The position numbers were made by a program, and so were the translations under genes. The notes under the pieces are model-generated. The model was not told the origin of the DNA. It did not search any database and was given only the letters and a program-made list of their open reading frames with translations. Shown one piece after another: positions 1 to 64,000 of a DNA stretch of 64,000 bases (the stretch's first letter is position 1; each line of letters begins with the position of its first letter). This DNA comes from Chromobacterium haemolyticum DSM 19808 (lineage in GTDB: Bacteria > Pseudomonadota > Gammaproteobacteria > Burkholderiales > Chromobacteriaceae): contig NZ_JONK01000014.1 in NCBI RefSeq assembly GCF_000711885.1, positions 58,568 to 122,567 of the forward strand. The letters are read 5' to 3'.

Positions 1-189
1 TATTTTAGCCTAACTTGAACCGCACGTCCTGCGCTGCGGGGGCAAGCCCCGCCGGTCCGTCGTCAGCGCCTTATATGACATAGCAGAATCCAGCGCCGCG
101 CGCCGTCTAAAATAGCGCGCTCTTCTTGCGCAAACCCCTATATGGTCCAAGCGGAGCTGGCATAAGATAGCCCCTTCAAGGAGGACGAA

Positions 190-831
190 ATGTCGCTGAA
201 CCTCGCAGACATCCGCAAGGATTTTTCCAAGCAAGAACTATCGCCGGAGGAGTGCCTGCCGGACCCGTTGGCCCAGTTGGAGAACTGGTTGAACCAGGCC
301 ATCTCCGCGCAAGTGCCAGAGCCTACGGCGATGAACCTGGCCACGACCGGAGCGGACGGACGTCCCACTTCGCGCATCGTGCTGCTCAAGGGCGTGGAGG
401 ACGGCCAACTGCTGTTCTACACCAATTATCTAAGCCGAAAAGGCCGCCAGTTGAACGACAACCCTTATGTGGCGCTGACCTTCTTCTGGCCGGAGCTGGA
501 GCGGCAGATCCGCATCGAGGGCCGCGCGGCCCAGGTGGCGCCGGAAATCTCGGACGCCTATTTCGCCAGCCGGCCTTACACCAGCCGCGTGGGAGCCTGG
601 GCCAGCGAACAGAGCAGCGAGATCAGCTCCAAGAGCGTGCTGGTGTCGCGCGCGGCGATGTTCGGGGTCAAACACCCCTTGAACGTGCCCCGGCCGCCGC
701 ACTGGGGCGGTTACGCGGTGACGCCGGACCGGCTGGAATTCTGGCAAGGCCGCCCCAGCCGGCTACATGACCGAGTGCAGTATTCCTTGCTGGAAGACGG
801 CGCCTGGAAGATCGCGCGGCTGGCGCCTTGA
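190..831 (+). CDS. pdxH: Pyridoxamine 5'-phosphate oxidase
   Basis: FMN-dependent cytosolic enzyme that oxidises pyridoxine or pyridoxamine 5'-phosphate to pyridoxal 5'-phosphate, the last step of vitamin B6 synthesis and salvage. The 213-residue product has the usual family length. It shows the FMN-binding segments RIVLLKG (about 58-64) and [10 protein letters not shown] (about 75-84), the [12 protein letters not shown] stretch (about 131-142), and the C-terminal signature [12 protein letters not shown] ending in WKIARLAP. The ATG follows a strong AAGGAGG at 178-184. It appears monocistronic, with a hairpin terminator about 125 bases downstream. The PLP-dependent racemase at 12.5 kb would use its product, but the two genes are not linked transcriptionally. 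Confidence 0.97.
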
Positions 832-955
832 CCCTACCCGGGTGAGAACAACTCATTGATATCATGCGCTTTATGCATGAGCAAAAAATTGCAACCATCC
901 ATAATTAGACAGTTTGTCCGCTTTTATAGCGATTTGGATGTTGCCGCATAGCAAC

Positions 956-985
956 AAGCCGCATCCGGATGATGCGGCTTTTGAT
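956..985 (+). terminator. Rho-independent terminator downstream of pdxH
   Basis: Perfect 10-bp stem AAGCCGCATC (956-965) and GATGCGGCTT (971-980) with a 5-base loop, followed by TTGATTTTC. It is oriented to end pdxH transcripts. Confidence 0.7.
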
Positions 986-2903
<1,918 letters not shown>

Positions 2904-2998
2904 TGACCGTCTGACGGCGCGGTCATGACGATTCGCGCCGTTTCTCCCATCCGCCGGCCATGGTCCGCCCATGGCCGGCATCGCTCAGGAATTCCGGA

Positions 2999-4252
2999 AT
3001 GCTCACTCTCAAACCAAGTCTCGTCGCGCTGCTGGCCGCCACCAGCCTGGCCGGCGCCGTCCAGGCCGCGCCGGTATGGATTTCCATCGGCGACAACGCC
3101 TACCAATTGCTACAACAAGTCAGCCCGAAAAGCCGCAGCCAGGAAAGCCGCCAGCTGGCGGTGAACGCGCTGCCGGCCGGCGTGTCCGCCAAGGGCGTGG
3201 CCACCGAAAAAGTCCATCTGGTGCAAGTGGACGACAGCGTGCTGCCGCAGTTGTCGGACGCCATCCACCACAGTCTGCGTCATTGCGGCGGCTTCATCGT
3301 GCACAAGGATCTGCAGGACGCGCGCACCGCGCTGAAGGCGCCGGTGGCCGGCACGCTGCTGCCCAGCTACCAGATCAACGACCAGGCCACCGTCAACAAG
3401 CTGTTGCCGCAGCTGCAGGACAGCAACATTCTCGGCACCATCCAATCCCTGTCCAACTACCAAAACCGCTTCTACACCACCAGCCACGGCGTCAACGCGT
3501 CCAACTGGATCGCCAATCAATGGCGGCAGCTGGCCGCCGGCCGCAGCGACGTGACCGTGGAGCAGTTCGCCCACAGCGCCTGGCCGCAAAAATCGGTGAT
3601 CCTCACCATCAAGGGCAAGGACAATGCCGCTGAAACCCTGGTGCTGGGCGGCCACCTGGACTCCACCGTGGGCAGCGGCACCGGCGAAAACAGCCGCGCG
3701 CCGGGCGCCGACGACGACGCTTCCGGCATCGCCAGCCTGACCGAGGTGATCCGCGTGCTGCTGGCCAACAACTATCAGCCGCGCCGCACCATCAAGTTCA
3801 TGGCCTACGCGGCGGAAGAAGTGGGCCTGCGGGGTTCCTCCGACATCGCCAACCGCTACAAGCAACAGAAGGTCAACGTGGTGGGCGCCTTGCAACTGGA
3901 CATGACCAACTACCAGGGCAGCGAGGACGACATCTTCCTGTTCACCGACTACACCAACTCGGCGCAGAACACCTTCCTCGCCAATCTGGCCGAAACCTAT
4001 CTGCCCAATCTGACCGTCGGCTACAGCTCTTGCGGCTATGCGTGCTCCGACCACGCCTCCTGGCACAAGAACGGCTATCCGGCATCCTTCCCGTTCGAAT
4101 CCGCCTTCAACCAATCCAACCCCAACATCCACACCGTGCGCGACACCCTCGCCAGCGCCGGCAACCAGGCTCGCCACGCGCTGAAGTTCTCGCAACTGGC
4201 GCTGGCTTACGCGGTGGAATTGGGCAGCGACGGCCCGGCGGTCAAACGCTGA
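2999..4252 (+). CDS. Secreted M28 aminopeptidase (bacterial leucyl aminopeptidase type)
   Basis: Two-zinc exopeptidase that removes N-terminal residues, preferably hydrophobic, from peptides outside the cytoplasm. From the chosen ATG the product has 417 residues. It starts with a signal peptide ending near VQAA, has an N-terminal inhibitor-like region, and an M28 domain from about residue 150. Metal ligands follow the family order: H219 in GGHLDS, D238 in GADDDASG, E273-E274 in AAEEVGLRGS, D301 in LQLDMTNY and a late His in NIHTVRDTL. AGGA at 2987-2990 stands 8 bases before ATG 2999; an in-frame start at 2960 would put a charged stretch before the signal peptide and was not used. It lies 95 bases after the M4 protease and is followed by a strong terminator, so co-transcription is likely. 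Confidence 0.93.
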   Translation: MLTLKPSLVALLAATSLAGAVQAAPVWISIGDNAYQLLQQVSPKSRSQESRQLAVNALPAGVSAKGVATEKVHLVQVDDSVLPQLSDAIHHSLRHCGGFIVHKDLQDARTALKAPVAGTLLPSYQINDQATVNKLLPQLQDSNILGTIQSLSNYQNRFYTTSHGVNASNWIANQWRQLAAGRSDVTVEQFAHSAWPQKSVILTIKGKDNAAETLVLGGHLDSTVGSGTGENSRAPGADDDASGIASLTEVIRVLLANNYQPRRTIKFMAYAAEEVGLRGSSDIANRYKQQKVNVVGALQLDMTNYQGSEDDIFLFTDYTNSAQNTFLANLAETYLPNLTVGYSSCGYACSDHASWHKNGYPASFPFESAFNQSNPNIHTVRDTLASAGNQARHALKFSQLALAYAVELGSDGPAVKR

Positions 4253-4273
4253 GTCCGCCTTTCCGCTTGATGC

Positions 4274-4301
4274 GCCCACCCCTTTAGCGGGGTGGGTTTT
4301 T
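4274..4301 (+). terminator. Rho-independent terminator after the aminopeptidase gene
   Basis: Stem CCCACCCC (4275-4282) and GGGGTGGG (4289-4296), 6-base loop, then TTTTT. It ends the protease-aminopeptidase unit. Confidence 0.88.
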
Positions 4302-4328
4302 CATTGCGGAAGGCTCGATGAAATGGTT

Positions 4329-4796
4329 TTAAGCGCCGGCCTCGCGCCGCATATCCACATGCAGGATTCCGCCGTCGTCGTAAGGCTCGGACACCGCGTG
4401 GAAACCGAAGCTCTCGTACAAGGTCTGCGCGTCGGTCTGCGCCGACAACATGATGGCCGCCTGGGGGAAATGCGCGCGGCACTGCGCCACCGCCTGCGCC
4501 AGCAGCGCCTTGCCCAGGCCCTGGCCGCGCGCCTCCGGCGCCACCACGACCCGGCCTATCGCCGCCGCGTCCGGGTATTTCTCCCCCGGCGCAATCAAGC
4601 GCGCGTAAGCCAGCAGCCGGCCGCCGTCGTCGTGCCCGGACAGGTGCAGACAGTGCACATCCACGCCGTCCACATCGCCGTAAATCGACTGCTGCTCCAC
4701 AACGAACACCTGGTCGCGCAGCTGCAAGGCCCGATACAACGCCAGCGGCGTAAAACCATCGAAACGGTGGCAGTGCCACGCAACTCGGTTTGCCAT
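4329..4796 (-). CDS. elaA: ElaA-type GNAT N-acetyltransferase
   Basis: Small cytosolic acetyl-CoA-dependent acetyltransferase; the natural substrate of ElaA proteins is not settled. The product of 155 residues has the typical N-terminal segment LYRALQLRDQVFVVEQ and the acetyl-CoA loop RVVVAPEARGQGLGKALL, followed by YESFGFHAVSEPYDDGGI near the end, all characteristic of ElaA. The start is the ATG at 4796, preceded on this strand by AGGGGAA; an upstream open frame to 5054 overlaps the parC start and is unlikely to be translated. It is divergent from parC, so the 4797-4962 interval holds both promoters. Confidence 0.88.
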   Translation of the reverse strand: MANRVAWHCHRFDGFTPLALYRALQLRDQVFVVEQQSIYGDVDGVDVHCLHLSGHDDGGRLLAYARLIAPGEKYPDAAAIGRVVVAPEARGQGLGKALLAQAVAQCRAHFPQAAIMLSAQTDAQTLYESFGFHAVSEPYDDGGILHVDMRREAGA

Positions 4797-4962
4797 AGTA
4801 GAATTCCCCTGAACTGATTCATTATCATCGGCCGGCTTGCGGCGCGTCCGGGCCAAGCTTACGACAACGCGTCCTCGCCAGCTATAACCGTGAGGACAGG
4901 CTTTGCCGTGGCGCAAACGCCGGCCGATGAACGCTAACCGATTCACCTCCTGTCTTGCCCAT

Positions 4963-7328
<2,366 letters not shown>

Positions 7329-7332
<4 letters not shown>

Positions 7333-8882
7333 ACCGGGACCGCCCGCCGACGCCGTTGACCCCGCGCAGCGGGCTGGTCTTCATCAACAGCTTCCGGGCG
7401 GCGCTGCTGCTGGTGCTGCTGGCGATGTCCTTGTTCGCCAACCGCGAAGGCGAATCGCTGGTGGCCGGCGGCAAGGCCTTCTATCTGTGGAGCGGCGTCT
7501 ACGCCGCTCTGATCGGCGCCTGGTTCCTGCTGCGCAACGGCCGGCTGGCCCACACCCTGCAACTGACGCTGGCCATCGCCGCCGACATCGCGATGATTGT
7601 GCTGCTGATGGGCATCAACGACGGCGTCCGCAGCGGCTACGGCATCCTGCTCTTGCCCTATCTGGCAGTGGCCGGCCTGCTGTCATCGGGCCGCTATGCG
7701 CTGTTCTACGCCTCCATCGCCACACTGATCCTGCTGTCCTTCGTCGGCGTCGAGCAATACCTGGGCATAGGCCGCGGCTCGGATTTCTACTACTCCGCGC
7801 TGCTGGCCACCGCCGGCTTCATCACCTCCATCGTTACCTGGAAGCTGGGCCGCGTGGCGCGCGACTCCGAAGCGCTGGCCACCCGCCGCGGCGGCGAGAT
7901 CGCCAACCTCAACCGCCTGAACGAACTGGTGTTGCAAAGCCAGCGCGACGCGGTGGTGGTGCTGGATCCCTCTGGCCTGCTGCGCCAGTTCAACAATCAG
8001 GCGGCGCGCTACTTCGGCGCCATGCGCCGCGGCCACGTCGTTCCCGAACTGCTGCCGCTGGTGGAGCGCTGGCGGCACAACGGCTGCCAGCCCAATCCCA
8101 GTTTCATCGACCGCAACATCCGCGGGCGTCAATTGGTGGGCCGCATGGTGCCGGTGCTGGTGGGCGACGACCACGCGCTCCTGCTGTTCATGCGCGACAT
8201 GGCGGACATGGCGGAGGAGGGCAAACGCGTCAAACTGGCGGCGCTGGGGCGGCTCACCGCCAATATCGCCCATGAAATCCGCAACCCGCTGTCGGCGATC
8301 AACCACGCGGCCGACCTGCTGGCCGAAGACGAAACCGACCCCGCGCGCCAGCGGCTGATCCGCATCGTGCAGGGCAACAGCAAGCGCATCAACCACATGG
8401 TGCAAGAAGTGCTGGCCTTGAACCGCCGCGACCGGATCAAACCCGAGCCGATACGGCTGCAGCCCTTTCTGGACGAGCTGCTGGACCACTTCGGCGTAGT
8501 GGAAGCCGCCGCCGCCGGCGCAATCTGCTGCGTCTACCAGGCGCAGGCCGCCGCGGTCCAGTTCGACCGCGGCCACTTTGGCCAGATTCTCAACAATTTG
8601 CTGGCCAACGCCTGGCGCTACTCCAGCAAACAGCCGGGCGCGGTGCGCATCGAAGTGGGCGAAGTGGAAAATCACCTGACCATCAAGGTAATGGACGATG
8701 GCCCAGGCATGAGCGAAGATGCCCAGGCCCGCTTGTTCGAACCCTTTTTCACCACGGAAAGCGCCGGCACCGGACTGGGCCTGTACATCGCGCGCGAACT
8801 GGCGGAAGCCAACGACGCGCGCTTGGACTACTGCCCACCCGGCGGCGTGTTCCGTCTGATCTGTCACAAGGCTTATGGCTAA
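7329..8882 (+). CDS. pilS: PilS-type sensor histidine kinase
   Basis: Inner-membrane sensor of the PilS/PilR system, which controls sigma-54-dependent type IV pilin transcription. The product has 517 residues. The N-terminal third contains six hydrophobic segments (about 18-170), followed by a PAS-like region (about 195-290). The HisKA domain has phospho-acceptor H315 in [16 protein letters not shown], and the ATPase domain shows N-box [18 protein letters not shown] and [12 protein letters not shown] 7329 overlaps the parC stop, and the 3' end overlaps pilR by 8 bases, so parC-pilS-pilR is translationally coupled. No pilin genes are in the window; the PilS name rests on the six-segment topology and the NtrC-type partner. 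Confidence 0.87.
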
Positions 8883-10206
8883 ATCCTCCCTGCGCGTGCT
8901 GGTGATCGACGATGAACCGGACATCCGCGAACTGCTGGAACTGACCCTGATCAAGATGGGGCTGGACGTGGCCACCGCCGCCAGCGTCGGCGCCGCCAAA
9001 CTCAGCCTGAACAGCCAGCCCTTCGACCTGGCGCTGACCGATATGCGCCTGCCGGACGGCGAGGGCATCGAAGTGGTGCGCCATATCGCCGAACAGGGCC
9101 TGGACGTGCCCATCGCCGTGATCACCGCCTACGGCAACACCGACAACGCGGTGCTGGCGATGAAGGCCGGCGCCTTCGACTATCTGCAAAAACCGGTCAG
9201 CCTGGCTCAATTGCGCAGCCTGGTGAAATCCGTGCTGCGTGTGGACAACGGCAAAACCGAGGCCGCGGTGCGGCTGGACGGCGAATCGCCGGCGATCCAG
9301 GAAGCGCTGCGCTTGATCGGCAAGCTGGCGCGCAGCCAGGCCGCGGTTTACGTCAGCGGCGAATCCGGCACCGGCAAGGAACAGGCGGCGCGGATGATAC
9401 ACGAGCACAGCGCGCGCGCCGAACGGCCATTCATCCCGGTCAACTGCGGCGCCATCCCGGAAACGCTGATGGAAAGCGAATTCTTCGGCTACCGCAAAGG
9501 CGCGTTCACCGGCGCCGACAACGACCGCGACGGCTTCTTTCAACAAGCCAACGGCGGCACGCTGTTTCTGGACGAAGTGGCCGACCTGCCGCTGGCGATG
9601 CAGGTCAAACTGCTGCGCGCGATTCAGGAAAAGAAAGTGCGCCGCCTGGGCAACGCCCAGGAAGAAGCGGTGGACGTGCGCATCATCTGCGCCACCCACA
9701 AGGACCTGGCGGCGCGGGTAGACGCCGGCAACTTTCGCCAGGATCTGTACTACCGGCTCAACGTGCTGCCGCTGCGCATGCCGCCGCTGCGCGAACTGCG
9801 CGAGGACCTGCCGCGCTACATCGCCAGCCTGCTGGAACGCTTTTCCCCCGACGAAAAGCCGCGGCTGGCGCCGGCGGCGCTCAAGGCCTTGCTGGAATAC
9901 AACTATCCGGGCAATTTCCGCGAACTGGAAAACATCCTGGAACGCGCGGTGGCCCTGGCCAACGACGCCCGGATTGAGTTGCGGGACCTGCAACTGCTGC
10001 CTAGCGATCACGGCGGCCAGGGCGATGGAGAGGCGCCAACCTGCGCCGATGGCGAGGCGCTGCAGGACTTTCTGGACCGGGTGGAGCGCGAAGCCATCCT
10101 CAAGGCGCTGGAGAGCACCCGCTTCAACCGCACCCAGGCCGCCAAGACGCTGGGCGTCACCTTCCGATCCATGCGCTATCGGATGGAAAGGCTGGGCATC
10201 AAGTAA
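8875..10206 (+). CDS. pilR: PilR-type sigma-54-dependent response regulator
   Basis: NtrC-family activator of 443 residues. It has a receiver domain (1-120) with phospho-acceptor D56 in ALTDMRLPDG and conserved Lys in LQKPVS. The sigma-54 AAA+ domain (about 136-365) has Walker A GESGTGKE (162-169), the GAFTGA sigma-54 contact loop (209-214) and Walker B FLDEVAD (231-237). A C-terminal Fis-type helix-turn-helix (NRTQAAKTLGVTFRSMRYRM) ends the protein. It acts with the overlapping kinase gene; by family it activates pilin transcription after phosphorylation. Its TAA stop at 10204-10206 is also the left flanking triplet of a 145-bp intergenic repeat element. Confidence 0.9.
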   Translation: MAKSSLRVLVIDDEPDIRELLELTLIKMGLDVATAASVGAAKLSLNSQPFDLALTDMRLPDGEGIEVVRHIAEQGLDVPIAVITAYGNTDNAVLAMKAGAFDYLQKPVSLAQLRSLVKSVLRVDNGKTEAAVRLDGESPAIQEALRLIGKLARSQAAVYVSGESGTGKEQAARMIHEHSARAERPFIPVNCGAIPETLMESEFFGYRKGAFTGADNDRDGFFQQANGGTLFLDEVADLPLAMQVKLLRAIQEKKVRRLGNAQEEAVDVRIICATHKDLAARVDAGNFRQDLYYRLNVLPLRMPPLRELREDLPRYIASLLERFSPDEKPRLAPAALKALLEYNYPGNFRELENILERAVALANDARIELRDLQLLPSDHGGQGDGEAPTCADGEALQDFLDRVEREAILKALESTRFNRTQAAKTLGVTFRSMRYRMERLGIK

Positions 10207-10351
10207 GAGCCTGTTTACGATCTGCTGCGCGTCATGAAGCGTTACACGGTGAGTACCCCTTCGAAATGCTCATGTACCGCTTTTGTACACTACGCTTTCT
10301 CAGCCGTTTTCGTCTTGTCTCGCCTTAGCTCGCGAGATCGTAAACAGGCTC
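10207..10351. repeat. Intergenic TNA-flanked repeat, copy A (full length)
   Basis: 145-bp element with a perfect 17-bp terminal inverted repeat, GAGCCTGTTTACGATCT at 10207-10223 and its complement at 10335-10351. It is flanked on both sides by TAA; the left TAA is the pilR stop codon. The interior contains the family motif CACGGTGAGTAC followed by TTCGAAATGCTCATGTACC. It has no coding capacity and resembles a non-autonomous transposon (MITE). Confidence 0.88.
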
Positions 10352-10360
10352 TAAGCGCGC

Positions 10361-10399
10361 TGTGGATAAGCACGGTATTGCGCCAAACCCTGTGGATAA
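10361..10399. other. Pair of perfect DnaA boxes
   Basis: TGTGGATAA at 10361-10369 and again at 10391-10399, same orientation, start-to-start distance 30 bases, between repeat copy A and the solute-binding protein gene. The spacing matches that in the array near 50.1 kb. Confidence 0.65.
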
Positions 10400-10596
10400 G
10401 CCATATTCTCGCTTTTTGCCGGCTCTCCGCCGGAAACCTGGGAAGCACAGCCTCGCAATCGCTACAATGCGGCAGCCGCGGCCCACGTCCTCTCATCAGA
10501 CAAGGCCAGACCCGAGCCAGCGGCTATAAAGAACCTATTCGACGGCCCCGCCCGCGGGCGCGCCATTGCAACCATATCGATATTCGCTACCGGCCC

Positions 10597-11355
10597 ATGG
10601 CTTTCACGCCGCTCCATCTCGTCCTCCGCGCCCTGCCGGCCCTGCTGCTCAGTGCCCAGATTGGGGCCCTGCCGTCGCTGCGGGTGGCGCTGGGTGAAAC
10701 CAAACAACCCTATATCGACGCGGAGCGCGGCAAGGGCGTGGAATACGACATCGTCAGCCAGGCCTTGAGCCAGGCCGGTTATCAGCCGCGGATCCGCTTC
10801 GGCCCCAATCTGCGCGCGCACAACTGGCTGGCAAGCGGCCAGGTGGACGCCGCCATCGCCAACAGCGGCGGCCATGTTTCCGAGCCCTACATCGTTTACC
10901 AGAACATGGCGATCACGCTGTGCAAACGCCGCATCCACCTGCAGCGGCTGGAGGACCTGGTTCGCTTCCGAGTGGCGGCCTTTCAGGGCGCCCACCTTTA
11001 TCTGGGCCCCGCCTTCGCCGCGCTGACGCCGCAGATTCCGTCCTATCGCGAGGAATCGCCACAGATCACCCTCAACCGCCTGTTGTACAGCGAGCGCGCC
11101 GACGTGGCGATTTCCGACGTCAATATCTTCCAGCAGTTTAGCCACGATCTCCGCCGCGAGATCGACATCAAAGCCAGGCTCTGTCCATACGCGCTATTCA
11201 CGCCCACTCATTACCGGCTGGCCTTTCGGGATGTCCGCGATCGCGACCGTTTCAATCTGGGCCTGCGCCGCTTCGCCGCCGCCGGCGGCTACGAGAAACT
11301 GGCCAAGCGCTATCAGCTTCCCACCCAGCACGGACGGCCCTGGTTCAAGCCCTGA
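10597..11355 (+). CDS. Periplasmic solute-binding protein, family 3-like, orphan
   Basis: Probable exported binding protein of 252 residues. The N-terminus MAFTPLHLVLRALPALLLSA is signal-like, and LRVALGETKQPYIDAERGKGVEYDIVSQAL is the beginning of the amino-acid-type binding fold (SBP_bac_3). No permease or ATPase gene is adjacent, so ligand and partner are unknown. The start at 10597 was chosen because it begins the signal sequence; the open frame extends to 10234 but that part lies in a repeat. Its TGA stop at 11353-11355 is the left flank of repeat copy B. Two other orphan proteins of this class occur in the window (13974 and 38267). Confidence 0.72.
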   Translation: MAFTPLHLVLRALPALLLSAQIGALPSLRVALGETKQPYIDAERGKGVEYDIVSQALSQAGYQPRIRFGPNLRAHNWLASGQVDAAIANSGGHVSEPYIVYQNMAITLCKRRIHLQRLEDLVRFRVAAFQGAHLYLGPAFAALTPQIPSYREESPQITLNRLLYSERADVAISDVNIFQQFSHDLRREIDIKARLCPYALFTPTHYRLAFRDVRDRDRFNLGLRRFAAAGGYEKLAKRYQLPTQHGRPWFKP

Positions 11356-11474
11356 GAACCTGTTCTTCGTCTGCTACGCATCGGCGATACCACGTTGAAA
11401 CCGACTTCGAAATGCTCATGTACCCCATGTACATTCCGCGTCGCGCTCTTGCTCGCGAGACTTTGAACACGCCC
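11356..11474. repeat. Intergenic repeat, copy B (internally shortened)
   Basis: 119-bp copy beginning GAACCTGTTC and ending in CTTTGAACACGCCC. It carries the family core TTCGAAATGCTCATGTACC and lacks about 25 bp of the interior. The left flank TGA is the stop codon of the preceding gene; the right flank is degraded. Confidence 0.72.
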
Positions 11475-11666
11475 TGGAAACCTGTTGCTGCGCCTGGCTG
11501 GCCTAAGGGTGGGTATCTGCTCTGGATCAATAACCTTCGCCGCCGCGCGGTGTTAGCATGGTTTGGCAGTATCCGATCGCTGACGACCACGGGATTTTGC
11601 CCTCACGCTTCGCTCAGGCCCGTGTCGTTAGCCGCTCCATGTATCCACCCGCCCAAGGAGTCGCCC

Positions 11667-11882
11667 ATGTTTCCCGAATACCGCGAATTGATCAGCAAGC
11701 TGAAAACCGAAGACGATCACTTCACCCGCCTGTTCAACAAACACAACGACCTGGACCAGAAGATCAAGAATATGGAAGCGCGCATCGAGCCTTCCGCCGA
11801 CTTCGAAATCGAAAACCTGAAGAAGGAAAAACTGCGGCTCAAGGACGAGTTGTACGCCATCCTGAGGAAGGCGGCCGATTAG
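11667..11882 (+). CDS. YdcH family protein (DUF465)
   Basis: Small cytosolic protein of 71 residues, charged and predicted as a helical hairpin or coiled coil. It begins MFPEYRELISKLK and has the YdcH family pattern DDHFTRLFNKHNDLDQKI, then IENLKKEKLRLKDELY near the C-terminus. Molecular function of the family is unknown. The start is set by AAGGAG at 11655-11660, six bases before the ATG; the longer open frame upstream reads through repeat copy B. The TAG stop overlaps the left border of repeat copy C. Confidence 0.88.
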   Translation: MFPEYRELISKLKTEDDHFTRLFNKHNDLDQKIKNMEARIEPSADFEIENLKKEKLRLKDELYAILRKAAD

Positions 11883-12024
11883 AACGTGTTTACGATCTCG
11901 CGAGCTAAGGCGAGACAAGTCGGAAACCAGCGAAAAAGCGGAATGGTCAAGTGGTACAAGAGCATTTTGAGCTCGTACTCACCGTGCAACGCTTCACGAC
12001 GCGCAGCAGATCGTAAACAGGTTC
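11882..12024. repeat. Intergenic repeat, copy C (full length)
   Basis: 143-bp copy with ends GAACGTGTTTACGATCT and (complement) GAACCTGTTTACGATCT, 16 of 17 identical, flanked by TTA on both sides (11879-11881 and 12025-12027). The interior is inverted relative to copy A. Its left border overlaps the stop codon of the YdcH gene. Confidence 0.87.
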
Positions 12025-12056
12025 TTAGGTCCAGCGTCTCCGCGCAATGACGAAGC

Positions 12057-12078
12057 CCGCCATCTGGCGGGCTTTTGC
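12057..12078. terminator. Hairpin between repeat copy C and a small reverse gene
   Basis: GCCCGCC, loop ATCT, GGCGGGC then TTTTGC, about 12057-12077. The T-run favours the forward strand, but the stem could also serve the reverse gene ending at 12096. Confidence 0.55.
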
Positions 12079-12095
12079 ATGAGCCGTGTACGGAA

Positions 12096-12389
12096 TCAGA
12101 CCTTGGGCGCGTCCTTATCCAGCTCCGCCAGGATCGCGTCCGGCTCCTGGGTGACTTCCAGCACTTTACGGATGCGGTTGAACGCCTCGCAGGCATCGGC
12201 CGGGTACTTGCCGAACGGCGTCAGCCCGCCATGGCTCCAGCCCGCGGCGGCCAGCACATCCTTGCGGAACTGCGAGCCGTCGGCGCTCCCGCCGGCGATC
12301 TGCTGCAAGGCCCGGTCAATCAGAATATGTGGAAACGGGTTGCGGGACAGCGTGGTGAAATGCTCGGGGCGAACTTCGTCGAACTGCAT
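12096..12389 (-). CDS. Conserved-looking hypothetical protein, 97 residues
   Basis: I do not recognise this family. The product is a soluble, non-exported protein of 97 residues starting MQFDEVRPEHFTTLSRNPFP, with an even mix of charged residues and a C-terminus rich in Asp and Lys (ILAELDKDAPKV). AGGAG lies just upstream of the ATG on the reverse strand, and codon use matches neighbouring genes, so it is probably real. It lies downstream of the racemase gene on the same strand, separated by 117 bases containing a strong GC hairpin. Confidence 0.7.
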   Translation of the reverse strand: MQFDEVRPEHFTTLSRNPFPHILIDRALQQIAGGSADGSQFRKDVLAAAGWSHGGLTPFGKYPADACEAFNRIRKVLEVTQEPDAILAELDKDAPKV

Positions 12390-12469
12390 GGCTTACTCCT
12401 GATGCGGGGACATGATTCATCTAAGTCCAAACCAAGGCAATTCGCCAGCAGACTGTGAAGACTCACACT

Positions 12470-12493
12470 GCCGCCGCCGCTGGCGGCGGCGGC
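12470..12493. terminator. Strong GC hairpin downstream of the racemase gene
   Basis: CCGCCGCCGC (12471-12480), loop TG, GCGGCGGCGG (12483-12492). It has no T-run on the racemase strand, so it is either a pausing or RNA-stabilising structure or a poor terminator. Confidence 0.4.
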
Positions 12494-12506
12494 GACGCGT
12501 CCCGAT

Positions 12507-13736
12507 TTAGCGGTTCACCAGCAGTTTGGGATTGGAATTGCCCCACACGGTGTAGAGGTCCGCCAGCAAGGCGCCGTTGATGTCCTCCAGCTCGGCGGCG
12601 CTGATTTCGGCCTTGCCCTGCTTGCCAAACAACACCACCTCGTCGCCTATCTTGGCGCCTGGAATCTCGGTCACATCCACCATCAAGGTGTTCATCGACA
12701 CTTTGCCCACCACCGGCGCGCGCTGACCATTGATCAACACATGCGCCTTATTGGTGAAAGCGCGGCGATAACCGTCGGAATATCCAACCGGGATGTTGGC
12801 CAGCAGAGACTCGCGCTTCAAGGTGTAAGTGCGGTCATAGCCCACGGTATTGCCGGCCGGATAACGGTTGACCGCCGCCACTCGCGATTTGAACGCCATC
12901 ACGCGCAGATACTCGGTATGGCTGGGCACGGTGTCGCCGAAGATGGCGCCGCCCGGGCGCACCATGTCCAGCCGCGCTTCCGGCACTTCCAGCGTGGCGA
13001 AGCTATTGGCGCAGTGCAGGGTGATCTTGCTGCGGTCCAGCCCGCCGGCCTTGATCAGCCAAGCGCTTTCCTCATTGAACGCCGCCAGGCCTTTTTGCAC
13101 GTCGGCCTTATCCTCCACCGGGAAGTGGGTCATGATGCCCACCACTTGCAGATTAGGCAGCTTGAGCATGGCCAGCGCGTCGCGGCGGCCTTGCTTGCTG
13201 GCCAGTTCCACGCCGTTGCGGCTGATGCCGGCGGAATTGATGGCCAGATGGATTTGCAGCGTCTTGCCCTGACGCTTGGCCAGCGCGGATGCCTGACGCG
13301 CCAGCTCCAGATTGCCCACCAGTTCTTGCATATCGTATTGCAGGCCGTCTGCTATCTCTTCCTGCGTGGCGCTGCGCACGCGCGCCACCACGCCTTTGTA
13401 GCCGCTGGCGCGAGCCACGCGGGCCTCTTCATTGCTGGCGATGCCCACGCAGGGAATGCCCTGAGCGATGATGGACGGCATCACGTTGGCAATGCCATGG
13501 CCATAGGCGTCCGCCTTCAAGATGGCGCACACCTTGGTGTCTGCGCCCACCAGGCGCTTGAGCTCGGCCAGGTTGTGATCCAGCGCCGCCTTATCAATTT
13601 CCAGCCAGGCGTTGCCGCGCGCGGCTTCCGCGGTGGAGCCGCTGTTGGCGGCGGTCAACGGCGGCACCGCCATGGTCAGCGCGGGCGCCAAGGCCAGGCC
13701 CAGCGACAAGGCCAGCAGTGTTTTTTTGAATTGCAT
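12507..13736 (-). CDS. bsrV: Periplasmic broad-specificity amino-acid racemase (Alr/BsrV type)
   Basis: PLP-dependent fold-III racemase of 409 residues. The family of exported alanine racemase homologues makes non-canonical D-amino acids in the periplasm. The N-terminus MQFKKTLLALSLGLALAPAL with cleavage after TMA is a signal peptide, which ordinary Alr lacks. The PLP lysine is in AILKADAYGHG, and VGYSDGYRR holds the second catalytic tyrosine of Alr-type enzymes. HLAINSAGISRNG and GKVSMNTLMVDVT match the broad-specificity subgroup, as does the length. The in-frame start at 13787 would precede the signal peptide and was rejected. It is divergent from a binding-protein gene across a palindromic interval. 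Confidence 0.86.
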   Translation of the reverse strand: MQFKKTLLALSLGLALAPALTMAVPPLTAANSGSTAEAARGNAWLEIDKAALDHNLAELKRLVGADTKVCAILKADAYGHGIANVMPSIIAQGIPCVGIASNEEARVARASGYKGVVARVRSATQEEIADGLQYDMQELVGNLELARQASALAKRQGKTLQIHLAINSAGISRNGVELASKQGRRDALAMLKLPNLQVVGIMTHFPVEDKADVQKGLAAFNEESAWLIKAGGLDRSKITLHCANSFATLEVPEARLDMVRPGGAIFGDTVPSHTEYLRVMAFKSRVAAVNRYPAGNTVGYDRTYTLKRESLLANIPVGYSDGYRRAFTNKAHVLINGQRAPVVGKVSMNTLMVDVTEIPGAKIGDEVVLFGKQGKAEISAAELEDINGALLADLYTVWGNSNPKLLVNR

Positions 13737-13810
13737 AAGTCGTCCCCCGAGTGTGAATGCCGCTTGCCGACAAGGCCGTTCCGGCATCCGGGAGATGATA
13801 GGAGGCTGAT

Positions 13811-13832
13811 ATATTCATGTCGATATGAATAT
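13811..13832. promoter_or_regulatory. Palindromic operator candidate between divergent genes
   Basis: ATATTCAT (13811-13818) and ATGAATAT (13825-13832) form a perfect 8-bp inverted repeat around GTCGAT. It is AT-rich against a GC-rich background and sits between the racemase start and the binding-protein gene. The protein that might bind is unknown. Confidence 0.45.
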
Positions 13833-13973
13833 TCACTGCTAGTCCTTGTTTTGCATAATCGCTTGACCGCACGCAAATCCGGCACCAGCGAGCGCCCCTT
13901 GCGCGCCGCGGCGCCGCTATCCATGATGAAGAAGCGGAGCACTGCGTCTGCGCGCTTTTTCGAGGTTCTTCCG

Positions 13974-14888
13974 ATGCGGCAATCCCTATTTCTACGCCGG
14001 TTGGCCGGCTGTTGGCTGGCCGTCCTCGTCGCGTTCGGCTGTGGGTCGCCATCATCCGCCCTGGCTGCCGGCATGATCTATATCGGCCACTCGCCGGAAA
14101 CCTCCGTCGATGAACGCTACGACTACCATTGGGCCATTCTGCGCGCCGCGTTGGACGCCACCCGCGCCAATTGGGGGGATTACAGTCTGCGCTTCGCGCC
14201 GCGCATGAACGAAGCGCGTCAATTGCAGGAACTGAGTCATCCCCGCGGCCGGCTCAATGTGGTGATCCGCGAAACCAACCGCGACTACGAACGTCGCTAT
14301 TTTCCGGTGCGGATTCCGATAGACCGCGGCTTGCTCGGCTATCGCGTACTGTTGATCCGGGACACGCGGCAAGCGGATTTCAACACGGTGGCCAGCTTGG
14401 CGGACTTGCGCCGCTTCAGCATCATCCAAGGCGATGGCTGGGGCGACAACGCCATCCTGAAACAGGCCGGGCTGACCGTGGTGACCGACCCCAATTACGA
14501 CGGCCTGTTCCGCATGTTGGAGCGCGGCCTGGGCGACGCGTTTTCGCGCGGCGTGGCGGAGGTGGAGGAGGAAATCCGCGTGTACCAGCCGCAATATCAG
14601 CACATGGCGCTGGAGCGGTCTTTATTGCTGTACTACCCACTGCCCACGTATTTTTGGTTTGGCCGCGACGCGGAAGGGCAACGGCTGGCGCAACGCGTGG
14701 ATCAGGGCATGAGACAAATACTGCGCAACGGCGAGTACCAGCGGCTATTCCAGAAATACCATGCCGGCCTGATCCAGCGGCTGGATCTGAAGCATCGGCG
14801 GCTGATCCGCATCGACAACCCGTTCCTGCCGCCCAGCACGCCTTTCGCCGACCGCAGCCTGTGGTTTGATCCGACCACGGCTAAATGA
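13974..14888 (+). CDS. Exported solute-binding-like protein, orphan
   Basis: Probable periplasmic protein of 304 residues. The signal peptide covers LAGCWLAVLVAFGCG and ends near SALA; the Cys in FGCGSPSS also gives a weak lipoprotein alternative. The rest follows the two-lobed binding fold: early IYIGHSPETSVDERYDYHWA, then RIPIDRGLLGYRVLLIRD, an inter-lobe LADLRRFSIIQGDGWGDN and a C-terminal MRQILRNGEYQRLFQKYH, a helix typical of extracellular amino-acid-binding proteins. No transporter genes are adjacent. The start is placed at 13974 with GAGG upstream; an in-frame start at 13924 is possible. Ligand unknown. Confidence 0.72.
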   Translation: MRQSLFLRRLAGCWLAVLVAFGCGSPSSALAAGMIYIGHSPETSVDERYDYHWAILRAALDATRANWGDYSLRFAPRMNEARQLQELSHPRGRLNVVIRETNRDYERRYFPVRIPIDRGLLGYRVLLIRDTRQADFNTVASLADLRRFSIIQGDGWGDNAILKQAGLTVVTDPNYDGLFRMLERGLGDAFSRGVAEVEEEIRVYQPQYQHMALERSLLLYYPLPTYFWFGRDAEGQRLAQRVDQGMRQILRNGEYQRLFQKYHAGLIQRLDLKHRRLIRIDNPFLPPSTPFADRSLWFDPTTAK

Positions 14889-14971
14889 CAGCGCTAACAA
14901 GAGCTCGCAAAGAACCCGAGCCAAGGCGCGCCGGCGCAGGCAGTACCTGTGGGGATCAGGGGTTTACTTAA

Positions 14972-15103
14972 GAACCGGTTCAAAGTCTCGCGAGCAAGGG
15001 CGAGACAAGGCGAAAACGGCTGAGACAGCGGAGTGTACATAGGGTACCTGAGCATTTCGAAGCCGTACTCACCGTGGGGCGTCTCACGACGCGCAACAGT
15101 TTC
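14972..15103. repeat. Intergenic repeat, copy D
   Basis: 132-bp copy starting GAACCGGTTCAAAGTCT after TAA and ending GCAACAGTTTC before TTA (15104-15106). The right end has lost about 12 bp. The interior is in the same orientation as copy C, with GGTACCTGAGCATTTCGAAG. The right-flank TTA is, on the reverse strand, the TAA stop codon of the cysteine-rich protein gene. Confidence 0.8.
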
Positions 15104-15574
15104 TTAGTCCGGCTGCAAAGCCTGACGCACGCAAAGCCGCTGAGCGATCTCGCGGTCCGCGCATTTGAGTTCGGCTTCAGCGCGGGCTCGGCAACGCGCG
15201 GGATTGGCGGAGCGCGCGCAATCCGGCGGCGGCAGCCGCTCATTGACGCAGACGCGTCGCGCCTTGCCTTCCAACCCGTCGCAAGAACTGTGCGCCGCCC
15301 GCAAGGCTTCGCAACGCTTGGCGTCGCGCTCTCGCAGGCAACTCAAGGCCGGAGTGTAAAACTGCATGCAGGCGTGCCGGCCGTTGACCGGCAAATCATT
15401 GCAGGCCATGGCCCCCTGGCGGTACAGCTCGCAACGCTGCGGCGCGGTAGCGCGGCTGCAATCCCACTGCGCCGCCGCCGCTTCCGCCAGCCAGCACAAA
15501 GCTAGCCCCAGTCCCCAGGCGCGCCGCAACGCGCCGTATCCCCTATTGTTTTTCAAGGCATGCCCCTTGCGCAT
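15104..15574 (-). CDS. Secreted protein of three four-cysteine repeats, unknown function
   Basis: Product of 156 residues with a positively charged start and hydrophobic segment WGLGLALCWLAEAAAA, consistent with export. I do not recognise the family. The mature part has 12 cysteines in three tandem units, each C-x8-C-x9-C-x(9-10)-C: first from WDCSRA, second from LSCLRE, third from PDCARS. Each unit is rich in Arg and Ala and probably forms two helices clamped by disulfides, recalling twin CX9C helical hairpins, though no relationship is shown. The TAA stop coincides with the flank of repeat copy D. No operon partner is evident. Confidence 0.72.
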   Translation of the reverse strand: MRKGHALKNNRGYGALRRAWGLGLALCWLAEAAAAQWDCSRATAPQRCELYRQGAMACNDLPVNGRHACMQFYTPALSCLRERDAKRCEALRAAHSSCDGLEGKARRVCVNERLPPPDCARSANPARCRARAEAELKCADREIAQRLCVRQALQPD

Positions 15575-15897
15575 GACCGGTTATCTCCGCGCCCGCCTAT
15601 GAAGCTGTTCAATGTTTGCTGCGTTCCAGCGATACGGCGTTGAAGCACCGATACGCCGTGTCCGCACGCCGCAGCCCCCGACTCGCGGGATCATGAACAA
15701 ATTCTATTGGGCGAAAACGACGCTGCGCGCTATCGGCGCGGCGGATGGCCAGCCAGGCTCATGCCCGCGAAATCGGTTTGCTTCGCAAAACGTTCCGGCA
15801 ATGAGAATTTGAATTGGAATGAAAAGGCTGGCGTACTCTATTCAAAGCTTATCAATAGAAATCCCGCTTCGCCAGCCGGGCTTGACGCTGAGAAGGC
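15575..15897. other. Gene-free interval with a decayed repeat copy
   Basis: No convincing gene. Positions 15601-15704 look like a decayed member of the intergenic repeat family: they start GAAGCTGTTC and end GAACAAATTC, and TAT flanks both sides. The rest is the probable promoter side of the cysteine-rich gene and the 3' flank of the gene at 15898. Confidence 0.5.
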
Positions 15898-16242
15898 TCA
15901 TTCCGAACCATGTTTGCGGCGGTCTCGCCAGAAATGAGGCTTGATGCGATCAGGCGGCGGCGGCGGCGCGGCACCGTCCGGGCTCATCCGCCAGTACGGG
16001 GGCGGCGGCCGGTGCATCTGCTCCTTCGGCAAATCGCCGTCCTGCACGGCCTCGCGCAGGCGCAAATTGCGCAGACGACGCAATTCCTTGCAGTCCGGAT
16101 CGGGCTGCGCCTGGCAGCGGCGGCCCTGCGCCGGTTCCATATCCGGCGGCATGGGGCCGCGTTCCTTCCCTCGCGCCAGGGCCGGCGCGCCGGCAAGCGC
16201 TTGCAGCAAGGCAAATATGAGAAGAATCGGCAACCGCATCAT
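15898..16242 (-). CDS. Small exported proline- and arginine-rich protein
   Basis: Product of 114 residues from the ATG at 16242, with a clear signal peptide (MMRLPILLIFALLQALAG, then APALA). The mature part is very rich in Pro, Arg and Met, with CQAQPDPDCKELRRLRNLRLRE in the middle and runs such as HRPPPPYW and APPPPPDR. I do not recognise a family. The much longer open frame back to 16464 was rejected because only the inner start gives a signal peptide. It is divergent from ompR-envZ across about 290 bases, so it may be controlled by that system; this is inference only. Confidence 0.65.
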   Translation of the reverse strand: MMRLPILLIFALLQALAGAPALARGKERGPMPPDMEPAQGRRCQAQPDPDCKELRRLRNLRLREAVQDGDLPKEQMHRPPPPYWRMSPDGAAPPPPPDRIKPHFWRDRRKHGSE

Positions 16243-16536
16243 GAAACCTGTTTTATCCTGTCGAACATGCTGGAAAAGGGACTCCGGACCCAAGTCCGGC
16301 GAGGGCGGACAGCATACACCATGCGCCGCGGATGCCAAAGGCATCGAGAACCGCCCAAGGCGCCGGAACACTTCATTACGGAGCCTAGACTCGCGGCATG
16401 AGGGAGACATGAGCGACAATCTCTGATTTGTTAAGGTGTGTGATCGCGAGAACGGGCTTAACATATCTTCATCAGGCGCGCTGCCGCAGCCCGGGGCCAG
16501 CCGCTAAGCTGACACACCGCTCCGAGGAAAAATCGC

Positions 16537-17262
16537 ATGGAACACAATAAGATACTGGTCGTCGACGACGACGCCAAGCTGCGCGAGCTGCTTACCCGCT
16601 ATCTGAGCCAACAGGGCTACGCGGTGGAGGCCCTGCCGGACTCCAAAGACCTGGACCGCAAATTGGCGCGCAATCGCCCGGACCTGATGGTGCTGGACGT
16701 GATGATGCCGGGCGAAGACGGCTTGGCGGTGGTGCGCCGGCTGCGCGCCCAGGGCGAAACCATTCCGGTCATCATGCTCACCGCGCGCGGCGAGGACATC
16801 GACCGCATCCTCGGCCTGGAGATGGGCGCCGACGACTACCTGCCCAAACCGTTCAATCCCCGCGAACTCACCGCCCGCATCCAATCGGTGCTGCGCCGTC
16901 ATCACGCCACGCCGGCGCTGGGCGCGCGCCACGACGCCGACGAGGAAGTGAGCTTCGGCGAATTCGTGCTCAACCTAGGCCAGCGCGAATTGCGCAAGGC
17001 CGGCCAGCCGGTCACGCTGACCAGCGCGGAATTCGCGGTGTTGTCGGTACTGGTCAGCCACCCGCGCCGGCCGCTGACCCGAGAGCAACTGATGGAAATG
17101 GCTCTGGGCAAGGGCAACGGAGAATCGTTGGACCGCAGCATAGACGTGCACATCTCCCGGCTGCGCAAGGCGCTGGAAAGCGGCGACAGCCAGTTGCGCT
17201 TCATCCAGACGGTCTGGGGCTACGGCTATGTGTTCGTGCCGGACGGCACGCCGCGGGAGTAA
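16537..17262 (+). CDS. ompR: OmpR-type response regulator
   Basis: Two-component regulator of 241 residues. The receiver domain (1-120) has acidic pocket VVDDDAK, phospho-acceptor D54 in MVLDVMMPGEDG and K104 in DDYLPKPFNP. The winged-helix output domain (about 140-235) ends with DVHISRLRKALE and VWGYGYVFVPDG, typical of OmpR. With the following kinase it forms an osmolarity or envelope-responsive pair by family analogy. The gene precedes envZ by only three bases, so the two are co-transcribed. Outer-membrane protein genes are likely targets; none is adjacent. Confidence 0.92.
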   Translation: MEHNKILVVDDDAKLRELLTRYLSQQGYAVEALPDSKDLDRKLARNRPDLMVLDVMMPGEDGLAVVRRLRAQGETIPVIMLTARGEDIDRILGLEMGADDYLPKPFNPRELTARIQSVLRRHHATPALGARHDADEEVSFGEFVLNLGQRELRKAGQPVTLTSAEFAVLSVLVSHPRRPLTREQLMEMALGKGNGESLDRSIDVHISRLRKALESGDSQLRFIQTVWGYGYVFVPDGTPRE

Positions 17263-17265
17263 GCC

Positions 17266-18570
17266 GTGCGCAAGCTGACCGGCTCGCTGTTTTTCCGGCT
17301 GGCCGTGCTGGTGGTGCTGGTGGTGCTGACCACTCAGTTCGTCACCCTGTGGATGGCCGCCGGCGAGCGCCACAAGCTCTTGGACAAGCAGCTGTATTCG
17401 CAAACGGTGGACACTCTGGCCTTCCTGGAAGGCACGATGGAGGCGATGACCAACACCGAGCGCGCCGAATTCCTGGCCGGCTACAACCGGCCCGGCCTGC
17501 CGCGGTTGCTGCCGATCAACGCCGATCAAGGCGTCAACTTCACCGACTACGTGCCGCGCTTGGGCGAAACCCTGGCGCAGCGGCTGTCGCACGGCCTCAA
17601 CGAAGCGATCGAGGTACGCTACGCCCAGATCGACGACCGTCGCGAACTGTGGGTCAATGTGCACGTGCTGGACCAGGCTTACTGGCTGGTGCTGCCCTTC
17701 GGCCGCTACAGCGACCGCTCGATCAACACCATCATCCAGGCGGCGCTGTTGGCGTCCATCGTCGCCAGCTTGCTGGCCTTCGCCGTCGCCTGGCGCGTGG
17801 CGCGGCCAATCAGCCGCGTGGTGCTGGCCAGCCGAGAACTGGCCGCCGGCAACATGCCGGCGGCGGTGCCGGAGGACGGCCCGCGCGAGGTGAAAGTGCT
17901 GGCCCACAATTTCAACCTGATGGCGCAGGCGCTGGACAGCGCCGCGCGCGAGCGCAGGTTGATGCTGGCCGGCCTGTCTCATGATCTGCGCACACCGCTA
18001 ACCCGGCTCAAGCTGACGCTGGAGCTGCAGCAGGACAGCCCGGACCAGCACGATATGTTGGCCGACATCGACGAGCTGTCGCAGATCGTGCGCCAATTCA
18101 TCGACTTCGCCCGCGCCGAGGAAACCACCCGGCTGGAGCCGGTGGCATTGGCCGACCTCGCCGCCAGCGTGGTGTCCCGCTTCGCCCGCGAAGGCATGGA
18201 CGCGCGCCTGGAGCGGCGAGCCGAGCCGGAGTTGCAGGGCGACGGACTGGCGCTGGAGCGGCTCTTGTCCAATTTGCTGGAAAACGCTCGCCGCTACGGC
18301 GCGCCGCCGGTGGAAGTCTGCGTCGAGCAAGTCGACGGCTTCGCCGTGCTCAGCGTGCTGGACCACGGCAAGGGCATCCCGGCCGAGCTGCGCGAAATCG
18401 CGCTGGCTCCGTTTGAACGGCTGGCCGAACATCGCGGCACAGACGGCGGCAGCGGCCTTGGCTTGGCCATCGTCAGCCGCGTGGTCAAACAGCATAGAGG
18501 CCGGCTGGAGTTCTGCGATCAGTCCGACGGCTTCAAGCTGGCCGTTTACCTGCCGTTGAACGCCGGTTGA
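17266..18570 (+). CDS. envZ: EnvZ-type sensor histidine kinase
   Basis: Inner-membrane kinase of 434 residues paired with OmpR. A first membrane segment (FRLAVLVVLVVLTTQFVTLW) precedes a periplasmic domain of about 120 residues. A second membrane segment (about 157-180) leads into a HAMP linker, then HisKA with H239 in GLSHDLRTPLTRLKLTLE, and an ATPase domain with NLLENARRYG, LDHGKGIP and GGSGLGLAIV. The start is GTG at 17266 with GGGAG at 17255-17259, set inside the end of ompR. A repeat copy lies 12 bases after the stop and may act as transcript end. Confidence 0.91.
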   Translation: MRKLTGSLFFRLAVLVVLVVLTTQFVTLWMAAGERHKLLDKQLYSQTVDTLAFLEGTMEAMTNTERAEFLAGYNRPGLPRLLPINADQGVNFTDYVPRLGETLAQRLSHGLNEAIEVRYAQIDDRRELWVNVHVLDQAYWLVLPFGRYSDRSINTIIQAALLASIVASLLAFAVAWRVARPISRVVLASRELAAGNMPAAVPEDGPREVKVLAHNFNLMAQALDSAARERRLMLAGLSHDLRTPLTRLKLTLELQQDSPDQHDMLADIDELSQIVRQFIDFARAEETTRLEPVALADLAASVVSRFAREGMDARLERRAEPELQGDGLALERLLSNLLENARRYGAPPVEVCVEQVDGFAVLSVLDHGKGIPAELREIALAPFERLAEHRGTDGGSGLGLAIVSRVVKQHRGRLEFCDQSDGFKLAVYLPLNAG

Positions 18571-18582
18571 GAATCGGTTTAA

Positions 18583-18725
18583 GAACCTGTTTACGATCAG
18601 CTGCGCATCGTGAAACGTGGCACGGTGAGTACACCTTCGAAATGCTCATGTGCCACGTGACCATTCCGCTTTCTCAGCTGTTTTCGCCGTGTCTCGCTCT
18701 TGCTCGCTAGATCGTAAACACGTTC
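18583..18725. repeat. Intergenic repeat, copy E (full length)
   Basis: 143-bp copy in the same orientation as copy A. The left end GAACCTGTTTACGATC follows TAA; the right end (complement) is GAACGTGTTTACGATC and is followed by CAA, close to a TNA flank. The interior has CACGGTGAGTAC and TTCGAAATGCTCATGT. It lies between envZ and the convergent EamA gene. Confidence 0.85.
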
Positions 18726-18749
18726 CAAGCGCCGCCCGCCGGGCGGCGC

Positions 18750-19184
18750 TCAACGGAAACGCAGCATCATCCACAAGCCGGCCATGCTCAAGGCCATGCC
18801 GCCGAGCTTGCCCAGAGACGGTTGCTCGCGAAACAGCAGATAGCCTAGCGGCAGCAACACCAGCGCGGTGAGCACATTGGAACTGAGCGCCGCGTAGCCG
18901 ACATGCCAGCCGGCGCGATAAGCCAGCAAAAAGCCCAGCTCGATGCCGACAATGCCCGCCGCCACCCCCAGGCTGCTCCAATTCAGCGCGGCCAATCCGC
19001 GCTGGCCGCCTCCAGGCAACCACCACATTCCCAGCACGCACACCAACATGGCCACGCCATAACTAACCGCCAATGAAAAGAAGGGATTCGCCGCTTCCGG
19101 CACCTGCTTGATCGACAAGTGATAGACGACGGAGCCGGCGACCGCCAGCAGTAACGCCGCGATAAACATATTTGCGCGCCTCAT
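18750..19184 (-). CDS. EamA/DMT-type half-transporter, four membrane segments
   Basis: Inner-membrane protein of 144 residues made almost entirely of four hydrophobic helices (MFIAALLLAVAGSVVYHL; FSLAVSYGVAMLVCVLGMWW; GVAAGIVGIELGFLLAY; NVLTALVLLPLGYLLF). This is half of a full ten-helix drug/metabolite transporter, similar to small DMT members that work as dimers. Substrate unknown. The start at 19184 was chosen over a far upstream frame that would read through the LysR promoter; ATG 19169 is an alternative. It is divergent from a LysR regulator 82 bases away, an arrangement in which the regulator usually controls the neighbour. Confidence 0.78.
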   Translation of the reverse strand: MRRANMFIAALLLAVAGSVVYHLSIKQVPEAANPFFSLAVSYGVAMLVCVLGMWWLPGGGQRGLAALNWSSLGVAAGIVGIELGFLLAYRAGWHVGYAALSSNVLTALVLLPLGYLLFREQPSLGKLGGMALSMAGLWMMLRFR

Positions 19185-19266
19185 CAGAAATATTCGCCTA
19201 CAGGCTAAACCTTCCCGCCAGTTATAGGTAGACTGAAAATTCAAGGCATTGTTATAAGAAAAAATC

Positions 19267-20130
19267 ATGACTAGAGACTTGGACACCGGCTTGCTGCGCG
19301 CGCTGATCGCCGTGGCCCGCCGCGGCAGCATCAATCGCGCGGCAACGGACTTGGGACGCACTCAACCGGCTTTGAGCCTGCAATTGCGCAAACTGGAACA
19401 GCACTGCGGCCAAACCCTGCTGCAGCGTTCGCCGCGCGGCGTCAGCCTCACCGCGGCGGGGCAGCAATTGCTGCCCTACGCCGAACGCATCGTCAGCCTG
19501 ACTGAACAAATGCGTCCCTCCACGCCGGTCGCGCCGGCCAGCCGCTGCCGCATCGGTTTGATCGAGGATCTGGTCAGCCGCAATCTGCCGCAGGTATTGG
19601 CGGACTTCGCCGCGGCTCGGCCGCAGCTGCAACTGGACATCCGAGTGGCGCCGGGGCGGGAATTGAGCGCGGCCTTCCAGCGCGAAGAGCTGGATTTGCT
19701 GATCGCCAGCCCGCGGGTGACGCAGCTGGACGCCACGCCCAGCTGGGTGGTGGAATGCCCGTTGCCCTGGTTGGCTCAGGACGGCAAGATGCCGGCCGCA
19801 GATCCCCTGCCGTTGATTCTGTTCGCCGCGCCCTGCAGTTGGCGCGACGCCATGCTGCAAGTGCTTGAAACGGCCGGCCGCCCCTACCGCGTGGTCCTGG
19901 AAAGCTCCAGCCTGCTGGCGGTGCAGGCCGCCTTGCAAGCCGGCCTGGGCGTCGGCGCCTTGCTGTCGGACGACGAACTGCCCGGCGTCGCCCCACTGCC
20001 GCGAGACTCGCTGCCGCCGCTGCCCGCGGTGCCGATGGCCTTGTACCGGCGGCCGGAGAGCCTGGGGGACTCCGCTCTGGATCAATTGGCGCGCTTGTTC
20101 TTTCTACAGCTCAGCCAACGGACGGGATAA
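19267..20130 (+). CDS. LysR-family transcriptional regulator
   Basis: Regulator of 287 residues. The N-terminal winged helix reads LLRALIAVARRGSINRAATD followed by LGRTQPALSLQLRKLEQ, the standard LysR DNA-binding motif. An effector-binding domain from about residue 88 begins CRIGLIEDLVSRNLPQVL. It is divergent from the EamA-type transporter gene, and the shared 82-base region (containing TTGTTATAA close to the ATG) probably carries both promoters and the operator. Effector unknown. It converges with the following gene, with only 13 bases between the stops. Confidence 0.9.
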   Translation: MTRDLDTGLLRALIAVARRGSINRAATDLGRTQPALSLQLRKLEQHCGQTLLQRSPRGVSLTAAGQQLLPYAERIVSLTEQMRPSTPVAPASRCRIGLIEDLVSRNLPQVLADFAAARPQLQLDIRVAPGRELSAAFQREELDLLIASPRVTQLDATPSWVVECPLPWLAQDGKMPAADPLPLILFAAPCSWRDAMLQVLETAGRPYRVVLESSSLLAVQAALQAGLGVGALLSDDELPGVAPLPRDSLPPLPAVPMALYRRPESLGDSALDQLARLFFLQLSQRTG

Positions 20131-20143
20131 CGGCGAAGCCGCA

Positions 20144-21004
20144 TCAAGCCGGCTGCAAGCCGGCCATCACCGCGCCCTCCCAGCCTATCAGTTCCACTTT
20201 GCGCTCCGCCCCCCAGCGGTATTCGCCCAAAGCGCCCTCGGCGCGAATCACCCGGTGGCAGGGAATCAACCAGGCCACCGGATTGGCGCCCACCGCGCTG
20301 CCCACCGCCCGCGCCGCCCGCGGCCGTCCCACCGTGGCGGCAATCTGACCGTAGCTGGCGAAACCGCCGTAGGGAATCGACAGCAGCGCGCGCCAGACCT
20401 GAATCTGGAAATTGCTGCCCTGCACCCGCAGCGCCAACGGCGCCTGGCCTTCCGCGCGCAGCGGTTCGAACATGGCGGCGGCCACCGCCGCGCCGCCGCC
20501 CGGAACGTGGCGCAGCGCGGCCTTGGGCCAGCGCCGGCTCAACCAGGCCACGGCCTCCATCTCATCCGCCACGAATTGCGCCGCGCACACGCCGCGCGCG
20601 GTCCGCGCCACCAGCACCGAACCAAAACGGCTGGCCTCCACGCTCCATTCGATTTCCAGCCCGGCCCCGCCGTTGCGGTATTCGCCCGGCGTCATCGCCT
20701 CCAGCGTCACGAACAGATCGTGCAGGCGTCCGCCGCCGGACAGGCCCAGTTCATGCGACAACGGCAACAAGGCCTGTCCACTCAGCCTCGCCTTGGCCGC
20801 CTCACAAGTCAGATGCTGCAAAAAACGCTTGGGACTGACCCCGGCCCAACGAGTGAACAGCCGCTGCAGCCTCGATTCCGACAGATGCAGCGCGCCGGCC
20901 AGCTCGGCCAGTTCCGGCTGGCGCTCCGCGTTCGCCACCAAGTAGCGGATGGCGTCGCGAATGCGGCCGTAGTCGCGGTCTTCTTCGAGAATTTCACCGT
21001 TCAT
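20144..21004 (-). CDS. AraC-type HTH fused to O6-methylguanine-DNA methyltransferase
   Basis: Product of 286 residues related to Ada. An AraC-type helix-turn-helix (about 13-110: ELAELAGALHLSESRLQRLF and MTPGEYRNGG) precedes a methyltransferase domain (about 120-280) with the acceptor Cys249 in NPVAWLIPCHRVI. The domain transfers O6-alkyl groups from guanine to itself and is consumed. Unlike full-length Ada, there is no N-terminal zinc domain that senses methylphosphotriesters, so the usual trigger for transcriptional activation is missing. Convergent with the LysR gene; probably transcribed alone. Confidence 0.9.
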   Translation of the reverse strand: MNGEILEEDRDYGRIRDAIRYLVANAERQPELAELAGALHLSESRLQRLFTRWAGVSPKRFLQHLTCEAAKARLSGQALLPLSHELGLSGGGRLHDLFVTLEAMTPGEYRNGGAGLEIEWSVEASRFGSVLVARTARGVCAAQFVADEMEAVAWLSRRWPKAALRHVPGGGAAVAAAMFEPLRAEGQAPLALRVQGSNFQIQVWRALLSIPYGGFASYGQIAATVGRPRAARAVGSAVGANPVAWLIPCHRVIRAEGALGEYRWGAERKVELIGWEGAVMAGLQPA

Positions 21005-21093
21005 GGTCTGTTCTCCATTCGATCACAGCGCCAGCATAAGCAGATCGGGCCGCCGCGGCGACCCGATTCTTGCCGACTTGCGCGCAGCGCCCC

Positions 21094-21696
21094 TCATATC
21101 GCGTGCAGCAGGGAATATTGAATTTCCGACAGAGCTTGCGGCACGCGGATGAAGGAGAGCGGCATGCCCAACAGCCTCGCCATATGGGAGGTGGAGAATA
21201 GCCCGCACAACTCGTGATGGCCGCTGCTCGGATTAAGCTCCACCACCAGCGCGTGCTGACGCCCCATCTGCTTCATCGTCGCCACCATGTGGCCCACGCT
21301 GGCGTGCTCGATATCAATCAGGTTCAAGGCTTCTAGTTGCTTACGCGGCGTCATCACGTCGCCAACGCTGATATCAACATAATGTTTGCCGTGTTCCTTC
21401 ATGCATTGGATAGGCCGCTCTCCCAGCAAATCGGTGGCCGTGATCAGGCCGGTGAATTGTCCGTCGCCATCATGGACGAACAACAGCCGTATGCCGTGGC
21501 TGATCATCCGGTCGTGCGCTTCGCGCAAGCTGGCGCCCTGATGAATACCCACCGGATTGATCAATCGCAAATCGGTCATGACCTCCAGGGCCGAGCTGTT
21601 CAGGGTGACGGGCGGGTGCGGGCGCTGATCCAAACGCACCAGGTCGGTGGTGGACGGCAGGCTCATCGTGGGCAACACGCTGTAATTGGCTAACAT
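21094..21696 (-). CDS. CBS-domain protein
   Basis: Soluble protein of 200 residues with a tandem pair of CBS motifs. The first (about 45-98) reads INPVGIHQGASLREAHDRMI and RLLFVHDGDGQFTGLITATD; the second (about 112-180) begins VGDVMTPRKQLEALNLIDIE and ends HELCGLFSTSHMARLLG. Such pairs bind adenosine nucleotides and often regulate partner enzymes; no partner domain is attached. The ATG is preceded by AAGGAG on the reverse strand. The upstream 180 bases can fold into an unusually ordered structure. Confidence 0.85.
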   Translation of the reverse strand: MLANYSVLPTMSLPSTTDLVRLDQRPHPPVTLNSSALEVMTDLRLINPVGIHQGASLREAHDRMISHGIRLLFVHDGDGQFTGLITATDLLGERPIQCMKEHGKHYVDISVGDVMTPRKQLEALNLIDIEHASVGHMVATMKQMGRQHALVVELNPSSGHHELCGLFSTSHMARLLGMPLSFIRVPQALSEIQYSLLHAI

Positions 21697-21747
21697 GGTA
21701 GCTCCTTGTCTTGTTAGACAGCGGAGTCGATGCGGCGGCGCGTTGCG

Positions 21748-21874
21748 CCAGTCATGTTCGATCAGTCCGCTCGGAAGTTTTCCGACGGCGTGGACCGGCC
21801 TGGGGCATGACTGGGTTTTGCACGTCCGTCCCGGGCCGGCGGCCTCGGGAGAGCCGCGTCGGCGACGCGGCTCT
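21748..21874 (-). promoter_or_regulatory. Structured leader or small-RNA candidate upstream of the CBS gene
   Basis: Forward-strand reading shows nested helices. CCAGTCATG (21748-21756) pairs with CATGACTGG (21806-21814); inside it GTCC pairs with GGAC; innermost is TCGGAA-GTT-TTCCGA (about 21771-21785). A separate hairpin GAGCCGCGTC / GACGCGGCTC occupies 21851-21873. On the reverse strand this is the 5' leader of the CBS gene. On the forward strand the outer stem is followed by GTTTTG and the second hairpin by TTGTTTG, so a forward small RNA is possible. I do not recognise a known riboswitch class. Confidence 0.4.
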
Positions 21875-21966
21875 TGTTTGAAGAGTAGAAGAAGGCGCGG
21901 CGCAGATCAGCCGGCGAATCATTAATTTTTTCGCACGCGAGGACGCTGAGCTCTCGCCCTTGCGGT

Positions 21967-23229
21967 TCAGGCCTGCAACTTGCGGCGAAACAGAGCGCTC
22001 ATGCGCTGGCTGGCCCCGCTATGGGCGCCGCTGAAGGCCAAGGCCGATTCGCGCATCGACTGGCGGCGACCTTCGTCGCCCAACAGCTCCACCACAGCGC
22101 CGATCAACTCCGTAGCGTTGGCCACCTGGCGCGCGGCGCCGGCGGCCAGCGCCAGCGCCGCCGCCTGTTTGAAATTGAAAATGGACGGGCCAAACAACAC
22201 CGGCACGCCCACGCTGGCCGGCTCGATCAGATTATGACAGCCCAACGGCAGCAAACTGCCGCCGACAAAGGCCAGATCGCCGCAAGCGAAGTAGGCGAAC
22301 GCTTCGCCCATGCTGTCGCCCAGCCATACCTGGGTGGCGGGGTCCACCGCGGCATCGTCGCTGCGGCGCTGTACTTTCAGGCCGCGGCTCTCGGCCAGCG
22401 CGGCCACATCGTCGAACCGCTCCGGATGACGAGGCACCAACACCAGCAGCGCGTCGCCCAACGCTTGAGCCGCCGCCCGCCACGCATCAAGAATCAAGGC
22501 TTCCTCACCGTCGCGGGTGCTGGCGCAGACCATAACCCGGCGGCGGCCTATCCTGGATTTGAACTCGCCGGCCAGCGTCAGCTGCGCCGGCGCCGGCTGA
22601 ATATCGTACTTGGTGTTGCCGCAGACTTCGACTTCGCTTGCGCCCAATTGCCGCAAACGTTCGCCATCTTCCGGCGTTTGCGCGGCAACAGCGCTCAACG
22701 CCGCCACCGCGGGTGAAATCAGCCCGCTGATTTTGAGATAACCGTTCAGGGATTTTTCAGACAAGCGCGCATTGGCCAGAAACAAGGGCACCTTCTGCTC
22801 GGCGGCGGTATGAATCAGATTGGGCCACAGCTCGGTCTCCATCAACACGCCCAAGCGCGGCTGATAGGCGGCGAGGAAAGCCTGCGCGGCTTGGGGATAA
22901 TCGTAGGGCAGATAGCGCACTTCGGCATCGGGATACAGCTGCAAGGCGGTGGCGCGCCCGGTGGGGGTCATCTGCGTCATCAGCAAGGGCGCGTCCGGCC
23001 AGACTTCGCGCAACGCCGCCACCAAGGGCTGCGCGGCCCGGGTTTCGCCCACCGATACCGCGTGTATCCAAATCGCTCCCTGCGCGCGCGGCTGCAATTG
23101 ACTGCCGAAACGCTCGTCCCAATGCTCCAGATAGGCCGGCGCCTTGCGCGCCCGCTTCTTCAGGTAGTGCCGCACCAGCGGGGTGGCCAGCAGCCAGGCC
23201 CAGGAATACAGTCTGCGTTGCCAATTCAT
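21967..23229 (-). CDS. waaA: 3-deoxy-D-manno-octulosonic acid transferase (Kdo transferase)
   Basis: GT30 inner-membrane-associated enzyme that transfers Kdo from CMP-Kdo to lipid IVA, starting the LPS core. The 420-residue product has an N-terminal membrane anchor (LYSWAWLLATPLVRHYL), the acceptor-side catalytic motif IWIHAVSVGETRAAQPLV with its glutamate, MTQMTPTGRA, and METELWPNL. The C-terminal donor domain has GGSLLPLGCHNLIEPA. The start ATG at 23229 overlaps the waaC stop by four bases (ATGA), so translation is coupled; a longer frame to 23313 lies inside waaC. A GC hairpin at 21851-21873 is the nearest possible transcript end. Confidence 0.95.
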   Translation of the reverse strand: MNWQRRLYSWAWLLATPLVRHYLKKRARKAPAYLEHWDERFGSQLQPRAQGAIWIHAVSVGETRAAQPLVAALREVWPDAPLLMTQMTPTGRATALQLYPDAEVRYLPYDYPQAAQAFLAAYQPRLGVLMETELWPNLIHTAAEQKVPLFLANARLSEKSLNGYLKISGLISPAVAALSAVAAQTPEDGERLRQLGASEVEVCGNTKYDIQPAPAQLTLAGEFKSRIGRRRVMVCASTRDGEEALILDAWRAAAQALGDALLVLVPRHPERFDDVAALAESRGLKVQRRSDDAAVDPATQVWLGDSMGEAFAYFACGDLAFVGGSLLPLGCHNLIEPASVGVPVLFGPSIFNFKQAAALALAAGAARQVANATELIGAVVELLGDEGRRQSMRESALAFSGAHSGASQRMSALFRRKLQA

Positions 23230-24188
23230 GTCCAGTCCTTGCGCGTGAACAAGGCTTGCAGCGCCTCGTCCACAGACGGGCACAGCCCGATTCCGCCCAA
23301 ATTGGTGGCCCACGGCGTTTCCACCACGCCCGTGGCGGCCGGATCCGTATCCGTGTAAATCGCCGCCAGGGGCACGTTCAGCGCGTTGGCCAGGTGAGTC
23401 AGCCCGGTATCCACGCCCACCACCGCGTTGGCGTGGCCAAGCAGGCCGGCGGCCTCGATCAGATTCATCTTGGGCGCCACCACCACGGCCGGCATCTGCG
23501 CGGCCAGCCTTTCGGCGCGCTGGCGCTCGCGATCATTGCCCCAGGGCAGCACCATCACCAGATCATGCTGCATGGACAAGCGTTTGCCCAGTTCCACCCA
23601 ATGGCCTTCCGGCCACTCTTTGGACGTTTTGCTGGTGGCGTGCAGCAATACCGCGTAACGGCCGGACAGCACCCAGCCTGGCCGCTCGCCGGCCGGCACG
23701 CCAAAACGGGGCGCGCCCTGGGGCTGATAACCAAATACCCGCGCGAACAACAGACGGTTGCGTTCTATCGCCGACAAGCTCCAGTCCACCTTGTGACGCT
23801 TATCGTAAAAACAGCTGGCCAACGATTCCCTCGCGCTGCCCCATCCGTAGCCGGTCAGCGGCGCCTTGGCCCAACTGGCCGGCAAGGCGCTTTTCAACAA
23901 GCCCTGGCTGTCCACCACCAATTCCCAAGGCGTGTCGCGCAGTTGCCGCCGCAAGGCCCGGATCTCTCGCCAGGTGGACGGCAGCCACCAGCGCTTGCTC
24001 CAGCGCCGCCAATTCAAGGCAATCACCCTGTCCACCGCCGGATGCAAACGGGCAATGTCGGCGAAAGCCTCTTCGGCCAGCCAACTGATGCGGAAATTGG
24101 GGTAATGCGCTTTCAGCTCGGAAATGGCGGGCCAAGTGTGGATAAGGTCGCCCATCGACGAGGTGCGCACAATCAGCACATTCATCAT
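23226..24188 (-). CDS. waaC: Lipopolysaccharide heptosyltransferase I
   Basis: GT9 enzyme adding the first L-glycero-D-manno-heptose to Kdo in the inner LPS core. The product of about 320 residues begins MMNVLIVRTSSMGDLIHTWP, the hallmark start of WaaC. It contains ELVVDSQGLLKSAL, HATSKTSKEWP and the ADP-heptose site VGVDTGLTHLANAL. Starts at 24197, 24188 and 24185 are all in frame and none has a good ribosome binding site; 24188 is a compromise. A perfect DnaA box lies within the coding sequence at 24137-24145. It is followed by overlapping waaA. Confidence 0.94.
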   Translation of the reverse strand: MMNVLIVRTSSMGDLIHTWPAISELKAHYPNFRISWLAEEAFADIARLHPAVDRVIALNWRRWSKRWWLPSTWREIRALRRQLRDTPWELVVDSQGLLKSALPASWAKAPLTGYGWGSARESLASCFYDKRHKVDWSLSAIERNRLLFARVFGYQPQGAPRFGVPAGERPGWVLSGRYAVLLHATSKTSKEWPEGHWVELGKRLSMQHDLVMVLPWGNDRERQRAERLAAQMPAVVVAPKMNLIEAAGLLGHANAVVGVDTGLTHLANALNVPLAAIYTDTDPAATGVVETPWATNLGGIGLCPSVDEALQALFTRKDWT

Positions 24189-24638
24189 GGCGCGCATTGT
24201 ACCCGAGCATGCCTGTGGTTAACCAAGTAAAATCCCTGCAGTTCAATTGTGGATAAACAGCTGTGGACAACTAGGTTCGGATTTATCCACAATTTGCGAT
24301 GCCGCAGCGCACCCAAACTATCCAAAGCCCATCAACAGGACAAGTAACTGAACCCTTTGAAGTTTTTGTCGCTTATCCACAGCAATGGCCAACTATATCA
24401 GTTTCATCAATATAAAATTGCGTTAAAGAGTTATCGGTGGCGTAAGAAGGTTCGCAGACAAATTTACGCCATGCACAAGCAAGTGGGAACAAATGGGATC
24501 GGGCCTGTGGACAAGTGGTAACTTCAAGGAACAGTCAGATTTATCCACAAGTCTTCAGTCTGCAAAAAGATGGATGAACAACAAGATTCCAGCTAATCCA
24601 ACACCATGAAAACAATGTGAAAAACATAGTTATCCACA
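24137..24638. other. DnaA-box cluster in an AT-rich gene-free gap (origin-like or datA-like)
   Basis: Perfect DnaA boxes (TTATCCACA or complement) at 24137-24145, 24248-24256, 24283-24291, 24373-24381, 24541-24549 and 24630-24638. One-mismatch boxes are at 24214-24222, 24262-24270 and 24506-24514, both orientations mixed. The gap 24198-24696 holds no gene and is AT-rich: 24361-24420 is 33% GC (20 of 60), including ACTATATCAG and ATCAATATAAAATTG, like a DNA-unwinding element. dnaA, dnaN, rpmH and mnmG are absent, so this is probably not the main oriC; a DnaA-titration or secondary initiation site is more likely. Confidence 0.75.
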
Positions 24639-24696
24639 GCAAAGAGACGACTTCTACCAGTTTCTTCAAATTACATATGGGAAAACATATAACAAG

Positions 24697-25452
24697 ATGC
24701 GTGCGCGAATAAGCGTGGTGCTAATCACCAAGAATGCGGAAACTTCGTTGGAAAAATGTTTGGACAGCGTGGGCTTCGCCGATGAAATCGTGCTTGTGGA
24801 TTCAGGCAGCACGGACAGGACATTGGCGATAGCTTCCGCCTATAAGGCAAAAGTTATCCACCAAGACTGGCTGGGATTCGGTCCTCAGAAGCAATTGGCG
24901 GTAGAAGCCGCCAGCCACGACTGGGTGTTGTGTCTGGATGCCGACGAGTGGCTTTCCCCTGATTTGATCAATGAAATCAAAGTCATGCTGGACAATCCAC
25001 AGGCCAAGGCCTTTCAGTTTCCGCGTTGCAACCGTTTCATGGGCCGTTTTCTGAAACACGGCGAAGGTTATCCGGACTGGTCTTTACGCTTGTTCCATCG
25101 CGGACATGCGCGCTGGTCGGATGATCTGGTGCATGAGTACGTGATCTCCAACGGCCCTGTGCATAAGCTGCGGCACGAACTGATGCACGAGTCCGGCGAA
25201 GACATCGCGCTATATCTGAACAAGCAGAACCGCTACACCAGTTTGCAGGCTGAACGGCTTTTTCAACGGGGAAAACGTGTGGGTATCGCGAAACTTATCC
25301 TCAGCCCCTTGCTGCGCTTCATCAAGTTCTACTTTTTCCGCCGTGGTTTTCTCGATGGCGTGCCCGGTTTGGTCCACATCAGCATCGGCTGCTTCAACAG
25401 CTACATCAAATACGCCAAATTGATCGAACTACGACGGTTGAAAAGCAAATAG
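24697..25452 (+). CDS. waaE: LPS core glycosyltransferase, family 2 (WaaE/KdtX type)
   Basis: Cytosolic-face GT2 enzyme of 251 residues that, in this family, adds glucose to heptose I of the LPS inner core. The nucleotide-sugar fold is visible as ISVVLITKNAETSLEKCLDS, EIVLVDSGSTDRT and the DxD-type motif LCLDADEWLS (about 75-84). The C-terminal half has RLFHRGHARWSDDLVHE and a basic amphipathic stretch (LLRFIKFYFFRRGF) for membrane association. It is divergent from waaC-waaA across the DnaA-box region, which supports an LPS-core role. The exact acceptor is inferred. Confidence 0.86.
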   Translation: MRARISVVLITKNAETSLEKCLDSVGFADEIVLVDSGSTDRTLAIASAYKAKVIHQDWLGFGPQKQLAVEAASHDWVLCLDADEWLSPDLINEIKVMLDNPQAKAFQFPRCNRFMGRFLKHGEGYPDWSLRLFHRGHARWSDDLVHEYVISNGPVHKLRHELMHESGEDIALYLNKQNRYTSLQAERLFQRGKRVGIAKLILSPLLRFIKFYFFRRGFLDGVPGLVHISIGCFNSYIKYAKLIELRRLKSK

Positions 25453-25518
25453 CCGGCTTGCCGGCAGTCTCGCCTTGTGCTGACAATGTCATTTCCTTGA
25501 GCAACTGGACGAAGATAG

Positions 25519-25959
25519 ATGGCGGAGATCAGAACAATGCGGGCAGAGGATGCGCTCGCGGTGGCGCGGCTATGCCTGGATCTGGGCTACGAGGCGACGG
25601 AGACGGAAATCGGCGAGCGCTTCGTACGGCTGGCAGCACTGCCGGACAACCAGGTTTGGGTGGCGTTGTGGGAGGGAGCCGTGGTCGGTTGGATCCATGG
25701 CCATGGCGTTCGCCTGCTGGAAGCGCCTCCGGCGATCGAAATCGGCGGACTAGTGGTATCGCCGGCTCACCAAGGACGAGGCCTTGGCAAGCAATTGTTG
25801 CGCGCTTGCGAAGCCTGGGCGCGGCAATTGGGTTATCCACGTATTCGACTGCGTTCCGGTGTACACCGGGAAGCTGCCCACGCCTTCTATCGTCATCTCG
25901 GCTATCAGCAATTGAAAACCAGCCGCAGCTTCGCCCTGGATCTGAGGGATGGACAATGA
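25519..25959 (+). CDS. GNAT acetyltransferase, first of a GNAT-S66-GNAT group
   Basis: Cytosolic acetyl-CoA-dependent acetyltransferase of 146 residues. The acetyl-CoA loop is IGGLVVSPAHQGRGLGKQLL (about 75-94), and the C-terminal RSGVHREAAHAFYRHLGYQQ is typical of small-molecule or antibiotic acetyltransferases. The substrate is unknown. It is followed 39 bases later by an MccF-like S66 peptidase and then another GNAT, all on the same strand, probably one operon. In microcin C systems a GNAT (MccE) and an S66 peptidase (MccF) act as separate immunity proteins, so a detoxification role is possible. Confidence 0.85.
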   Translation: MAEIRTMRAEDALAVARLCLDLGYEATETEIGERFVRLAALPDNQVWVALWEGAVVGWIHGHGVRLLEAPPAIEIGGLVVSPAHQGRGLGKQLLRACEAWARQLGYPRIRLRSGVHREAAHAFYRHLGYQQLKTSRSFALDLRDGQ

Positions 25960-25976
25960 TTGACTGCCCATGATGC

Positions 25977-25985
25977 TTATCCACA
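25977..25985. other. Perfect DnaA box at the S66 peptidase ribosome binding site
   Basis: TTATCCACA at 25977-25985 directly abuts and overlaps the AGGAGA that serves the S66 peptidase start. DnaA bound here could affect the promoter or transcript of the downstream gene; it may also be an outlier of the 24-kb cluster. Confidence 0.55.
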
Positions 25986-25998
25986 GGAGACGCTTTCC

Positions 25999-26991
25999 AT
26001 GATGGTTTTTCCCGCGCCGTTGCAGCCGGGGGATCGCATCGCCGTCACCGCCTTTTCCTCCGGCGTGCCCCCTGTCTTGCACGGACAGTTGGATCGCGCT
26101 TTGCAGTGCCTGCGAGATCAGGGCTGGCAGGTGGAGGAAGGCGCTTGTCTGCGCGGCGAGTCCCAAGACGCCAGCGCGCCAGCTGTTGAACGGCTGGCTG
26201 AGCTGAAACGCTTTCTTTTTGATCCGGACATTCGCGCCATCCTGCCGCCCTGGGGCGGCGAACGGGCGATGGAACTGCTGCCCGGCATCGATTTTGCCGC
26301 CTTGGCGCGGCTGCCGCCCAAATGGGTGGCCGGGTTTTCCGATATTTCCACCTTGCTGACGCCGCTGACTCTGCTGGCGGGGTGGGCGACGCTGCACGGG
26401 CCGAATCTGTTCGATCTAGGCAATCCGCAGCGGGCGGAGGAGAATTCGGCGCTCTTGCATGCCTTGCACCACGGTTTGCCGCCGCAGCAAGGCCATTACA
26501 AGGCGTTTTGGCGTTGGGACGCTCCCGGAGAGCGTTATCCGTCCACGCTGCGCGTGTTGGGCGCGCAAAAGGCCCGCATCGCCGGCAGGCTGATCGGCGG
26601 CTGCCTGGATACGCTGAGCCGGCTGCAGGGCAGCCCTTACTTTGATTTGCGCGCGTTTAAACGGGAACCCGCGCTGCTTTACCTGGAAAACTGCGAGTTG
26701 AGGCCTTGCGAGTTGATGCGCGCCTTGCTGGGCCTGAGGCTGTCCGGCGCGCTGGACGGCTTGAGCGGGCTGGTGTTGGGCCGCAGCAGCGGACCGGACG
26801 CCGCCGACGCCAAGGCCTTGAGCTATAGCGGGGCTCTGGAAGCCGCTTTGGATGGACTGCCATACCCGGTGATCGTGGATGCCGATATCGGCCACGTGCC
26901 GCCGCAATGGACGTTGATGAACGGCGCCTGGGCCGAACTGGAAGTAGACGCGGGCCAGGCCACGCTGCGTTTTGAGAAAGGATGCGCATGA
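25999..26991 (+). CDS. S66-family carboxypeptidase, MccF-like
   Basis: Serine peptidase of 330 residues in the LD-carboxypeptidase family. The predicted triad is Ser114 in AGFSDIS, Glu230 in LYLENCE and His299 in IGHVPPQW, and PPWGGERAMELLPGID precedes the nucleophile. LYLENCE followed by a long helix and LDGLSGLVLGR resembles the MccF subgroup (which cleaves processed microcin C) more than cell-wall-recycling LdcA; a murein LD-carboxypeptidase role remains possible. The start ATG 25999 follows AGGAGA at 25985-25990. The 3' end overlaps the next GNAT gene by four bases. Confidence 0.84.
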   Translation: MMVFPAPLQPGDRIAVTAFSSGVPPVLHGQLDRALQCLRDQGWQVEEGACLRGESQDASAPAVERLAELKRFLFDPDIRAILPPWGGERAMELLPGIDFAALARLPPKWVAGFSDISTLLTPLTLLAGWATLHGPNLFDLGNPQRAEENSALLHALHHGLPPQQGHYKAFWRWDAPGERYPSTLRVLGAQKARIAGRLIGGCLDTLSRLQGSPYFDLRAFKREPALLYLENCELRPCELMRALLGLRLSGALDGLSGLVLGRSSGPDAADAKALSYSGALEAALDGLPYPVIVDADIGHVPPQWTLMNGAWAELEVDAGQATLRFEKGCA

Positions 26992-27500
26992 GTTGGCAAT
27001 ATCGCTTGGCCGCCGCGGGGGATGTGGACGCGCTGCGGCAACTGATCATGGAACATGGGCCCAATCCGTGGAACTGGCTGCCGGCGGACGGCGTGGAGGA
27101 GAGTTTGCGTCAGGTAGCGGCCGGGGAAGCCTGGGCGGCGCTGTTCGAGCGCGACGGCCTGCTGGGCGCGGCCATTTTGTATCGGATGCAGGACCGTTTT
27201 CCGCAATATCGTCCGAACGGGGTCGCGGCGGAAGCCGCCGGCTACATCATGGAGGCGGTGGTGCGGCGAGATCAGGCCGGACAGGGTCTGGGCAGCCTGT
27301 TGCTGCAACAGGCTTGCGACGATTTGGCCGAGAGAGGCGCGCGCTGGGTGGCGGCGGACAGGCATGAGGAAAACGCCGCGTCCGGCGGCATGATGCGCAA
27401 GGCGGGTTTCGCCGAGCTAGCCAGTTTCGACGATTGGGAACGCCGCGCCGGCGGCAGCCGTCGCAGCACGGTGTGTGGACGAGCGCTTACGACCCGCTAA
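26988..27500 (+). CDS. GNAT acetyltransferase, third gene of the S66 group
   Basis: Acetyltransferase of 170 residues with the acetyl-CoA loop YIMEAVVRRDQAGQGLGSLL (about 83-102) and a C-terminal MMRKAGFAELASFDDW. ATG 26988 overlaps the S66 gene stop (ATGA), with AAAGGA just before it, so translation is coupled. The substrate is unknown and its role is tied to the peptidase by context only. The last roughly 15 residues are basic and may be non-conserved. Its TAA stop (27498-27500) is exactly the left flank of repeat copy F. Confidence 0.83.
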   Translation: MSWQYRLAAAGDVDALRQLIMEHGPNPWNWLPADGVEESLRQVAAGEAWAALFERDGLLGAAILYRMQDRFPQYRPNGVAAEAAGYIMEAVVRRDQAGQGLGSLLLQQACDDLAERGARWVAADRHEENAASGGMMRKAGFAELASFDDWERRAGGSRRSTVCGRALTTR

Positions 27501-27643
27501 GAAGCTGTTCAAAGTCTGCTGCGCTTTGTGAAGCGTTGCACGGTGAGTACAAGCTCAAAATGCTCATGTGCCGCTCGACCATTCCGCTTTTTCGCTGGTT
27601 TTCGCCTTGTCTCGTCCTTGCTCGCGAGACTTTGAACAGGCTC
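27501..27643. repeat. Intergenic repeat, copy F (full length)
   Basis: 143-bp copy, same orientation as copy A. Ends are GAAGCTGTTCAAAGTCT and (complement) GAGCCTGTTCAAAGTCT, flanked by TAA and TTA. It belongs to the TTCAAAGTC end-type rather than TTTACGATC. The left flank is the stop codon of the preceding GNAT gene. Confidence 0.87.
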
Positions 27644-27652
27644 TTAGCGGCT

Positions 27653-28972
27653 CTAAATGCCGTCGTCGGCCGGCAGCGCCGTCGGCGGCGCTGGCAGACG
27701 GGTCACCAGGATCTTGTCGACCCGGGTCTTGTCCATATCCACCACTTCGAAACCGAAGCCGTTCCAGTCTAAACGGTCGGTGACGCTGGGCACCCGGCCC
27801 AACTGGAACATCATCATGCCGCCCAGGGTGTGGATATTGCCGCCGGCTTCGCCCGGCAGCGCTTCGTCGATGTCGAAAAACTCCTTGAAGCGGTCCAGCG
27901 ACAGCATGCCGTCTATCAGCCAGCTGCCGTCCTCGCGTTGGGCGATGTCGTCGTTTTCCGCGCTGATCGCCGGCATGTCGCCGACGATGGCTTCAAGCAC
28001 GTCGTTCATTGTCACCAGGCCTTCCAGTTCGCCGTATTCGTCCACCACCAGCGCCATGTGATGACGGGTTTGCTTGAACTGCTCCAGCAGCTGCATCAAG
28101 GTGATCTTGGCCGGCACGTACAGCGGCTGGGACAGTTCGGCGGCAACATCGGGCTGCTGCCCGGTCAACATGCGGTCCAGCACGCGTTTGGCGTGCAGCA
28201 CGCCGACGATTTGCTCTACGCTGCCGCGACACACCGGGAAATGGTTGAAGTGGTGGTTTTGCAGCAGGCGGTGGTTCAGTTCGGGCGCATCGTCCAGATC
28301 CAGCGCCACGATGTCTTTGCGCGGCGTCATGACCGCCGCCACCTTGCGGTTGTCCAGACGGAAGATATTGGTCACCAGCTCCTGTTCGGCGCGGTCGAAC
28401 ACTCCTTCGTCCGCGCCTTGTTCCATCAGCACTCGGATTTCTTCCTCGGTGATGGACGGGTCACTGCTCTTTTTGGCGCCCATCAGGCGCAGCAGACCGT
28501 CTGTGCAGCGGCTCAGGGCCTGGACCAGCGGCGCGCTGAGCCGCGACAGCAGCAGCATGGGCCTTGCCAGCGTGGTGGCCACCGCCTCGGGGTTTAGCAA
28601 GGCCAGCCGCTTGGGCACCAGTTCGCCGAAGATCAGCGACAGCAGCGTGATGATGAAAACCATCAGCGCCACCGACAGGGGCTTGCTGTAAGGTTCCAGC
28701 AGGGGATAGTCCTGCATCGTCCGGCGCAGCTGTTCGGACAGCGCCGCCTCGCCGTAGACCCCGGACAGAATGCTGATCGAAGTGATGCCTATCTGCACCG
28801 TGGACAGGAAGCGGCTGGGGTCGTTGGCTAGTTTCAGCGCGGCTTGCGCGCCGCGTTGGCCATCATCCGCGCGTTGCAGCAGGCGGACCTTGCGGGAGGA
28901 GACGATGGCGATTTCCGCCATGGCGAACAGGCCATTGAGCAGAATCAGGCACAGCAGGACGAGAATTTCCAC
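27653..28972 (-). CDS. HlyC/CorC (CNNM-CBS) family membrane protein
   Basis: Inner-membrane protein of 439 residues. The N-terminal CNNM domain (about 1-190) has the leading helix MEILVLLCLILLNGLFAMAE and later PLSVALMVFIITLLSLIFGE. A CBS pair follows (about 205-340: VMTPRKDIVALDLDD; HHMALVVDEYGELEGLVT). The C-terminal CorC_HlyC domain ends VVDMDKTRVDKILVTRL. Family members are linked to divalent-cation efflux or tolerance and polyamine export; the older label hemolysin is not supported. The start is GTG at 28972 with a weak ribosome binding site. Transcription ends toward repeat copy F. Confidence 0.9.
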   Translation of the reverse strand: MEILVLLCLILLNGLFAMAEIAIVSSRKVRLLQRADDGQRGAQAALKLANDPSRFLSTVQIGITSISILSGVYGEAALSEQLRRTMQDYPLLEPYSKPLSVALMVFIITLLSLIFGELVPKRLALLNPEAVATTLARPMLLLSRLSAPLVQALSRCTDGLLRLMGAKKSSDPSITEEEIRVLMEQGADEGVFDRAEQELVTNIFRLDNRKVAAVMTPRKDIVALDLDDAPELNHRLLQNHHFNHFPVCRGSVEQIVGVLHAKRVLDRMLTGQQPDVAAELSQPLYVPAKITLMQLLEQFKQTRHHMALVVDEYGELEGLVTMNDVLEAIVGDMPAISAENDDIAQREDGSWLIDGMLSLDRFKEFFDIDEALPGEAGGNIHTLGGMMMFQLGRVPSVTDRLDWNGFGFEVVDMDKTRVDKILVTRLPAPPTALPADDGI

Positions 28973-29040
28973 GGCGCTAACACGGGATAGAGGCGGGAGC
29001 CCTAGCTTAGGGCATGGCGGCGCGGCGGAAAAGAGTCAAA

Positions 29041-29068
29041 CGGGCAGGAACGGTGATGTGTCTGCCCG
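29041..29068 (-). terminator. Possible terminator of ung
   Basis: CGGGCAG (29041-29047) and CTGCCCG (29062-29068) with a 14-base loop. On the reverse strand the stem is followed by TTTGACTCTTTT, so it can terminate ung. Confidence 0.5.
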
Positions 29069-29077
29069 TGTCCTGGG

Positions 29078-29800
29078 TCAGAACAAGTTGTTCTGCGGTG
29101 TCGGGACGCCCCATTCGATGGCGCCTCGGCCGCGCGACAGCAACCAGGCGTTGACTTGCGAAAAATGGCGGCAACCGTGGAAGCCGCGGCTGGCGGACAG
29201 CGGCGATGGATGAGCAGCGTCCAGCACCAGGTGGCGGCTGGCGTCGATGCGCTCGGCCTTGGTTTTGGCCCAATTGCCCCATAGCAGGAACACGCAGCCG
29301 GCGCTTTGCGCGTTGACGGCGTCTATCAGCGCGTCGCTGACCATTTGCCAGCCCAGTTTGGCGTGGCTGCCGGCCTTGTCCCGCTCTACGGTGAGCACGC
29401 TGTTGAGTAGCAGCACGCCTTGCTGCGCCCAGTGGGTCAGGTCGCCGCTATTGGGCACGCCGCAGCCCAGATCCGCCGCCAGTTCCTTGTACAGATTGCG
29501 CAAGCTGGGCGGCACCCGCACGCCTGGCGGCACGGAAAACGACAGGCCCATGGCCTCGCCGTCGCCATGGTAGGGATCTTGCCCCAGTATCACCACGCGG
29601 ACATCGGCCGGCGCGGTGAAGGTCAGCGCGTTGAAGGTCAACGGCGCAGGCGGGAAGAGGACTTTGCCCTGCGCTTGCTGAGCCTGTAGTTCCCTGTCGA
29701 TGCCGGCCAGTTGCTGTTGAATGTCCGGTGTTGACAGCACTTGTTCCCAAGCCGGATGAACGCGGGCCAGGGCGGGAGACAGGTAAGACAATGCTTGCAT
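29078..29800 (-). CDS. ung: Uracil-DNA glycosylase
   Basis: Family-1 base-excision repair enzyme that removes uracil from DNA. The 240-residue product has the catalytic water-activating Asp75 in VVILGQDPYHGDGEAMG, LLLNSVLTV, LLWGNWAKTK and the DNA-intercalating loop AHPSPLSASRGF with its catalytic histidine. Length and motif order are standard. It is probably expressed alone; the upstream gene group on the same strand ends at its own terminator (29869-29890). Confidence 0.97.
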   Translation of the reverse strand: MQALSYLSPALARVHPAWEQVLSTPDIQQQLAGIDRELQAQQAQGKVLFPPAPLTFNALTFTAPADVRVVILGQDPYHGDGEAMGLSFSVPPGVRVPPSLRNLYKELAADLGCGVPNSGDLTHWAQQGVLLLNSVLTVERDKAGSHAKLGWQMVSDALIDAVNAQSAGCVFLLWGNWAKTKAERIDASRHLVLDAAHPSPLSASRGFHGCRHFSQVNAWLLSRGRGAIEWGVPTPQNNLF

Positions 29801-29864
29801 AGAAAATTACGGCTCTTGCTATCGTGAGGGGAATTGGAATCCGGCAAACCGGTTTCGTTCCATG

Positions 29865-29890
29865 AAAAAGCCGTTCCCTCGGGAACGGCT
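29865..29890 (-). terminator. Rho-independent terminator of the pcm-rhodanese unit
   Basis: Stem AGCCGTTCCC (29869-29878) and GGGAACGGCT (29881-29890), 2-base apparent loop. On the reverse strand it is followed by TTTTTC. Confidence 0.85.
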
Positions 29891-29916
29891 GGCGATGCGC
29901 GCTGATGGCGGGCGTG

Positions 29917-30240
29917 TCAGTAGCGCGCCATTTGCGGGTCCACTTCCGCAGCCCAGGCTTCCACGCCGCCGGCCAGGCTCAGCACCTGTTCGAAACCGGC
30001 GTCCAGCAGGAAGCGCGCCACGTGCGCGCTGCGCACGCCATGGTGGCAGATCACCACAATGGGCGCGTCCGGCAGTTCGCTCATGCGCAGCGGGATCAGG
30101 TTCATCGGAATGTGCAGCGAGCCGGGAATCATGCACAGCTGCACTTCCCACGCTTCGCGCACATCCAGCAGCACCGGGGGCTCCGCGGCGGTGTCGGCCA
30201 GCGCAGCCGCCAGATCGCGGGCGCGGATTTCCTGGACCAT
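29917..30240 (-). CDS. Rhodanese-like sulfurtransferase, single domain
   Basis: Small cytosolic protein of 107 residues with one rhodanese domain. It shows LLDVREAWEVQLCMIPGSLH and the active-site loop VICHHGVRSAHVA, whose Cys carries the persulfide in this family. The ATG at 30240 shares one base with the stop of the upstream methyltransferase gene, so the two are coupled; a TTG at 30243 is in frame but unlikely. The physiological sulfur acceptor is unknown. A strong terminator follows. Confidence 0.9.
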   Translation of the reverse strand: MVQEIRARDLAAALADTAAEPPVLLDVREAWEVQLCMIPGSLHIPMNLIPLRMSELPDAPIVVICHHGVRSAHVARFLLDAGFEQVLSLAGGVEAWAAEVDPQMARY

Positions 30241-30899
30241 CAAAACGCGAAGCGTTCCGGTTCCACCGCTTCCGCCTTGGCCAGGCGGGCGATACAGGTT
30301 TCGAACAAACCGGTTTCGCTGAAGCTGGATTCGGTTTCGCGCTTGATCAGCTTGCAGGTCATCACCGGCAGATCGCCCACCACCATGATCAGGCGGCCGC
30401 CCACGGCCAGCTGGTCTTTCAGTTCCTGCGGCACCACCGGCAGAGAACCGCCGACGACGATCACGTCGAACGGCGCTTGTTGCGGCAGGCCCAGCACGCC
30501 GTCGCCTTCCACCAGCGTTACATTGGAGATGCCGGCCTGCTTCAGGTTGGCCGCTGCGGTTTCACGCTGGGCAGGGTCGATTTCCACGCTGTAAACGTGT
30601 TGGCCCAGCTTGGCCAGCAAGGCGGTCAGATAGCCGCTGCCGGTGCCGATTTCCAGGATTTTGTCCCGGGGCTGGATGGCGGCGTCTTGAACCAGGCGCG
30701 CTTCCATTTTGGGCTGCAACATGAAGCTGCCGTTGGGCAGCGGCAGCTCGGTGTCGACAAAGGCCAGGCTGCGTTTGTCCGCGGCGACAAACTGTTCGCG
30801 TTTCACGTGAAACAGCAAGTCCAGCACGTTCGTGTCAAGTACGTCCCACGGACGAATCTGCTGCTCGACCATGTTGAAACGGGCATTCTCAAAATCCAT
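30240..30899 (-). CDS. pcm: Protein-L-isoaspartate O-methyltransferase family protein
   Basis: SAM-dependent methyltransferase of 219 residues. Family members methylate isoaspartyl residues so that damaged proteins can be repaired. It has VEQQIRPWDVLD near the start, the SAM motif ILEIGTGSGYLTALLAKLG (about 82-100) and FDVIVVGGSLPVVP. The form in betaproteobacteria is divergent from E. coli Pcm, so enzymatic activity is likely but not certain. GGAG stands 8 bases before the ATG. A parS-like site (30799-30814) lies inside the coding sequence. It is divergent from thiC. Confidence 0.86.
   Translation of the reverse strand: MDFENARFNMVEQQIRPWDVLDTNVLDLLFHVKREQFVAADKRSLAFVDTELPLPNGSFMLQPKMEARLVQDAAIQPRDKILEIGTGSGYLTALLAKLGQHVYSVEIDPAQRETAAANLKQAGISNVTLVEGDGVLGLPQQAPFDVIVVGGSLPVVPQELKDQLAVGGRLIMVVGDLPVMTCKLIKRETESSFSETGLFETCIARLAKAEAVEPERFAF
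30799..30814. other. parS-like ParB binding site inside pcm
   Basis: CGTTTCACGTGAAACA matches the chromosomal parS consensus TGTTTCACGTGAAACA at 15 of 16 positions, with the 14-bp core palindrome intact. Confidence 0.75.
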
Positions 30900-30997
30900 C
30901 AGCTCACTCCGGAGGGGCTTGTCGCCGCAAGAAAAACGCGGCGGCGTGTCATGACGATAACTTGCGATTATCCCACATTTGCCGTACCTTCACAGCA

Positions 30998-31133
30998 TCG
31001 CTAGGGGTCCTGCGCGACGGTCGGCAAGATGATCCATATCCTTGAAAGGATAGGATAATCGTTAAAGATTGTTGCGCGGGTGAGAAACACCCTTGGAACC
31101 TGACCCGGATAATACCGGCGTAGGGAAGCGTAA
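30998..31133 (+). promoter_or_regulatory. TPP riboswitch (THI element) of thiC
   Basis: Conserved aptamer pieces in order: GGGGTCCTGCGC (from 31004), GCGCGGGTGAGA (31074-31085), ACACCCTTGGAACCTGACCC, GGATAATACCGGCGTAGGGA ending at about 31128. TGAGA and the GGATAA...GCGTAGGGA segments are the pyrimidine- and pyrophosphate-sensing cores. The optional arm between is long (about 31016-31073) and holds its own hairpin, TATCCTTGAAAGGATA. It should switch off thiC when thiamine pyrophosphate is plentiful. Confidence 0.93.
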
Positions 31134-33137
<2,004 letters not shown>

Positions 33138-33153
33138 GTGTGAGCTTATGAGC

Positions 33154-33179
33154 AAACGGCGGCCGCGGCCGCCGTTTTT
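33154..33179 (+). terminator. Terminator of thiC
   Basis: Self-complementary 24-bp stem AAACGGCGGCCG / CGGCCGCCGTTT (33154-33177) followed by TT. The T-run is good on both strands. Confidence 0.82.
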
Positions 33180-33252
33180 GATGGCGCAAGGGACGGAGGC
33201 GGCGCTGCTGATTCGGGTCTATCATCAGACATCCCTTCACAGGAGAAGCGTC

Positions 33253-33486
33253 ATGGACACCAGCGAGCACTCTCTGTCCGGCCTGTTCCGCCAGTTGGGC
33301 CTGGCCGACGATCCCGCCGCGATTCGCGCCTTCATCGCCAGCCATCCCTTGCCGCGCAACGCCGTGCTGGCCGATGCGCCGTTCTGGACGCCGGCGCAGG
33401 CGGATTTCCTGCGCCAGGCCCTGGCGGACGACGCGGACTGGAGCGAGGAGGTGGATGAACTGGCGGTGTTGTTGCAGCTTGGCTAG
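33253..33486 (+). CDS. DUF2789 family protein
   Basis: Small soluble protein of 77 residues typical of DUF2789. It starts MDTSEHSLSGLFRQLGLADD and contains FIASHPLPRNAVLADAPFWT and a C-terminal acidic stretch SEEVDELAVLLQL. Function unknown; the family is common in gammaproteobacteria and betaproteobacteria. The ATG follows AGGAGAAG at 33241. Its stop overlaps the stop of the convergent nucleosidase gene by four bases. Confidence 0.85.
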   Translation: MDTSEHSLSGLFRQLGLADDPAAIRAFIASHPLPRNAVLADAPFWTPAQADFLRQALADDADWSEEVDELAVLLQLG

Positions 33487-34394
33487 TGCTTCAACGCGCG
33501 CAGCAGCGCCCGCACGGTATTGGCGGCGTTGTCGGCGGCGATCTGCATGAAGGTGTCCATTTCATTGGCGTGCTCGCTGCCGCCGGCCAGGTCGGACAGG
33601 CTGCGGAAGGCGATGAAGGGCACGCGGTTGGCGTGCGCCACTTGTGCCACCGCCGCGGTTTCCATATCCACCACCTGGGCCTGGTAAGTCTTGGCCAGAT
33701 AGTCGCGGTAGCCGGCGTTATCCATGAAGATGGGGCCGGACAGGCCGTTGCCGCCGGCGACGATGCGCGGCGGCGCGGACAGGCAGCGTTTGGCGGCGTC
33801 GCAGCCGCGCAGGATGTCGGCCGGCAAATCTTTGGCCAGCCGCAGCAGTTCCGGGTCCACCTCGAACCAGAAGCGGGTTTCGCTGCCGCCGTCGGCGGTG
33901 GCCAGCTTGACGTCGCGCGGGTGGATCATGCCGTAGTTGGCGCGCGCGGCCGGGTCCGCGTAGGGCGGCGGCGCGTAGCGTCCGGGCGCGGTTTCGCGCG
34001 CGTAGATCGCTTCCGCGTAATTGCCCCAGCGCCGCGGCACCGCCACGTCGCCGATGCGCAGCCGGTCGTCCACGCCGCCGGCGATGCCGCTGAACACGAT
34101 GCGGCTCACATTGAAGCGATCCAGCGCCAGTTGAGTATTCATCGCCGCATTGCCCATGCTGACCCCGCTCATGAACAGCAGCACCGGTTGGCCTTCCAGC
34201 TGCGCGGTGGCGAAGCGCACGCCGTTGACCCGGTATTCTCGTTTGTCCGAGGCCTGGCTCAGCAGCAGGGTTTCCTCCGGACCGAAAGCCGAAACCACGG
34301 CGGTGCGCGTCGTCGCGTCTAGGACGGGGGCGGCGTGAACGGCGGCGCTCAGCGCTAGTAGCGCGGAAACTAACTGAACCTTGAATGATTTCAT
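33483..34394 (-). CDS. Exported MTA/SAH nucleosidase-like phosphorylase-fold protein
   Basis: Product of 303 residues with a signal peptide (VQLVSALLALSAAVHA) followed by a nucleoside-phosphorylase fold of the PNP/UDP family. It has MSGVSMGNAAMNTQLAL, IVFSGIAGGVDDRLRIGDV and the substrate motif VVDMETAAVAQVAHAN, with the catalytic Asp in FRSLSDLAGG. These resemble 5'-methylthioadenosine/S-adenosylhomocysteine nucleosidase. The export signal is unusual compared with cytosolic MtnN and suggests periplasmic scavenging of purine nucleosides; substrate not proven. It is monocistronic. Confidence 0.84.
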   Translation of the reverse strand: MKSFKVQLVSALLALSAAVHAAPVLDATTRTAVVSAFGPEETLLLSQASDKREYRVNGVRFATAQLEGQPVLLFMSGVSMGNAAMNTQLALDRFNVSRIVFSGIAGGVDDRLRIGDVAVPRRWGNYAEAIYARETAPGRYAPPPYADPAARANYGMIHPRDVKLATADGGSETRFWFEVDPELLRLAKDLPADILRGCDAAKRCLSAPPRIVAGGNGLSGPIFMDNAGYRDYLAKTYQAQVVDMETAAVAQVAHANRVPFIAFRSLSDLAGGSEHANEMDTFMQIAADNAANTVRALLRALKH

Positions 34395-34566
34395 GACGAA
34401 AATTCGAATGGAAATGGAATCGCGTCATGATAAACGGTTTTCGCGTCGAAACCGCGCATCAAGTCAGCAAGAATCGGAATGCCAATCGGGTTGATCGGCC
34501 TGAAACTGAAGCTGTAACCGCACCGAAAACCGGCGCGGGCCTCATTCACTTTCAGGAGGAAACCCA

Positions 34567-35328
34567 ATGAACGCATTGATCAATAAAACCGCCATCGTCA
34601 CCGGCGCCAGTTCCGGCATCGGCATGGCGGCTGCCAAGCTGTTTGCGCGAGAAGGCGCGCGCGTGGTGTTGGTGGCGCGGCGCGCGGCCAAGCTGGATAG
34701 GCTGGTGTCGGAAATCGTCGCCGACGGCGGTCAGGCGGCGGCCTTGGCCGGGGATCTCACCTCGGAGGATTGCGCGCGCGCGGCGGTGGAGCTGGCGCTG
34801 GATAGATTCGGCGGCTTGGACATCGCTTTCAACAACGCCGGCAGCCTGGGCGCGTTGGGCAGCTTGGATCAGATTTCCCTGGACGACTGGCGCGCGACGC
34901 TGGACGGTAATCTCAGCAGCGCCTTTTTGTGCGCCAAGCACCAGTTGCCGGCCTTGCTGCAAGGCGGCGGTTCGATGATTTTCACCTCGTCCTTCGTTGG
35001 CCACGCCATTGGCTTTCCCGGTATGGCCGCGTATGCGGCCAGCAAAGCGGGGCTGGTGGGCCTGGCGCGCACATTGGCGGCGGAATACGGCGCCAGAGGA
35101 TTGCGCGTCAACGCTTTGCTGCCGGGCGGCACCGACACCGAGATGGGCCGCGCCGCGGCGGCGACGCCGGAGCAGCGCGAGGCGGTGGCCGGCCTGCACG
35201 CGCTCAAGCGCATGGCCGCGCCGGAGGAGATTGCGCGCGCGGCCTTGTTCCTGGCGTCGGACGCGTCCAGCTTCGTCACTGGGACCACCTTGTTCGTCGA
35301 CGGCGGGGTATCGATCAGCAAACTGTGA
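34567..35328 (+). CDS. Short-chain dehydrogenase/reductase
   Basis: NAD(P)-dependent oxidoreductase of 253 residues, classical SDR type. The cofactor motif is TGASSGIGMAAAKLFA (about 13-28), NNAG lies at about 90-93, and the catalytic Ser / Tyr-x-x-x-Lys are seen in MIFTSSFVGH and YAASKAGLVG. RR shortly after strand 2 (VVLVARRAAKL) hints at NADP preference. A C-terminal GTTLFVDGGVS is standard. The substrate is unknown and there is no operon partner. AGGAGG precedes the ATG. Confidence 0.9.
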   Translation: MNALINKTAIVTGASSGIGMAAAKLFAREGARVVLVARRAAKLDRLVSEIVADGGQAAALAGDLTSEDCARAAVELALDRFGGLDIAFNNAGSLGALGSLDQISLDDWRATLDGNLSSAFLCAKHQLPALLQGGGSMIFTSSFVGHAIGFPGMAAYAASKAGLVGLARTLAAEYGARGLRVNALLPGGTDTEMGRAAAATPEQREAVAGLHALKRMAAPEEIARAALFLASDASSFVTGTTLFVDGGVSISKL

Positions 35329-35898
35329 TCAGAAACGCGCCACCATCTTGCGCTTCACCGTGTAATCCGGCCGCAAGCTGGCTTCGCTGTCCATGAAGTA
35401 GCGGTTGCTGTCCAGCAGGAAGTGCGGATCGTTCAGCTCTTCCGGATCGGCCCAGTCGCACAGCAGGTGATAGAGCGCCTGCGCGCTGTGGCAGCGTTCC
35501 AGCGCTTGGCGGAACGGCCGCTCCGCGAACATGCGCGCGCAGCTGGCCAGCAGATGCAGATGAGCTTCGCGGCTTTGCCGCGGCAAAAGAAGCACCAGCG
35601 CTGTATGCACCGGCTGCTGGTCGGGGGCGTCGAAGGCGATGGGGGTTTGCAGTCGCAGCATTAGCGCGCGGGCTTCCGTCAGGCCCTCTATGCGGGCGTG
35701 CGGCAGCGCGAGGCCATGGCCAAGCGCGGTGCTGCCGGCCTGTTCGCGCTCATGCAGCGCCGCGGCCAGCGTTGGGCGGTGCAGCGCGTGGCGCTGCGCC
35801 AGCTGGGAGGCGGCGTGCTCCAGCAGGGCGGCCTTGTCGGCCAGGGTTTGATTGAGCAGGATGTCTTGCGGGCCGCAGAGGTCGGGCAGGGTCAGCAT
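35329..35898 (-). CDS. PTS EIIA (PtsN-like) domain protein with C-terminal extension
   Basis: Protein of 189 residues with a fructose/mannitol-type EIIA domain (about 1-145). The phosphorylatable histidine is H67 in ALGHGLALPHARI. The last 40-45 residues (LNDPHFLLDSNRYFMDSEAS onward) extend beyond a normal EIIA and contain no motif I recognise. No EIIB or EIIC gene is nearby, so it is likely regulatory, like nitrogen-PTS EIIA, rather than a sugar transporter part. Stops of this gene and the convergent SDR gene abut. Confidence 0.8.
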   Translation of the reverse strand: MLTLPDLCGPQDILLNQTLADKAALLEHAASQLAQRHALHRPTLAAALHEREQAGSTALGHGLALPHARIEGLTEARALMLRLQTPIAFDAPDQQPVHTALVLLLPRQSREAHLHLLASCARMFAERPFRQALERCHSAQALYHLLCDWADPEELNDPHFLLDSNRYFMDSEASLRPDYTVKRKMVARF

Positions 35899-35961
35899 GG
35901 CGGATTTCTCCTTTGGCTAGGGTGCGACCTCATCCTAGTCAGAGGGGGCTAAAGATCCGCT

Positions 35962-35994
35962 AAAGAAAACGCGCGGCGGCATAAAAATGCCGCC
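35962..35994 (-). terminator. Terminator of the small lipoprotein gene
   Basis: GGCGGCAT (35975-35982), AAAA, ATGCCGCC (35987-35994). On the reverse strand it is followed by GCGCGTTTTC. Confidence 0.65.
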
Positions 35995-36007
35995 AACGCG
36001 GTTGGGC

Positions 36008-36328
36008 TTATTTTTGCTCGGATTGCGGCTGTTCGGCCTTTTTCTCCTGGGCCTGCAACGCGCCTTTCACGGCGGAAGCCTGCTCTTTCAGCTTATCCAC
36101 TTGTTCTTTCAGTTCCGGGCTTAACGCGGCGCCGGCTTGTTTGGCCGCGCCGATGGCGGCGCTGGCTTGTTCCTTGAGCTGGCCCAGCGGCGCGCTGCTG
36201 TCCTGCAGCGAGTTGTGCACCGTGCCGATGGCGCTGGAGGCGGATTCCTGCAATTGGTTGGTTTGCTTCTCGCTGCAAGCGGCCAGAGCCAGGGCGGAAG
36301 CGACGGCGATCAAAAGCGTGGCGCGCAT
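36008..36328 (-). CDS. Small helical lipoprotein
   Basis: Predicted lipoprotein of 106 residues. The signal sequence MRATLLIAVASALALAAC ends in lipobox LAAC. The mature part is a long amphipathic helix with heptad-like repeats of Ala, Lys, Gln and Glu (LKEQASAAIGAAKQAG; KLKEQASAVKGALQAQEK) and a Gln/Lys-rich tail. It could be an outer-membrane-anchored coiled coil; no family name is certain. The inner start 36328 was chosen over 36508 because it begins the signal sequence. Confidence 0.75.
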   Translation of the reverse strand: MRATLLIAVASALALAACSEKQTNQLQESASSAIGTVHNSLQDSSAPLGQLKEQASAAIGAAKQAGAALSPELKEQVDKLKEQASAVKGALQAQEKKAEQPQSEQK

Positions 36329-36488
36329 GTAAACGTCCTCGTTGGGGAAAATGCTGTATTGAGCGTCGGCGAAGGCCGAAGTTCCGTCGGTGGCTCCTGG
36401 CTGCAAGGCCAAGTGGTTCTTATGACTTCGTCTTGGCTGAGCCACAATGCGCGTATTGGGCGCGTTCGCGCCGCCACTGGAGATCGGC

Positions 36489-36947
36489 ATGAGCAATACG
36501 CTTTCCATCCGTCCGCTGCGGGCGGAAGACTACGAGGCCTGGCTGCCGCTTTGGCGCGGTTATCAGCGTTTTTACCAAGTGACGATGGACGAGGCCACCA
36601 TCAACGGGACCTGGCGGCGTTATGTGCTGCCGGATCACGCGATGCGCGGCTGGCTGGCCTGGGACGGCGAGCGGGCGGTGGGCTTGGTGCATATCGTATT
36701 GCACCCCAGCAGTTGGACTCTGGGCGATTATTGTTATTTGCAGGATCTGTTCGTGGCTGAGGATTGCCGCGGCCTGGGCGCCGGGCGGCAGTTGATCGAA
36801 TGGGTGTACCAGTGGGCGAGCAAACGGGAATGCTCGCGAGTGTATTGGCTGACTCATGAGACCAACGCCACCGCAAGACGGCTCTACGACCAATTGGCGG
36901 AGAACCTGGGCTATATCCAGTATCGCAAGCAACTGACGGCCATCTAG
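36489..36947 (+). CDS. GNAT acetyltransferase
   Basis: Acetyltransferase of 152 residues. It begins LSIRPLRAEDYEAWLPLWRG, has YLQDLFVAEDCRGLGAGRQL as acetyl-CoA loop (about 82-101) and ends with HETNATARRLYDQLAENLGY. Substrate unknown. ATG 36489 is chosen over the upstream in-frame start at 36447. Divergent from the lipoprotein gene and convergent with YcaQ. Confidence 0.87.
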   Translation: MSNTLSIRPLRAEDYEAWLPLWRGYQRFYQVTMDEATINGTWRRYVLPDHAMRGWLAWDGERAVGLVHIVLHPSSWTLGDYCYLQDLFVAEDCRGLGAGRQLIEWVYQWASKRECSRVYWLTHETNATARRLYDQLAENLGYIQYRKQLTAI

Positions 36948-36952
36948 GAGCG

Positions 36953-38152
36953 TCAGGCCATCAGCGCGGCCGCCAGCGCTCCCGGCGCGCGCTCCACGCG
37001 CAGCCGCGGCGCGCCGTGCCAGTCCGCCAGTTTTTGCAGCGCGGCCTTAAGGTCCGCTGTGAGCCGGGCACTGTGGCGGACGCCGGGTTCCAGGTACAGC
37101 GCCTTGACTTCGAATACGCCCTGGGCGCGGTGGGCCTTGGCGTCCAGCCGGCCCACCAGTTTGCCGCGGTTGAGAATGGGCAGCACGAAATAGCCGTACT
37201 GGCGTTTGGGCGCCGGGGTATAGCATTCGATGCGGTAGTCGAAGTCGAACAGTTCCGAGGCGCGCTTGCGGTCCCAGACCAGCGGGTCGAACGGCGACAG
37301 AATGGCGGTGGCGCTGGCTTTGAGTTCGCCGGAGGCGGCTTCCGCCAGATCGGCGTCGACGAAGACGTCGTGTTGCCAGCCGTCGATGCGGGCTGGAATC
37401 AGTTCGCCGGCGTCGGCCATCTGGTGCAGCATGGCGTCGTAGCGGCCGCGCTTGAGGCGGTAGTAATCAGCTACCCAGCCGGCCTTGACCACGCCCAGCG
37501 CGCGGCAGCTGTTGCGCAGCATCCGCCATTGAGCCTGTTCCTCCGTGGGCAGATCGCGCGCGTCATCCCAGCCGGGTTTCACCCGTTCCGCCAGATCATA
37601 GACGCGCTGAAAATTGCGCCTTTCCTTGACCATCAGCCGTCCCAGCGTGAACAGGACTTCCAGGTGGCGTTTCTCCGGTTTCCAGTCCCACCAGCCGTTG
37701 CCCTTGCCGCCTTTGCGTTCAAAGTCCGCCGAACGCGCCGGGCCGTTGGCGCGGATGCCTTCGACCAGCGCGTCGATGTCTGCGCGGTGTTGCTCCAGCC
37801 AGCGCAGAGAGAACTTCCAGCCCATCGCCTCCGGTTTGAGCATGCGGTGACGGAGCAGACCGTAGTCCTCGGAGGGGACGAAACAGGCTTCGTGCGCCCA
37901 GTATTCAAATAAACGGCCTTCGGCGAGCAATTCATCCAGCCAGACGGGGTCGTAAGATCCCAGCCGGCTGTGCAGCACTAGATAGGGGCTGCGCGCCACT
38001 ACGTGGATGGTGTCGATCTGCAATAGCGCCATGCGGCGGATGGCGGCCAGCACGTCGGCCTTGCCGGCTTTGCGGCGCGGCGGGTTCAGCAGGCCTTGGG
38101 CGGCCAGTTGCAGATGGCGGGCTTGCTGCGGCGACAGGTGCAAAAGGGACAT
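36953..38152 (-). CDS. YcaQ/AlkX-type winged-helix DNA glycosylase
   Basis: HTH_42-superfamily protein of 399 residues. E. coli YcaQ (AlkX) unhooks DNA interstrand crosslinks and removes bulky alkylated purines. The Q-phi-D active-site motif is seen in ALLQIDTIHVVARSPYLVLH (about 43-62), and FEYWAHEACFVPSEDYGLLR is the second conserved block. LSPFDPLVWDRKRASELFDF and RQYGYFVLPILNRGKLVGRL are in the C-terminal half. Length matches the family. Probably monocistronic. Together with ung and the AraC-MGMT protein it gives the window three base-damage repair genes, not linked in one operon. Confidence 0.88.
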   Translation of the reverse strand: MSLLHLSPQQARHLQLAAQGLLNPPRRKAGKADVLAAIRRMALLQIDTIHVVARSPYLVLHSRLGSYDPVWLDELLAEGRLFEYWAHEACFVPSEDYGLLRHRMLKPEAMGWKFSLRWLEQHRADIDALVEGIRANGPARSADFERKGGKGNGWWDWKPEKRHLEVLFTLGRLMVKERRNFQRVYDLAERVKPGWDDARDLPTEEQAQWRMLRNSCRALGVVKAGWVADYYRLKRGRYDAMLHQMADAGELIPARIDGWQHDVFVDADLAEAASGELKASATAILSPFDPLVWDRKRASELFDFDYRIECYTPAPKRQYGYFVLPILNRGKLVGRLDAKAHRAQGVFEVKALYLEPGVRHSARLTADLKAALQKLADWHGAPRLRVERAPGALAAALMA

Positions 38153-38229
38153 GGCATAGTCATCGGTAGGACAAGTAGATGACTATAACAAAAACCGTTT
38201 TGCTCATGGGGGAGAGAGCGATCTGCCTA

Positions 38230-38266
38230 GAATTTGTTCCAAGTTTCGCATCAAGGGAACAGGTTC
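38230..38266. repeat. Intergenic repeat remnant, copy I (ends only)
   Basis: 37-bp relic consisting of the two ends without the middle, GAATTTGTTCC and GGGAACAGGTTC. It is flanked by CTA and TTA; the right TTA is, on the reverse strand, the TAA stop codon of the solute-binding protein gene. Confidence 0.62.
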
Positions 38267-39043
38267 TTAGGGTTTGGCGGAGGCGTGGCCGGCGAAGAAC
38301 TGCTTCACCAACTGTTGATAACTGCCGTCCTGACGCATTTTCTCCAGTGCCTGATTGAAGCGGTGCAGCAGCGGCAGTTGCGGCGAGGTTTTGTTGATGG
38401 CCAGATAAGTGGCTTTGCTGGCCAGGATGGCCGGCGCCACCGCCAGGTTGGAATAGGCGCCGTTTTGCAGCCTGGCGTCCATCGCCTCCTGTATCGCCAG
38501 CACTGCGTCCAGATTGCCGCGTTGCAGCAGCAGAAGGTTTTGGCGGTCCGAGTCGCCCTCATAGGCAATGAAACGCTTGTCGGCGCGCGCGCGGTCAAAC
38601 TCGTCGCCGTAGCTCCAGCCCGCCATCACGCCGACGCGCTTATTGTCCAGGTCCGGCAGGCCTCGGAACTCGATCGGGTGCTGGCGGAGATAGACCACCA
38701 CGATGTGCTCCTGATAAAGCGGCAGACTGAAGTCATAGCGCTGCTCTCTGTTGACGGTTTTGTAGATGCCGGCGGCCGCCATCGCGCTGCGGTCCAGTTC
38801 GAACAGCGCGCGGCGCCACGTCAAAGCCCGAAATACGTGGGGAATGCCGGCTTTGTCGCAAACGGCGCTGACCAGCCGCGGGTAGAGGCCGCCGACCCGC
38901 TCGTTCTCCTCGTACATGAACGGCGGCGCGTTGGCGTCCACCGCTACGGTCAGAGTTTCCGCGTCCTGTCCGCGGCAGGGCCCGGCCAGGCAAGCGCCGA
39001 GCAGCAGCAGGGTCAGGCCGAAGCGGCGGATGCGAGCGGTCAT
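38267..39043 (-). CDS. Periplasmic solute-binding protein family 3, orphan
   Basis: Exported protein of 258 residues. The signal peptide FGLTLLLLGACLAGPCRG is followed by the binding-protein start LTVAVDANAPPFMYEENERV and the ligand-site stretch AAAGIYKTVNREQRYDFSLP. Lobe 2 begins KRVGVMAGWSYG and the C-terminal helix is ALEKMRQDGSYQQLVKQFF. Amino-acid-type ligand likely, but no permease or ATPase is adjacent, so it may serve a remote transporter or a signalling protein. Its stop codon coincides with the flank of a repeat remnant. Confidence 0.84.
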   Translation of the reverse strand: MTARIRRFGLTLLLLGACLAGPCRGQDAETLTVAVDANAPPFMYEENERVGGLYPRLVSAVCDKAGIPHVFRALTWRRALFELDRSAMAAAGIYKTVNREQRYDFSLPLYQEHIVVVYLRQHPIEFRGLPDLDNKRVGVMAGWSYGDEFDRARADKRFIAYEGDSDRQNLLLLQRGNLDAVLAIQEAMDARLQNGAYSNLAVAPAILASKATYLAINKTSPQLPLLHRFNQALEKMRQDGSYQQLVKQFFAGHASAKP

Positions 39044-39104
39044 CGAGGCGAATCCGGAGCGTGCTGATCAACTAAGCATAGCCGTTGCCGCGGCCGGCGA
39101 CGGC

Positions 39105-39136
39105 CAAACAAAAACGGAACCCGCAAGGTTCCGTTT
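39105..39136 (-). terminator. Terminator of the pyruvate kinase gene
   Basis: AAACGGAACC (39112-39121), loop CGCAA, GGTTCCGTTT (39127-39136). On the reverse strand it runs into TTTTTGTTTG. Confidence 0.85.
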
Positions 39137-39157
39137 GCTTTGACGTTCAGCCTGCGC

Positions 39158-40564
39158 TCAAGGGTAGACGATGCGCAACAAATTAGTGGTGCCCGGCGTG
39201 CCAAACGGCACCCCGGCGATGATCACCATGGGTTTCCCTTGTTCCGCCAGGCCCAACTTGGTGGCGGCGAAGGTGGTTTTCACCACCATGTCTTCCAGGT
39301 TTTCCGCGTCCGGGCCGTTATAAGCCACGACTCCCCAGACCAGGGTCAGCCGGCGCGCGGTGTCCAGCCGAGGAGAAAGGCCGAGAATGGGCGTGTGCGG
39401 GCGCTCGCGCGCCAGCCGCAGGCAGGTGGAGCCGCTGGTGGTGAAGGCGGCGGATACGGTGACCGGCAGCAACGAGCCCACCTTGCGCACACAGGCGGCG
39501 ATGGCGTCCGCGCGATCCGGCGCGTCGGCGGCGCTGTAATCCAGCGCCATGACTCGGCGATAGTCCGGCGCGCCTTCCACGCGGCGGATGACCCGGTCCA
39601 TGATGCGCACCGCTTCCAGCGGGAACTGGCCGGCCGCGGTTTCAGCGGACAGCATCACGGCGTCGGCGCCTTCGTAAACCGCGGTGGCCACATCGTTGGC
39701 CTCGGCGCGGGTGGGCGTGGGCGCGGTGATCATCGATTCCAGCATTTGGGTGGCGACGATGACCGGACGGCCCAGGTGACGGCATTGGTGAACGATGCGG
39801 CGTTGCACCACCGGCACGTCTTCCGGCGGCAACTCCACGCCCAGGTCGCCGCGCGCCACCATGACCGCGTCGGCCAGTTCGGTGATGGCGTCCAGTTCGT
39901 CCACCGCCGACGGTTTTTCGATCTTGACCACGATGCCCAGCTTCCGGCCTACCAGTTCGCGTAGTTCGCGCACGTCGTTGGCGGTTTGCACAAAGGACAG
40001 CGCCAGCCAGTCCGCGCCTTCCTTCAGAGCGAACTCGGCGTCCACCCGGTCTTTATCGGTGATGGCGGACAGCGGCAGTATGGTTTGCGGCAGGTTGAAG
40101 CCTTTGCGGCTGGACAACTCTCCGCCCACTTCCACCCGGGTGGCGATGCGGCGTTCTTCCACCTGTTCCACGTGAAACGCCAGTTTGCCGTCGTTGACCA
40201 GAATACGGTGGCCGGGCTTGAGCGCGGCGAAGGCTTCCGGGTGAGGCAAGCTGGCGCGTTGCGCGTCGCCGTCCACCTCGTCCAGCACGAAGTCGAACTT
40301 GTCGCCGGTGTTCACGGTAACCGGCGAGGCGAACTGGCCGATGCGCAGCTTGGGTCCCTGCAGATCCACCAGCACGCCCAGCGGGCGGCCGACCACGGCT
40401 TCGGCGGCGCGGATGGAAGCCAGGCGCGCGCGGTGGTCGTCGTGATTGCCGTGGCTCATATTGAGGCGGAACACGTTAACGCCGGAGCGGGCCAGTTCCA
40501 AGATGATTTCGGGTGTGCTGGAAGCCGGGCCCAGCGTGGCGAGGATTTTGGTGTTGCGAAGCAT
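39158..40564 (-). CDS. pyk: Pyruvate kinase
   Basis: Glycolytic enzyme converting phosphoenolpyruvate and ADP to pyruvate and ATP. The product has 468 residues. N-terminal KILATLGPASSTPEIILELA and NVFRLNMSHGNHDDHR are the family start; DLQGPKLRIGQF follows. The signature with catalytic Lys and metal ligands reads GIVVKIEKPSAVDELDAI and MVARGDLGVELPPE, with VATQMLESM next. The C-terminal regulatory domain has FTTSGSTCLRLARERP. A parS-like site lies in the coding sequence (40164-40179). It is divergent from the glp genes, which feed lower glycolysis. Confidence 0.96.
   Translation of the reverse strand: MLRNTKILATLGPASSTPEIILELARSGVNVFRLNMSHGNHDDHRARLASIRAAEAVVGRPLGVLVDLQGPKLRIGQFASPVTVNTGDKFDFVLDEVDGDAQRASLPHPEAFAALKPGHRILVNDGKLAFHVEQVEERRIATRVEVGGELSSRKGFNLPQTILPLSAITDKDRVDAEFALKEGADWLALSFVQTANDVRELRELVGRKLGIVVKIEKPSAVDELDAITELADAVMVARGDLGVELPPEDVPVVQRRIVHQCRHLGRPVIVATQMLESMITAPTPTRAEANDVATAVYEGADAVMLSAETAAGQFPLEAVRIMDRVIRRVEGAPDYRRVMALDYSAADAPDRADAIAACVRKVGSLLPVTVSAAFTTSGSTCLRLARERPHTPILGLSPRLDTARRLTLVWGVVAYNGPDAENLEDMVVKTTFAATKLGLAEQGKPMVIIAGVPFGTPGTTNLLRIVYP
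40164..40179. other. Weak parS-like site inside pyk
   Basis: TGTTCCACGTGAAACG matches the parS consensus at 14 of 16 positions. It is weaker than the sites at 30799 and 62505. Confidence 0.5.
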
Positions 40565-41295
40565 GACAGTCCTTTATGCCCGATCCAGCCGCGGCGTTGC
40601 GCGCGGCCGGACATGGCGGTGTTGTTTTGCCAATCACATCCGTGTGTCTGTCCATCCAGGCTGCGCCGCGCTTGATGGAACTGTCTGTCATGCTGCCACA
40701 GTCAGACTGTAGCGGCTTGACTACGTAAAGCCGGCGGGACGGAGGGCCGGAAAATGAGCGGCCTTTGTGCGAATCTCGCCACTCGGCTGGGAAAAATGTT
40801 CGTTTTTGCGCGTTTTTCCCTCCTCGGCGGCAAACAAGCCAAGCCACCGAAAAGCTGGCCCCGGGTGGATCCTGGGACCAGAGCATGGTTATTTTATCTC
40901 CAGATAAAGACAAAAACTTTGTTGCAACACAGAGTCAGTGGAGAATGACGCGGGTCAATGCGCTGCAGCATAGGGCTTTTACTCGATAACTTACTGAAAC
41001 AGCACTATTTGTAGTGAGACGCTACAGCCGCTAAACCCTTGTCTTTATTGCCCTGCAGCATGAATTGGGACGGCATGGAAAGTCGCCATATTAAGATTTT
41101 TTTACGAAGAACGATTGACAAGCTTTTGCCGGGGCCTAGAATGGCTCGAAAATAAAACGAACGTCATAAGTACAAAAAGAAACATTATCAATAACTTGAG
41201 CGATGGAGCACGGTCCGCAACAGGTATCCGTCGCCGCATGCAACGAACGAACATTCAGACATTAGGCCGCCCACCGGCTGAACAGGAGAAACCCC
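40565..41295. promoter_or_regulatory. 730-base regulatory gap between pyk and glpK
   Basis: No gene seen. Candidate GlpR-type half-sites (ATGTTCG / CGAACAT) are AATGTTCGTTTTT near 40796 and CGAACGAACATTC near 41242, close to glpK. AAAACGAACGTCAT is near 41153. A stretch TTTTTTACGAAGAACGATTGACA lies near 41098-41120. None forms a full palindrome, so the assignment is tentative. Confidence 0.4.
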
Positions 41296-42801
<1,506 letters not shown>

Positions 42802-42886
42802 GCGGCGCGGGTTTCGCGCGCTGACTGGGCAAGCCCGCCGCCAAAGAGCGGCGGGTGGACGCACTCCTTATCCGGAAGAAACAATC

Positions 42887-43588
42887 ATGAATCCTTTAAT
42901 GGGCGAATTCATCGGCACCGCCTTGCTGGTGCTGCTGGGCAACGGTGTGGTGGCCAATGTGCTGCTGAAAAACACCAAGGGCCACAATAGCGGCCTCATC
43001 GTCATCGCCTTTGGTTGGGCGATGGCGGTCTTCGTCGGCGTGTTCAGCGTGGCGGCGATCAGCGGCGCCCACCTGAACCCGGCGGTATCGGTGGCGCTGG
43101 CGGTGGCGGGCAAGTTCTCGTGGGCCAAGGTGCCGGGCTATGTGCTGGCGCAGATGCTGGGCGGCATGACTGGCGCCGGCCTGATGTGGCTGATCTACCG
43201 CAAGCACTTTGACAGCACCGATTGCGCCGACACCAAGCTGGCCACTTTCTGCACCGGCCCCGCCATCCGCAGCCTGCCGGGCAACCTGGTGTCCGAGATT
43301 GTCGCCACCTTTGTGCTGGTGTTCGCCATCCTCAGCATGGTGGCGCCCAAGATGTCGCTGGGCGCCATCGACGCGCTGCCGGTGGCCCTGCTGGTGTTGG
43401 GCATCGGCGTGTCGCTGGGCGGCACCACCGGCTACGCGATGAGCCCGGCCCGCGATTTGGCGCCGCGCATCATGCACGCCATTTTGCCGATCCCCGGCAA
43501 GCGCGACAGCGACTGGGGCTATGCCTGGGTGCCGGTGGTCGGCTCCCTGATCGGCGGCGCGCTGGCGGCCTTGGCTTATACCTTGTGA
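42887..43588 (+). CDS. glpF: Glycerol uptake facilitator (aquaglyceroporin)
   Basis: Inner-membrane MIP channel of 233 residues, six membrane helices and two half-helices. The first pore motif is intact (GAHLNPAVSVALAV, about 62-75). The second reads GYAMSPARDLAPR (about 183-195), with Ser in place of the usual Asn of NPA; the Arg of the selectivity filter is kept. KRDSDWGYAWVPVVG is typical of GlpF. It lies 85 bases after glpK behind a GC hairpin (CCCGCCGC / GCGGCGGG) without a T-run, which may tune transcript ratio. A stem-loop follows before glpT. Confidence 0.95.
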   Translation: MNPLMGEFIGTALLVLLGNGVVANVLLKNTKGHNSGLIVIAFGWAMAVFVGVFSVAAISGAHLNPAVSVALAVAGKFSWAKVPGYVLAQMLGGMTGAGLMWLIYRKHFDSTDCADTKLATFCTGPAIRSLPGNLVSEIVATFVLVFAILSMVAPKMSLGAIDALPVALLVLGIGVSLGGTTGYAMSPARDLAPRIMHAILPIPGKRDSDWGYAWVPVVGSLIGGALAALAYTL

Positions 43589-43593
43589 TACCT

Positions 43594-43651
43594 GGCCGGT
43601 TCTATGAGACCGGCCGCAGTTTTCGCGCGGCGGCGTTTTGGCCGCCGCGCT
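43594..43651 (+). terminator. Hairpins between glpF and glpT
   Basis: GGCCGGT and ACCGGCC around TCTATGAG at about 43593-43614, then GCAGTTTTCGC. A second stem, GCGCGGCGGC / GCCGCCGCGC, lies around 43626-43651. The first may partially terminate transcription after glpF. Confidence 0.45.
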
Positions 43652-43712
43652 TGTAATCCGGAGCCGGCGCAGATCGGACCGTAGTTGCCACACTAAAAAA
43701 TGAGGTGTTCCC

Positions 43713-45059
43713 ATGATCAGCATGTTCCGTCCGGCGGCGCATCAGCCGCTATTGCCCTCCTCTGAGCAAGATAGTTTGTATCGAAGACTGCGCTGGCAGA
43801 TCTTCCTCGGCATTTTCATCGGCTACGCCGGTTATTACCTTGTTCGCAAGAACTTCTCGCTGGCCATGCCCTACCTGGTGGAGCAAGGCTATTCGCGCGG
43901 CGATCTGGGCTTTGCCATGTCCGGCGTCGCCATCGCCTACGGCATTTCCAAATTCCTGATGGGCGCGGTGTCGGACCGTTCCAATCCCCGCGTCTTTCTC
44001 AGCGTCGGCTTGATCCTGTCCGCCGCGGTCTTCCTGCTGATGGGCTTTGTGCCTTGGGCCACCTCCAGCGTCGGCATCATGTTCGTGTTGCTGTTCCTCA
44101 ACGGCTGGTTCCAGGGCATGGGCTGGCCGGCCAGCGGCCGCACCATGGTGCACTGGTGGTCGCAGAAGGAGCGCGGCGGCATCGTGTCGATCTGGAACTG
44201 CGCCCATAACGTGGGCGGCGGCCTGATCGGCCCCTTGTTCATCCTGGGCATGGGCTGGTTCAACGACTGGCGCGCGGCTTTCTACGTGCCGGCCGCCGCC
44301 GCCATCGGCGTGGCTATCTTTGCCTTCCTGACCATGCGCGACACCCCGCAGTCTTGCGGCCTGCCGCCGGTAGAGGCCTATAAAAACGACTACCCGGAAG
44401 ACTACAACGCCAGCCATGAGCAGGAACTGAGCGCTCGCGACATCTTCAAGAAATACATCCTGCCCAACAAGCTGTTGTGGTACATCGCCTTCGCCAACGT
44501 CTTCATCTACCTGCTGCGCTACGGCGTGCTGGATTGGGCCCCCACCTATCTGAAAGAGGTCAAGCACTTCTCGGTGGATAAATCGTCGTGGGCTTACTTC
44601 CTGTACGAGTGGGCCGGCATTCCCGGCACCCTGTTGTGCGGCTGGATGTCCGACAAGCTGTTCAAGGGCAATCGCGGCGCCACCGGCATGCTGTTCATGG
44701 CCCTGGTGACCGTGGCCACCGTGGTGTACTGGCTGAACCCGGCCGGCAACCCCACCGTGGACATGCTGGCGCTGATCGCCATCGGCTTCCTGATCTACGG
44801 CCCGGTGATGCTGGTGGGGCTGCATGCGCTGGAACTGGCGCCGAAGAAAGCCGCCGGCACCGCCGCCGGCTTCACCGGCCTGTTCGGCTACCTGGGCGGC
44901 TCGGTGGCCGCCAACGCGGTGGTGGGCTATACCGTCGATCATTTCGGTTGGGACGGCGGCTTCATGCTGATGGTGGGTTCTTGCATCGTCGCCATCGTGC
45001 TGTTGGCGCTGACCACCTGGCACGGGCGGGGGCAGGACGCCGCCTTGAACCGGGCATAG
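43713..45059 (+). CDS. glpT: Glycerol-3-phosphate transporter
   Basis: Major-facilitator antiporter (organophosphate:phosphate family) of 448 residues with about 12 membrane segments. The family-specific sequence [20 protein letters not shown] (about 37-56) includes the substrate-binding Arg; [14 protein letters not shown] and [14 protein letters not shown] follow. It exchanges external glycerol 3-phosphate for internal phosphate. GAGG precedes the ATG. A good terminator lies after it, so glpD probably has its own promoter. Confidence 0.95.
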
Positions 45060-45094
45060 ATCCCGCAGGGCCCGGCGCTGCCGGGCGCTTTACG

Positions 45095-45127
45095 AGGCGG
45101 CGACTCTGGTTGCCGCCTATTTTTTTG
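45095..45127 (+). terminator. Rho-independent terminator after glpT
   Basis: AGGCGGC (45095-45101), 10-base loop, GCCGCCT (45112-45118), then ATTTTTTTG. Confidence 0.85.
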
Positions 45128-45284
45128 CGTATTTCCGCGTTTAGACGGAAAAATAGACAAAATCGCGTTCTAATCACATTAAAACGAAAGCAAAATGTTG
45201 TATTTTTGTTCGTTTATAATTATTCTGGGTAGGATAGCATCGCTGGGGCGCTGACGCGCGCCCGCGAGGGAATAACGGCGCTAA
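45128..45284 (+). promoter_or_regulatory. AT-rich promoter region upstream of glpD
   Basis: Contains AAAATGTTGTATTTTTGTTCG (45190-45212 area) and TTTATAATTATTC. The TGTTCG is a GlpR-like half-site and TATAAT a likely -10 element. A repeat copy is inserted between this region and the glpD start, so transcripts from here would include the repeat in their leader. Confidence 0.45.
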
Positions 45285-45427
45285 GAGCCTGTTCAAAGTC
45301 TTGTTGGAAAGAGCGGGACAAGGCGAAAACCCCAGAGAAAGCGGAATGTACATACGGTACATGAGCATTTCGAAGGGGTACTCACCGTGTAACGCCCCAC
45401 GACGCGCAGCAGACTTTGAACAGGTTC
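45285..45427. repeat. Intergenic repeat, copy G (full length), in the glpD leader
   Basis: 143-bp copy, same orientation as copies C and D. Ends GAGCCTGTTCAAAGTCT and (complement) GAACCTGTTCAAAGTCT are 16 of 17 identical, flanked by TAA on both sides (45282-45284 and 45428-45430). It sits 34 bases before the glpD start. Confidence 0.88.
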
Positions 45428-45461
45428 TAAGCAGGCCCTTCGGAAGAAAGAGGTAGGGAAA

Positions 45462-46979
45462 ATGGCAGTGGAGATTTACGACCTGATGGTGATCGGCGGC
45501 GGCATCAACGGTGCCGGCATCGCGCGCGACGCGGCCGGACGCGGCCTATCGGTGATGCTGTGCGAAAAGGACGATCTGGCCGCGCACACCTCCTCCGCCA
45601 GCACCAAGCTGATTCACGGCGGCCTGCGCTATCTCGAATACTATGAATTCGGCCTGGTGCGCAAAGCGCTGCAAGAGCGCGAAGTGCTGCTCAAGGCCGC
45701 GCCGCACATCATCTGGCCGCTGCGCTTCGTGATGCCGCACGACAAGAACCAGCGCCCGGAATGGATGATACGCTGCGGCCTGTTTCTCTACGATCACCTA
45801 GCGCGCCGCGAAGTGCTGCCCGGCTCCGAAACCGTCAGCTTCGCCAGCCACCCGGCCGGCCGGCCGATCAAGCCGGCGTTCAAGCGCGGTTTCGTCTACT
45901 CCGACGGCTGGGTGCAGGATGCGCGGCTGGTGGTGCTCAACGCCAAGGACGCCGCCGAACGCGGCGCGCGCGTGTTGACGCGCACCGCCTGCATCGGCGC
46001 CCGCCGCGACGGCGAACACTGGCTGTGCGAGCTGCAGGCCGAAGACGGCAGCCGCAGCCAGGTGCGTGCCCGCGCACTGGTCAACGCCGCCGGTCCGTGG
46101 GTGGAAAGCCTGATCAAGGACACGCTGGCGCTGCCGTCCAGCAAGTCCATCCGTCTGGTCAAGGGCAGTCACATCGTGGTCAAGAAATTGTTCGACCACC
46201 CCTATGCCTATATCTTCCAGAATCCGGACAAGCGCATCATCTTCGCGATTCCCTACGAGCAGGATTTCACCCTGATCGGCACCACCGACGTGGAATACCG
46301 CGGCGACCCGGCCAAGGTGGCGATAGACGATCAGGAAGTGGCCTATCTGTGTCAGATGAGCAACCGTTACTTCCAGACCCAAATCAGCCCGGCCGACGTG
46401 TTGTCCACCTACTCAGGCGTGCGCCCGCTGCTGGACGACGAGGCCAGCAACGCCGCCAGCGTCACCCGCGATTACTCGCTGGAAATGGACCTGAACGGCA
46501 CGCCGCTGTTGTCGGTGTTCGGCGGCAAGATCACCACCTTCCGCAAACTGGCGGAAGAAGCGGTGGACAAACTGGCGCCGCTGCTGGGCAACAGCAAGGC
46601 CACCTGGACCGCCGACGCGCCGCTGCCGGGCGGCGACATGCCGGGCGCGGACTTCGAGCGTTTTCTGCTAAGCCTGCGTCAGCAGTACCCGTGGCTGCCG
46701 GAAGCGCTGGCGCGGCGTTGGGCGCGCGCCTACGGCACTCGCGTGGCCAGGCTGATCGGCGAGGCCGCCGGCCTGGAGCAACTGGGCGCGGAGCTGCTGC
46801 CCGGTTTGTACGAAGCCGAGCTGCGCTACCTGGCGGACGAAGAATGGGCGACGCGCAGCGAGGACATCCTGTGGCGCCGTTCCAAGCTCAAGCTGCACCT
46901 GCCGGCGCACGCCGCCGAGGTGATCGACGCCTGGTTGCAGGGCCAGAGCGCCACGCGGGAACAACGGCTGACCGCCTGA
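45462..46979 (+). CDS. glpD: Aerobic glycerol-3-phosphate dehydrogenase
   Basis: FAD-dependent, membrane-associated enzyme that oxidises glycerol 3-phosphate to dihydroxyacetone phosphate and passes electrons to quinone. The product has 505 residues. The FAD motif is DLMVIGGGINGAGIARDAAG (about 6-25). STKLIHGGLRYLEYYEFGLV and SVFGGKITTFRKLAEEAVDK are characteristic. AGAGGTAGGG precedes the ATG. It completes the glp pathway with glpK, glpF and glpT. The leader contains repeat copy G. Confidence 0.97.
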   Translation: MAVEIYDLMVIGGGINGAGIARDAAGRGLSVMLCEKDDLAAHTSSASTKLIHGGLRYLEYYEFGLVRKALQEREVLLKAAPHIIWPLRFVMPHDKNQRPEWMIRCGLFLYDHLARREVLPGSETVSFASHPAGRPIKPAFKRGFVYSDGWVQDARLVVLNAKDAAERGARVLTRTACIGARRDGEHWLCELQAEDGSRSQVRARALVNAAGPWVESLIKDTLALPSSKSIRLVKGSHIVVKKLFDHPYAYIFQNPDKRIIFAIPYEQDFTLIGTTDVEYRGDPAKVAIDDQEVAYLCQMSNRYFQTQISPADVLSTYSGVRPLLDDEASNAASVTRDYSLEMDLNGTPLLSVFGGKITTFRKLAEEAVDKLAPLLGNSKATWTADAPLPGGDMPGADFERFLLSLRQQYPWLPEALARRWARAYGTRVARLIGEAAGLEQLGAELLPGLYEAELRYLADEEWATRSEDILWRRSKLKLHLPAHAAEVIDAWLQGQSATREQRLTA

Positions 46980-47375
46980 GCGACAATGAAGCCGAAGCGG
47001 CATTCGCCGTGTAAGGTTCCGCGACGTGAACAGGTTCTGAAGTAGAAGCCCGGCGATGCCGGGCTTTGTCGTTTCTGCGTCTTGCGCCGGGCAAGACGGT
47101 GTCAGGACGGCTCGTATCTCCAAGCGCAAATGTATAGACAATAATCCCGCTGTCCGTGTAGGCTTTTCCGCCCAGTCCCTTTGTTTGGCTTTCAACAAGC
47201 GGAAGGGCTCCCACAAAAGCTCCGCTCGCTGTGCAAGCAAGTTCGGCCAAAAGTCGAACCATAAAAAAAACCTCATTGCACCCGGTCTGTTCAGCGTCTG
47301 ATGGAATACGGCGATAGCCAGTCCAGTTGGCGACTGAATTCCGGAATCATCCGATTCAGCCTCCCGGAGAAGCAC
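46980..47375. other. Gap with repeat fragment and glpD terminator
   Basis: A decayed right end of the repeat family is visible around 47003-47039 (GCCGTGTAAGG then GAACAGGTTCTGA). A terminator stem AGCCCGGC (47047-47054) / GCCGGGCT (47058-47065) with TTG after it serves glpD. The rest (47066-47375) is the upstream region of the citrate transporter; no gene seen. Confidence 0.6.
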
Positions 47376-48677
47376 ATGCTTACTTTTGCTGGCCTTGCCA
47401 TCATCGTCATGGTGGTGTCCCTGTTGATCCTGCGCAAGCTTGCGCCTGTTGTCTGTCTCACCTTGATTCCCTTTATCGGCGCGCTGCTGGCCGGTTTCGG
47501 ATTCGCCGATATCGGCAAGTTCTATAGCGCTGGCCTGAACTCCGTCATCCAAGTGGCGACCATGTTCATCTTTGCCATTACCTTCTTTGGCGTGATGCAG
47601 GACACAGGAGTGTTTCGTCCCATCGTCAACGGCATGGTGGGGATTTCCAGAGGCAATGTCGTTACCGTGGCGGTGTGCACGGCGGTGGTGGGCATGCTGG
47701 CGCATCTGGACGGCGTGGGCGCCACCACCTTTTTGCTGACGGTGCCCACGCTGCTGCCCCTGTACCGGCGCTTGGGCATGAATCCCTATTTGATGATGCT
47801 GCTGTTGGCGTTGGGCGCGGGCATCCTCAACATGATGCCGTGGGCCGGCCCGCTGGGACGCGCGGCGGCGGTGACCGATCTGGATCCGGCCGCGCTATGG
47901 CAGCCTTTGATTCCCTTGCAGTTGATCGGCGCGGGTTTGCTGGTGGTGCTTGCGGCGGTGCTGGGCGTATTCGAGGCCAGACGGTTGCGCAAGCAAGGCC
48001 CCTTGCAGGCGACGGACGATGCGGAGCCGCTGGAAGATCTCAATGACAAGCAGCCGCTGCCCAAACTGTTTTTCGTCAATATGGCTCTGTTTTTGGGGGT
48101 GATAGGCACTCTGATTTCCGGCATTCTGCCGTCCGGTTATATCTTCATGATTGGCCTGGGAATCGCCTTGGTCATTAATTATCCGGACGTGGATGAACAG
48201 TTGGAGCGCATTCGCGCGCATGCTCCAAACGCCCTGCTGATGGGAGCCATCATCCTGGCCGCCGGCTCATTTCTGGGCGTTCTCAACGGCAGCGGCATGC
48301 TCAAGGCGATCGCGGCGGATCTGGTGCGGGTTTTGCCAAGCGAGGCGACGCCCTACCTGCACTTGATCCTGGGCGTGTTTGGTCTACCGCTGGATCTGGT
48401 GTTGAGCACGGACGCTTATTACTTTGCTTTGCTGCCGGTGATCCTGGAAATTGTGTCCGCTTATGGAGTGGAAACCACATCGGCCATTTACGCGCTGCAA
48501 ATCGGCAATGTGATTGGCACTTTCGTCAGTCCCTTTTCCCCTGCGTTGTGGCTGGGACTGGGTTTGGCCGGCTTGGACATGGGGAGGCACATTCGCTATT
48601 CCCTGCTTCCGATGTGGGCCTTCTCGCTGGTTTTGCTTGGGGTGGCCGTTGGGCTTGGGCTGATCAAGATAGGCTGA
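47376..48677 (+). CDS. CitMHS-family citrate/proton symporter
   Basis: Inner-membrane transporter of 433 residues with about 12 hydrophobic segments. It imports citrate, usually as a divalent-metal complex, in symport with protons. Family features seen are ATMFIFAITFFGVMQDTGVF, HLDGVGATTFLLTVPTLLPL, and the late segment LPLDLVLSTDAYYFALLPVI followed by ALQIGNVIGTFVSPFSPALW. ATG 47376 has GGAGAAG upstream; an in-frame start at 47301 would add a polar tail. No citrate two-component genes are adjacent. Confidence 0.9.
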   Translation: MLTFAGLAIIVMVVSLLILRKLAPVVCLTLIPFIGALLAGFGFADIGKFYSAGLNSVIQVATMFIFAITFFGVMQDTGVFRPIVNGMVGISRGNVVTVAVCTAVVGMLAHLDGVGATTFLLTVPTLLPLYRRLGMNPYLMMLLLALGAGILNMMPWAGPLGRAAAVTDLDPAALWQPLIPLQLIGAGLLVVLAAVLGVFEARRLRKQGPLQATDDAEPLEDLNDKQPLPKLFFVNMALFLGVIGTLISGILPSGYIFMIGLGIALVINYPDVDEQLERIRAHAPNALLMGAIILAAGSFLGVLNGSGMLKAIAADLVRVLPSEATPYLHLILGVFGLPLDLVLSTDAYYFALLPVILEIVSAYGVETTSAIYALQIGNVIGTFVSPFSPALWLGLGLAGLDMGRHIRYSLLPMWAFSLVLLGVAVGLGLIKIG

Positions 48678-48683
48678 TCCTCA

Positions 48684-48748
48684 GAGCCTGTTCACAGTCT
48701 CGCGAGCAAGGCCGTATCGCCGACGCGCAGCAGGTCGTAAACACGTTC
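48684..48748. repeat. Intergenic repeat, copy H (internal deletion, mixed ends)
   Basis: 65-bp copy lacking the middle. The left end GAGCCTGTTCACAGTCT is of the TTCAAAGTC type while the right end (complement) GAACGTGTTTACGACCT is of the TTTACGATC type, so it may be a recombinant. Flanks are TCA and TAA. A further weak relic is at about 48872-48920 (AAGCCTGTTTACG to GAACAGGCGCT). Confidence 0.7.
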
Positions 48749-48776
48749 TAAGGACGGCGCGCGGCGGCCGCTTTAT

Positions 48777-48800
48777 CCGGCGGCTCAGCCGCCGGTTTTG
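48777..48800 (+). terminator. Terminator downstream of the citrate transporter
   Basis: CCGGCGG (48777-48783), loop CTCAG, CCGCCGG (48789-48795), TTTTG. Confidence 0.65.
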
Positions 48801-48938
48801 TCTCGCGCGGGCCTTGGTCCGCAAAAGCTGTTACCTTATCCGCTCCACGCCTGAAGGCAAGGCACGCTGCAAAAGCCTGTTTACGCCCTTGAGCTTGCGT
48901 CAAGACCTGGAACAGGCGCTATGACAATGGGAGGCCTT

Positions 48939-49310
48939 ATGTCCGTAAAACGTCCATTTCGTCGCCATGACGCCGCCGGCCAGGCGGAGTCGGTCCAAGA
49001 ACCTTCCTTCGCCGTCTGCCTGCCGCCGCGCTTGCGTCTGTACTGTATGGCGGTGCCGGCCAACGCGAGCGATCAAGAGGCTTACCGGATGGGCCGCGAG
49101 TTTGCCGGCCATTACATTGCACACGTGGCGCACCATCCCTGCGCTGGGGAGGATTCCCTGCTGGCGCGCATGGCGGAGCATGCCGATTTCACCGCGGAAG
49201 GTCTGGAGGGCGAGTATTGGGCCGGTTTCTTCTCCCTGCTGGAAGAAGCGGTGCTTAGCGCCGCCGAGTGCCTGGACGCGGATGACAAGGCGGGCGGCTC
49301 CATTCATTGA
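48939..49310 (+). CDS. Hypothetical protein, 123 residues
   Basis: I do not recognise this protein. It is soluble, 123 residues long, has a basic N-terminus (MSVKRPFRRHDAAGQ), no signal peptide and an acidic C-terminal half (GLEGEYWAGFFSLLEEAVLS, ECLDADDKAGG). The His/Tyr-containing middle (MGREFAGHYIAHVAHHPCAG) could be a binding surface. ATG 48939 follows GGGAGG and is preferred to 48921. It is followed by a B3/B4-domain gene on the same strand at 158 bases. Confidence 0.65.
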   Translation: MSVKRPFRRHDAAGQAESVQEPSFAVCLPPRLRLYCMAVPANASDQEAYRMGREFAGHYIAHVAHHPCAGEDSLLARMAEHADFTAEGLEGEYWAGFFSLLEEAVLSAAECLDADDKAGGSIH

Positions 49311-49468
49311 GCCCGCGTCGATACCGGTGCGAACTGGCCCCATTTACGGGGCCTAGCGCATTGCCGTGTGGCGATTCAGTCGCGCTAATACCCCAGCAAA
49401 AAAACGCGTTTCCCCTTAGTCCGCGGGGGGCCTATGCTGACACGGATTCAACCGTGGAAAACCCGACG

Positions 49469-50146
49469 ATGCAGATTGCCCTGAGCCCCGCCTTATTGTC
49501 CCGCCTGCCGCAGATCCAGGTAAGTGGTTTGATCGCGCTGGATATCAACGCCGCCGCTTTGCCCGCGCGGCTGCCGACCTTGCCGGAGCCGGAACGCGAT
49601 CTGGACGAGTTGTTGCAAGCCTGGAAGCAGATGTACAAGGACTTGCCCGGCGACAAGAAAGCGCGCTGTTCGCTGGAATACCTGGTCAAGGCGGCGCAGA
49701 AGGACAAGCTGCGCAGCATCCTGCCGCTGGTGGACTTGTACAACCAGGCGTCCTTGCTGAGCCTGAGTCCGTTTGGCGGCGAGGACATCGTCAAGCTGGG
49801 CGGCGTATTGCAATTGGACCTGGCCGTCGGCGACGAGCCTTTTCTGCCGCTGGGAAGGGATCAAGCGGAGACGCCGCAGCCGGGCGAGGCGGTATGGCTG
49901 AACGGCGAACGACAGGTGGTGTGCCGTTGCCTGAACTGGCTGGAGTCGGACTTGTTCAAATTGGACGCCGGCAGCCGCGACGTGGTCTTCGTCAGCGAGC
50001 GGCCGGACGGCGGTTTTCCTTCCGGCGCGGCGGGCATGGACTGGCTGGCCGAGCAGCTGCGGCCGCATGCCGGGCAGCTGGTTCGTTTCGAGCTGGACGC
50101 GGCGCGGACTAGTTTTGAGCTGGCTGCTGTGGATAAAGTGGCGTAA
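49469..50146 (+). CDS. Free-standing B3/B4 (PheRS beta-type) domain protein
   Basis: Cytosolic protein of 225 residues resembling the B3/B4 editing domain of phenylalanyl-tRNA synthetase beta. Seen are VSGLIALDINAAALP, DLPGDKKARCSLEYLVKAAQ, LRSILPLVDLYNQASLLSL, GGEDIVKLGGVLQLDLA and VVCRCLNWLESDLFKL, in the order typical of stand-alone members. These are thought to hydrolyse or bind mis-acylated tRNA or amino-acid-like ligands; the substrate is unknown. The shorter start at 49469 was chosen because upstream sequence lacks family similarity. The last codons overlap the first DnaA box of the array at 50128. Confidence 0.85.
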   Translation: MQIALSPALLSRLPQIQVSGLIALDINAAALPARLPTLPEPERDLDELLQAWKQMYKDLPGDKKARCSLEYLVKAAQKDKLRSILPLVDLYNQASLLSLSPFGGEDIVKLGGVLQLDLAVGDEPFLPLGRDQAETPQPGEAVWLNGERQVVCRCLNWLESDLFKLDAGSRDVVFVSERPDGGFPSGAAGMDWLAEQLRPHAGQLVRFELDAARTSFELAAVDKVA

Positions 50147-50265
50147 GCATGCTGGCTTGTGGATAAGCCGCGCTAGCCGCTTGTCGATACGGACGTCATT
50201 TAGCGGATGTGTGGCGCGACGGCGAGCTGTGGATAAAAAGGCTGGATAGCTTTTTCTGTGGATAA
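50128..50265. other. Array of four perfect DnaA boxes, all in one orientation
   Basis: TGTGGATAA at 50128-50136 (in the end of the B3/B4 gene), 50158-50166, 50228-50236 and 50257-50265. Start-to-start distances are 30, 70 and 29 bases. The array sits between convergent genes, next to a bidirectional terminator. It resembles DnaA-titration or DnaA-reactivation sites more than a promoter. Confidence 0.72.
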
Positions 50266-50267
50266 AT

Positions 50268-50296
50268 GAAAAAGGACGCGATGGCGTCCTTTTTTG
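50268..50296. terminator. Bidirectional terminator
   Basis: AAAAAGGACGC, loop GATG, GCGTCCTTTTTT, about 50270-50295. T-runs on both strands serve the B3/B4 gene and the reverse ABC operon. Confidence 0.88.
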
Positions 50297-50315
50297 CGTC
50301 CTGTCTTGCCGCCGC

Positions 50316-51428
50316 TCACACTGTCTCGGCCTGGGCCTGCGCTTGAATCGCCAGCCGGGGCAAGGTTTGCTCACGGGCGTCGAACAGATGACAGTGTTCG
50401 GCGTCCAGCGTCAGGCGGCAGCCGCTGCCGGCCTGTGGCGCCCTGTCCTGGCCGCCTAGTTTGACGGCGATGGGTTCGGCCACGCCGTCGGCCTGGGCGT
50501 AGACGATTTGCACATCGCCCAGATGTTCGACCAACTGCACCGTCGCCGGCACACCGACGTCGGCAAAGCGCAGGTGTTCGGCGCGCACACCCAGGGTGAC
50601 GGCGTCGCCGGCGCGGCCTTGGAACGGCAGACTCAGCCGGTTGCCGCCGGGCAGTTCCAGCGTCAGGCCGGCCGGAGTGTCCGCAACAATGGCCGCCGGC
50701 AGGAAATTCATCTTGGGCGAGCCGATAAAGCCGGCGACGAAGCGGTTGGCCGGGCATTGGTACAGCTCCAGCGGCGTGCCCACCTGCTCGATGCGGCCGG
50801 CGTTGAACACGGCGATGCGGTCGCCCATGGTCATCGCTTCCACCTGGTCGTGGGTGACGTAGATCATGGTGCTGCCCAATTCCTTGTGCAGCCGCGCCAA
50901 TTCGATGCGCATCTGCACCCTGAGCGCGGCGTCCAGATTGGACAGCGGTTCGTCGAATAAAAACACTTCCGGCTTGCGCACGATGGCGCGGCCAATGGCC
51001 ACGCGCTGGCGCTGGCCGCCGGACAGGGCCTTGGGTTTGCGGTCCAGCAGATGTTCTATCTGCAGCGTGAGCGCGGCGCGGTGCACGGCGGCGGCGATGT
51101 CCTGTTTGCTCTTGCCGGCCAGTTTGAGGCCGAAAGCCATATTTTCCCGCACCGTCATGTGCGGGTAGAGCGCGTAGCTCTGGAACACCATGGCCACGCC
51201 GCGTTTGGACGGCTGAATGTCGTTGGCGAGCTGGCCGCCTATCCACAGTTCGCCGGCGCTGATGTCTTCCAGGCCGGCGATCATGCGCATCATCGTGGAT
51301 TTGCCGCAGCCGGAGGGGCCGACGAAGACCATGAATTCGCCGTCGCGGACGGCGAGGTCCACGCCGTGAATGACGGCGTTGCCGTCGTCGTAGACTTTGT
51401 GGATATTGCTGAGCTTGAGGTGGGCCAT
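50316..51428 (-). CDS. Sugar ABC transporter ATP-binding protein (MalK/UgpC type)
   Basis: ATPase of 370 residues that powers the adjacent permeases. Walker A is GPSGCGKST (about 38-46), the ABC signature [15 protein letters not shown] (about 135-149), and Walker [15 protein letters not shown]-terminal OB-type regulatory domain (about 240-355) contains [12 protein letters not shown], as in MalK and UgpC. It is the last gene of the operon SBP, permease, permease, GH3 enzyme, ATPase, ending at a strong terminator. The sugar is inferred from context to be a chitin-derived oligosaccharide. Confidence 0.94.
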
Positions 51429-51439
51429 ATCGAATCCTT

Positions 51440-52927
51440 TTATTGCAAGCGCGCCGGCAGCACGCCCGCGGCTTCTATCTCACCGGCCAGCCATTGGGCG
51501 ACGGCGTCCAGCGCCGCGTCGGCGAAGCCGTAGCTGATCAGCGCCGGCGCCTCGAGATCGGCGGCGGCGTAGGGGTTCCACAAGGCCAGGTGCAGGTCCG
51601 GCCGCCATTCGGCGCGCTCGCGCGCGCCATAGCGTTCGCGGGTGGTGGAGGCGACCACGGTGTAGCGGCCGTCCTGAGGCAGACGGCGCCAGTCCAGTTC
51701 CTCGCGGCTTTGGTAGCGGATCACTTCCAGGCTAAAGCGGCGCGACAGCCGGGCGATCAGCGCGTCGGCGGACAGGCCGGCCTCGGACACGCCGTCGGAC
51801 GGCGCCTGGTCCTGCACCACCAGGCGCAGCGTGGCGCCCACCGGCGGCCGTTGCGGCTGGCCGTGGGCGGTCAGCGCGCGGCGCCAGGCTTCGGCGAACA
51901 ATTCGGCGTCGGCGGCGCGCTGCGCCGGTTCGTAATCGCGCTGACGGCTGGGGTAGCGCCGGATCAGCGCGTCCACGCGCGTGGCGGCTTCTTGCAGCCG
52001 CGCCTCGCTCAGCCGGCCGGCGGCGACGGCGTCGATCAGCGCCTGCTTGCTCTCTTCCATTTCGTCCTGGAATTGCAGTACCAGGCTGAGGTCGGCGCCG
52101 GCGGCCAGCGCCTGGGCGCTGCCTTGGGGCTGGCCCCAGCGTTCGCGGATGGCTTTCATATTCATGCCGTCGGTGATCATCACGCCCTGATAGCCCAACT
52201 GCTCGCGCAGCAGTTGCCGCAGGATGGCCGGCGACAGCGTGGCCGGCCAGTCCGCGTCCAGCGTCGGGAAGCGTATGTGGGCGCTCATCATGCCGGGGGC
52301 GAGGTCGGCCAGCGCGGCGAACGGCGACAGCTCGTAATCGCGCAGTTCGGCCTTGGGCTTGTCCACCACCGGCAGATCCAGATGGGAGTCGGTGTGGGTG
52401 TCTCCGTGGCCGGGGAAGTGCTTGACGCAGCAGGCCACGCCTTCGGATAGATGGCCGCTGATCCAGGCCCGCGCCAGTCTCGCCGCCTTGAGCGGGTTTT
52501 CGCCGAAGGAGCGTTCCGAGATCACCGGATTGTCCGGGTTGTTGTTGAGGTCCAGCACCGGGGCGAAGTTCCAGTTCACGCCCAGGCTGGCCAGCCCGCG
52601 CGCTACCGCGGCGCCCACTTTCGCGGCGAGTTCCGCGTCGTCCACCGCGCCCAGGGCCATCGCCGACGGCGCCGCCGGCAGAAACAGGGTGCGCATCACC
52701 GCGCCGCCTTCCTGGTCCATGCCGATCAGGATGTCCTCGCCCAGCGCGCATTGCAGATCGGCTATCAGCCGGCGGATGCTGGCCTCGTCCGGCACATTTC
52801 GGCGGAACAGGCAGATGGCGCGCGCGCCCAGTTGTTGCAGGAAGGCGGCTTCGTCTTCGCCCAGACGCGGGCCGGCCACATCCACCATCAGCGCCTGGCC
52901 GGCCAGTTGTTGCAGGGTATCGCTCAT
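51440..52927 (-). CDS. Cytosolic GH3 beta-N-acetylglucosaminidase (NagZ-like)
   Basis: Glycoside hydrolase family 3 enzyme of 495 residues, longer than proteobacterial NagZ (about 340). The catalytic domain has [32 protein letters not shown] and [20 protein letters not shown] with the His-Asp general acid/base pair of NagZ-type enzymes. The nucleophile Asp is in [14 protein letters not shown] second, C-terminal domain covers about 350-495. No signal peptide, so it acts on imported oligosaccharides. ATG 52927 overlaps the permease stop (ATGA). Some GH3 enzymes of this type are phosphorylases; hydrolysis versus phosphorolysis cannot be told here. Confidence 0.88.
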
Positions 52928-53793
52928 TTGACGGCTCCATCGAATCCGCGCAGGAAGTAGCGCTGGGTGAACAGGAAGACCAGCAGGATGGGCAGCACGG
53001 TCAGCACCGCGCCGGCGGCCACCACCCGGGTTTTGAAACTGAAGGCGCCGGACAGGTAGAGCACGCCCACCGACAGCGGGAATTTGTCCGGACTGGACAT
53101 CACGATGGACGGCCAGATGTATTGGTTCCACGCCGACACCATGGTGAGTATGGTCAGCGCCGCCAGCGCCGGACGAGATAGCGGCAACATGATTTTCCAG
53201 AAGATCTGCCAGTCGCCGGCGCCGTCGACGCGGGCGGCGTCTATCAAGTCCTGCGGCACGGCCTCAAAGGCCTGTTTCATCAGGAATATGCCCACCGCGC
53301 CGGCCAGCGTGGGCAGCACCACGCCGCTGTAACTGTCGGTGAGCTGCAGTTTGGACACGGTGATGAAGTTGACCAGGAAGTTGACTTCGCTGGGCAGGAT
53401 CATGGTGGCGAGAATGGCGCCGAACACCAGCTTGCGGCCAGGAAAGCGCATCCGCGCCAGCGGGTAGGCGGCCAGCGCGCTGACCAGCAGGGTGCCGGCC
53501 ACGGTGGCCAGCGCGATGACGACGGAGTTCTTGTAGAAGGCCAGCAGGTCGATGCTGGACACCGCCTCCTTGAAGTTGTCCAGGCCGGGGGCGCTGGGCA
53601 ATAAGGGCGGCGGAAAGGCGAACACGTCGCCCTCGGTGGAGAGCGCGGTGACCAGCGTCCACCAGAACGGGTAGACGGTGACGACGGAGATCAGGCTCAG
53701 CACCAGATAATGCAGGCCGCGGCCGGCCAGCTTGCTTAGCCGGGCGCTGTGGCTGCGGGCGGCGGGCGCGGCGAGGGTGGCGGTGTTTTGCAT
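52924..53793 (-). CDS. Sugar ABC transporter permease (MalG/UgpE type)
   Basis: Inner-membrane permease of 289 residues with six membrane helices. The first is LVLSLISVVTVYPFWWTLVT, and the ATPase-contact EAA loop is QAFEAVPQDLIDAARVDGAG (about 185-205). It pairs with the permease encoded 9 bases upstream. Its stop overlaps the GH3 gene start, linking transport and cleavage in one translational unit. Confidence 0.94.
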   Translation of the reverse strand: MQNTATLAAPAARSHSARLSKLAGRGLHYLVLSLISVVTVYPFWWTLVTALSTEGDVFAFPPPLLPSAPGLDNFKEAVSSIDLLAFYKNSVVIALATVAGTLLVSALAAYPLARMRFPGRKLVFGAILATMILPSEVNFLVNFITVSKLQLTDSYSGVVLPTLAGAVGIFLMKQAFEAVPQDLIDAARVDGAGDWQIFWKIMLPLSRPALAALTILTMVSAWNQYIWPSIVMSSPDKFPLSVGVLYLSGAFSFKTRVVAAGAVLTVLPILLVFLFTQRYFLRGFDGAVK

Positions 53794-53802
53794 GGCGTTT
53801 CC

Positions 53803-54666
53803 TTATGGTTCGCGCGGCTGCAGATAGCGGAAGTTCAACCAGGCCAGCGCCACGCAGAACACCGACATCACCAGGCTGGCGGCCAGCGCGCGGCCGAAGT
53901 TCAGCGACTTGATGCCGAACTCGTAGGCGTAGAACAGCGCGGTGTAGGTGGATTGCATCGGCCCGCCCTTGGTCATGATCTGCACCTCCTCGAAGGCCTT
54001 GACCGCGGCCAGCACCGACATCATCGAGCACAGCAGGATGGTGGGGGCCAGCAGCGGCACGGTGATGCGCCAGAAACGCTGCCAGGCGTTGGCGCCGTCC
54101 AGCTGCGCCGCTTCGTAGATGTCGGCCGGCACCGCCTGCAGGCCGGCCAGATAGAGCACCATATACCAGCCCAGGCCGCGCCAAACGGTGATGAACATCA
54201 CCGCGAACAGCGCAATCCGGTCGTCGTTGAGCCAGCCCACCGGTTCGTTGACCACCCGCAGCCAGTGCAGCGCGGCGTTAAGCACGCCGTCTTCGGTGTA
54301 CATGAAGTTCCAGATGATGCCGATCACCGATACGGAAGTGACCACCGGCAGGTAGTAGGCGGCGCGGAACCACTTGATGGCGGGAAGCTGGTTGTTGACC
54401 AGCACCGCCAGCAGCATGGCGACGATCTGGATCACCGGCACCACCAACAGGTAGATGGCGGAGTTCTTCAGCGAGGCCAGGAACAAGTCGTCTGCGAACA
54501 GCTCGCGGAAATTGTCCAGGCCCACCCAGCGAGGGCTGTCGATCAGGTTGTACTGGGTGAAGGCGATGAAGCTGCCGAAGCCCACCGGCCAGAAGGAGAA
54601 CGCCAGCATCAGCAACAGCGCCGGGGCCAGGAACAGATAGGCTTGCAGCGTGGTCTTGGTGCGCAT
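53803..54666 (-). CDS. Sugar ABC transporter permease (MalF/UgpA type)
   Basis: Inner-membrane permease of 287 residues with six membrane helices (first: LFLAPALLLMLAFSFWPVGF). The EAA loop is LQAVPADIYEAAQLDGANAW (about 200-219). The start is ATG 54666; the open frame continues upstream into the binding-protein gene but only this start gives a normal permease. It is separated by 103 bases from the binding-protein gene, a typical gap that can lower permease expression. Confidence 0.94.
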   Translation of the reverse strand: MRTKTTLQAYLFLAPALLLMLAFSFWPVGFGSFIAFTQYNLIDSPRWVGLDNFRELFADDLFLASLKNSAIYLLVVPVIQIVAMLLAVLVNNQLPAIKWFRAAYYLPVVTSVSVIGIIWNFMYTEDGVLNAALHWLRVVNEPVGWLNDDRIALFAVMFITVWRGLGWYMVLYLAGLQAVPADIYEAAQLDGANAWQRFWRITVPLLAPTILLCSMMSVLAAVKAFEEVQIMTKGGPMQSTYTALFYAYEFGIKSLNFGRALAASLVMSVFCVALAWLNFRYLQPREP

Positions 54667-54769
54667 GGGCAGAACCTTGTGACGTAGCGGCAGGCCGACG
54701 CCGGAATGCGGCGACGGCCTGCGGGTTGCGGGAGGCGGCGTCTGAGACTCCGCCGCGGTCAAGCGCGTT

Positions 54770-56029
54770 TTACAGTTTGCCGCTCCAGAACGCCGCCGCC
54801 TCGTCCAGCGCGGCCTTGGGGTCCTGGCGGCCGGTGACGGCTTTTTCCACCGCGGCGGCCAGGCGGGCGGAGAGCACATCCGGGTCCTTGACGCCGGCCA
54901 GATAGATGGTGCGGGTCTTGTCCAGGCTGGCGGCGGCCACGCCGACGGCTTTTTCCGCCGCGCCGGCGTTATTGGCCACTTTCTGGAAGTACGGGTCTTG
55001 CGCCGCCTTGCGCGCGGTGGGCAGGGTGCCGGCCAGCTTGGCGAAGGCAAGCTGGTTGTCGGCGTTGGTCAGGTAGTTGCCGAACTTGCCGATTTCCGGC
55101 AGCAGCGCCTTGTTGACGTTGCGCGCCACGCCAAAGTTGAACATCCAGCCGCCGGCGGCGATGCCGGTGGGGCCGATAGGCGCCGGAGCCACTTGGGTGG
55201 CTTGGTAAAGTTTGGGTGCTTCGTCGCGCACTCGGGTCAGCGAGGCCGGGGTGGTGACCAGCATGGCCATGCGGCCGCTGTTGTAGGCGGCGATGGAGAC
55301 CTGGAAGTTGTCCTGGGCGAACAGATTGTCCTTCAGCAGCGCGCCGGACTTGTAGGCGTCGCCCAGTTTTTTCAGCATGGCCACGTGGGCCGGGCTGTTG
55401 AACACCGGTTTGCCGTCCTTGAGCAAGGGCAGGCCGTTCTGGATCAGAAAGCCTTCGATCTTGGTGGGGCCCAGCGCCGGGGCGAAGCCGGCGACGCCGG
55501 TTTTGGCCTTGATGGTTTTGGCGTAAGCCAGCTGCTCGTCCAGCGATTTGGGCGGCTTGGCCGGATTGAGGCCGGCTTTCTTGAACAGCTCGGCGTTGTA
55601 GGCGATGACGTTGGCGCCGTTGTAGTGAGGGAAGGCGTAAACCTTGCCGTCGAAAGTGACGTCCTTGATTGCGCCGTCCACGTACTGACCCTTGTTGATC
55701 ACGCTGTCCAGCGGCTGTAGCAGGCCGCTTTGTTTGTAGTCGTAAGCCCACGGCACGTTCAGGTTGACCAGAGCCGGCGGCTTGCCGGCGCCCACGGCGG
55801 CGGTGAACTTGGACTGGATCACGTCCCAGGGGTAATCGGTCCATTTAACTTCGACATTGGGGTTCTGGGCGTTGTATTTGCCGACCAGATCCTTGAAGTA
55901 GCCGTCGAATTTCGGCGACAGGCTCATGGTCCACACTTCCAGCACGGGTTTGTCGGCGGCCAGAGCCGGCAGGGCGACGGCGCAGCCGGCGGCGAGCAGG
56001 GCGGCGCGAGCGAAGGCGTTGAGTTTCAT
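54770..56029 (-). CDS. Sugar ABC transporter substrate-binding protein (family 1)
   Basis: Periplasmic binding protein of 419 residues. The signal peptide AALLAAGCAVALPALA precedes the mature start ADKPVLEVWTMSLSPKFDGY. Typical SBP_bac_1 pieces are YFKDLVGKYNAQNPNVEVKW, YAFPHYNGANVIAYNAELFK and GGWMFNFGVARNVNKALLPE. It is the first gene of the operon, with GGAG eight bases before the ATG. Ligand likely a chito-oligosaccharide, from the GH3 enzyme and the OprD-type porin beside it; not shown directly. A 45-bp inverted repeat in its upstream region is the probable operator. Confidence 0.92.
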   Translation of the reverse strand: MKLNAFARAALLAAGCAVALPALAADKPVLEVWTMSLSPKFDGYFKDLVGKYNAQNPNVEVKWTDYPWDVIQSKFTAAVGAGKPPALVNLNVPWAYDYKQSGLLQPLDSVINKGQYVDGAIKDVTFDGKVYAFPHYNGANVIAYNAELFKKAGLNPAKPPKSLDEQLAYAKTIKAKTGVAGFAPALGPTKIEGFLIQNGLPLLKDGKPVFNSPAHVAMLKKLGDAYKSGALLKDNLFAQDNFQVSIAAYNSGRMAMLVTTPASLTRVRDEAPKLYQATQVAPAPIGPTGIAAGGWMFNFGVARNVNKALLPEIGKFGNYLTNADNQLAFAKLAGTLPTARKAAQDPYFQKVANNAGAAEKAVGVAAASLDKTRTIYLAGVKDPDVLSARLAAAVEKAVTGRQDPKAALDEAAAFWSGKL

Positions 56030-56125
56030 GATGGTTTCTCCATGGAGGCCGGCGCTGGCGGGCGGCCAGTCTGACGGCGGGCTTGCTATGTTGTTATGCC
56101 ATTTGATTGGTATTTTGCCGCATTG

Positions 56126-56170
56126 TGGCATTGAAGTGGTGTCAATGAAAGCGAGACCAGTTCAATGCCA
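56126..56170. promoter_or_regulatory. Inverted-repeat operator candidate of the sugar ABC operon
   Basis: Arms TGGCATTGAAGTGGTGTC (56126-56143) and GAGACCAGTTCAATGCCA (56153-56170) match at 16 of 18 positions as an inverted repeat, with spacer AATGAAAGC. Each arm contains two TGGY half-sites 11 bp apart. A further ATTGGTATTTTG lies at 56106-56117. The same half-site is found at the porin promoter. Confidence 0.7.
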
Positions 56171-56219
56171 GTGAGCCGGCGGCCGGACGGACGAGAGGAC
56201 GCCCGGCCGGCCGCGCGGA

Positions 56220-57602
56220 TCAGAAGGTCTTGCTGTAGGAGGCGATGACTTTCACGTCGTTGCGGTCGGATTTGCCGTAGAAGCCGTCGGTGCGCAGCCA
56301 GGCCGGATAGACGCCGATGCTGGCGCCCTTGAACATGCCGCTTTGCACGCTGTAGCCGATGCTGAAGTCCACTTCATGGGCCTTGGTGTCGGCCTTGCCC
56401 GGGTTTTTCATCCCGGTGGCGTAGTTGCCGGACAGGCCCACGGTCAGGCCGGGCACGCCCACCTTGGCCAGATCGTAATTAACGCCCAGCTTGTAGACGG
56501 TGGTGCCGTCCCAGACGAAGTCGTCCAGCTGGCCCCAGGTTTGGATGAAGTTGCGGTTGTCGCTGTTGCCCCACGGCGTCATGCGGAAGTTCAGTTCGCC
56601 GGAGTCCGGCGCCTTGGTGTAGCCCAGGCCGCCCATCAGTGTCCAGCCGCCGGTGGCGTAGCTGACGCTGCCGCTGGCGTGGTATTCGTTCTTGGGGTTC
56701 TGAATGCCGGAGAGCTGGGTCTGGTACTTGCCGGTGAAGTAGTAGCCGGTGGCGGTCAGCTTGTCGTCGCCGTTGAGCTGCCAGGAGTAGGAGCCGGCGA
56801 TCTGGGCGTTGCGGCGGTAGTCCTTGCCTTCGCCTACGCCGACGTCGACGAAGCCGTTTTTAGGCGCGTAGCGGAAGCCCAGGCTGTTGACGTAATCGAC
56901 GCGTTTGGCGGCGCTGCCGTTGCTGCGGCCCTGTTCCCAGGAGTTGGTCATGTCGCGGAAGCGGGTGTCCCACTCATTGCGGAACTGGTCGGCCCAGCCG
57001 TAGCCCACTTCGAAGTCGCCGAATTTGTATTTCATTTCCACGCCGCGGTAGGCGTGGGATTGCAGGCCGCCGGAGGTGCCCAGGGTGCCGATGCCTATGG
57101 GGGTGTAACCGGCGCGGGCGGAGAAGCCCTGGCCGTCTTCGTGCTGGCGGAATTTCAGCGCCGCCTGGCTCAGCACCGCGGCGCTCTTGTCCACGCCGCC
57201 GGGTTGGGAGCTGTCGTTGATGTCGTGGTTCAGCACTTCCGACCAGCCTTTGCCGCTGTCCAGGCGGATGGCGGCGTGGGCGGCGGCGTCGAAGCCCAGC
57301 TTGTTCCAGGCGTAGCCGGAACGGAAATTCAGGCCCAGGTTGAGCGCGTTGACGGTGATGTCGTCGCGGTTCTTGCTGTTGGGCGGAGCGGGCCAGTCCG
57401 CTTGGCGGTTACGGCCGTAATAGATGGCGCTGACGGTGGTTTCGGACTTGGTGATCAAGTCATAGACGTCCACCGGTTCAAAAGTGGCCGGCGCGCCCTG
57501 GGTGGGCGAGGTGTCGTTGGCCGGAATCGAGTCTTCCGCCGCCATGACGACACAGGGCAGGGCGGTCAACAGTAGTAGGGCAAGCTTGGTCGGCTTAGGC
57601 AT
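56220..57602 (-). CDS. OprD-family outer-membrane porin, chitoporin-like
   Basis: Outer-membrane beta-barrel of 460 residues. The signal peptide LALLLLTALPCVVMA is followed by a mature chain rich in alternating aromatic and polar residues and ending in Phe (VKVIASYSKTF), as required for barrel assembly. Length and features such as YAWNKLGFDAAAHAAIRLDS, GVEMKYKFGDFEVGYGW and DGTTVYKLGVNYDL fit the OprD/ChiP group. Proposed role: entry of chito-oligosaccharides for the ABC system downstream. ATG 57602 has GGAG upstream. The promoter carries four 11-bp-phased repeats. Confidence 0.85.
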   Translation of the reverse strand: MPKPTKLALLLLTALPCVVMAAEDSIPANDTSPTQGAPATFEPVDVYDLITKSETTVSAIYYGRNRQADWPAPPNSKNRDDITVNALNLGLNFRSGYAWNKLGFDAAAHAAIRLDSGKGWSEVLNHDINDSSQPGGVDKSAAVLSQAALKFRQHEDGQGFSARAGYTPIGIGTLGTSGGLQSHAYRGVEMKYKFGDFEVGYGWADQFRNEWDTRFRDMTNSWEQGRSNGSAAKRVDYVNSLGFRYAPKNGFVDVGVGEGKDYRRNAQIAGSYSWQLNGDDKLTATGYYFTGKYQTQLSGIQNPKNEYHASGSVSYATGGWTLMGGLGYTKAPDSGELNFRMTPWGNSDNRNFIQTWGQLDDFVWDGTTVYKLGVNYDLAKVGVPGLTVGLSGNYATGMKNPGKADTKAHEVDFSIGYSVQSGMFKGASIGVYPAWLRTDGFYGKSDRNDVKVIASYSKTF

Positions 57603-57994
57603 TTCAGTCACTCCAATCACGTGGCGACACCTCTGTTGGATGTCCTGCGCTAAAACTATCTGGTCTTTTACTGGTTCTCAATTGGTATCTCATTGGTATT
57701 GCAAAATAATTCGTCATATTGTTGCAATGTTGCCATGCACATGGGTTTGCTGGAAATGGCCGCTCATTGGCGTCAGATAGCCGCCAAATGCAAATGAAAG
57801 GCATCTACTTTTTGTTTTTCCGAACGGAATTTGGAGTGTTAACGAAGGATTGGCCGGGATGACTACGCGTTTTCAACCGCGGCAGCGGCAACACGCGCAG
57901 TATTTTTCGCTTATCGACATTGCTGCTATGCAACATGGTGTTGCAGCGAAGGTAAGCGCCGGCTGACCCATAGGCCATGGGGCATTGCCAGACT
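57603..57994. promoter_or_regulatory. Porin promoter region and gene-free gap
   Basis: Holds the phased repeat operator at 57660-57703 and otherwise no supported gene; a reverse open frame at 57805-58023 lacks a start context and family resemblance. AT-rich pieces (ATCTACTTTTTGTTTTTCC near 57803, CAAAATAATTCG near 57702) are possible promoter parts. Confidence 0.5.
57660..57703. promoter_or_regulatory. Four tandem 11-bp repeats, phased operator at the porin gene
   Basis: CTGGTCTTTTA, CTGGTTCTCAA, TTGGTATCTCA, TTGGTATTGCA in direct succession; TGGT starts at 57661, 57672, 57683 and 57694. The 11-bp period places every unit on the same DNA face. Likely a co-operative regulator site shared with the ABC operon. 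Confidence 0.7.
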
Positions 57995-58020
57995 AAAAAA
58001 AAGCCTGGCAAGCGCCAGGC
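57995..58020 (-). terminator. Terminator of the chemoreceptor gene
   Basis: GCCTGGC (58003-58009), AAGC, GCCAGGC (58014-58020). On the reverse strand it is followed by eight T. Confidence 0.88.
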
Positions 58021-58047
58021 CAAGTGCGGAGAGGGGGTAAACGGGTT

Positions 58048-59745
58048 TCAGCTGGCGGCCGCCAACGAACGGCCGGTTTGCAGCGGCGTTTCTTCGTTCT
58101 GGCTTTGGCCGGCCTGCGGCAGGGTGAAGTAATTGATGCTGGATTGCAGCTCATGCGACATCTGTTCCATCTGACTGGCGGAGTCCGCTGTCTGGCTGGC
58201 GGCGGCGCTGGTTTCCTCGGACATTTGCGCCACTTTCTCCACATTGGCGGCGATGCCGGTGCCGGCGGCCTGCTGCTCGTGCAGCGATACCGAGATCGCG
58301 CTCAACGATTGTTTGACTCTGGCCACCTTGTCGTTGATGCCGGTGATGGCCGAGCGGGCATCGTTGGCTTGCTGCAAGCCCACTTCCATATGGTCCACGG
58401 TGTGGTGGATGTTCTGCACCACATGGGCGCTGCTATCCAGCATCTCGCGGATGCTGGTGCTGATTTCGGCGGTGGATTGGGCGGTGCGCTCGGACAGCTT
58501 GCGCACTTCGTCCGCCACCACGGCGAAGCCGCGCCCCTGTTCGCCGGCGCGCGCCGCTTCTATCGCCGCGTTCAGCGCCAGCAGATTGGTCTGGTCGGCC
58601 ACGTCGCGTATCACCTGGATCACATTGGAGATCTGCTGCGAGCGGCTGCTCATCAGGTCGGCTTGCACTTGCGAGGTGCGCGCCATTTCCGCTACCGACT
58701 CTATGGTGTGCAGAGTCTGGTCGATGATGGATTCGCCACGGGTGGCCAGTTCGCCGGTGGAGACGGATTCGGTGGCCACATCGGTGGTGTTGTCGTCCAC
58801 CGAGCAGATGCTGACCGACAATTGCTCCACCGAGGCCGACATCGACGAGGCGGCCCGGGTTTGCTCCTCGGCGCTGGCGGCCACCTGTTCCGCCGCCGCC
58901 GCCAGCTCGGTGGCATTGGCGCTTAGCTGGCTGATGATCTGCTGCATGGCGCGCACCATCTGGATGAGTCCGCTCTGCATCCGCGCCATCGAGGCGACGA
59001 TGCTGTGTTGGTCGCCGGCCTTGGCCTGTAGCTTCTGGCTGAGGTCGCCGTTGGCGATGCGCTCGGTCAGCGCCACCACGTCGCGCGGCTCGCCGCCCAG
59101 CTCTGCCATCAGCGAGCGGATGATGATCAGCGACAGCAAGGCGCCCAGTGCCACACCGCAGATCAAGAGCGCAATGGCGACGGCGCGGCTGGCGGCGGCG
59201 CGTTCCTGCGCTTTGGCGAACTCTTCCGCCGCCACTCGCAACTGCAAGTCGATCAGTGCGGCGATGCGGTTGGCGATGGGATCGATGGCCGGGTACATTT
59301 CCTTGTCCAGAAAGAGTTGCATCGCGGCGCGGTCCCCGGACTGGGCCAGGCTTTTGAGCCGGGCCACGCTGGCGTCGGCGTGGCGCATTGCCGCCTCGGC
59401 CTGGTCGGCCAGGGTTTTTTCCTCATCGGTCAGATAAGTGGCGCGGTAGTCGCCCCATTGTTTTTTCAGCGCCACTTGCGCGGCGTCGATGCCGCCTATA
59501 AACCCGGCCGCGTCGATGGCGCCGGCATGCAGTTTGTGCGCGCCATCAACGATGCCCACGGCATAGCTGTCGGCCACGGTTTTCAGCTGTTTCAGGCACA
59601 CCACTCTGTCGTTGTAAGTGGTGGCGAAGTCGTCGAGTATGCCTTTTTGCGCATGTTGGCCAAACAGGCTGATCAAGACGGTGATGGCCAACAGGGCAGC
59701 AACGAGCGCGCTTAAGCGTTGGGCGATGGTCAGGCGGTTGAACAT
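58048..59745 (-). CDS. Methyl-accepting chemotaxis protein
   Basis: Transmembrane chemoreceptor of 565 residues. A first membrane segment ([19 protein letters not shown]) is followed by a periplasmic four-helix-bundle-type sensor (about 30-185) and a second segment ([20 protein letters not shown]). HAMP follows, then the cytoplasmic signalling domain with the conserved hairpin tip [20 protein letters not shown] and [20 protein letters not shown]. Methylation helices flank the tip; no C-terminal CheR-binding pentapeptide is seen. GGAG precedes ATG 59745. Upstream of the porin gene on the same strand but with its own terminator; sensing of chitin sugars is a plausible inference. Confidence 0.92.
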
Positions 59746-59969
59746 GACGCTCTCCGAATTGGTTTTTACACATATAAAACCGATTTTGACTATTTGGAGG
59801 TGTAGTCGCGGCATGTGACAGTGGCATGGCAAGGCCGTGGTCCCAGGGCTGAACTTAAAAGCCGCTGCTGCAAATTGCTACCTATAACTCCATGATTCCG
59901 TTATAATTCCGCCCCTTTGCGGCCGCCATCGCCCGACGCGGCCACCTATACTAAATGTCAGGAAACGCC

Positions 59970-61949
59970 ATGAGCCTGTTGCCGCACCAGATCGAGTTGC
60001 TATCGCCCGCCAAGACCGCCGAAATCGGCCGCGAGGCCATCTTGCACGGCGCCGACGCGGTGTACATCGGCGGGCCCAGCTTCGGCGCGCGCCACAACGC
60101 CTGTAACAGCGTGGAGGATATCGCCGGCCTGACCGCGTTTGCGCACCGCTACCACGCGCGCATCTTCGCCACGCTCAACACCATCTTGCACGATGCCGAA
60201 CTGGAGCCGGCGCGCAAGCTGATCTGGCAGTTGTACGACGCAGGCGTGGACGCGCTGATCATTCAGGATATGGGCATCCTGGAACTGGACCTGCCGCCCA
60301 TCCAGCTGCATGCCTCCACTCAGTGCGACATCCGCACGCCGGAAAAAGCGCGTTTCCTGTCCGATGCCGGTTTCTCCCAAGTGGTGCTGGCGCGCGAGCT
60401 GACGATTCCGCAAATCCGCCAGGCGGCCGACGCGGTGGGCGACGCCGCCACCATTGAATACTTCATTCACGGCGCGTTGTGTGTGGCCTTCTCCGGCCAG
60501 TGCTATATCAGCCACGCCGACAACGGGCGCAGCGCCAACCGCGGCGACTGCTCGCAAGCCTGTAGACTGCCGTACACGCTGACCGACAAGGACGGCGGCG
60601 TGGTGGCTTTCGACAAGCATTTGCTATCGATGAAGGACAATAATCAGAGCGCCAATCTGGAGGCGCTGCTGGACGCCGGCGTGCGTTCGCTGAAGATCGA
60701 GGGCCGTTACAAAGACGTGTCCTATGTGAAGAACATCACCGCCCATTACCGGCTGCTGCTGGACGAGATCATCGAACGTAGGCCGGAGCTGGCGCGCGCC
60801 TCCAGCGGCGACAGCGAAATCTTCTTCGCGCCGGACCCGGACAAGACCTTCCACCGCGGCGGCACCGATTACTTCGCCACTGGCCGCAAGATCGACATCG
60901 GCGCTTTCGATTCGCCCAAGTTTGTCGGCGTCGGCCTGGGCGTAGTCAGCAAAGTGGGGCCGGACTGGCTGGAGATCGCCACCCGAGAAACCATGAGCAA
61001 CGGCGACGGCATCAACTTCATGAAGAAGCGGGAAGTTGTGGGCGTTCAGGCCAATACCGTGCAGCAAGTGGGCAAGACCGCGGACGGCGAGTTGTTGTGG
61101 AGGGTGTTTCCCAACGACGCTTCGGTGTTGGCCGGCCTCAAGCCGGGCGTGGACATCAGCCGCAACCGCGACCACGCCTGGGAACTGGCGCTGCTGAAAA
61201 AGTCCGCCGAGCGCAAGGTGGGCGTGTGGATGACGCTGGCTGAAAACGCCGACGGCCTGGAACTGAGCATCACCGACGAGGACGGCGTCAGCGCCGTCGC
61301 CCGCAGCCCGCTGGCGCTGGAGCCGGCCAAGGACGCGGAGAAGGCGCTTGCAGGTTTGCGAGACAATCTGGCGAAGCTGGGCAACACCATGTTCGTTGCC
61401 CACGATGTAACGCTGCAACTCTCTCAGCCGTGGTTCGCGCCGGCCTCGGCGATCAACGCCTTGCGCCGAGACGCCATCGCCCGGCTGGAGGCCGCGCGCT
61501 TGCAGGCCTGGCCGCGCCAGCCGCGCAAGGCGGCGTTGGTGCCGCCGGCGCCGTATCCGGAAAAGACGCTGAGCTATCTGGCCAACGTCTACAACAATCT
61601 GGCCTGGCAGTTCTACCGCAAGCACGGGGTGGAGGTCATCGACGCCGCCTACGAGGCGCATCAGGAAGAGGGCGAGGTCAGCCTGATGATCACCAAGCAC
61701 TGTCTGCGCTTCTCCTTCAACCTGTGCCCGAAGCAGGCCAAGGGGGTGAAGGGCGTGATGGGCCAGGTGCGCGCCGATCCGATGACGCTGAAGTCCGGCA
61801 ACGAAACCTACACATTGAAGTTCGAATGCCGGCCTTGCGAGATGCATGTGATGGGCAAGATGAAAAAGCACATCCTGAAGGCCCCGCCGCCAAGCGAGGT
61901 GCCGTACACCGCGCCCTTGACCTTCTTCAAGCAGCGTCCGCGGTCTTGA
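59970..61949 (+). CDS. rlhA: U32-family 23S rRNA C2501 hydroxylase
   Basis: Peptidase-U32-type protein of 659 residues. The long form of this family (E. coli RlhA/YdcP, 653 residues) makes 5-hydroxycytidine at 23S rRNA position 2501; the short form TrhP acts on tRNA. Seen are LLSPAKTAEIGREAILHGAD, ALCVAFSGQCYISHADNGRS followed by NRGDCSQACRLPY with the conserved cysteines, SLKIEGRYKDVSYVKNITAH, and a C-terminal extension with CLRFSFNLCPKQ and FECRPCEMH. ATG 59970 has AGGAA at a good distance; 59955 is the alternative. The RlhA name rests on length and the C-terminal cysteine domain. TATAAT at 59902-59907 is a likely -10. Confidence 0.85.
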   Translation: MSLLPHQIELLSPAKTAEIGREAILHGADAVYIGGPSFGARHNACNSVEDIAGLTAFAHRYHARIFATLNTILHDAELEPARKLIWQLYDAGVDALIIQDMGILELDLPPIQLHASTQCDIRTPEKARFLSDAGFSQVVLARELTIPQIRQAADAVGDAATIEYFIHGALCVAFSGQCYISHADNGRSANRGDCSQACRLPYTLTDKDGGVVAFDKHLLSMKDNNQSANLEALLDAGVRSLKIEGRYKDVSYVKNITAHYRLLLDEIIERRPELARASSGDSEIFFAPDPDKTFHRGGTDYFATGRKIDIGAFDSPKFVGVGLGVVSKVGPDWLEIATRETMSNGDGINFMKKREVVGVQANTVQQVGKTADGELLWRVFPNDASVLAGLKPGVDISRNRDHAWELALLKKSAERKVGVWMTLAENADGLELSITDEDGVSAVARSPLALEPAKDAEKALAGLRDNLAKLGNTMFVAHDVTLQLSQPWFAPASAINALRRDAIARLEAARLQAWPRQPRKAALVPPAPYPEKTLSYLANVYNNLAWQFYRKHGVEVIDAAYEAHQEEGEVSLMITKHCLRFSFNLCPKQAKGVKGVMGQVRADPMTLKSGNETYTLKFECRPCEMHVMGKMKKHILKAPPPSEVPYTAPLTFFKQRPRS

Positions 61950-61997
61950 GCGCTAGATTGCCGATCTGAGGCGGCGAGTCGATTGCGGCGGCGGCGG

Positions 61998-62030
61998 AGA
62001 GGTGCGTAAAATGCGCCTCTTTCTTTTTTC
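61998..62030 (+). terminator. Terminator of rlhA
   Basis: AGAGGTGC (61998-62005), 7-base loop, GCGCCTCT (62013-62020), then TTCTTTTTTC. Confidence 0.82.
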
Positions 62031-62092
62031 CTATCCGGAACAATCCTTTAATACATTATCGCCGGCCACGCCGGCATCACGGGGAATCAAAC

Positions 62093-62500
62093 GTGGCCGA
62101 CATCGAGCGCCTGGACACCTGGGTCAAATACAAGAACGGTTTGTGCGAGGACTGCATGGGCAGCTGCTGTTCCATGCCGGTGGAGGTGCGGCTGCCGGAT
62201 CTGGTGCGCATGGGTGTGGTGGACGAGTTCGAGCTGGAAGAGCCGATCAAGAACATCGCCAAGCGCCTGGAAAAGCAGCGATTGATCCAGCACTTCAATT
62301 TCAAGCGCGAGCTGTTTACGTTGGCGCGGCGTGCCAACGGCGATTGCATGCACCTGGATCAGAAGACCCGTTTGTGCGGCATTTACGAACGGCGCCCCAA
62401 TACTTGTCGCAACCATCCCAAGGTGGGCCCCAAGCCGGGCTTCTGCGCGTATACCCGCAATCCGCAGAAGATCGTTTTCCTTCGCCATTCCGCGGCGTGA
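62093..62500 (+). CDS. YkgJ-family cysteine-cluster protein
   Basis: Small cytosolic protein of 135 residues with the zinc/iron-chelating YkgJ-type motif. The cysteines are in LCEDCMGSCCSMPVEV (about 17-32), GDCMHLDQKTRLCGIYERRP (about 83-102), TCRNHPK and FCAYTR. Function unknown; metal or cluster binding is inferred from the motif. The start is GTG at 62093 after GGGGAA. A parS-like site lies immediately after the stop. Confidence 0.86.
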   Translation: MADIERLDTWVKYKNGLCEDCMGSCCSMPVEVRLPDLVRMGVVDEFELEEPIKNIAKRLEKQRLIQHFNFKRELFTLARRANGDCMHLDQKTRLCGIYERRPNTCRNHPKVGPKPGFCAYTRNPQKIVFLRHSAA

Positions 62501-62504
62501 ACGC

Positions 62505-62520
62505 TGTTTCACGTGAAACT
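62505..62520. other. parS-like ParB binding site, intergenic
   Basis: TGTTTCACGTGAAACT matches the parS consensus at 15 of 16 positions, between the YkgJ and YdcZ genes. Confidence 0.8.
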
Positions 62521-62544
62521 CTCCGTTGACTCGACTGGATCGTC

Positions 62545-63012
62545 ATGAACCCCATTTATCCTTTATTCGCTTTCGCCATTGGCGTAGTGGTGCCGCTGCA
62601 GGCCGCCATCAACAACCAGCTCAAGGGCGTGCTGGGCAACAGCACGCTGCTGGCGGCGCTGGTGTCGTTCTCCGTGGGCAGCCTGTGTCTGGCCGGCCTG
62701 GCTGTCGCCACCGGTCAGAAATGGCAGGACCTGGCGCAGTTGGGCCGGGTGGAGTGGTGGATGCTGCTGGGCGGCGCGATGGGGGCGATGTTCGTGTTCG
62801 GCACCACCTTGCTGGCGCCGCGGCTGGGCGTGGCGGCCATGCTGTCACTGGTGATCGCCGGCCAGGTGTGCGTGTCGCTGCTGTTCGACCGTTTCGGCTG
62901 GCTGGCGATGCCGCTGCGAGAGGTGAATCTGCCTCGGCTGTTGGGGGCGGCGCTCGTGGTGGGCGGAGTGTTGTTGGTTAACTTTGGCGATAAGTGGTTT
63001 GGACGCGTTTGA
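62545..63012 (+). CDS. YdcZ/DUF606-family membrane transporter
   Basis: Inner-membrane protein of 155 residues, five hydrophobic helices, of the small DMT group DUF606. It begins IYPLFAFAIGVVVPLQAAIN, with the typical NNQLKGVLGNSTLLAALVSF next and VWGG-like glycine-rich segments later (GGAMGAMFVFGTTLLAPRLG). The C-terminal helix is LLGAALVVGGVLLVNF. Substrate unknown; members often act as homodimers or in pairs. It ends at a bidirectional terminator. Confidence 0.87.
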   Translation: MNPIYPLFAFAIGVVVPLQAAINNQLKGVLGNSTLLAALVSFSVGSLCLAGLAVATGQKWQDLAQLGRVEWWMLLGGAMGAMFVFGTTLLAPRLGVAAMLSLVIAGQVCVSLLFDRFGWLAMPLREVNLPRLLGAALVVGGVLLVNFGDKWFGRV

Positions 63013-63037
63013 GCGATAGGCGCAGGGCCGCCACGCT

Positions 63038-63066
63038 AAAAACGGCAGCCAGAGGCTGCCGTTTTT
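63038..63066. terminator. Bidirectional terminator
   Basis: AAAAACGGCAGCC (63038-63050), AGA, GGCTGCCGTTTTT (63054-63066), between the convergent YdcZ and Spy-like genes. Confidence 0.9.
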
Positions 63067-63085
63067 GCTGTCAAACGCGCGGCGT

Positions 63086-63559
63086 TTATTTGGGCTGAGG
63101 TTTGGACATCGGGCCCATGTGGCGGCCCATCTGGCCGTGCCATTGGTCCATCACTTTCTGCTGCTCCGGCGTTAGCTGAGCGTAGAAAGTTTTCAGCGCG
63201 TCCAGGCGTTTCTGCATCGCGTCCTGGTGCTGCTTCATCATATCCAACATGCGTTCCATGCGTTGCGGCGCAGTTTCGCCGGCCTGCGGTTTGGGCGGCA
63301 TCGCTCGTTCGCCCGGCTTCATCGAGGCGACGAAGGTTTTCCAGGCGCCTTCCTGGCTGGCTTGCAGCTTCAGTTGGTCATGCAGTCCTTGCAGATGGCG
63401 GGCGGCCATGGCTTCGCGCTGGGCCGGGTCCATGTGGCGGCCTTTTTCCATCATCGGCATCGGGCTTTGCGACGGAGCGTCGCTGGCGGCCAGCGCGGAG
63501 CCGGTGACACCGGCGGCCAGCAGCGCGGCGATCAGCATGGGCTTGAACAGCTTGGTCAT
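63086..63559 (-). CDS. Spy/CpxP-like periplasmic protein
   Basis: Exported protein of 157 residues. The signal peptide FKPMLIAALLAAGVTGSALA is followed by a helical, Met- and Gln-rich chain with the LTPEQQKVMDQW form of the LTxxQ motif (about 134-145), a mark of the Spy/CpxP family of periplasmic chaperones and metal-stress proteins. Basic and Met-rich patches (PMPMMEKGRHMDP; GQMGRHMGPM) may bind metal. No Cpx genes are nearby. Confidence 0.85.
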   Translation of the reverse strand: MTKLFKPMLIAALLAAGVTGSALAASDAPSQSPMPMMEKGRHMDPAQREAMAARHLQGLHDQLKLQASQEGAWKTFVASMKPGERAMPPKPQAGETAPQRMERMLDMMKQHQDAMQKRLDALKTFYAQLTPEQQKVMDQWHGQMGRHMGPMSKPQPK

Positions 63560-63674
63560 GATTGAAGACTCCTATGGAGGTGGATCATGCAAGCAGTATT
63601 GAGCATGGGTGTCTGGCAAGTGTTGCGGGTAGGGCGGGGCTTGTTACCGAGTGTTAACCGGGCCGGCCCGCTTA

Positions 63675-64000
63675 GACCCGCTAACAAAACCTGTCGATAA
63701 ATCGCAGACAGATCAATGAGAAAGCCAGCTTGAGTAAGGCGTAATGCGTATCCAGCCGCCGTTCGAAGCGGATGCGCAATTTCCCGAAGCCAGCTAGCCA
63801 AGAATGGGTTCGTTCTACCACCCAGCGGTGGCGACCTAGTCTCTCGCTGCTTTCCACCCCGCGACGCGCGATTCGCACCAAGATTCCGCGTCGGTTCAGG
63901 TGTTCACGGCAACGGCGGTAGTCATAGCCTTTGTCTGCATGCAGCTTGTAAGGCTTTTGCCTGGGCCGCCCTGGCAAACCAGGAACGGCAGGAATCGCAT
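63675..64000 (-). mobile_element. IS5-family insertion sequence, truncated by the window edge
   Basis: Left boundary set at the sequence GACCCGCTAACAAAACC (from 63675), preceded by TTA (63672-63674), a TNA-type flank as in some IS5-family groups. It contains the 3' part of the transposase gene reading leftward. The other end lies beyond 64000. Confidence 0.7.
63681..64000 (-). CDS. IS5-family transposase, 3' part
   Basis: C-terminal portion of a DDE transposase, open to the window edge (about 106 residues). It includes the second catalytic Asp in LHADKGYDYRRCREHL and the Glu in RHRWVVERTHSWLAGFGKLR, followed by HYALLKLAFSLICLRFIDRF. No frameshift or stop is seen in the visible part, so the element may be intact. 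The true start is outside the window. Confidence 0.85.
   Translation of the reverse strand, partial: AIPAVPGLPGRPRQKPYKLHADKGYDYRRCREHLNRRGILVRIARRGVESSERLGRHRWVVERTHSWLAGFGKLRIRFERRLDTHYALLKLAFSLICLRFIDRFC

What the first reader, a model, noticed from the sequence alone, without database searches (positions are those of the whole stretch)
24137..24862. DnaA-box cluster in an AT-rich gap between waaC and waaE
Six perfect TTATCCACA boxes and three one-mismatch boxes occur within about 500 bp, plus TTATCCACC at 24854-24862 inside waaE. The 24198-24696 gap has no gene and is strongly AT-rich, with an unwinding-element-like stretch near 24390-24435. By chance well under one perfect box per 64 kb is expected. 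Without dnaA, rpmH or mnmG nearby, the best reading is a datA-like titration site or a secondary origin.
Basis: partly seen in the sequence, partly recalled or inferred. Interest (0 to 1): 0.82.

Follow-up and report, generated by a model that had tools for sequence, protein, structure and literature searches.

The report
Chromosome replication origin far from dnaA
This stretch between two genes of a Chromobacterium genome carries a conserved cluster of DnaA-binding motifs at the point where the strand composition of the DNA flips, so it is likely the place where the whole chromosome starts to be copied, although the gene for the starter protein DnaA is on another contig here and 75 to 296 kb away in 14 related genomes.

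Summary
The boxes are real, and the best reading is the primary chromosomal origin (oriC), not a datA-like site or secondary origin. Cumulative GC skew of the window, and of its 122.6-kb contig, is lowest at window base 24408, inside the cluster. In a relative of 4,751,080 bp (by recalled length Chromobacterium violaceum ATCC 12472) the minimum over the first 400 kb is at 238,322, about 1.5 kb past the orthologous cluster and 236 kb from dnaA; samples turn sign near 2.6 Mb, opposite. dnaA is 75-296 kb from the cluster in 14 of 14 genomes of one or two contigs. The cluster stands upstream of waaE in 49 of 49 loci examined (49 of 61 family genomes), its boxes being islands of conservation, and beside waaC in a second family. 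One box lies inside waaE, kept in 46 of 49 loci. Tandem perfect box pairs spaced 29 or 30 bp lie around the origin: 35 in six Chromobacterium genomes, all within the first 36% of the way to the terminus. They may titrate DnaA. Nothing was tested at the bench.

The parts
24137..24145 (-). DnaA box, perfect, inside the 5' end of waaC
   Evidence: mean identity 0.95 over 50 aligned sequences
24214..24222 (-). variant DnaA box TTAACCACA, conserved as the variant
   Evidence: 0.98
24248..24256 (-). DnaA box, perfect; head to head with 24283, 26 bp between
   Evidence: 0.99
24262..24270 (-). variant DnaA box TTGTCCACA
   Evidence: 0.76
24283..24291 (+). DnaA box, perfect
   Evidence: 0.97
24373..24381 (+). 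DnaA box, perfect, next to the AT-rich stretch
   Evidence: 0.94
24394..24433 (.). AT-rich stretch, probable DNA unwinding element; weakest 40-mer duplex of the window and place of the cumulative GC-skew minimum (24408)
24506..24514 (-). variant DnaA box TTGTCCACA
   Evidence: 0.91
24541..24549 (+). DnaA box, perfect
   Evidence: 0.98
24586..24639 (.). second AT-rich stretch, alternative unwinding element: holds the weakest 40-mer in most of the 18 of 50 sequences where it is not the first stretch
24630..24638 (+). DnaA box, perfect
   Evidence: 0.97
24854..24862 (+). DnaA box TTATCCACC inside the waaE coding sequence (codons Val-Ile-His)
23226..24197 (-). waaC, lipopolysaccharide heptosyltransferase I, left neighbour
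   Evidence: TIGR02193, 385.5 bits, cut-off 185.3
   Evidence: PF00535; no NCBIfam model reached its cut-off
10361..10399 (-). tandem perfect DnaA-box pair, 30 bp apart, about 14 kb from the cluster
50128..50166 (-). tandem perfect DnaA-box pair, 30 bp apart, about 26 kb from the cluster, at the 3' end of a gene convergent with its neighbour
50228..50265 (-). tandem perfect DnaA-box pair, 29 bp apart, between the same convergent genes

Best explanation
The cluster between waaC and waaE is most likely the primary chromosomal replication origin (oriC) of this Chromobacterium, and it lies on a different contig from dnaA. Inferred steps: DnaA would bind the ten boxes, which run from the waaC start into the waaE coding sequence, oligomerise, open the AT-rich stretch near 24394-24433 (or that near 24586-24639), and load the helicase for two forks. 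The tandem box pairs spread around the origin would bind spare DnaA, double in number soon after initiation, and so help to delay re-initiation in a genus where SeqA was not found.
For: Cumulative GC skew is lowest at window base 24408, for the window and for the whole 122,567-bp contig; 12 of 12 left 2-kb blocks are negative and 16 of 19 right blocks positive. In the 4,751,080-bp relative the minimum over bases 1-400,000 is at 238,322 (boxes at 236,334-236,834), with dnaA at 635; 20 of 24 ten-kb blocks before 240 kb are negative, 16 of 16 after it positive, and 19 of 20 spaced samples fit a second switch at 2.56-2.66 Mb, the opposite pole being 2.61 Mb. In 5 further genomes the right flank is positive in 5 of 5, the left negative in 4 of 5, and the stretch between cluster and dnaA keeps the sign of its own side in 5 of 5. 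49 of 49 waaE-orthologous loci carry 6 to 10 boxes at up to one mismatch; perfect boxes average 0.94-0.99 identity, the gap 0.60. In a second family, 5 fetched loci keep waaC beside the cluster, 3 of them with waaE on the other side. Box in waaE kept in 46 of 49 loci. SeqA 0 of 4 genomes, E. coli control positive.
Against: No binding or replication data. Left of the window, bases 1-56,000 of the contig show no negative skew (6 of 14 four-kb blocks negative). The dnaA contig goes from negative to near zero about 20 kb before dnaA, with one block of +0.096 just before it, so a local change there is not excluded in this genome. In G016 the stretch beyond dnaA has the contrary sign, and in G059 the left flank is +0.003. 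The weakest duplex is the proposed unwinding element in only 32 of 50 sequences. No IHF consensus was found in 24000-24800. Ten of 61 family genomes were not examined for a cluster.
Confidence: 0.93

Rival explanations
1. A datA-like site: a box cluster that holds or inactivates DnaA, while the real origin is at dnaA.
For: dnaA is on another contig; the cluster has many perfect boxes; an order rnpA, dnaA, dnaN as at many origins is present at the dnaA locus (translations, named by eye).
Against: The cluster, not dnaA, is at the skew minimum of its contig and of the first 400 kb of the 4.75-Mb relative. dnaA loci have at most one box. No IHF consensus found.
Confidence: 0.04
2. A secondary or former origin beside the main one at dnaA.
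For: Separation from dnaA; family-wide conservation.
Against: One sign switch between dnaA and 400 kb in the relative, at the cluster, and one opposite switch at 2.56-2.66 Mb; a main origin at dnaA should leave a switch there. The boxes are under strong conservation, which a dead origin would not be.
Confidence: 0.02
3. The boxes regulate transcription of waaC and waaE, DnaA acting as a transcription factor.
For: The boxes lie between divergently transcribed genes.
Against: The cluster persists where waaE is gone from its side (G016; waaC-cluster-ung in two loci of a second family), and regulation does not account for the skew switch. A regulatory side effect is not excluded.
Confidence: 0.01

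Closest known systems
Escherichia coli oriC (between mnmG/gidA and mioC; recalled, and named as gidA-mioC)
   Same: DnaA-box cluster with an AT-rich unwinding element, apart from dnaA; a TTATCCACA box stands 5' of the AT-rich stretch as R1 does (polarity recalled).
   Different: Neighbours are waaC and waaE; one GATC in the 499-bp gap and no IHF consensus found; no SeqA found; one box lies inside a coding gene.
Predicted oriC of Laribacter hongkongensis (PMC3135505, passages read)
   Same: A predicted origin with eight DnaA boxes in what I recall to be a related betaproteobacterium.
   Different: The passages give no position, neighbours or comparison; the two were not aligned.
Origin-proximal excess of DnaA boxes in E. 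coli (PMC12371093, abstract, section 6 and passages read)
   Same: Boxes enriched near oriC, argued to serve titration.
   Different: Here many are perfect boxes in tandem pairs at a fixed 29 or 30 bp; the words tandem and spacing do not occur in that paper's main text.
datA, DARS1 and DARS2 of E. coli (PMC4585315, passages read)
   Same: Non-coding groups of DnaA boxes away from oriC, at conserved distances from it.
   Different: Those are single loci with three or more boxes and IHF or Fis sites; the pairs here are two boxes, several per genome, and their activity is untested.

Membership tests
Bacterial chromosomal origin (oriC) | Cluster of DnaA boxes beyond chance | tested here: met
Bacterial chromosomal origin (oriC) | Lies at the GC-skew minimum, with the opposite switch across the chromosome | tested here: met
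   own contig: minimum at window 24408; both switches in the 4.75-Mb relative, sampled; the own genome as a whole not testable in 63 contigs
Bacterial chromosomal origin (oriC) | AT-rich unwinding element beside the boxes | tested here: met
   weakest 40-mer of the window at 24394; in relatives the same stretch in 32 of 50; unwinding itself not tested
Bacterial chromosomal origin (oriC) | Conserved boxes among relatives | tested here: met
Bacterial chromosomal origin (oriC) | Replication starts there; DnaA binds | not testable with these tools
   needs marker-frequency and ChIP data
datA | IHF site among the boxes | tested here: not met
   no match to the recalled consensus on either strand of 24000-24800; a divergent site is possible
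datA | Promotes hydrolysis of ATP bound to DnaA | not testable with these tools
   biochemical
datA/DARS-like sites (for the tandem pairs) | Non-coding box groups at conserved places relative to oriC | tested here: inconclusive
   all 35 pairs lie in the first 36% of the way to the terminus and one place is shared with G028, but the first box at 50128 overlaps a gene end and other places differ

The most novel reading that the evidence does not exclude
Chromobacterium restrains initiation with a built-in titration halo: 2 to 11 DnaA-box pairs per genome (18 of 19 genomes of the genus), held at 29 or 30 bp and confined to the origin-proximal third of the chromosome, form a new class of two-box DnaA sink that doubles just after initiation, in a bacterium without a detectable SeqA, around an origin whose boxes reach into a neighbouring coding gene.
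Probability: 0.4. Interest if true: 0.72.

Novelty: new member of a known kind. Interest (0 to 1): 0.5.

Why it matters
It places the likely replication origin for a family in which dnaA is 75 to 296 kb away, while at least three of the records used here begin at dnaA (G028, G038, G041). Replichore, gene-dosage and growth-rate estimates that take dnaA as the start would then be shifted. The fixed box pairs also offer a natural test of initiator titration, since they can be removed one by one.

Tried and rejected
A datA-like site, a secondary origin and a promoter-only role were weighed and set aside (see rivals). An IHF consensus (recalled) was sought in 24000-24800 and not found. Dam/SeqA sequestration: one GATC in the gap, no SeqA in 4 genomes. 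KOPS-type octamers were too few to help. DnaA-trio motifs were looked at by eye only and are not claimed. A mobile-repeat reading of the tandem pairs: spacers differ between pairs of one genome in the list, and 80 spacers picked by eye from that capped list (79 from the window's genus, not all of them) show preferences mainly next to the boxes. A chance reading of the box in waaE: its three codons are invariant in 30 of 30 loci, GTT makes only 10 of 177 Val codons elsewhere in the stretch, and 7 of 60 fully conserved residues have an invariant codon; 3 of 49 loci lack the box. Composition as the cause of the origin bias of boxes: the reversed motif, 79 places in five genomes, is mildly origin-biased too (mean 43% of the way to the terminus, 2,184 of 100,000 uniform draws as low), so part of the bias of lone boxes (mean 30%) may be compositional; the pairs (mean 10%) go well beyond it. 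Tandem pairs are not universal: 37 of 61 family genomes have one, 24 have none. Protein-database search and structure prediction were not used. Rfam gave only a TPP riboswitch, ARAGORN no tRNA.

Papers: eight searches. I saw no description of the Chromobacterium origin in their listings; those showed 20 of 195 and 20 of 161 papers, the library holds open-licence papers only, and the DoriC database could not be consulted, so a prediction may exist there.

Full report
WHAT IS THERE. The cluster is as described. The window holds 13 perfect TTATCCACA boxes: six within 502 bp at 24137-24638, six in three tandem pairs (10361, 50128, 50228) and one at 25977. The genome has 42 in 5.03 Mb against 7 for the reversed motif. 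The gap is 41.7% GC in a 62.9% window, and of 63,960 forty-mers of the window none has a weaker duplex than the one at 24394. The left neighbour is heptosyltransferase I, waaC, with a Kdo transferase next to it. Its closest named relatives are in C. haemolyticum and C. alkanivorans (94%) and C. aquaticum (90%), so the window is from a Chromobacterium.

IT SITS AT THE SKEW SWITCH. Cumulative GC skew is lowest at window base 24408, both for the window and for the whole 122,567-bp contig C12. In the window 12 of 12 left 2-kb blocks are negative and 16 of 19 right blocks positive. Further left, bases 1-56,000 of the contig are mixed (6 of 14 four-kb blocks negative), which does not help the case. 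The genome is in 63 contigs, so I turned to relatives. G028 is one contig of 4,751,080 bp, the recalled length of C. violaceum ATCC 12472. Its dnaA match starts at 635 and its cluster is at 236,334-236,834. Over bases 1-400,000 the minimum is at 238,322; 20 of 24 ten-kb blocks up to 240,000 are negative and 16 of 16 after it positive. Of 20 spaced 20-kb samples, 10 of 11 up to 2.56 Mb are positive (2.30 Mb is -0.003) and 9 of 9 from 2.66 Mb are negative; the point opposite the cluster is 2.61 Mb. In five more genomes (G002, G003, G016, G056, G059) the 20 kb right of the cluster is positive in 5 of 5, the 20 kb left negative in 4 of 5 (G059 +0.003), and the stretch between cluster and dnaA keeps the sign of its own side in 5 of 5. 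Beyond dnaA that holds in 4 of 5; G016 is contrary, perhaps by an inversion.

dnaA IS ELSEWHERE. dnaA (TIGR00362) is on contig C27. In 14 of 14 family genomes of one or two contigs it is 75 to 296 kb from the cluster, circularity assumed (positions). In G024, without a close waaE orthologue, the cluster was placed by three perfect boxes, two of them head to head. Of 15 dnaA loci, 13 have exactly one box at up to one mismatch; the other two (G038, G041) are cut at the record start. In this genome's dnaA contig the skew goes from negative to near zero some 20 kb before dnaA, with one positive block of 4 kb just before it.

CONSERVATION. waaE has a match in 61 of 61 family genomes. I examined the 49 with an orthologous locus (30, 19): 49 of 49 carry 6 to 10 boxes at up to one mismatch, 2 to 7 of them perfect. 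Of the other 12, G016 (read) and G024 (box list) have a cluster and 10 were not examined. In an alignment of 50 sequences (49 plus G016) the perfect boxes average 0.94-0.99 identity to the window, TTAACCACA 0.98, the two TTGTCCACA 0.76 and 0.91, and the gap as a whole, boxes included, 0.60. In a sample of 300 genomes of the order, 18 have a perfect head-to-head pair 24 to 28 bp apart: 5 of the own family, 5 of a second family, 8 of others. In the 5 of the second family, waaC stands beside the cluster each time, with waaE on the other side in 3 and ung in 2 (genes named by eye from translations). The 8 others were not followed up. So the origin has stayed beside waaC while its other neighbour changed.

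A BOX INSIDE A GENE. TTATCCACC was found at this place of waaE in 30 of 30 loci; its codons GTT ATC CAC are invariant, while the commonest codon of 60 fully conserved residues averages 74%. Among 19 further loci, 14 have TTATCCACC, 2 perfect TTATCCACA, 3 none. In one of the 14 (G007) the frame of waaE is broken, yet the box stays. I infer that the origin extends into waaE.

THE HALO OF PAIRS. In this genome, with 0 to 30 bp allowed, 7 of 7 pairs have 20 or 21. In six Chromobacterium genomes of one or two contigs the 35 pairs lie at 0.4% to 35.3% of the way from origin to terminus, 19 within 5%; none of 100,000 uniform draws had so low a mean. Some pairs are orthologous between genomes (the pairs at 50128 and 50228 lie between the same convergent genes as one of G028), so they are not independent and that number overstates the evidence. 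Ninety-nine lone boxes in five genomes average 30%; the reversed motif averages 43%, 79 places, so a small part of the bias is compositional. I read the pairs as DnaA sinks; binding is untested.

HOW IT WOULD WORK. Shown: sequence, position, conservation. Inferred: DnaA binds the boxes, opens 24394-24433 or the alternative 24586-24639 (the first is the weakest stretch in 32 of 50 sequences) and loads the helicase. SeqA was not found in 4 genomes. A short PF00308 protein on contig C3 looks like Hda (named by eye), and the box pairs could add titration, as argued for E. coli (PMC12371093).

KNOWN OR NEW. Origins away from dnaA are known; [quoted passage not shown] A predicted oriC with eight boxes is reported for Laribacter (PMC3135505, passages). 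I also saw passages of PMC5043019 and PMC4585315. My searches showed no paper on the Chromobacterium origin, with the limits told under Tried and rejected. Hence a new member of a known kind, with the paired-box halo as the open, more novel part.

Noticed in passing
window 10361-10399, 50128-50166, 50228-50265; G000 C12:47199-47236 and contigs C25, C36, C37: Tandem perfect DnaA-box pairs 29 or 30 bp apart, in 37 of 61 family genomes and, in six Chromobacterium genomes, only in the origin-proximal 36%.
   Followed up: partly
G000 C3:221156-221191; also G016, G021, G022, G024, G028: One inverted perfect pair (TTATCCACA, 18 bp, TGTGGATAA) in each of these genomes; in G000 it lies just past a phosphatase-like gene (by eye). 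Perhaps a terminator hairpin.
   Followed up: no
L202:1456-1578: In a genome of a second family the origin has five and four boxes (up to one mismatch) in tandem at 11 to 12 bp, head to head across 26 bp, unlike the Chromobacterium layout.
   Followed up: no
window 24326-24350: A conserved non-box block around ATCAACAGGACAAGTAAC in the origin, perhaps a site for another protein.
   Followed up: no
window 24799-24862: Upstream of the box in waaE the codons GAT, ATA (rare) and TAT are also invariant in 30 of 30 loci, hinting that the constraint on DNA reaches further; ATA is not kept in all of 19 further loci.
   Followed up: partly
window 30993-31143: TPP riboswitch upstream of thiC.
   Followed up: no
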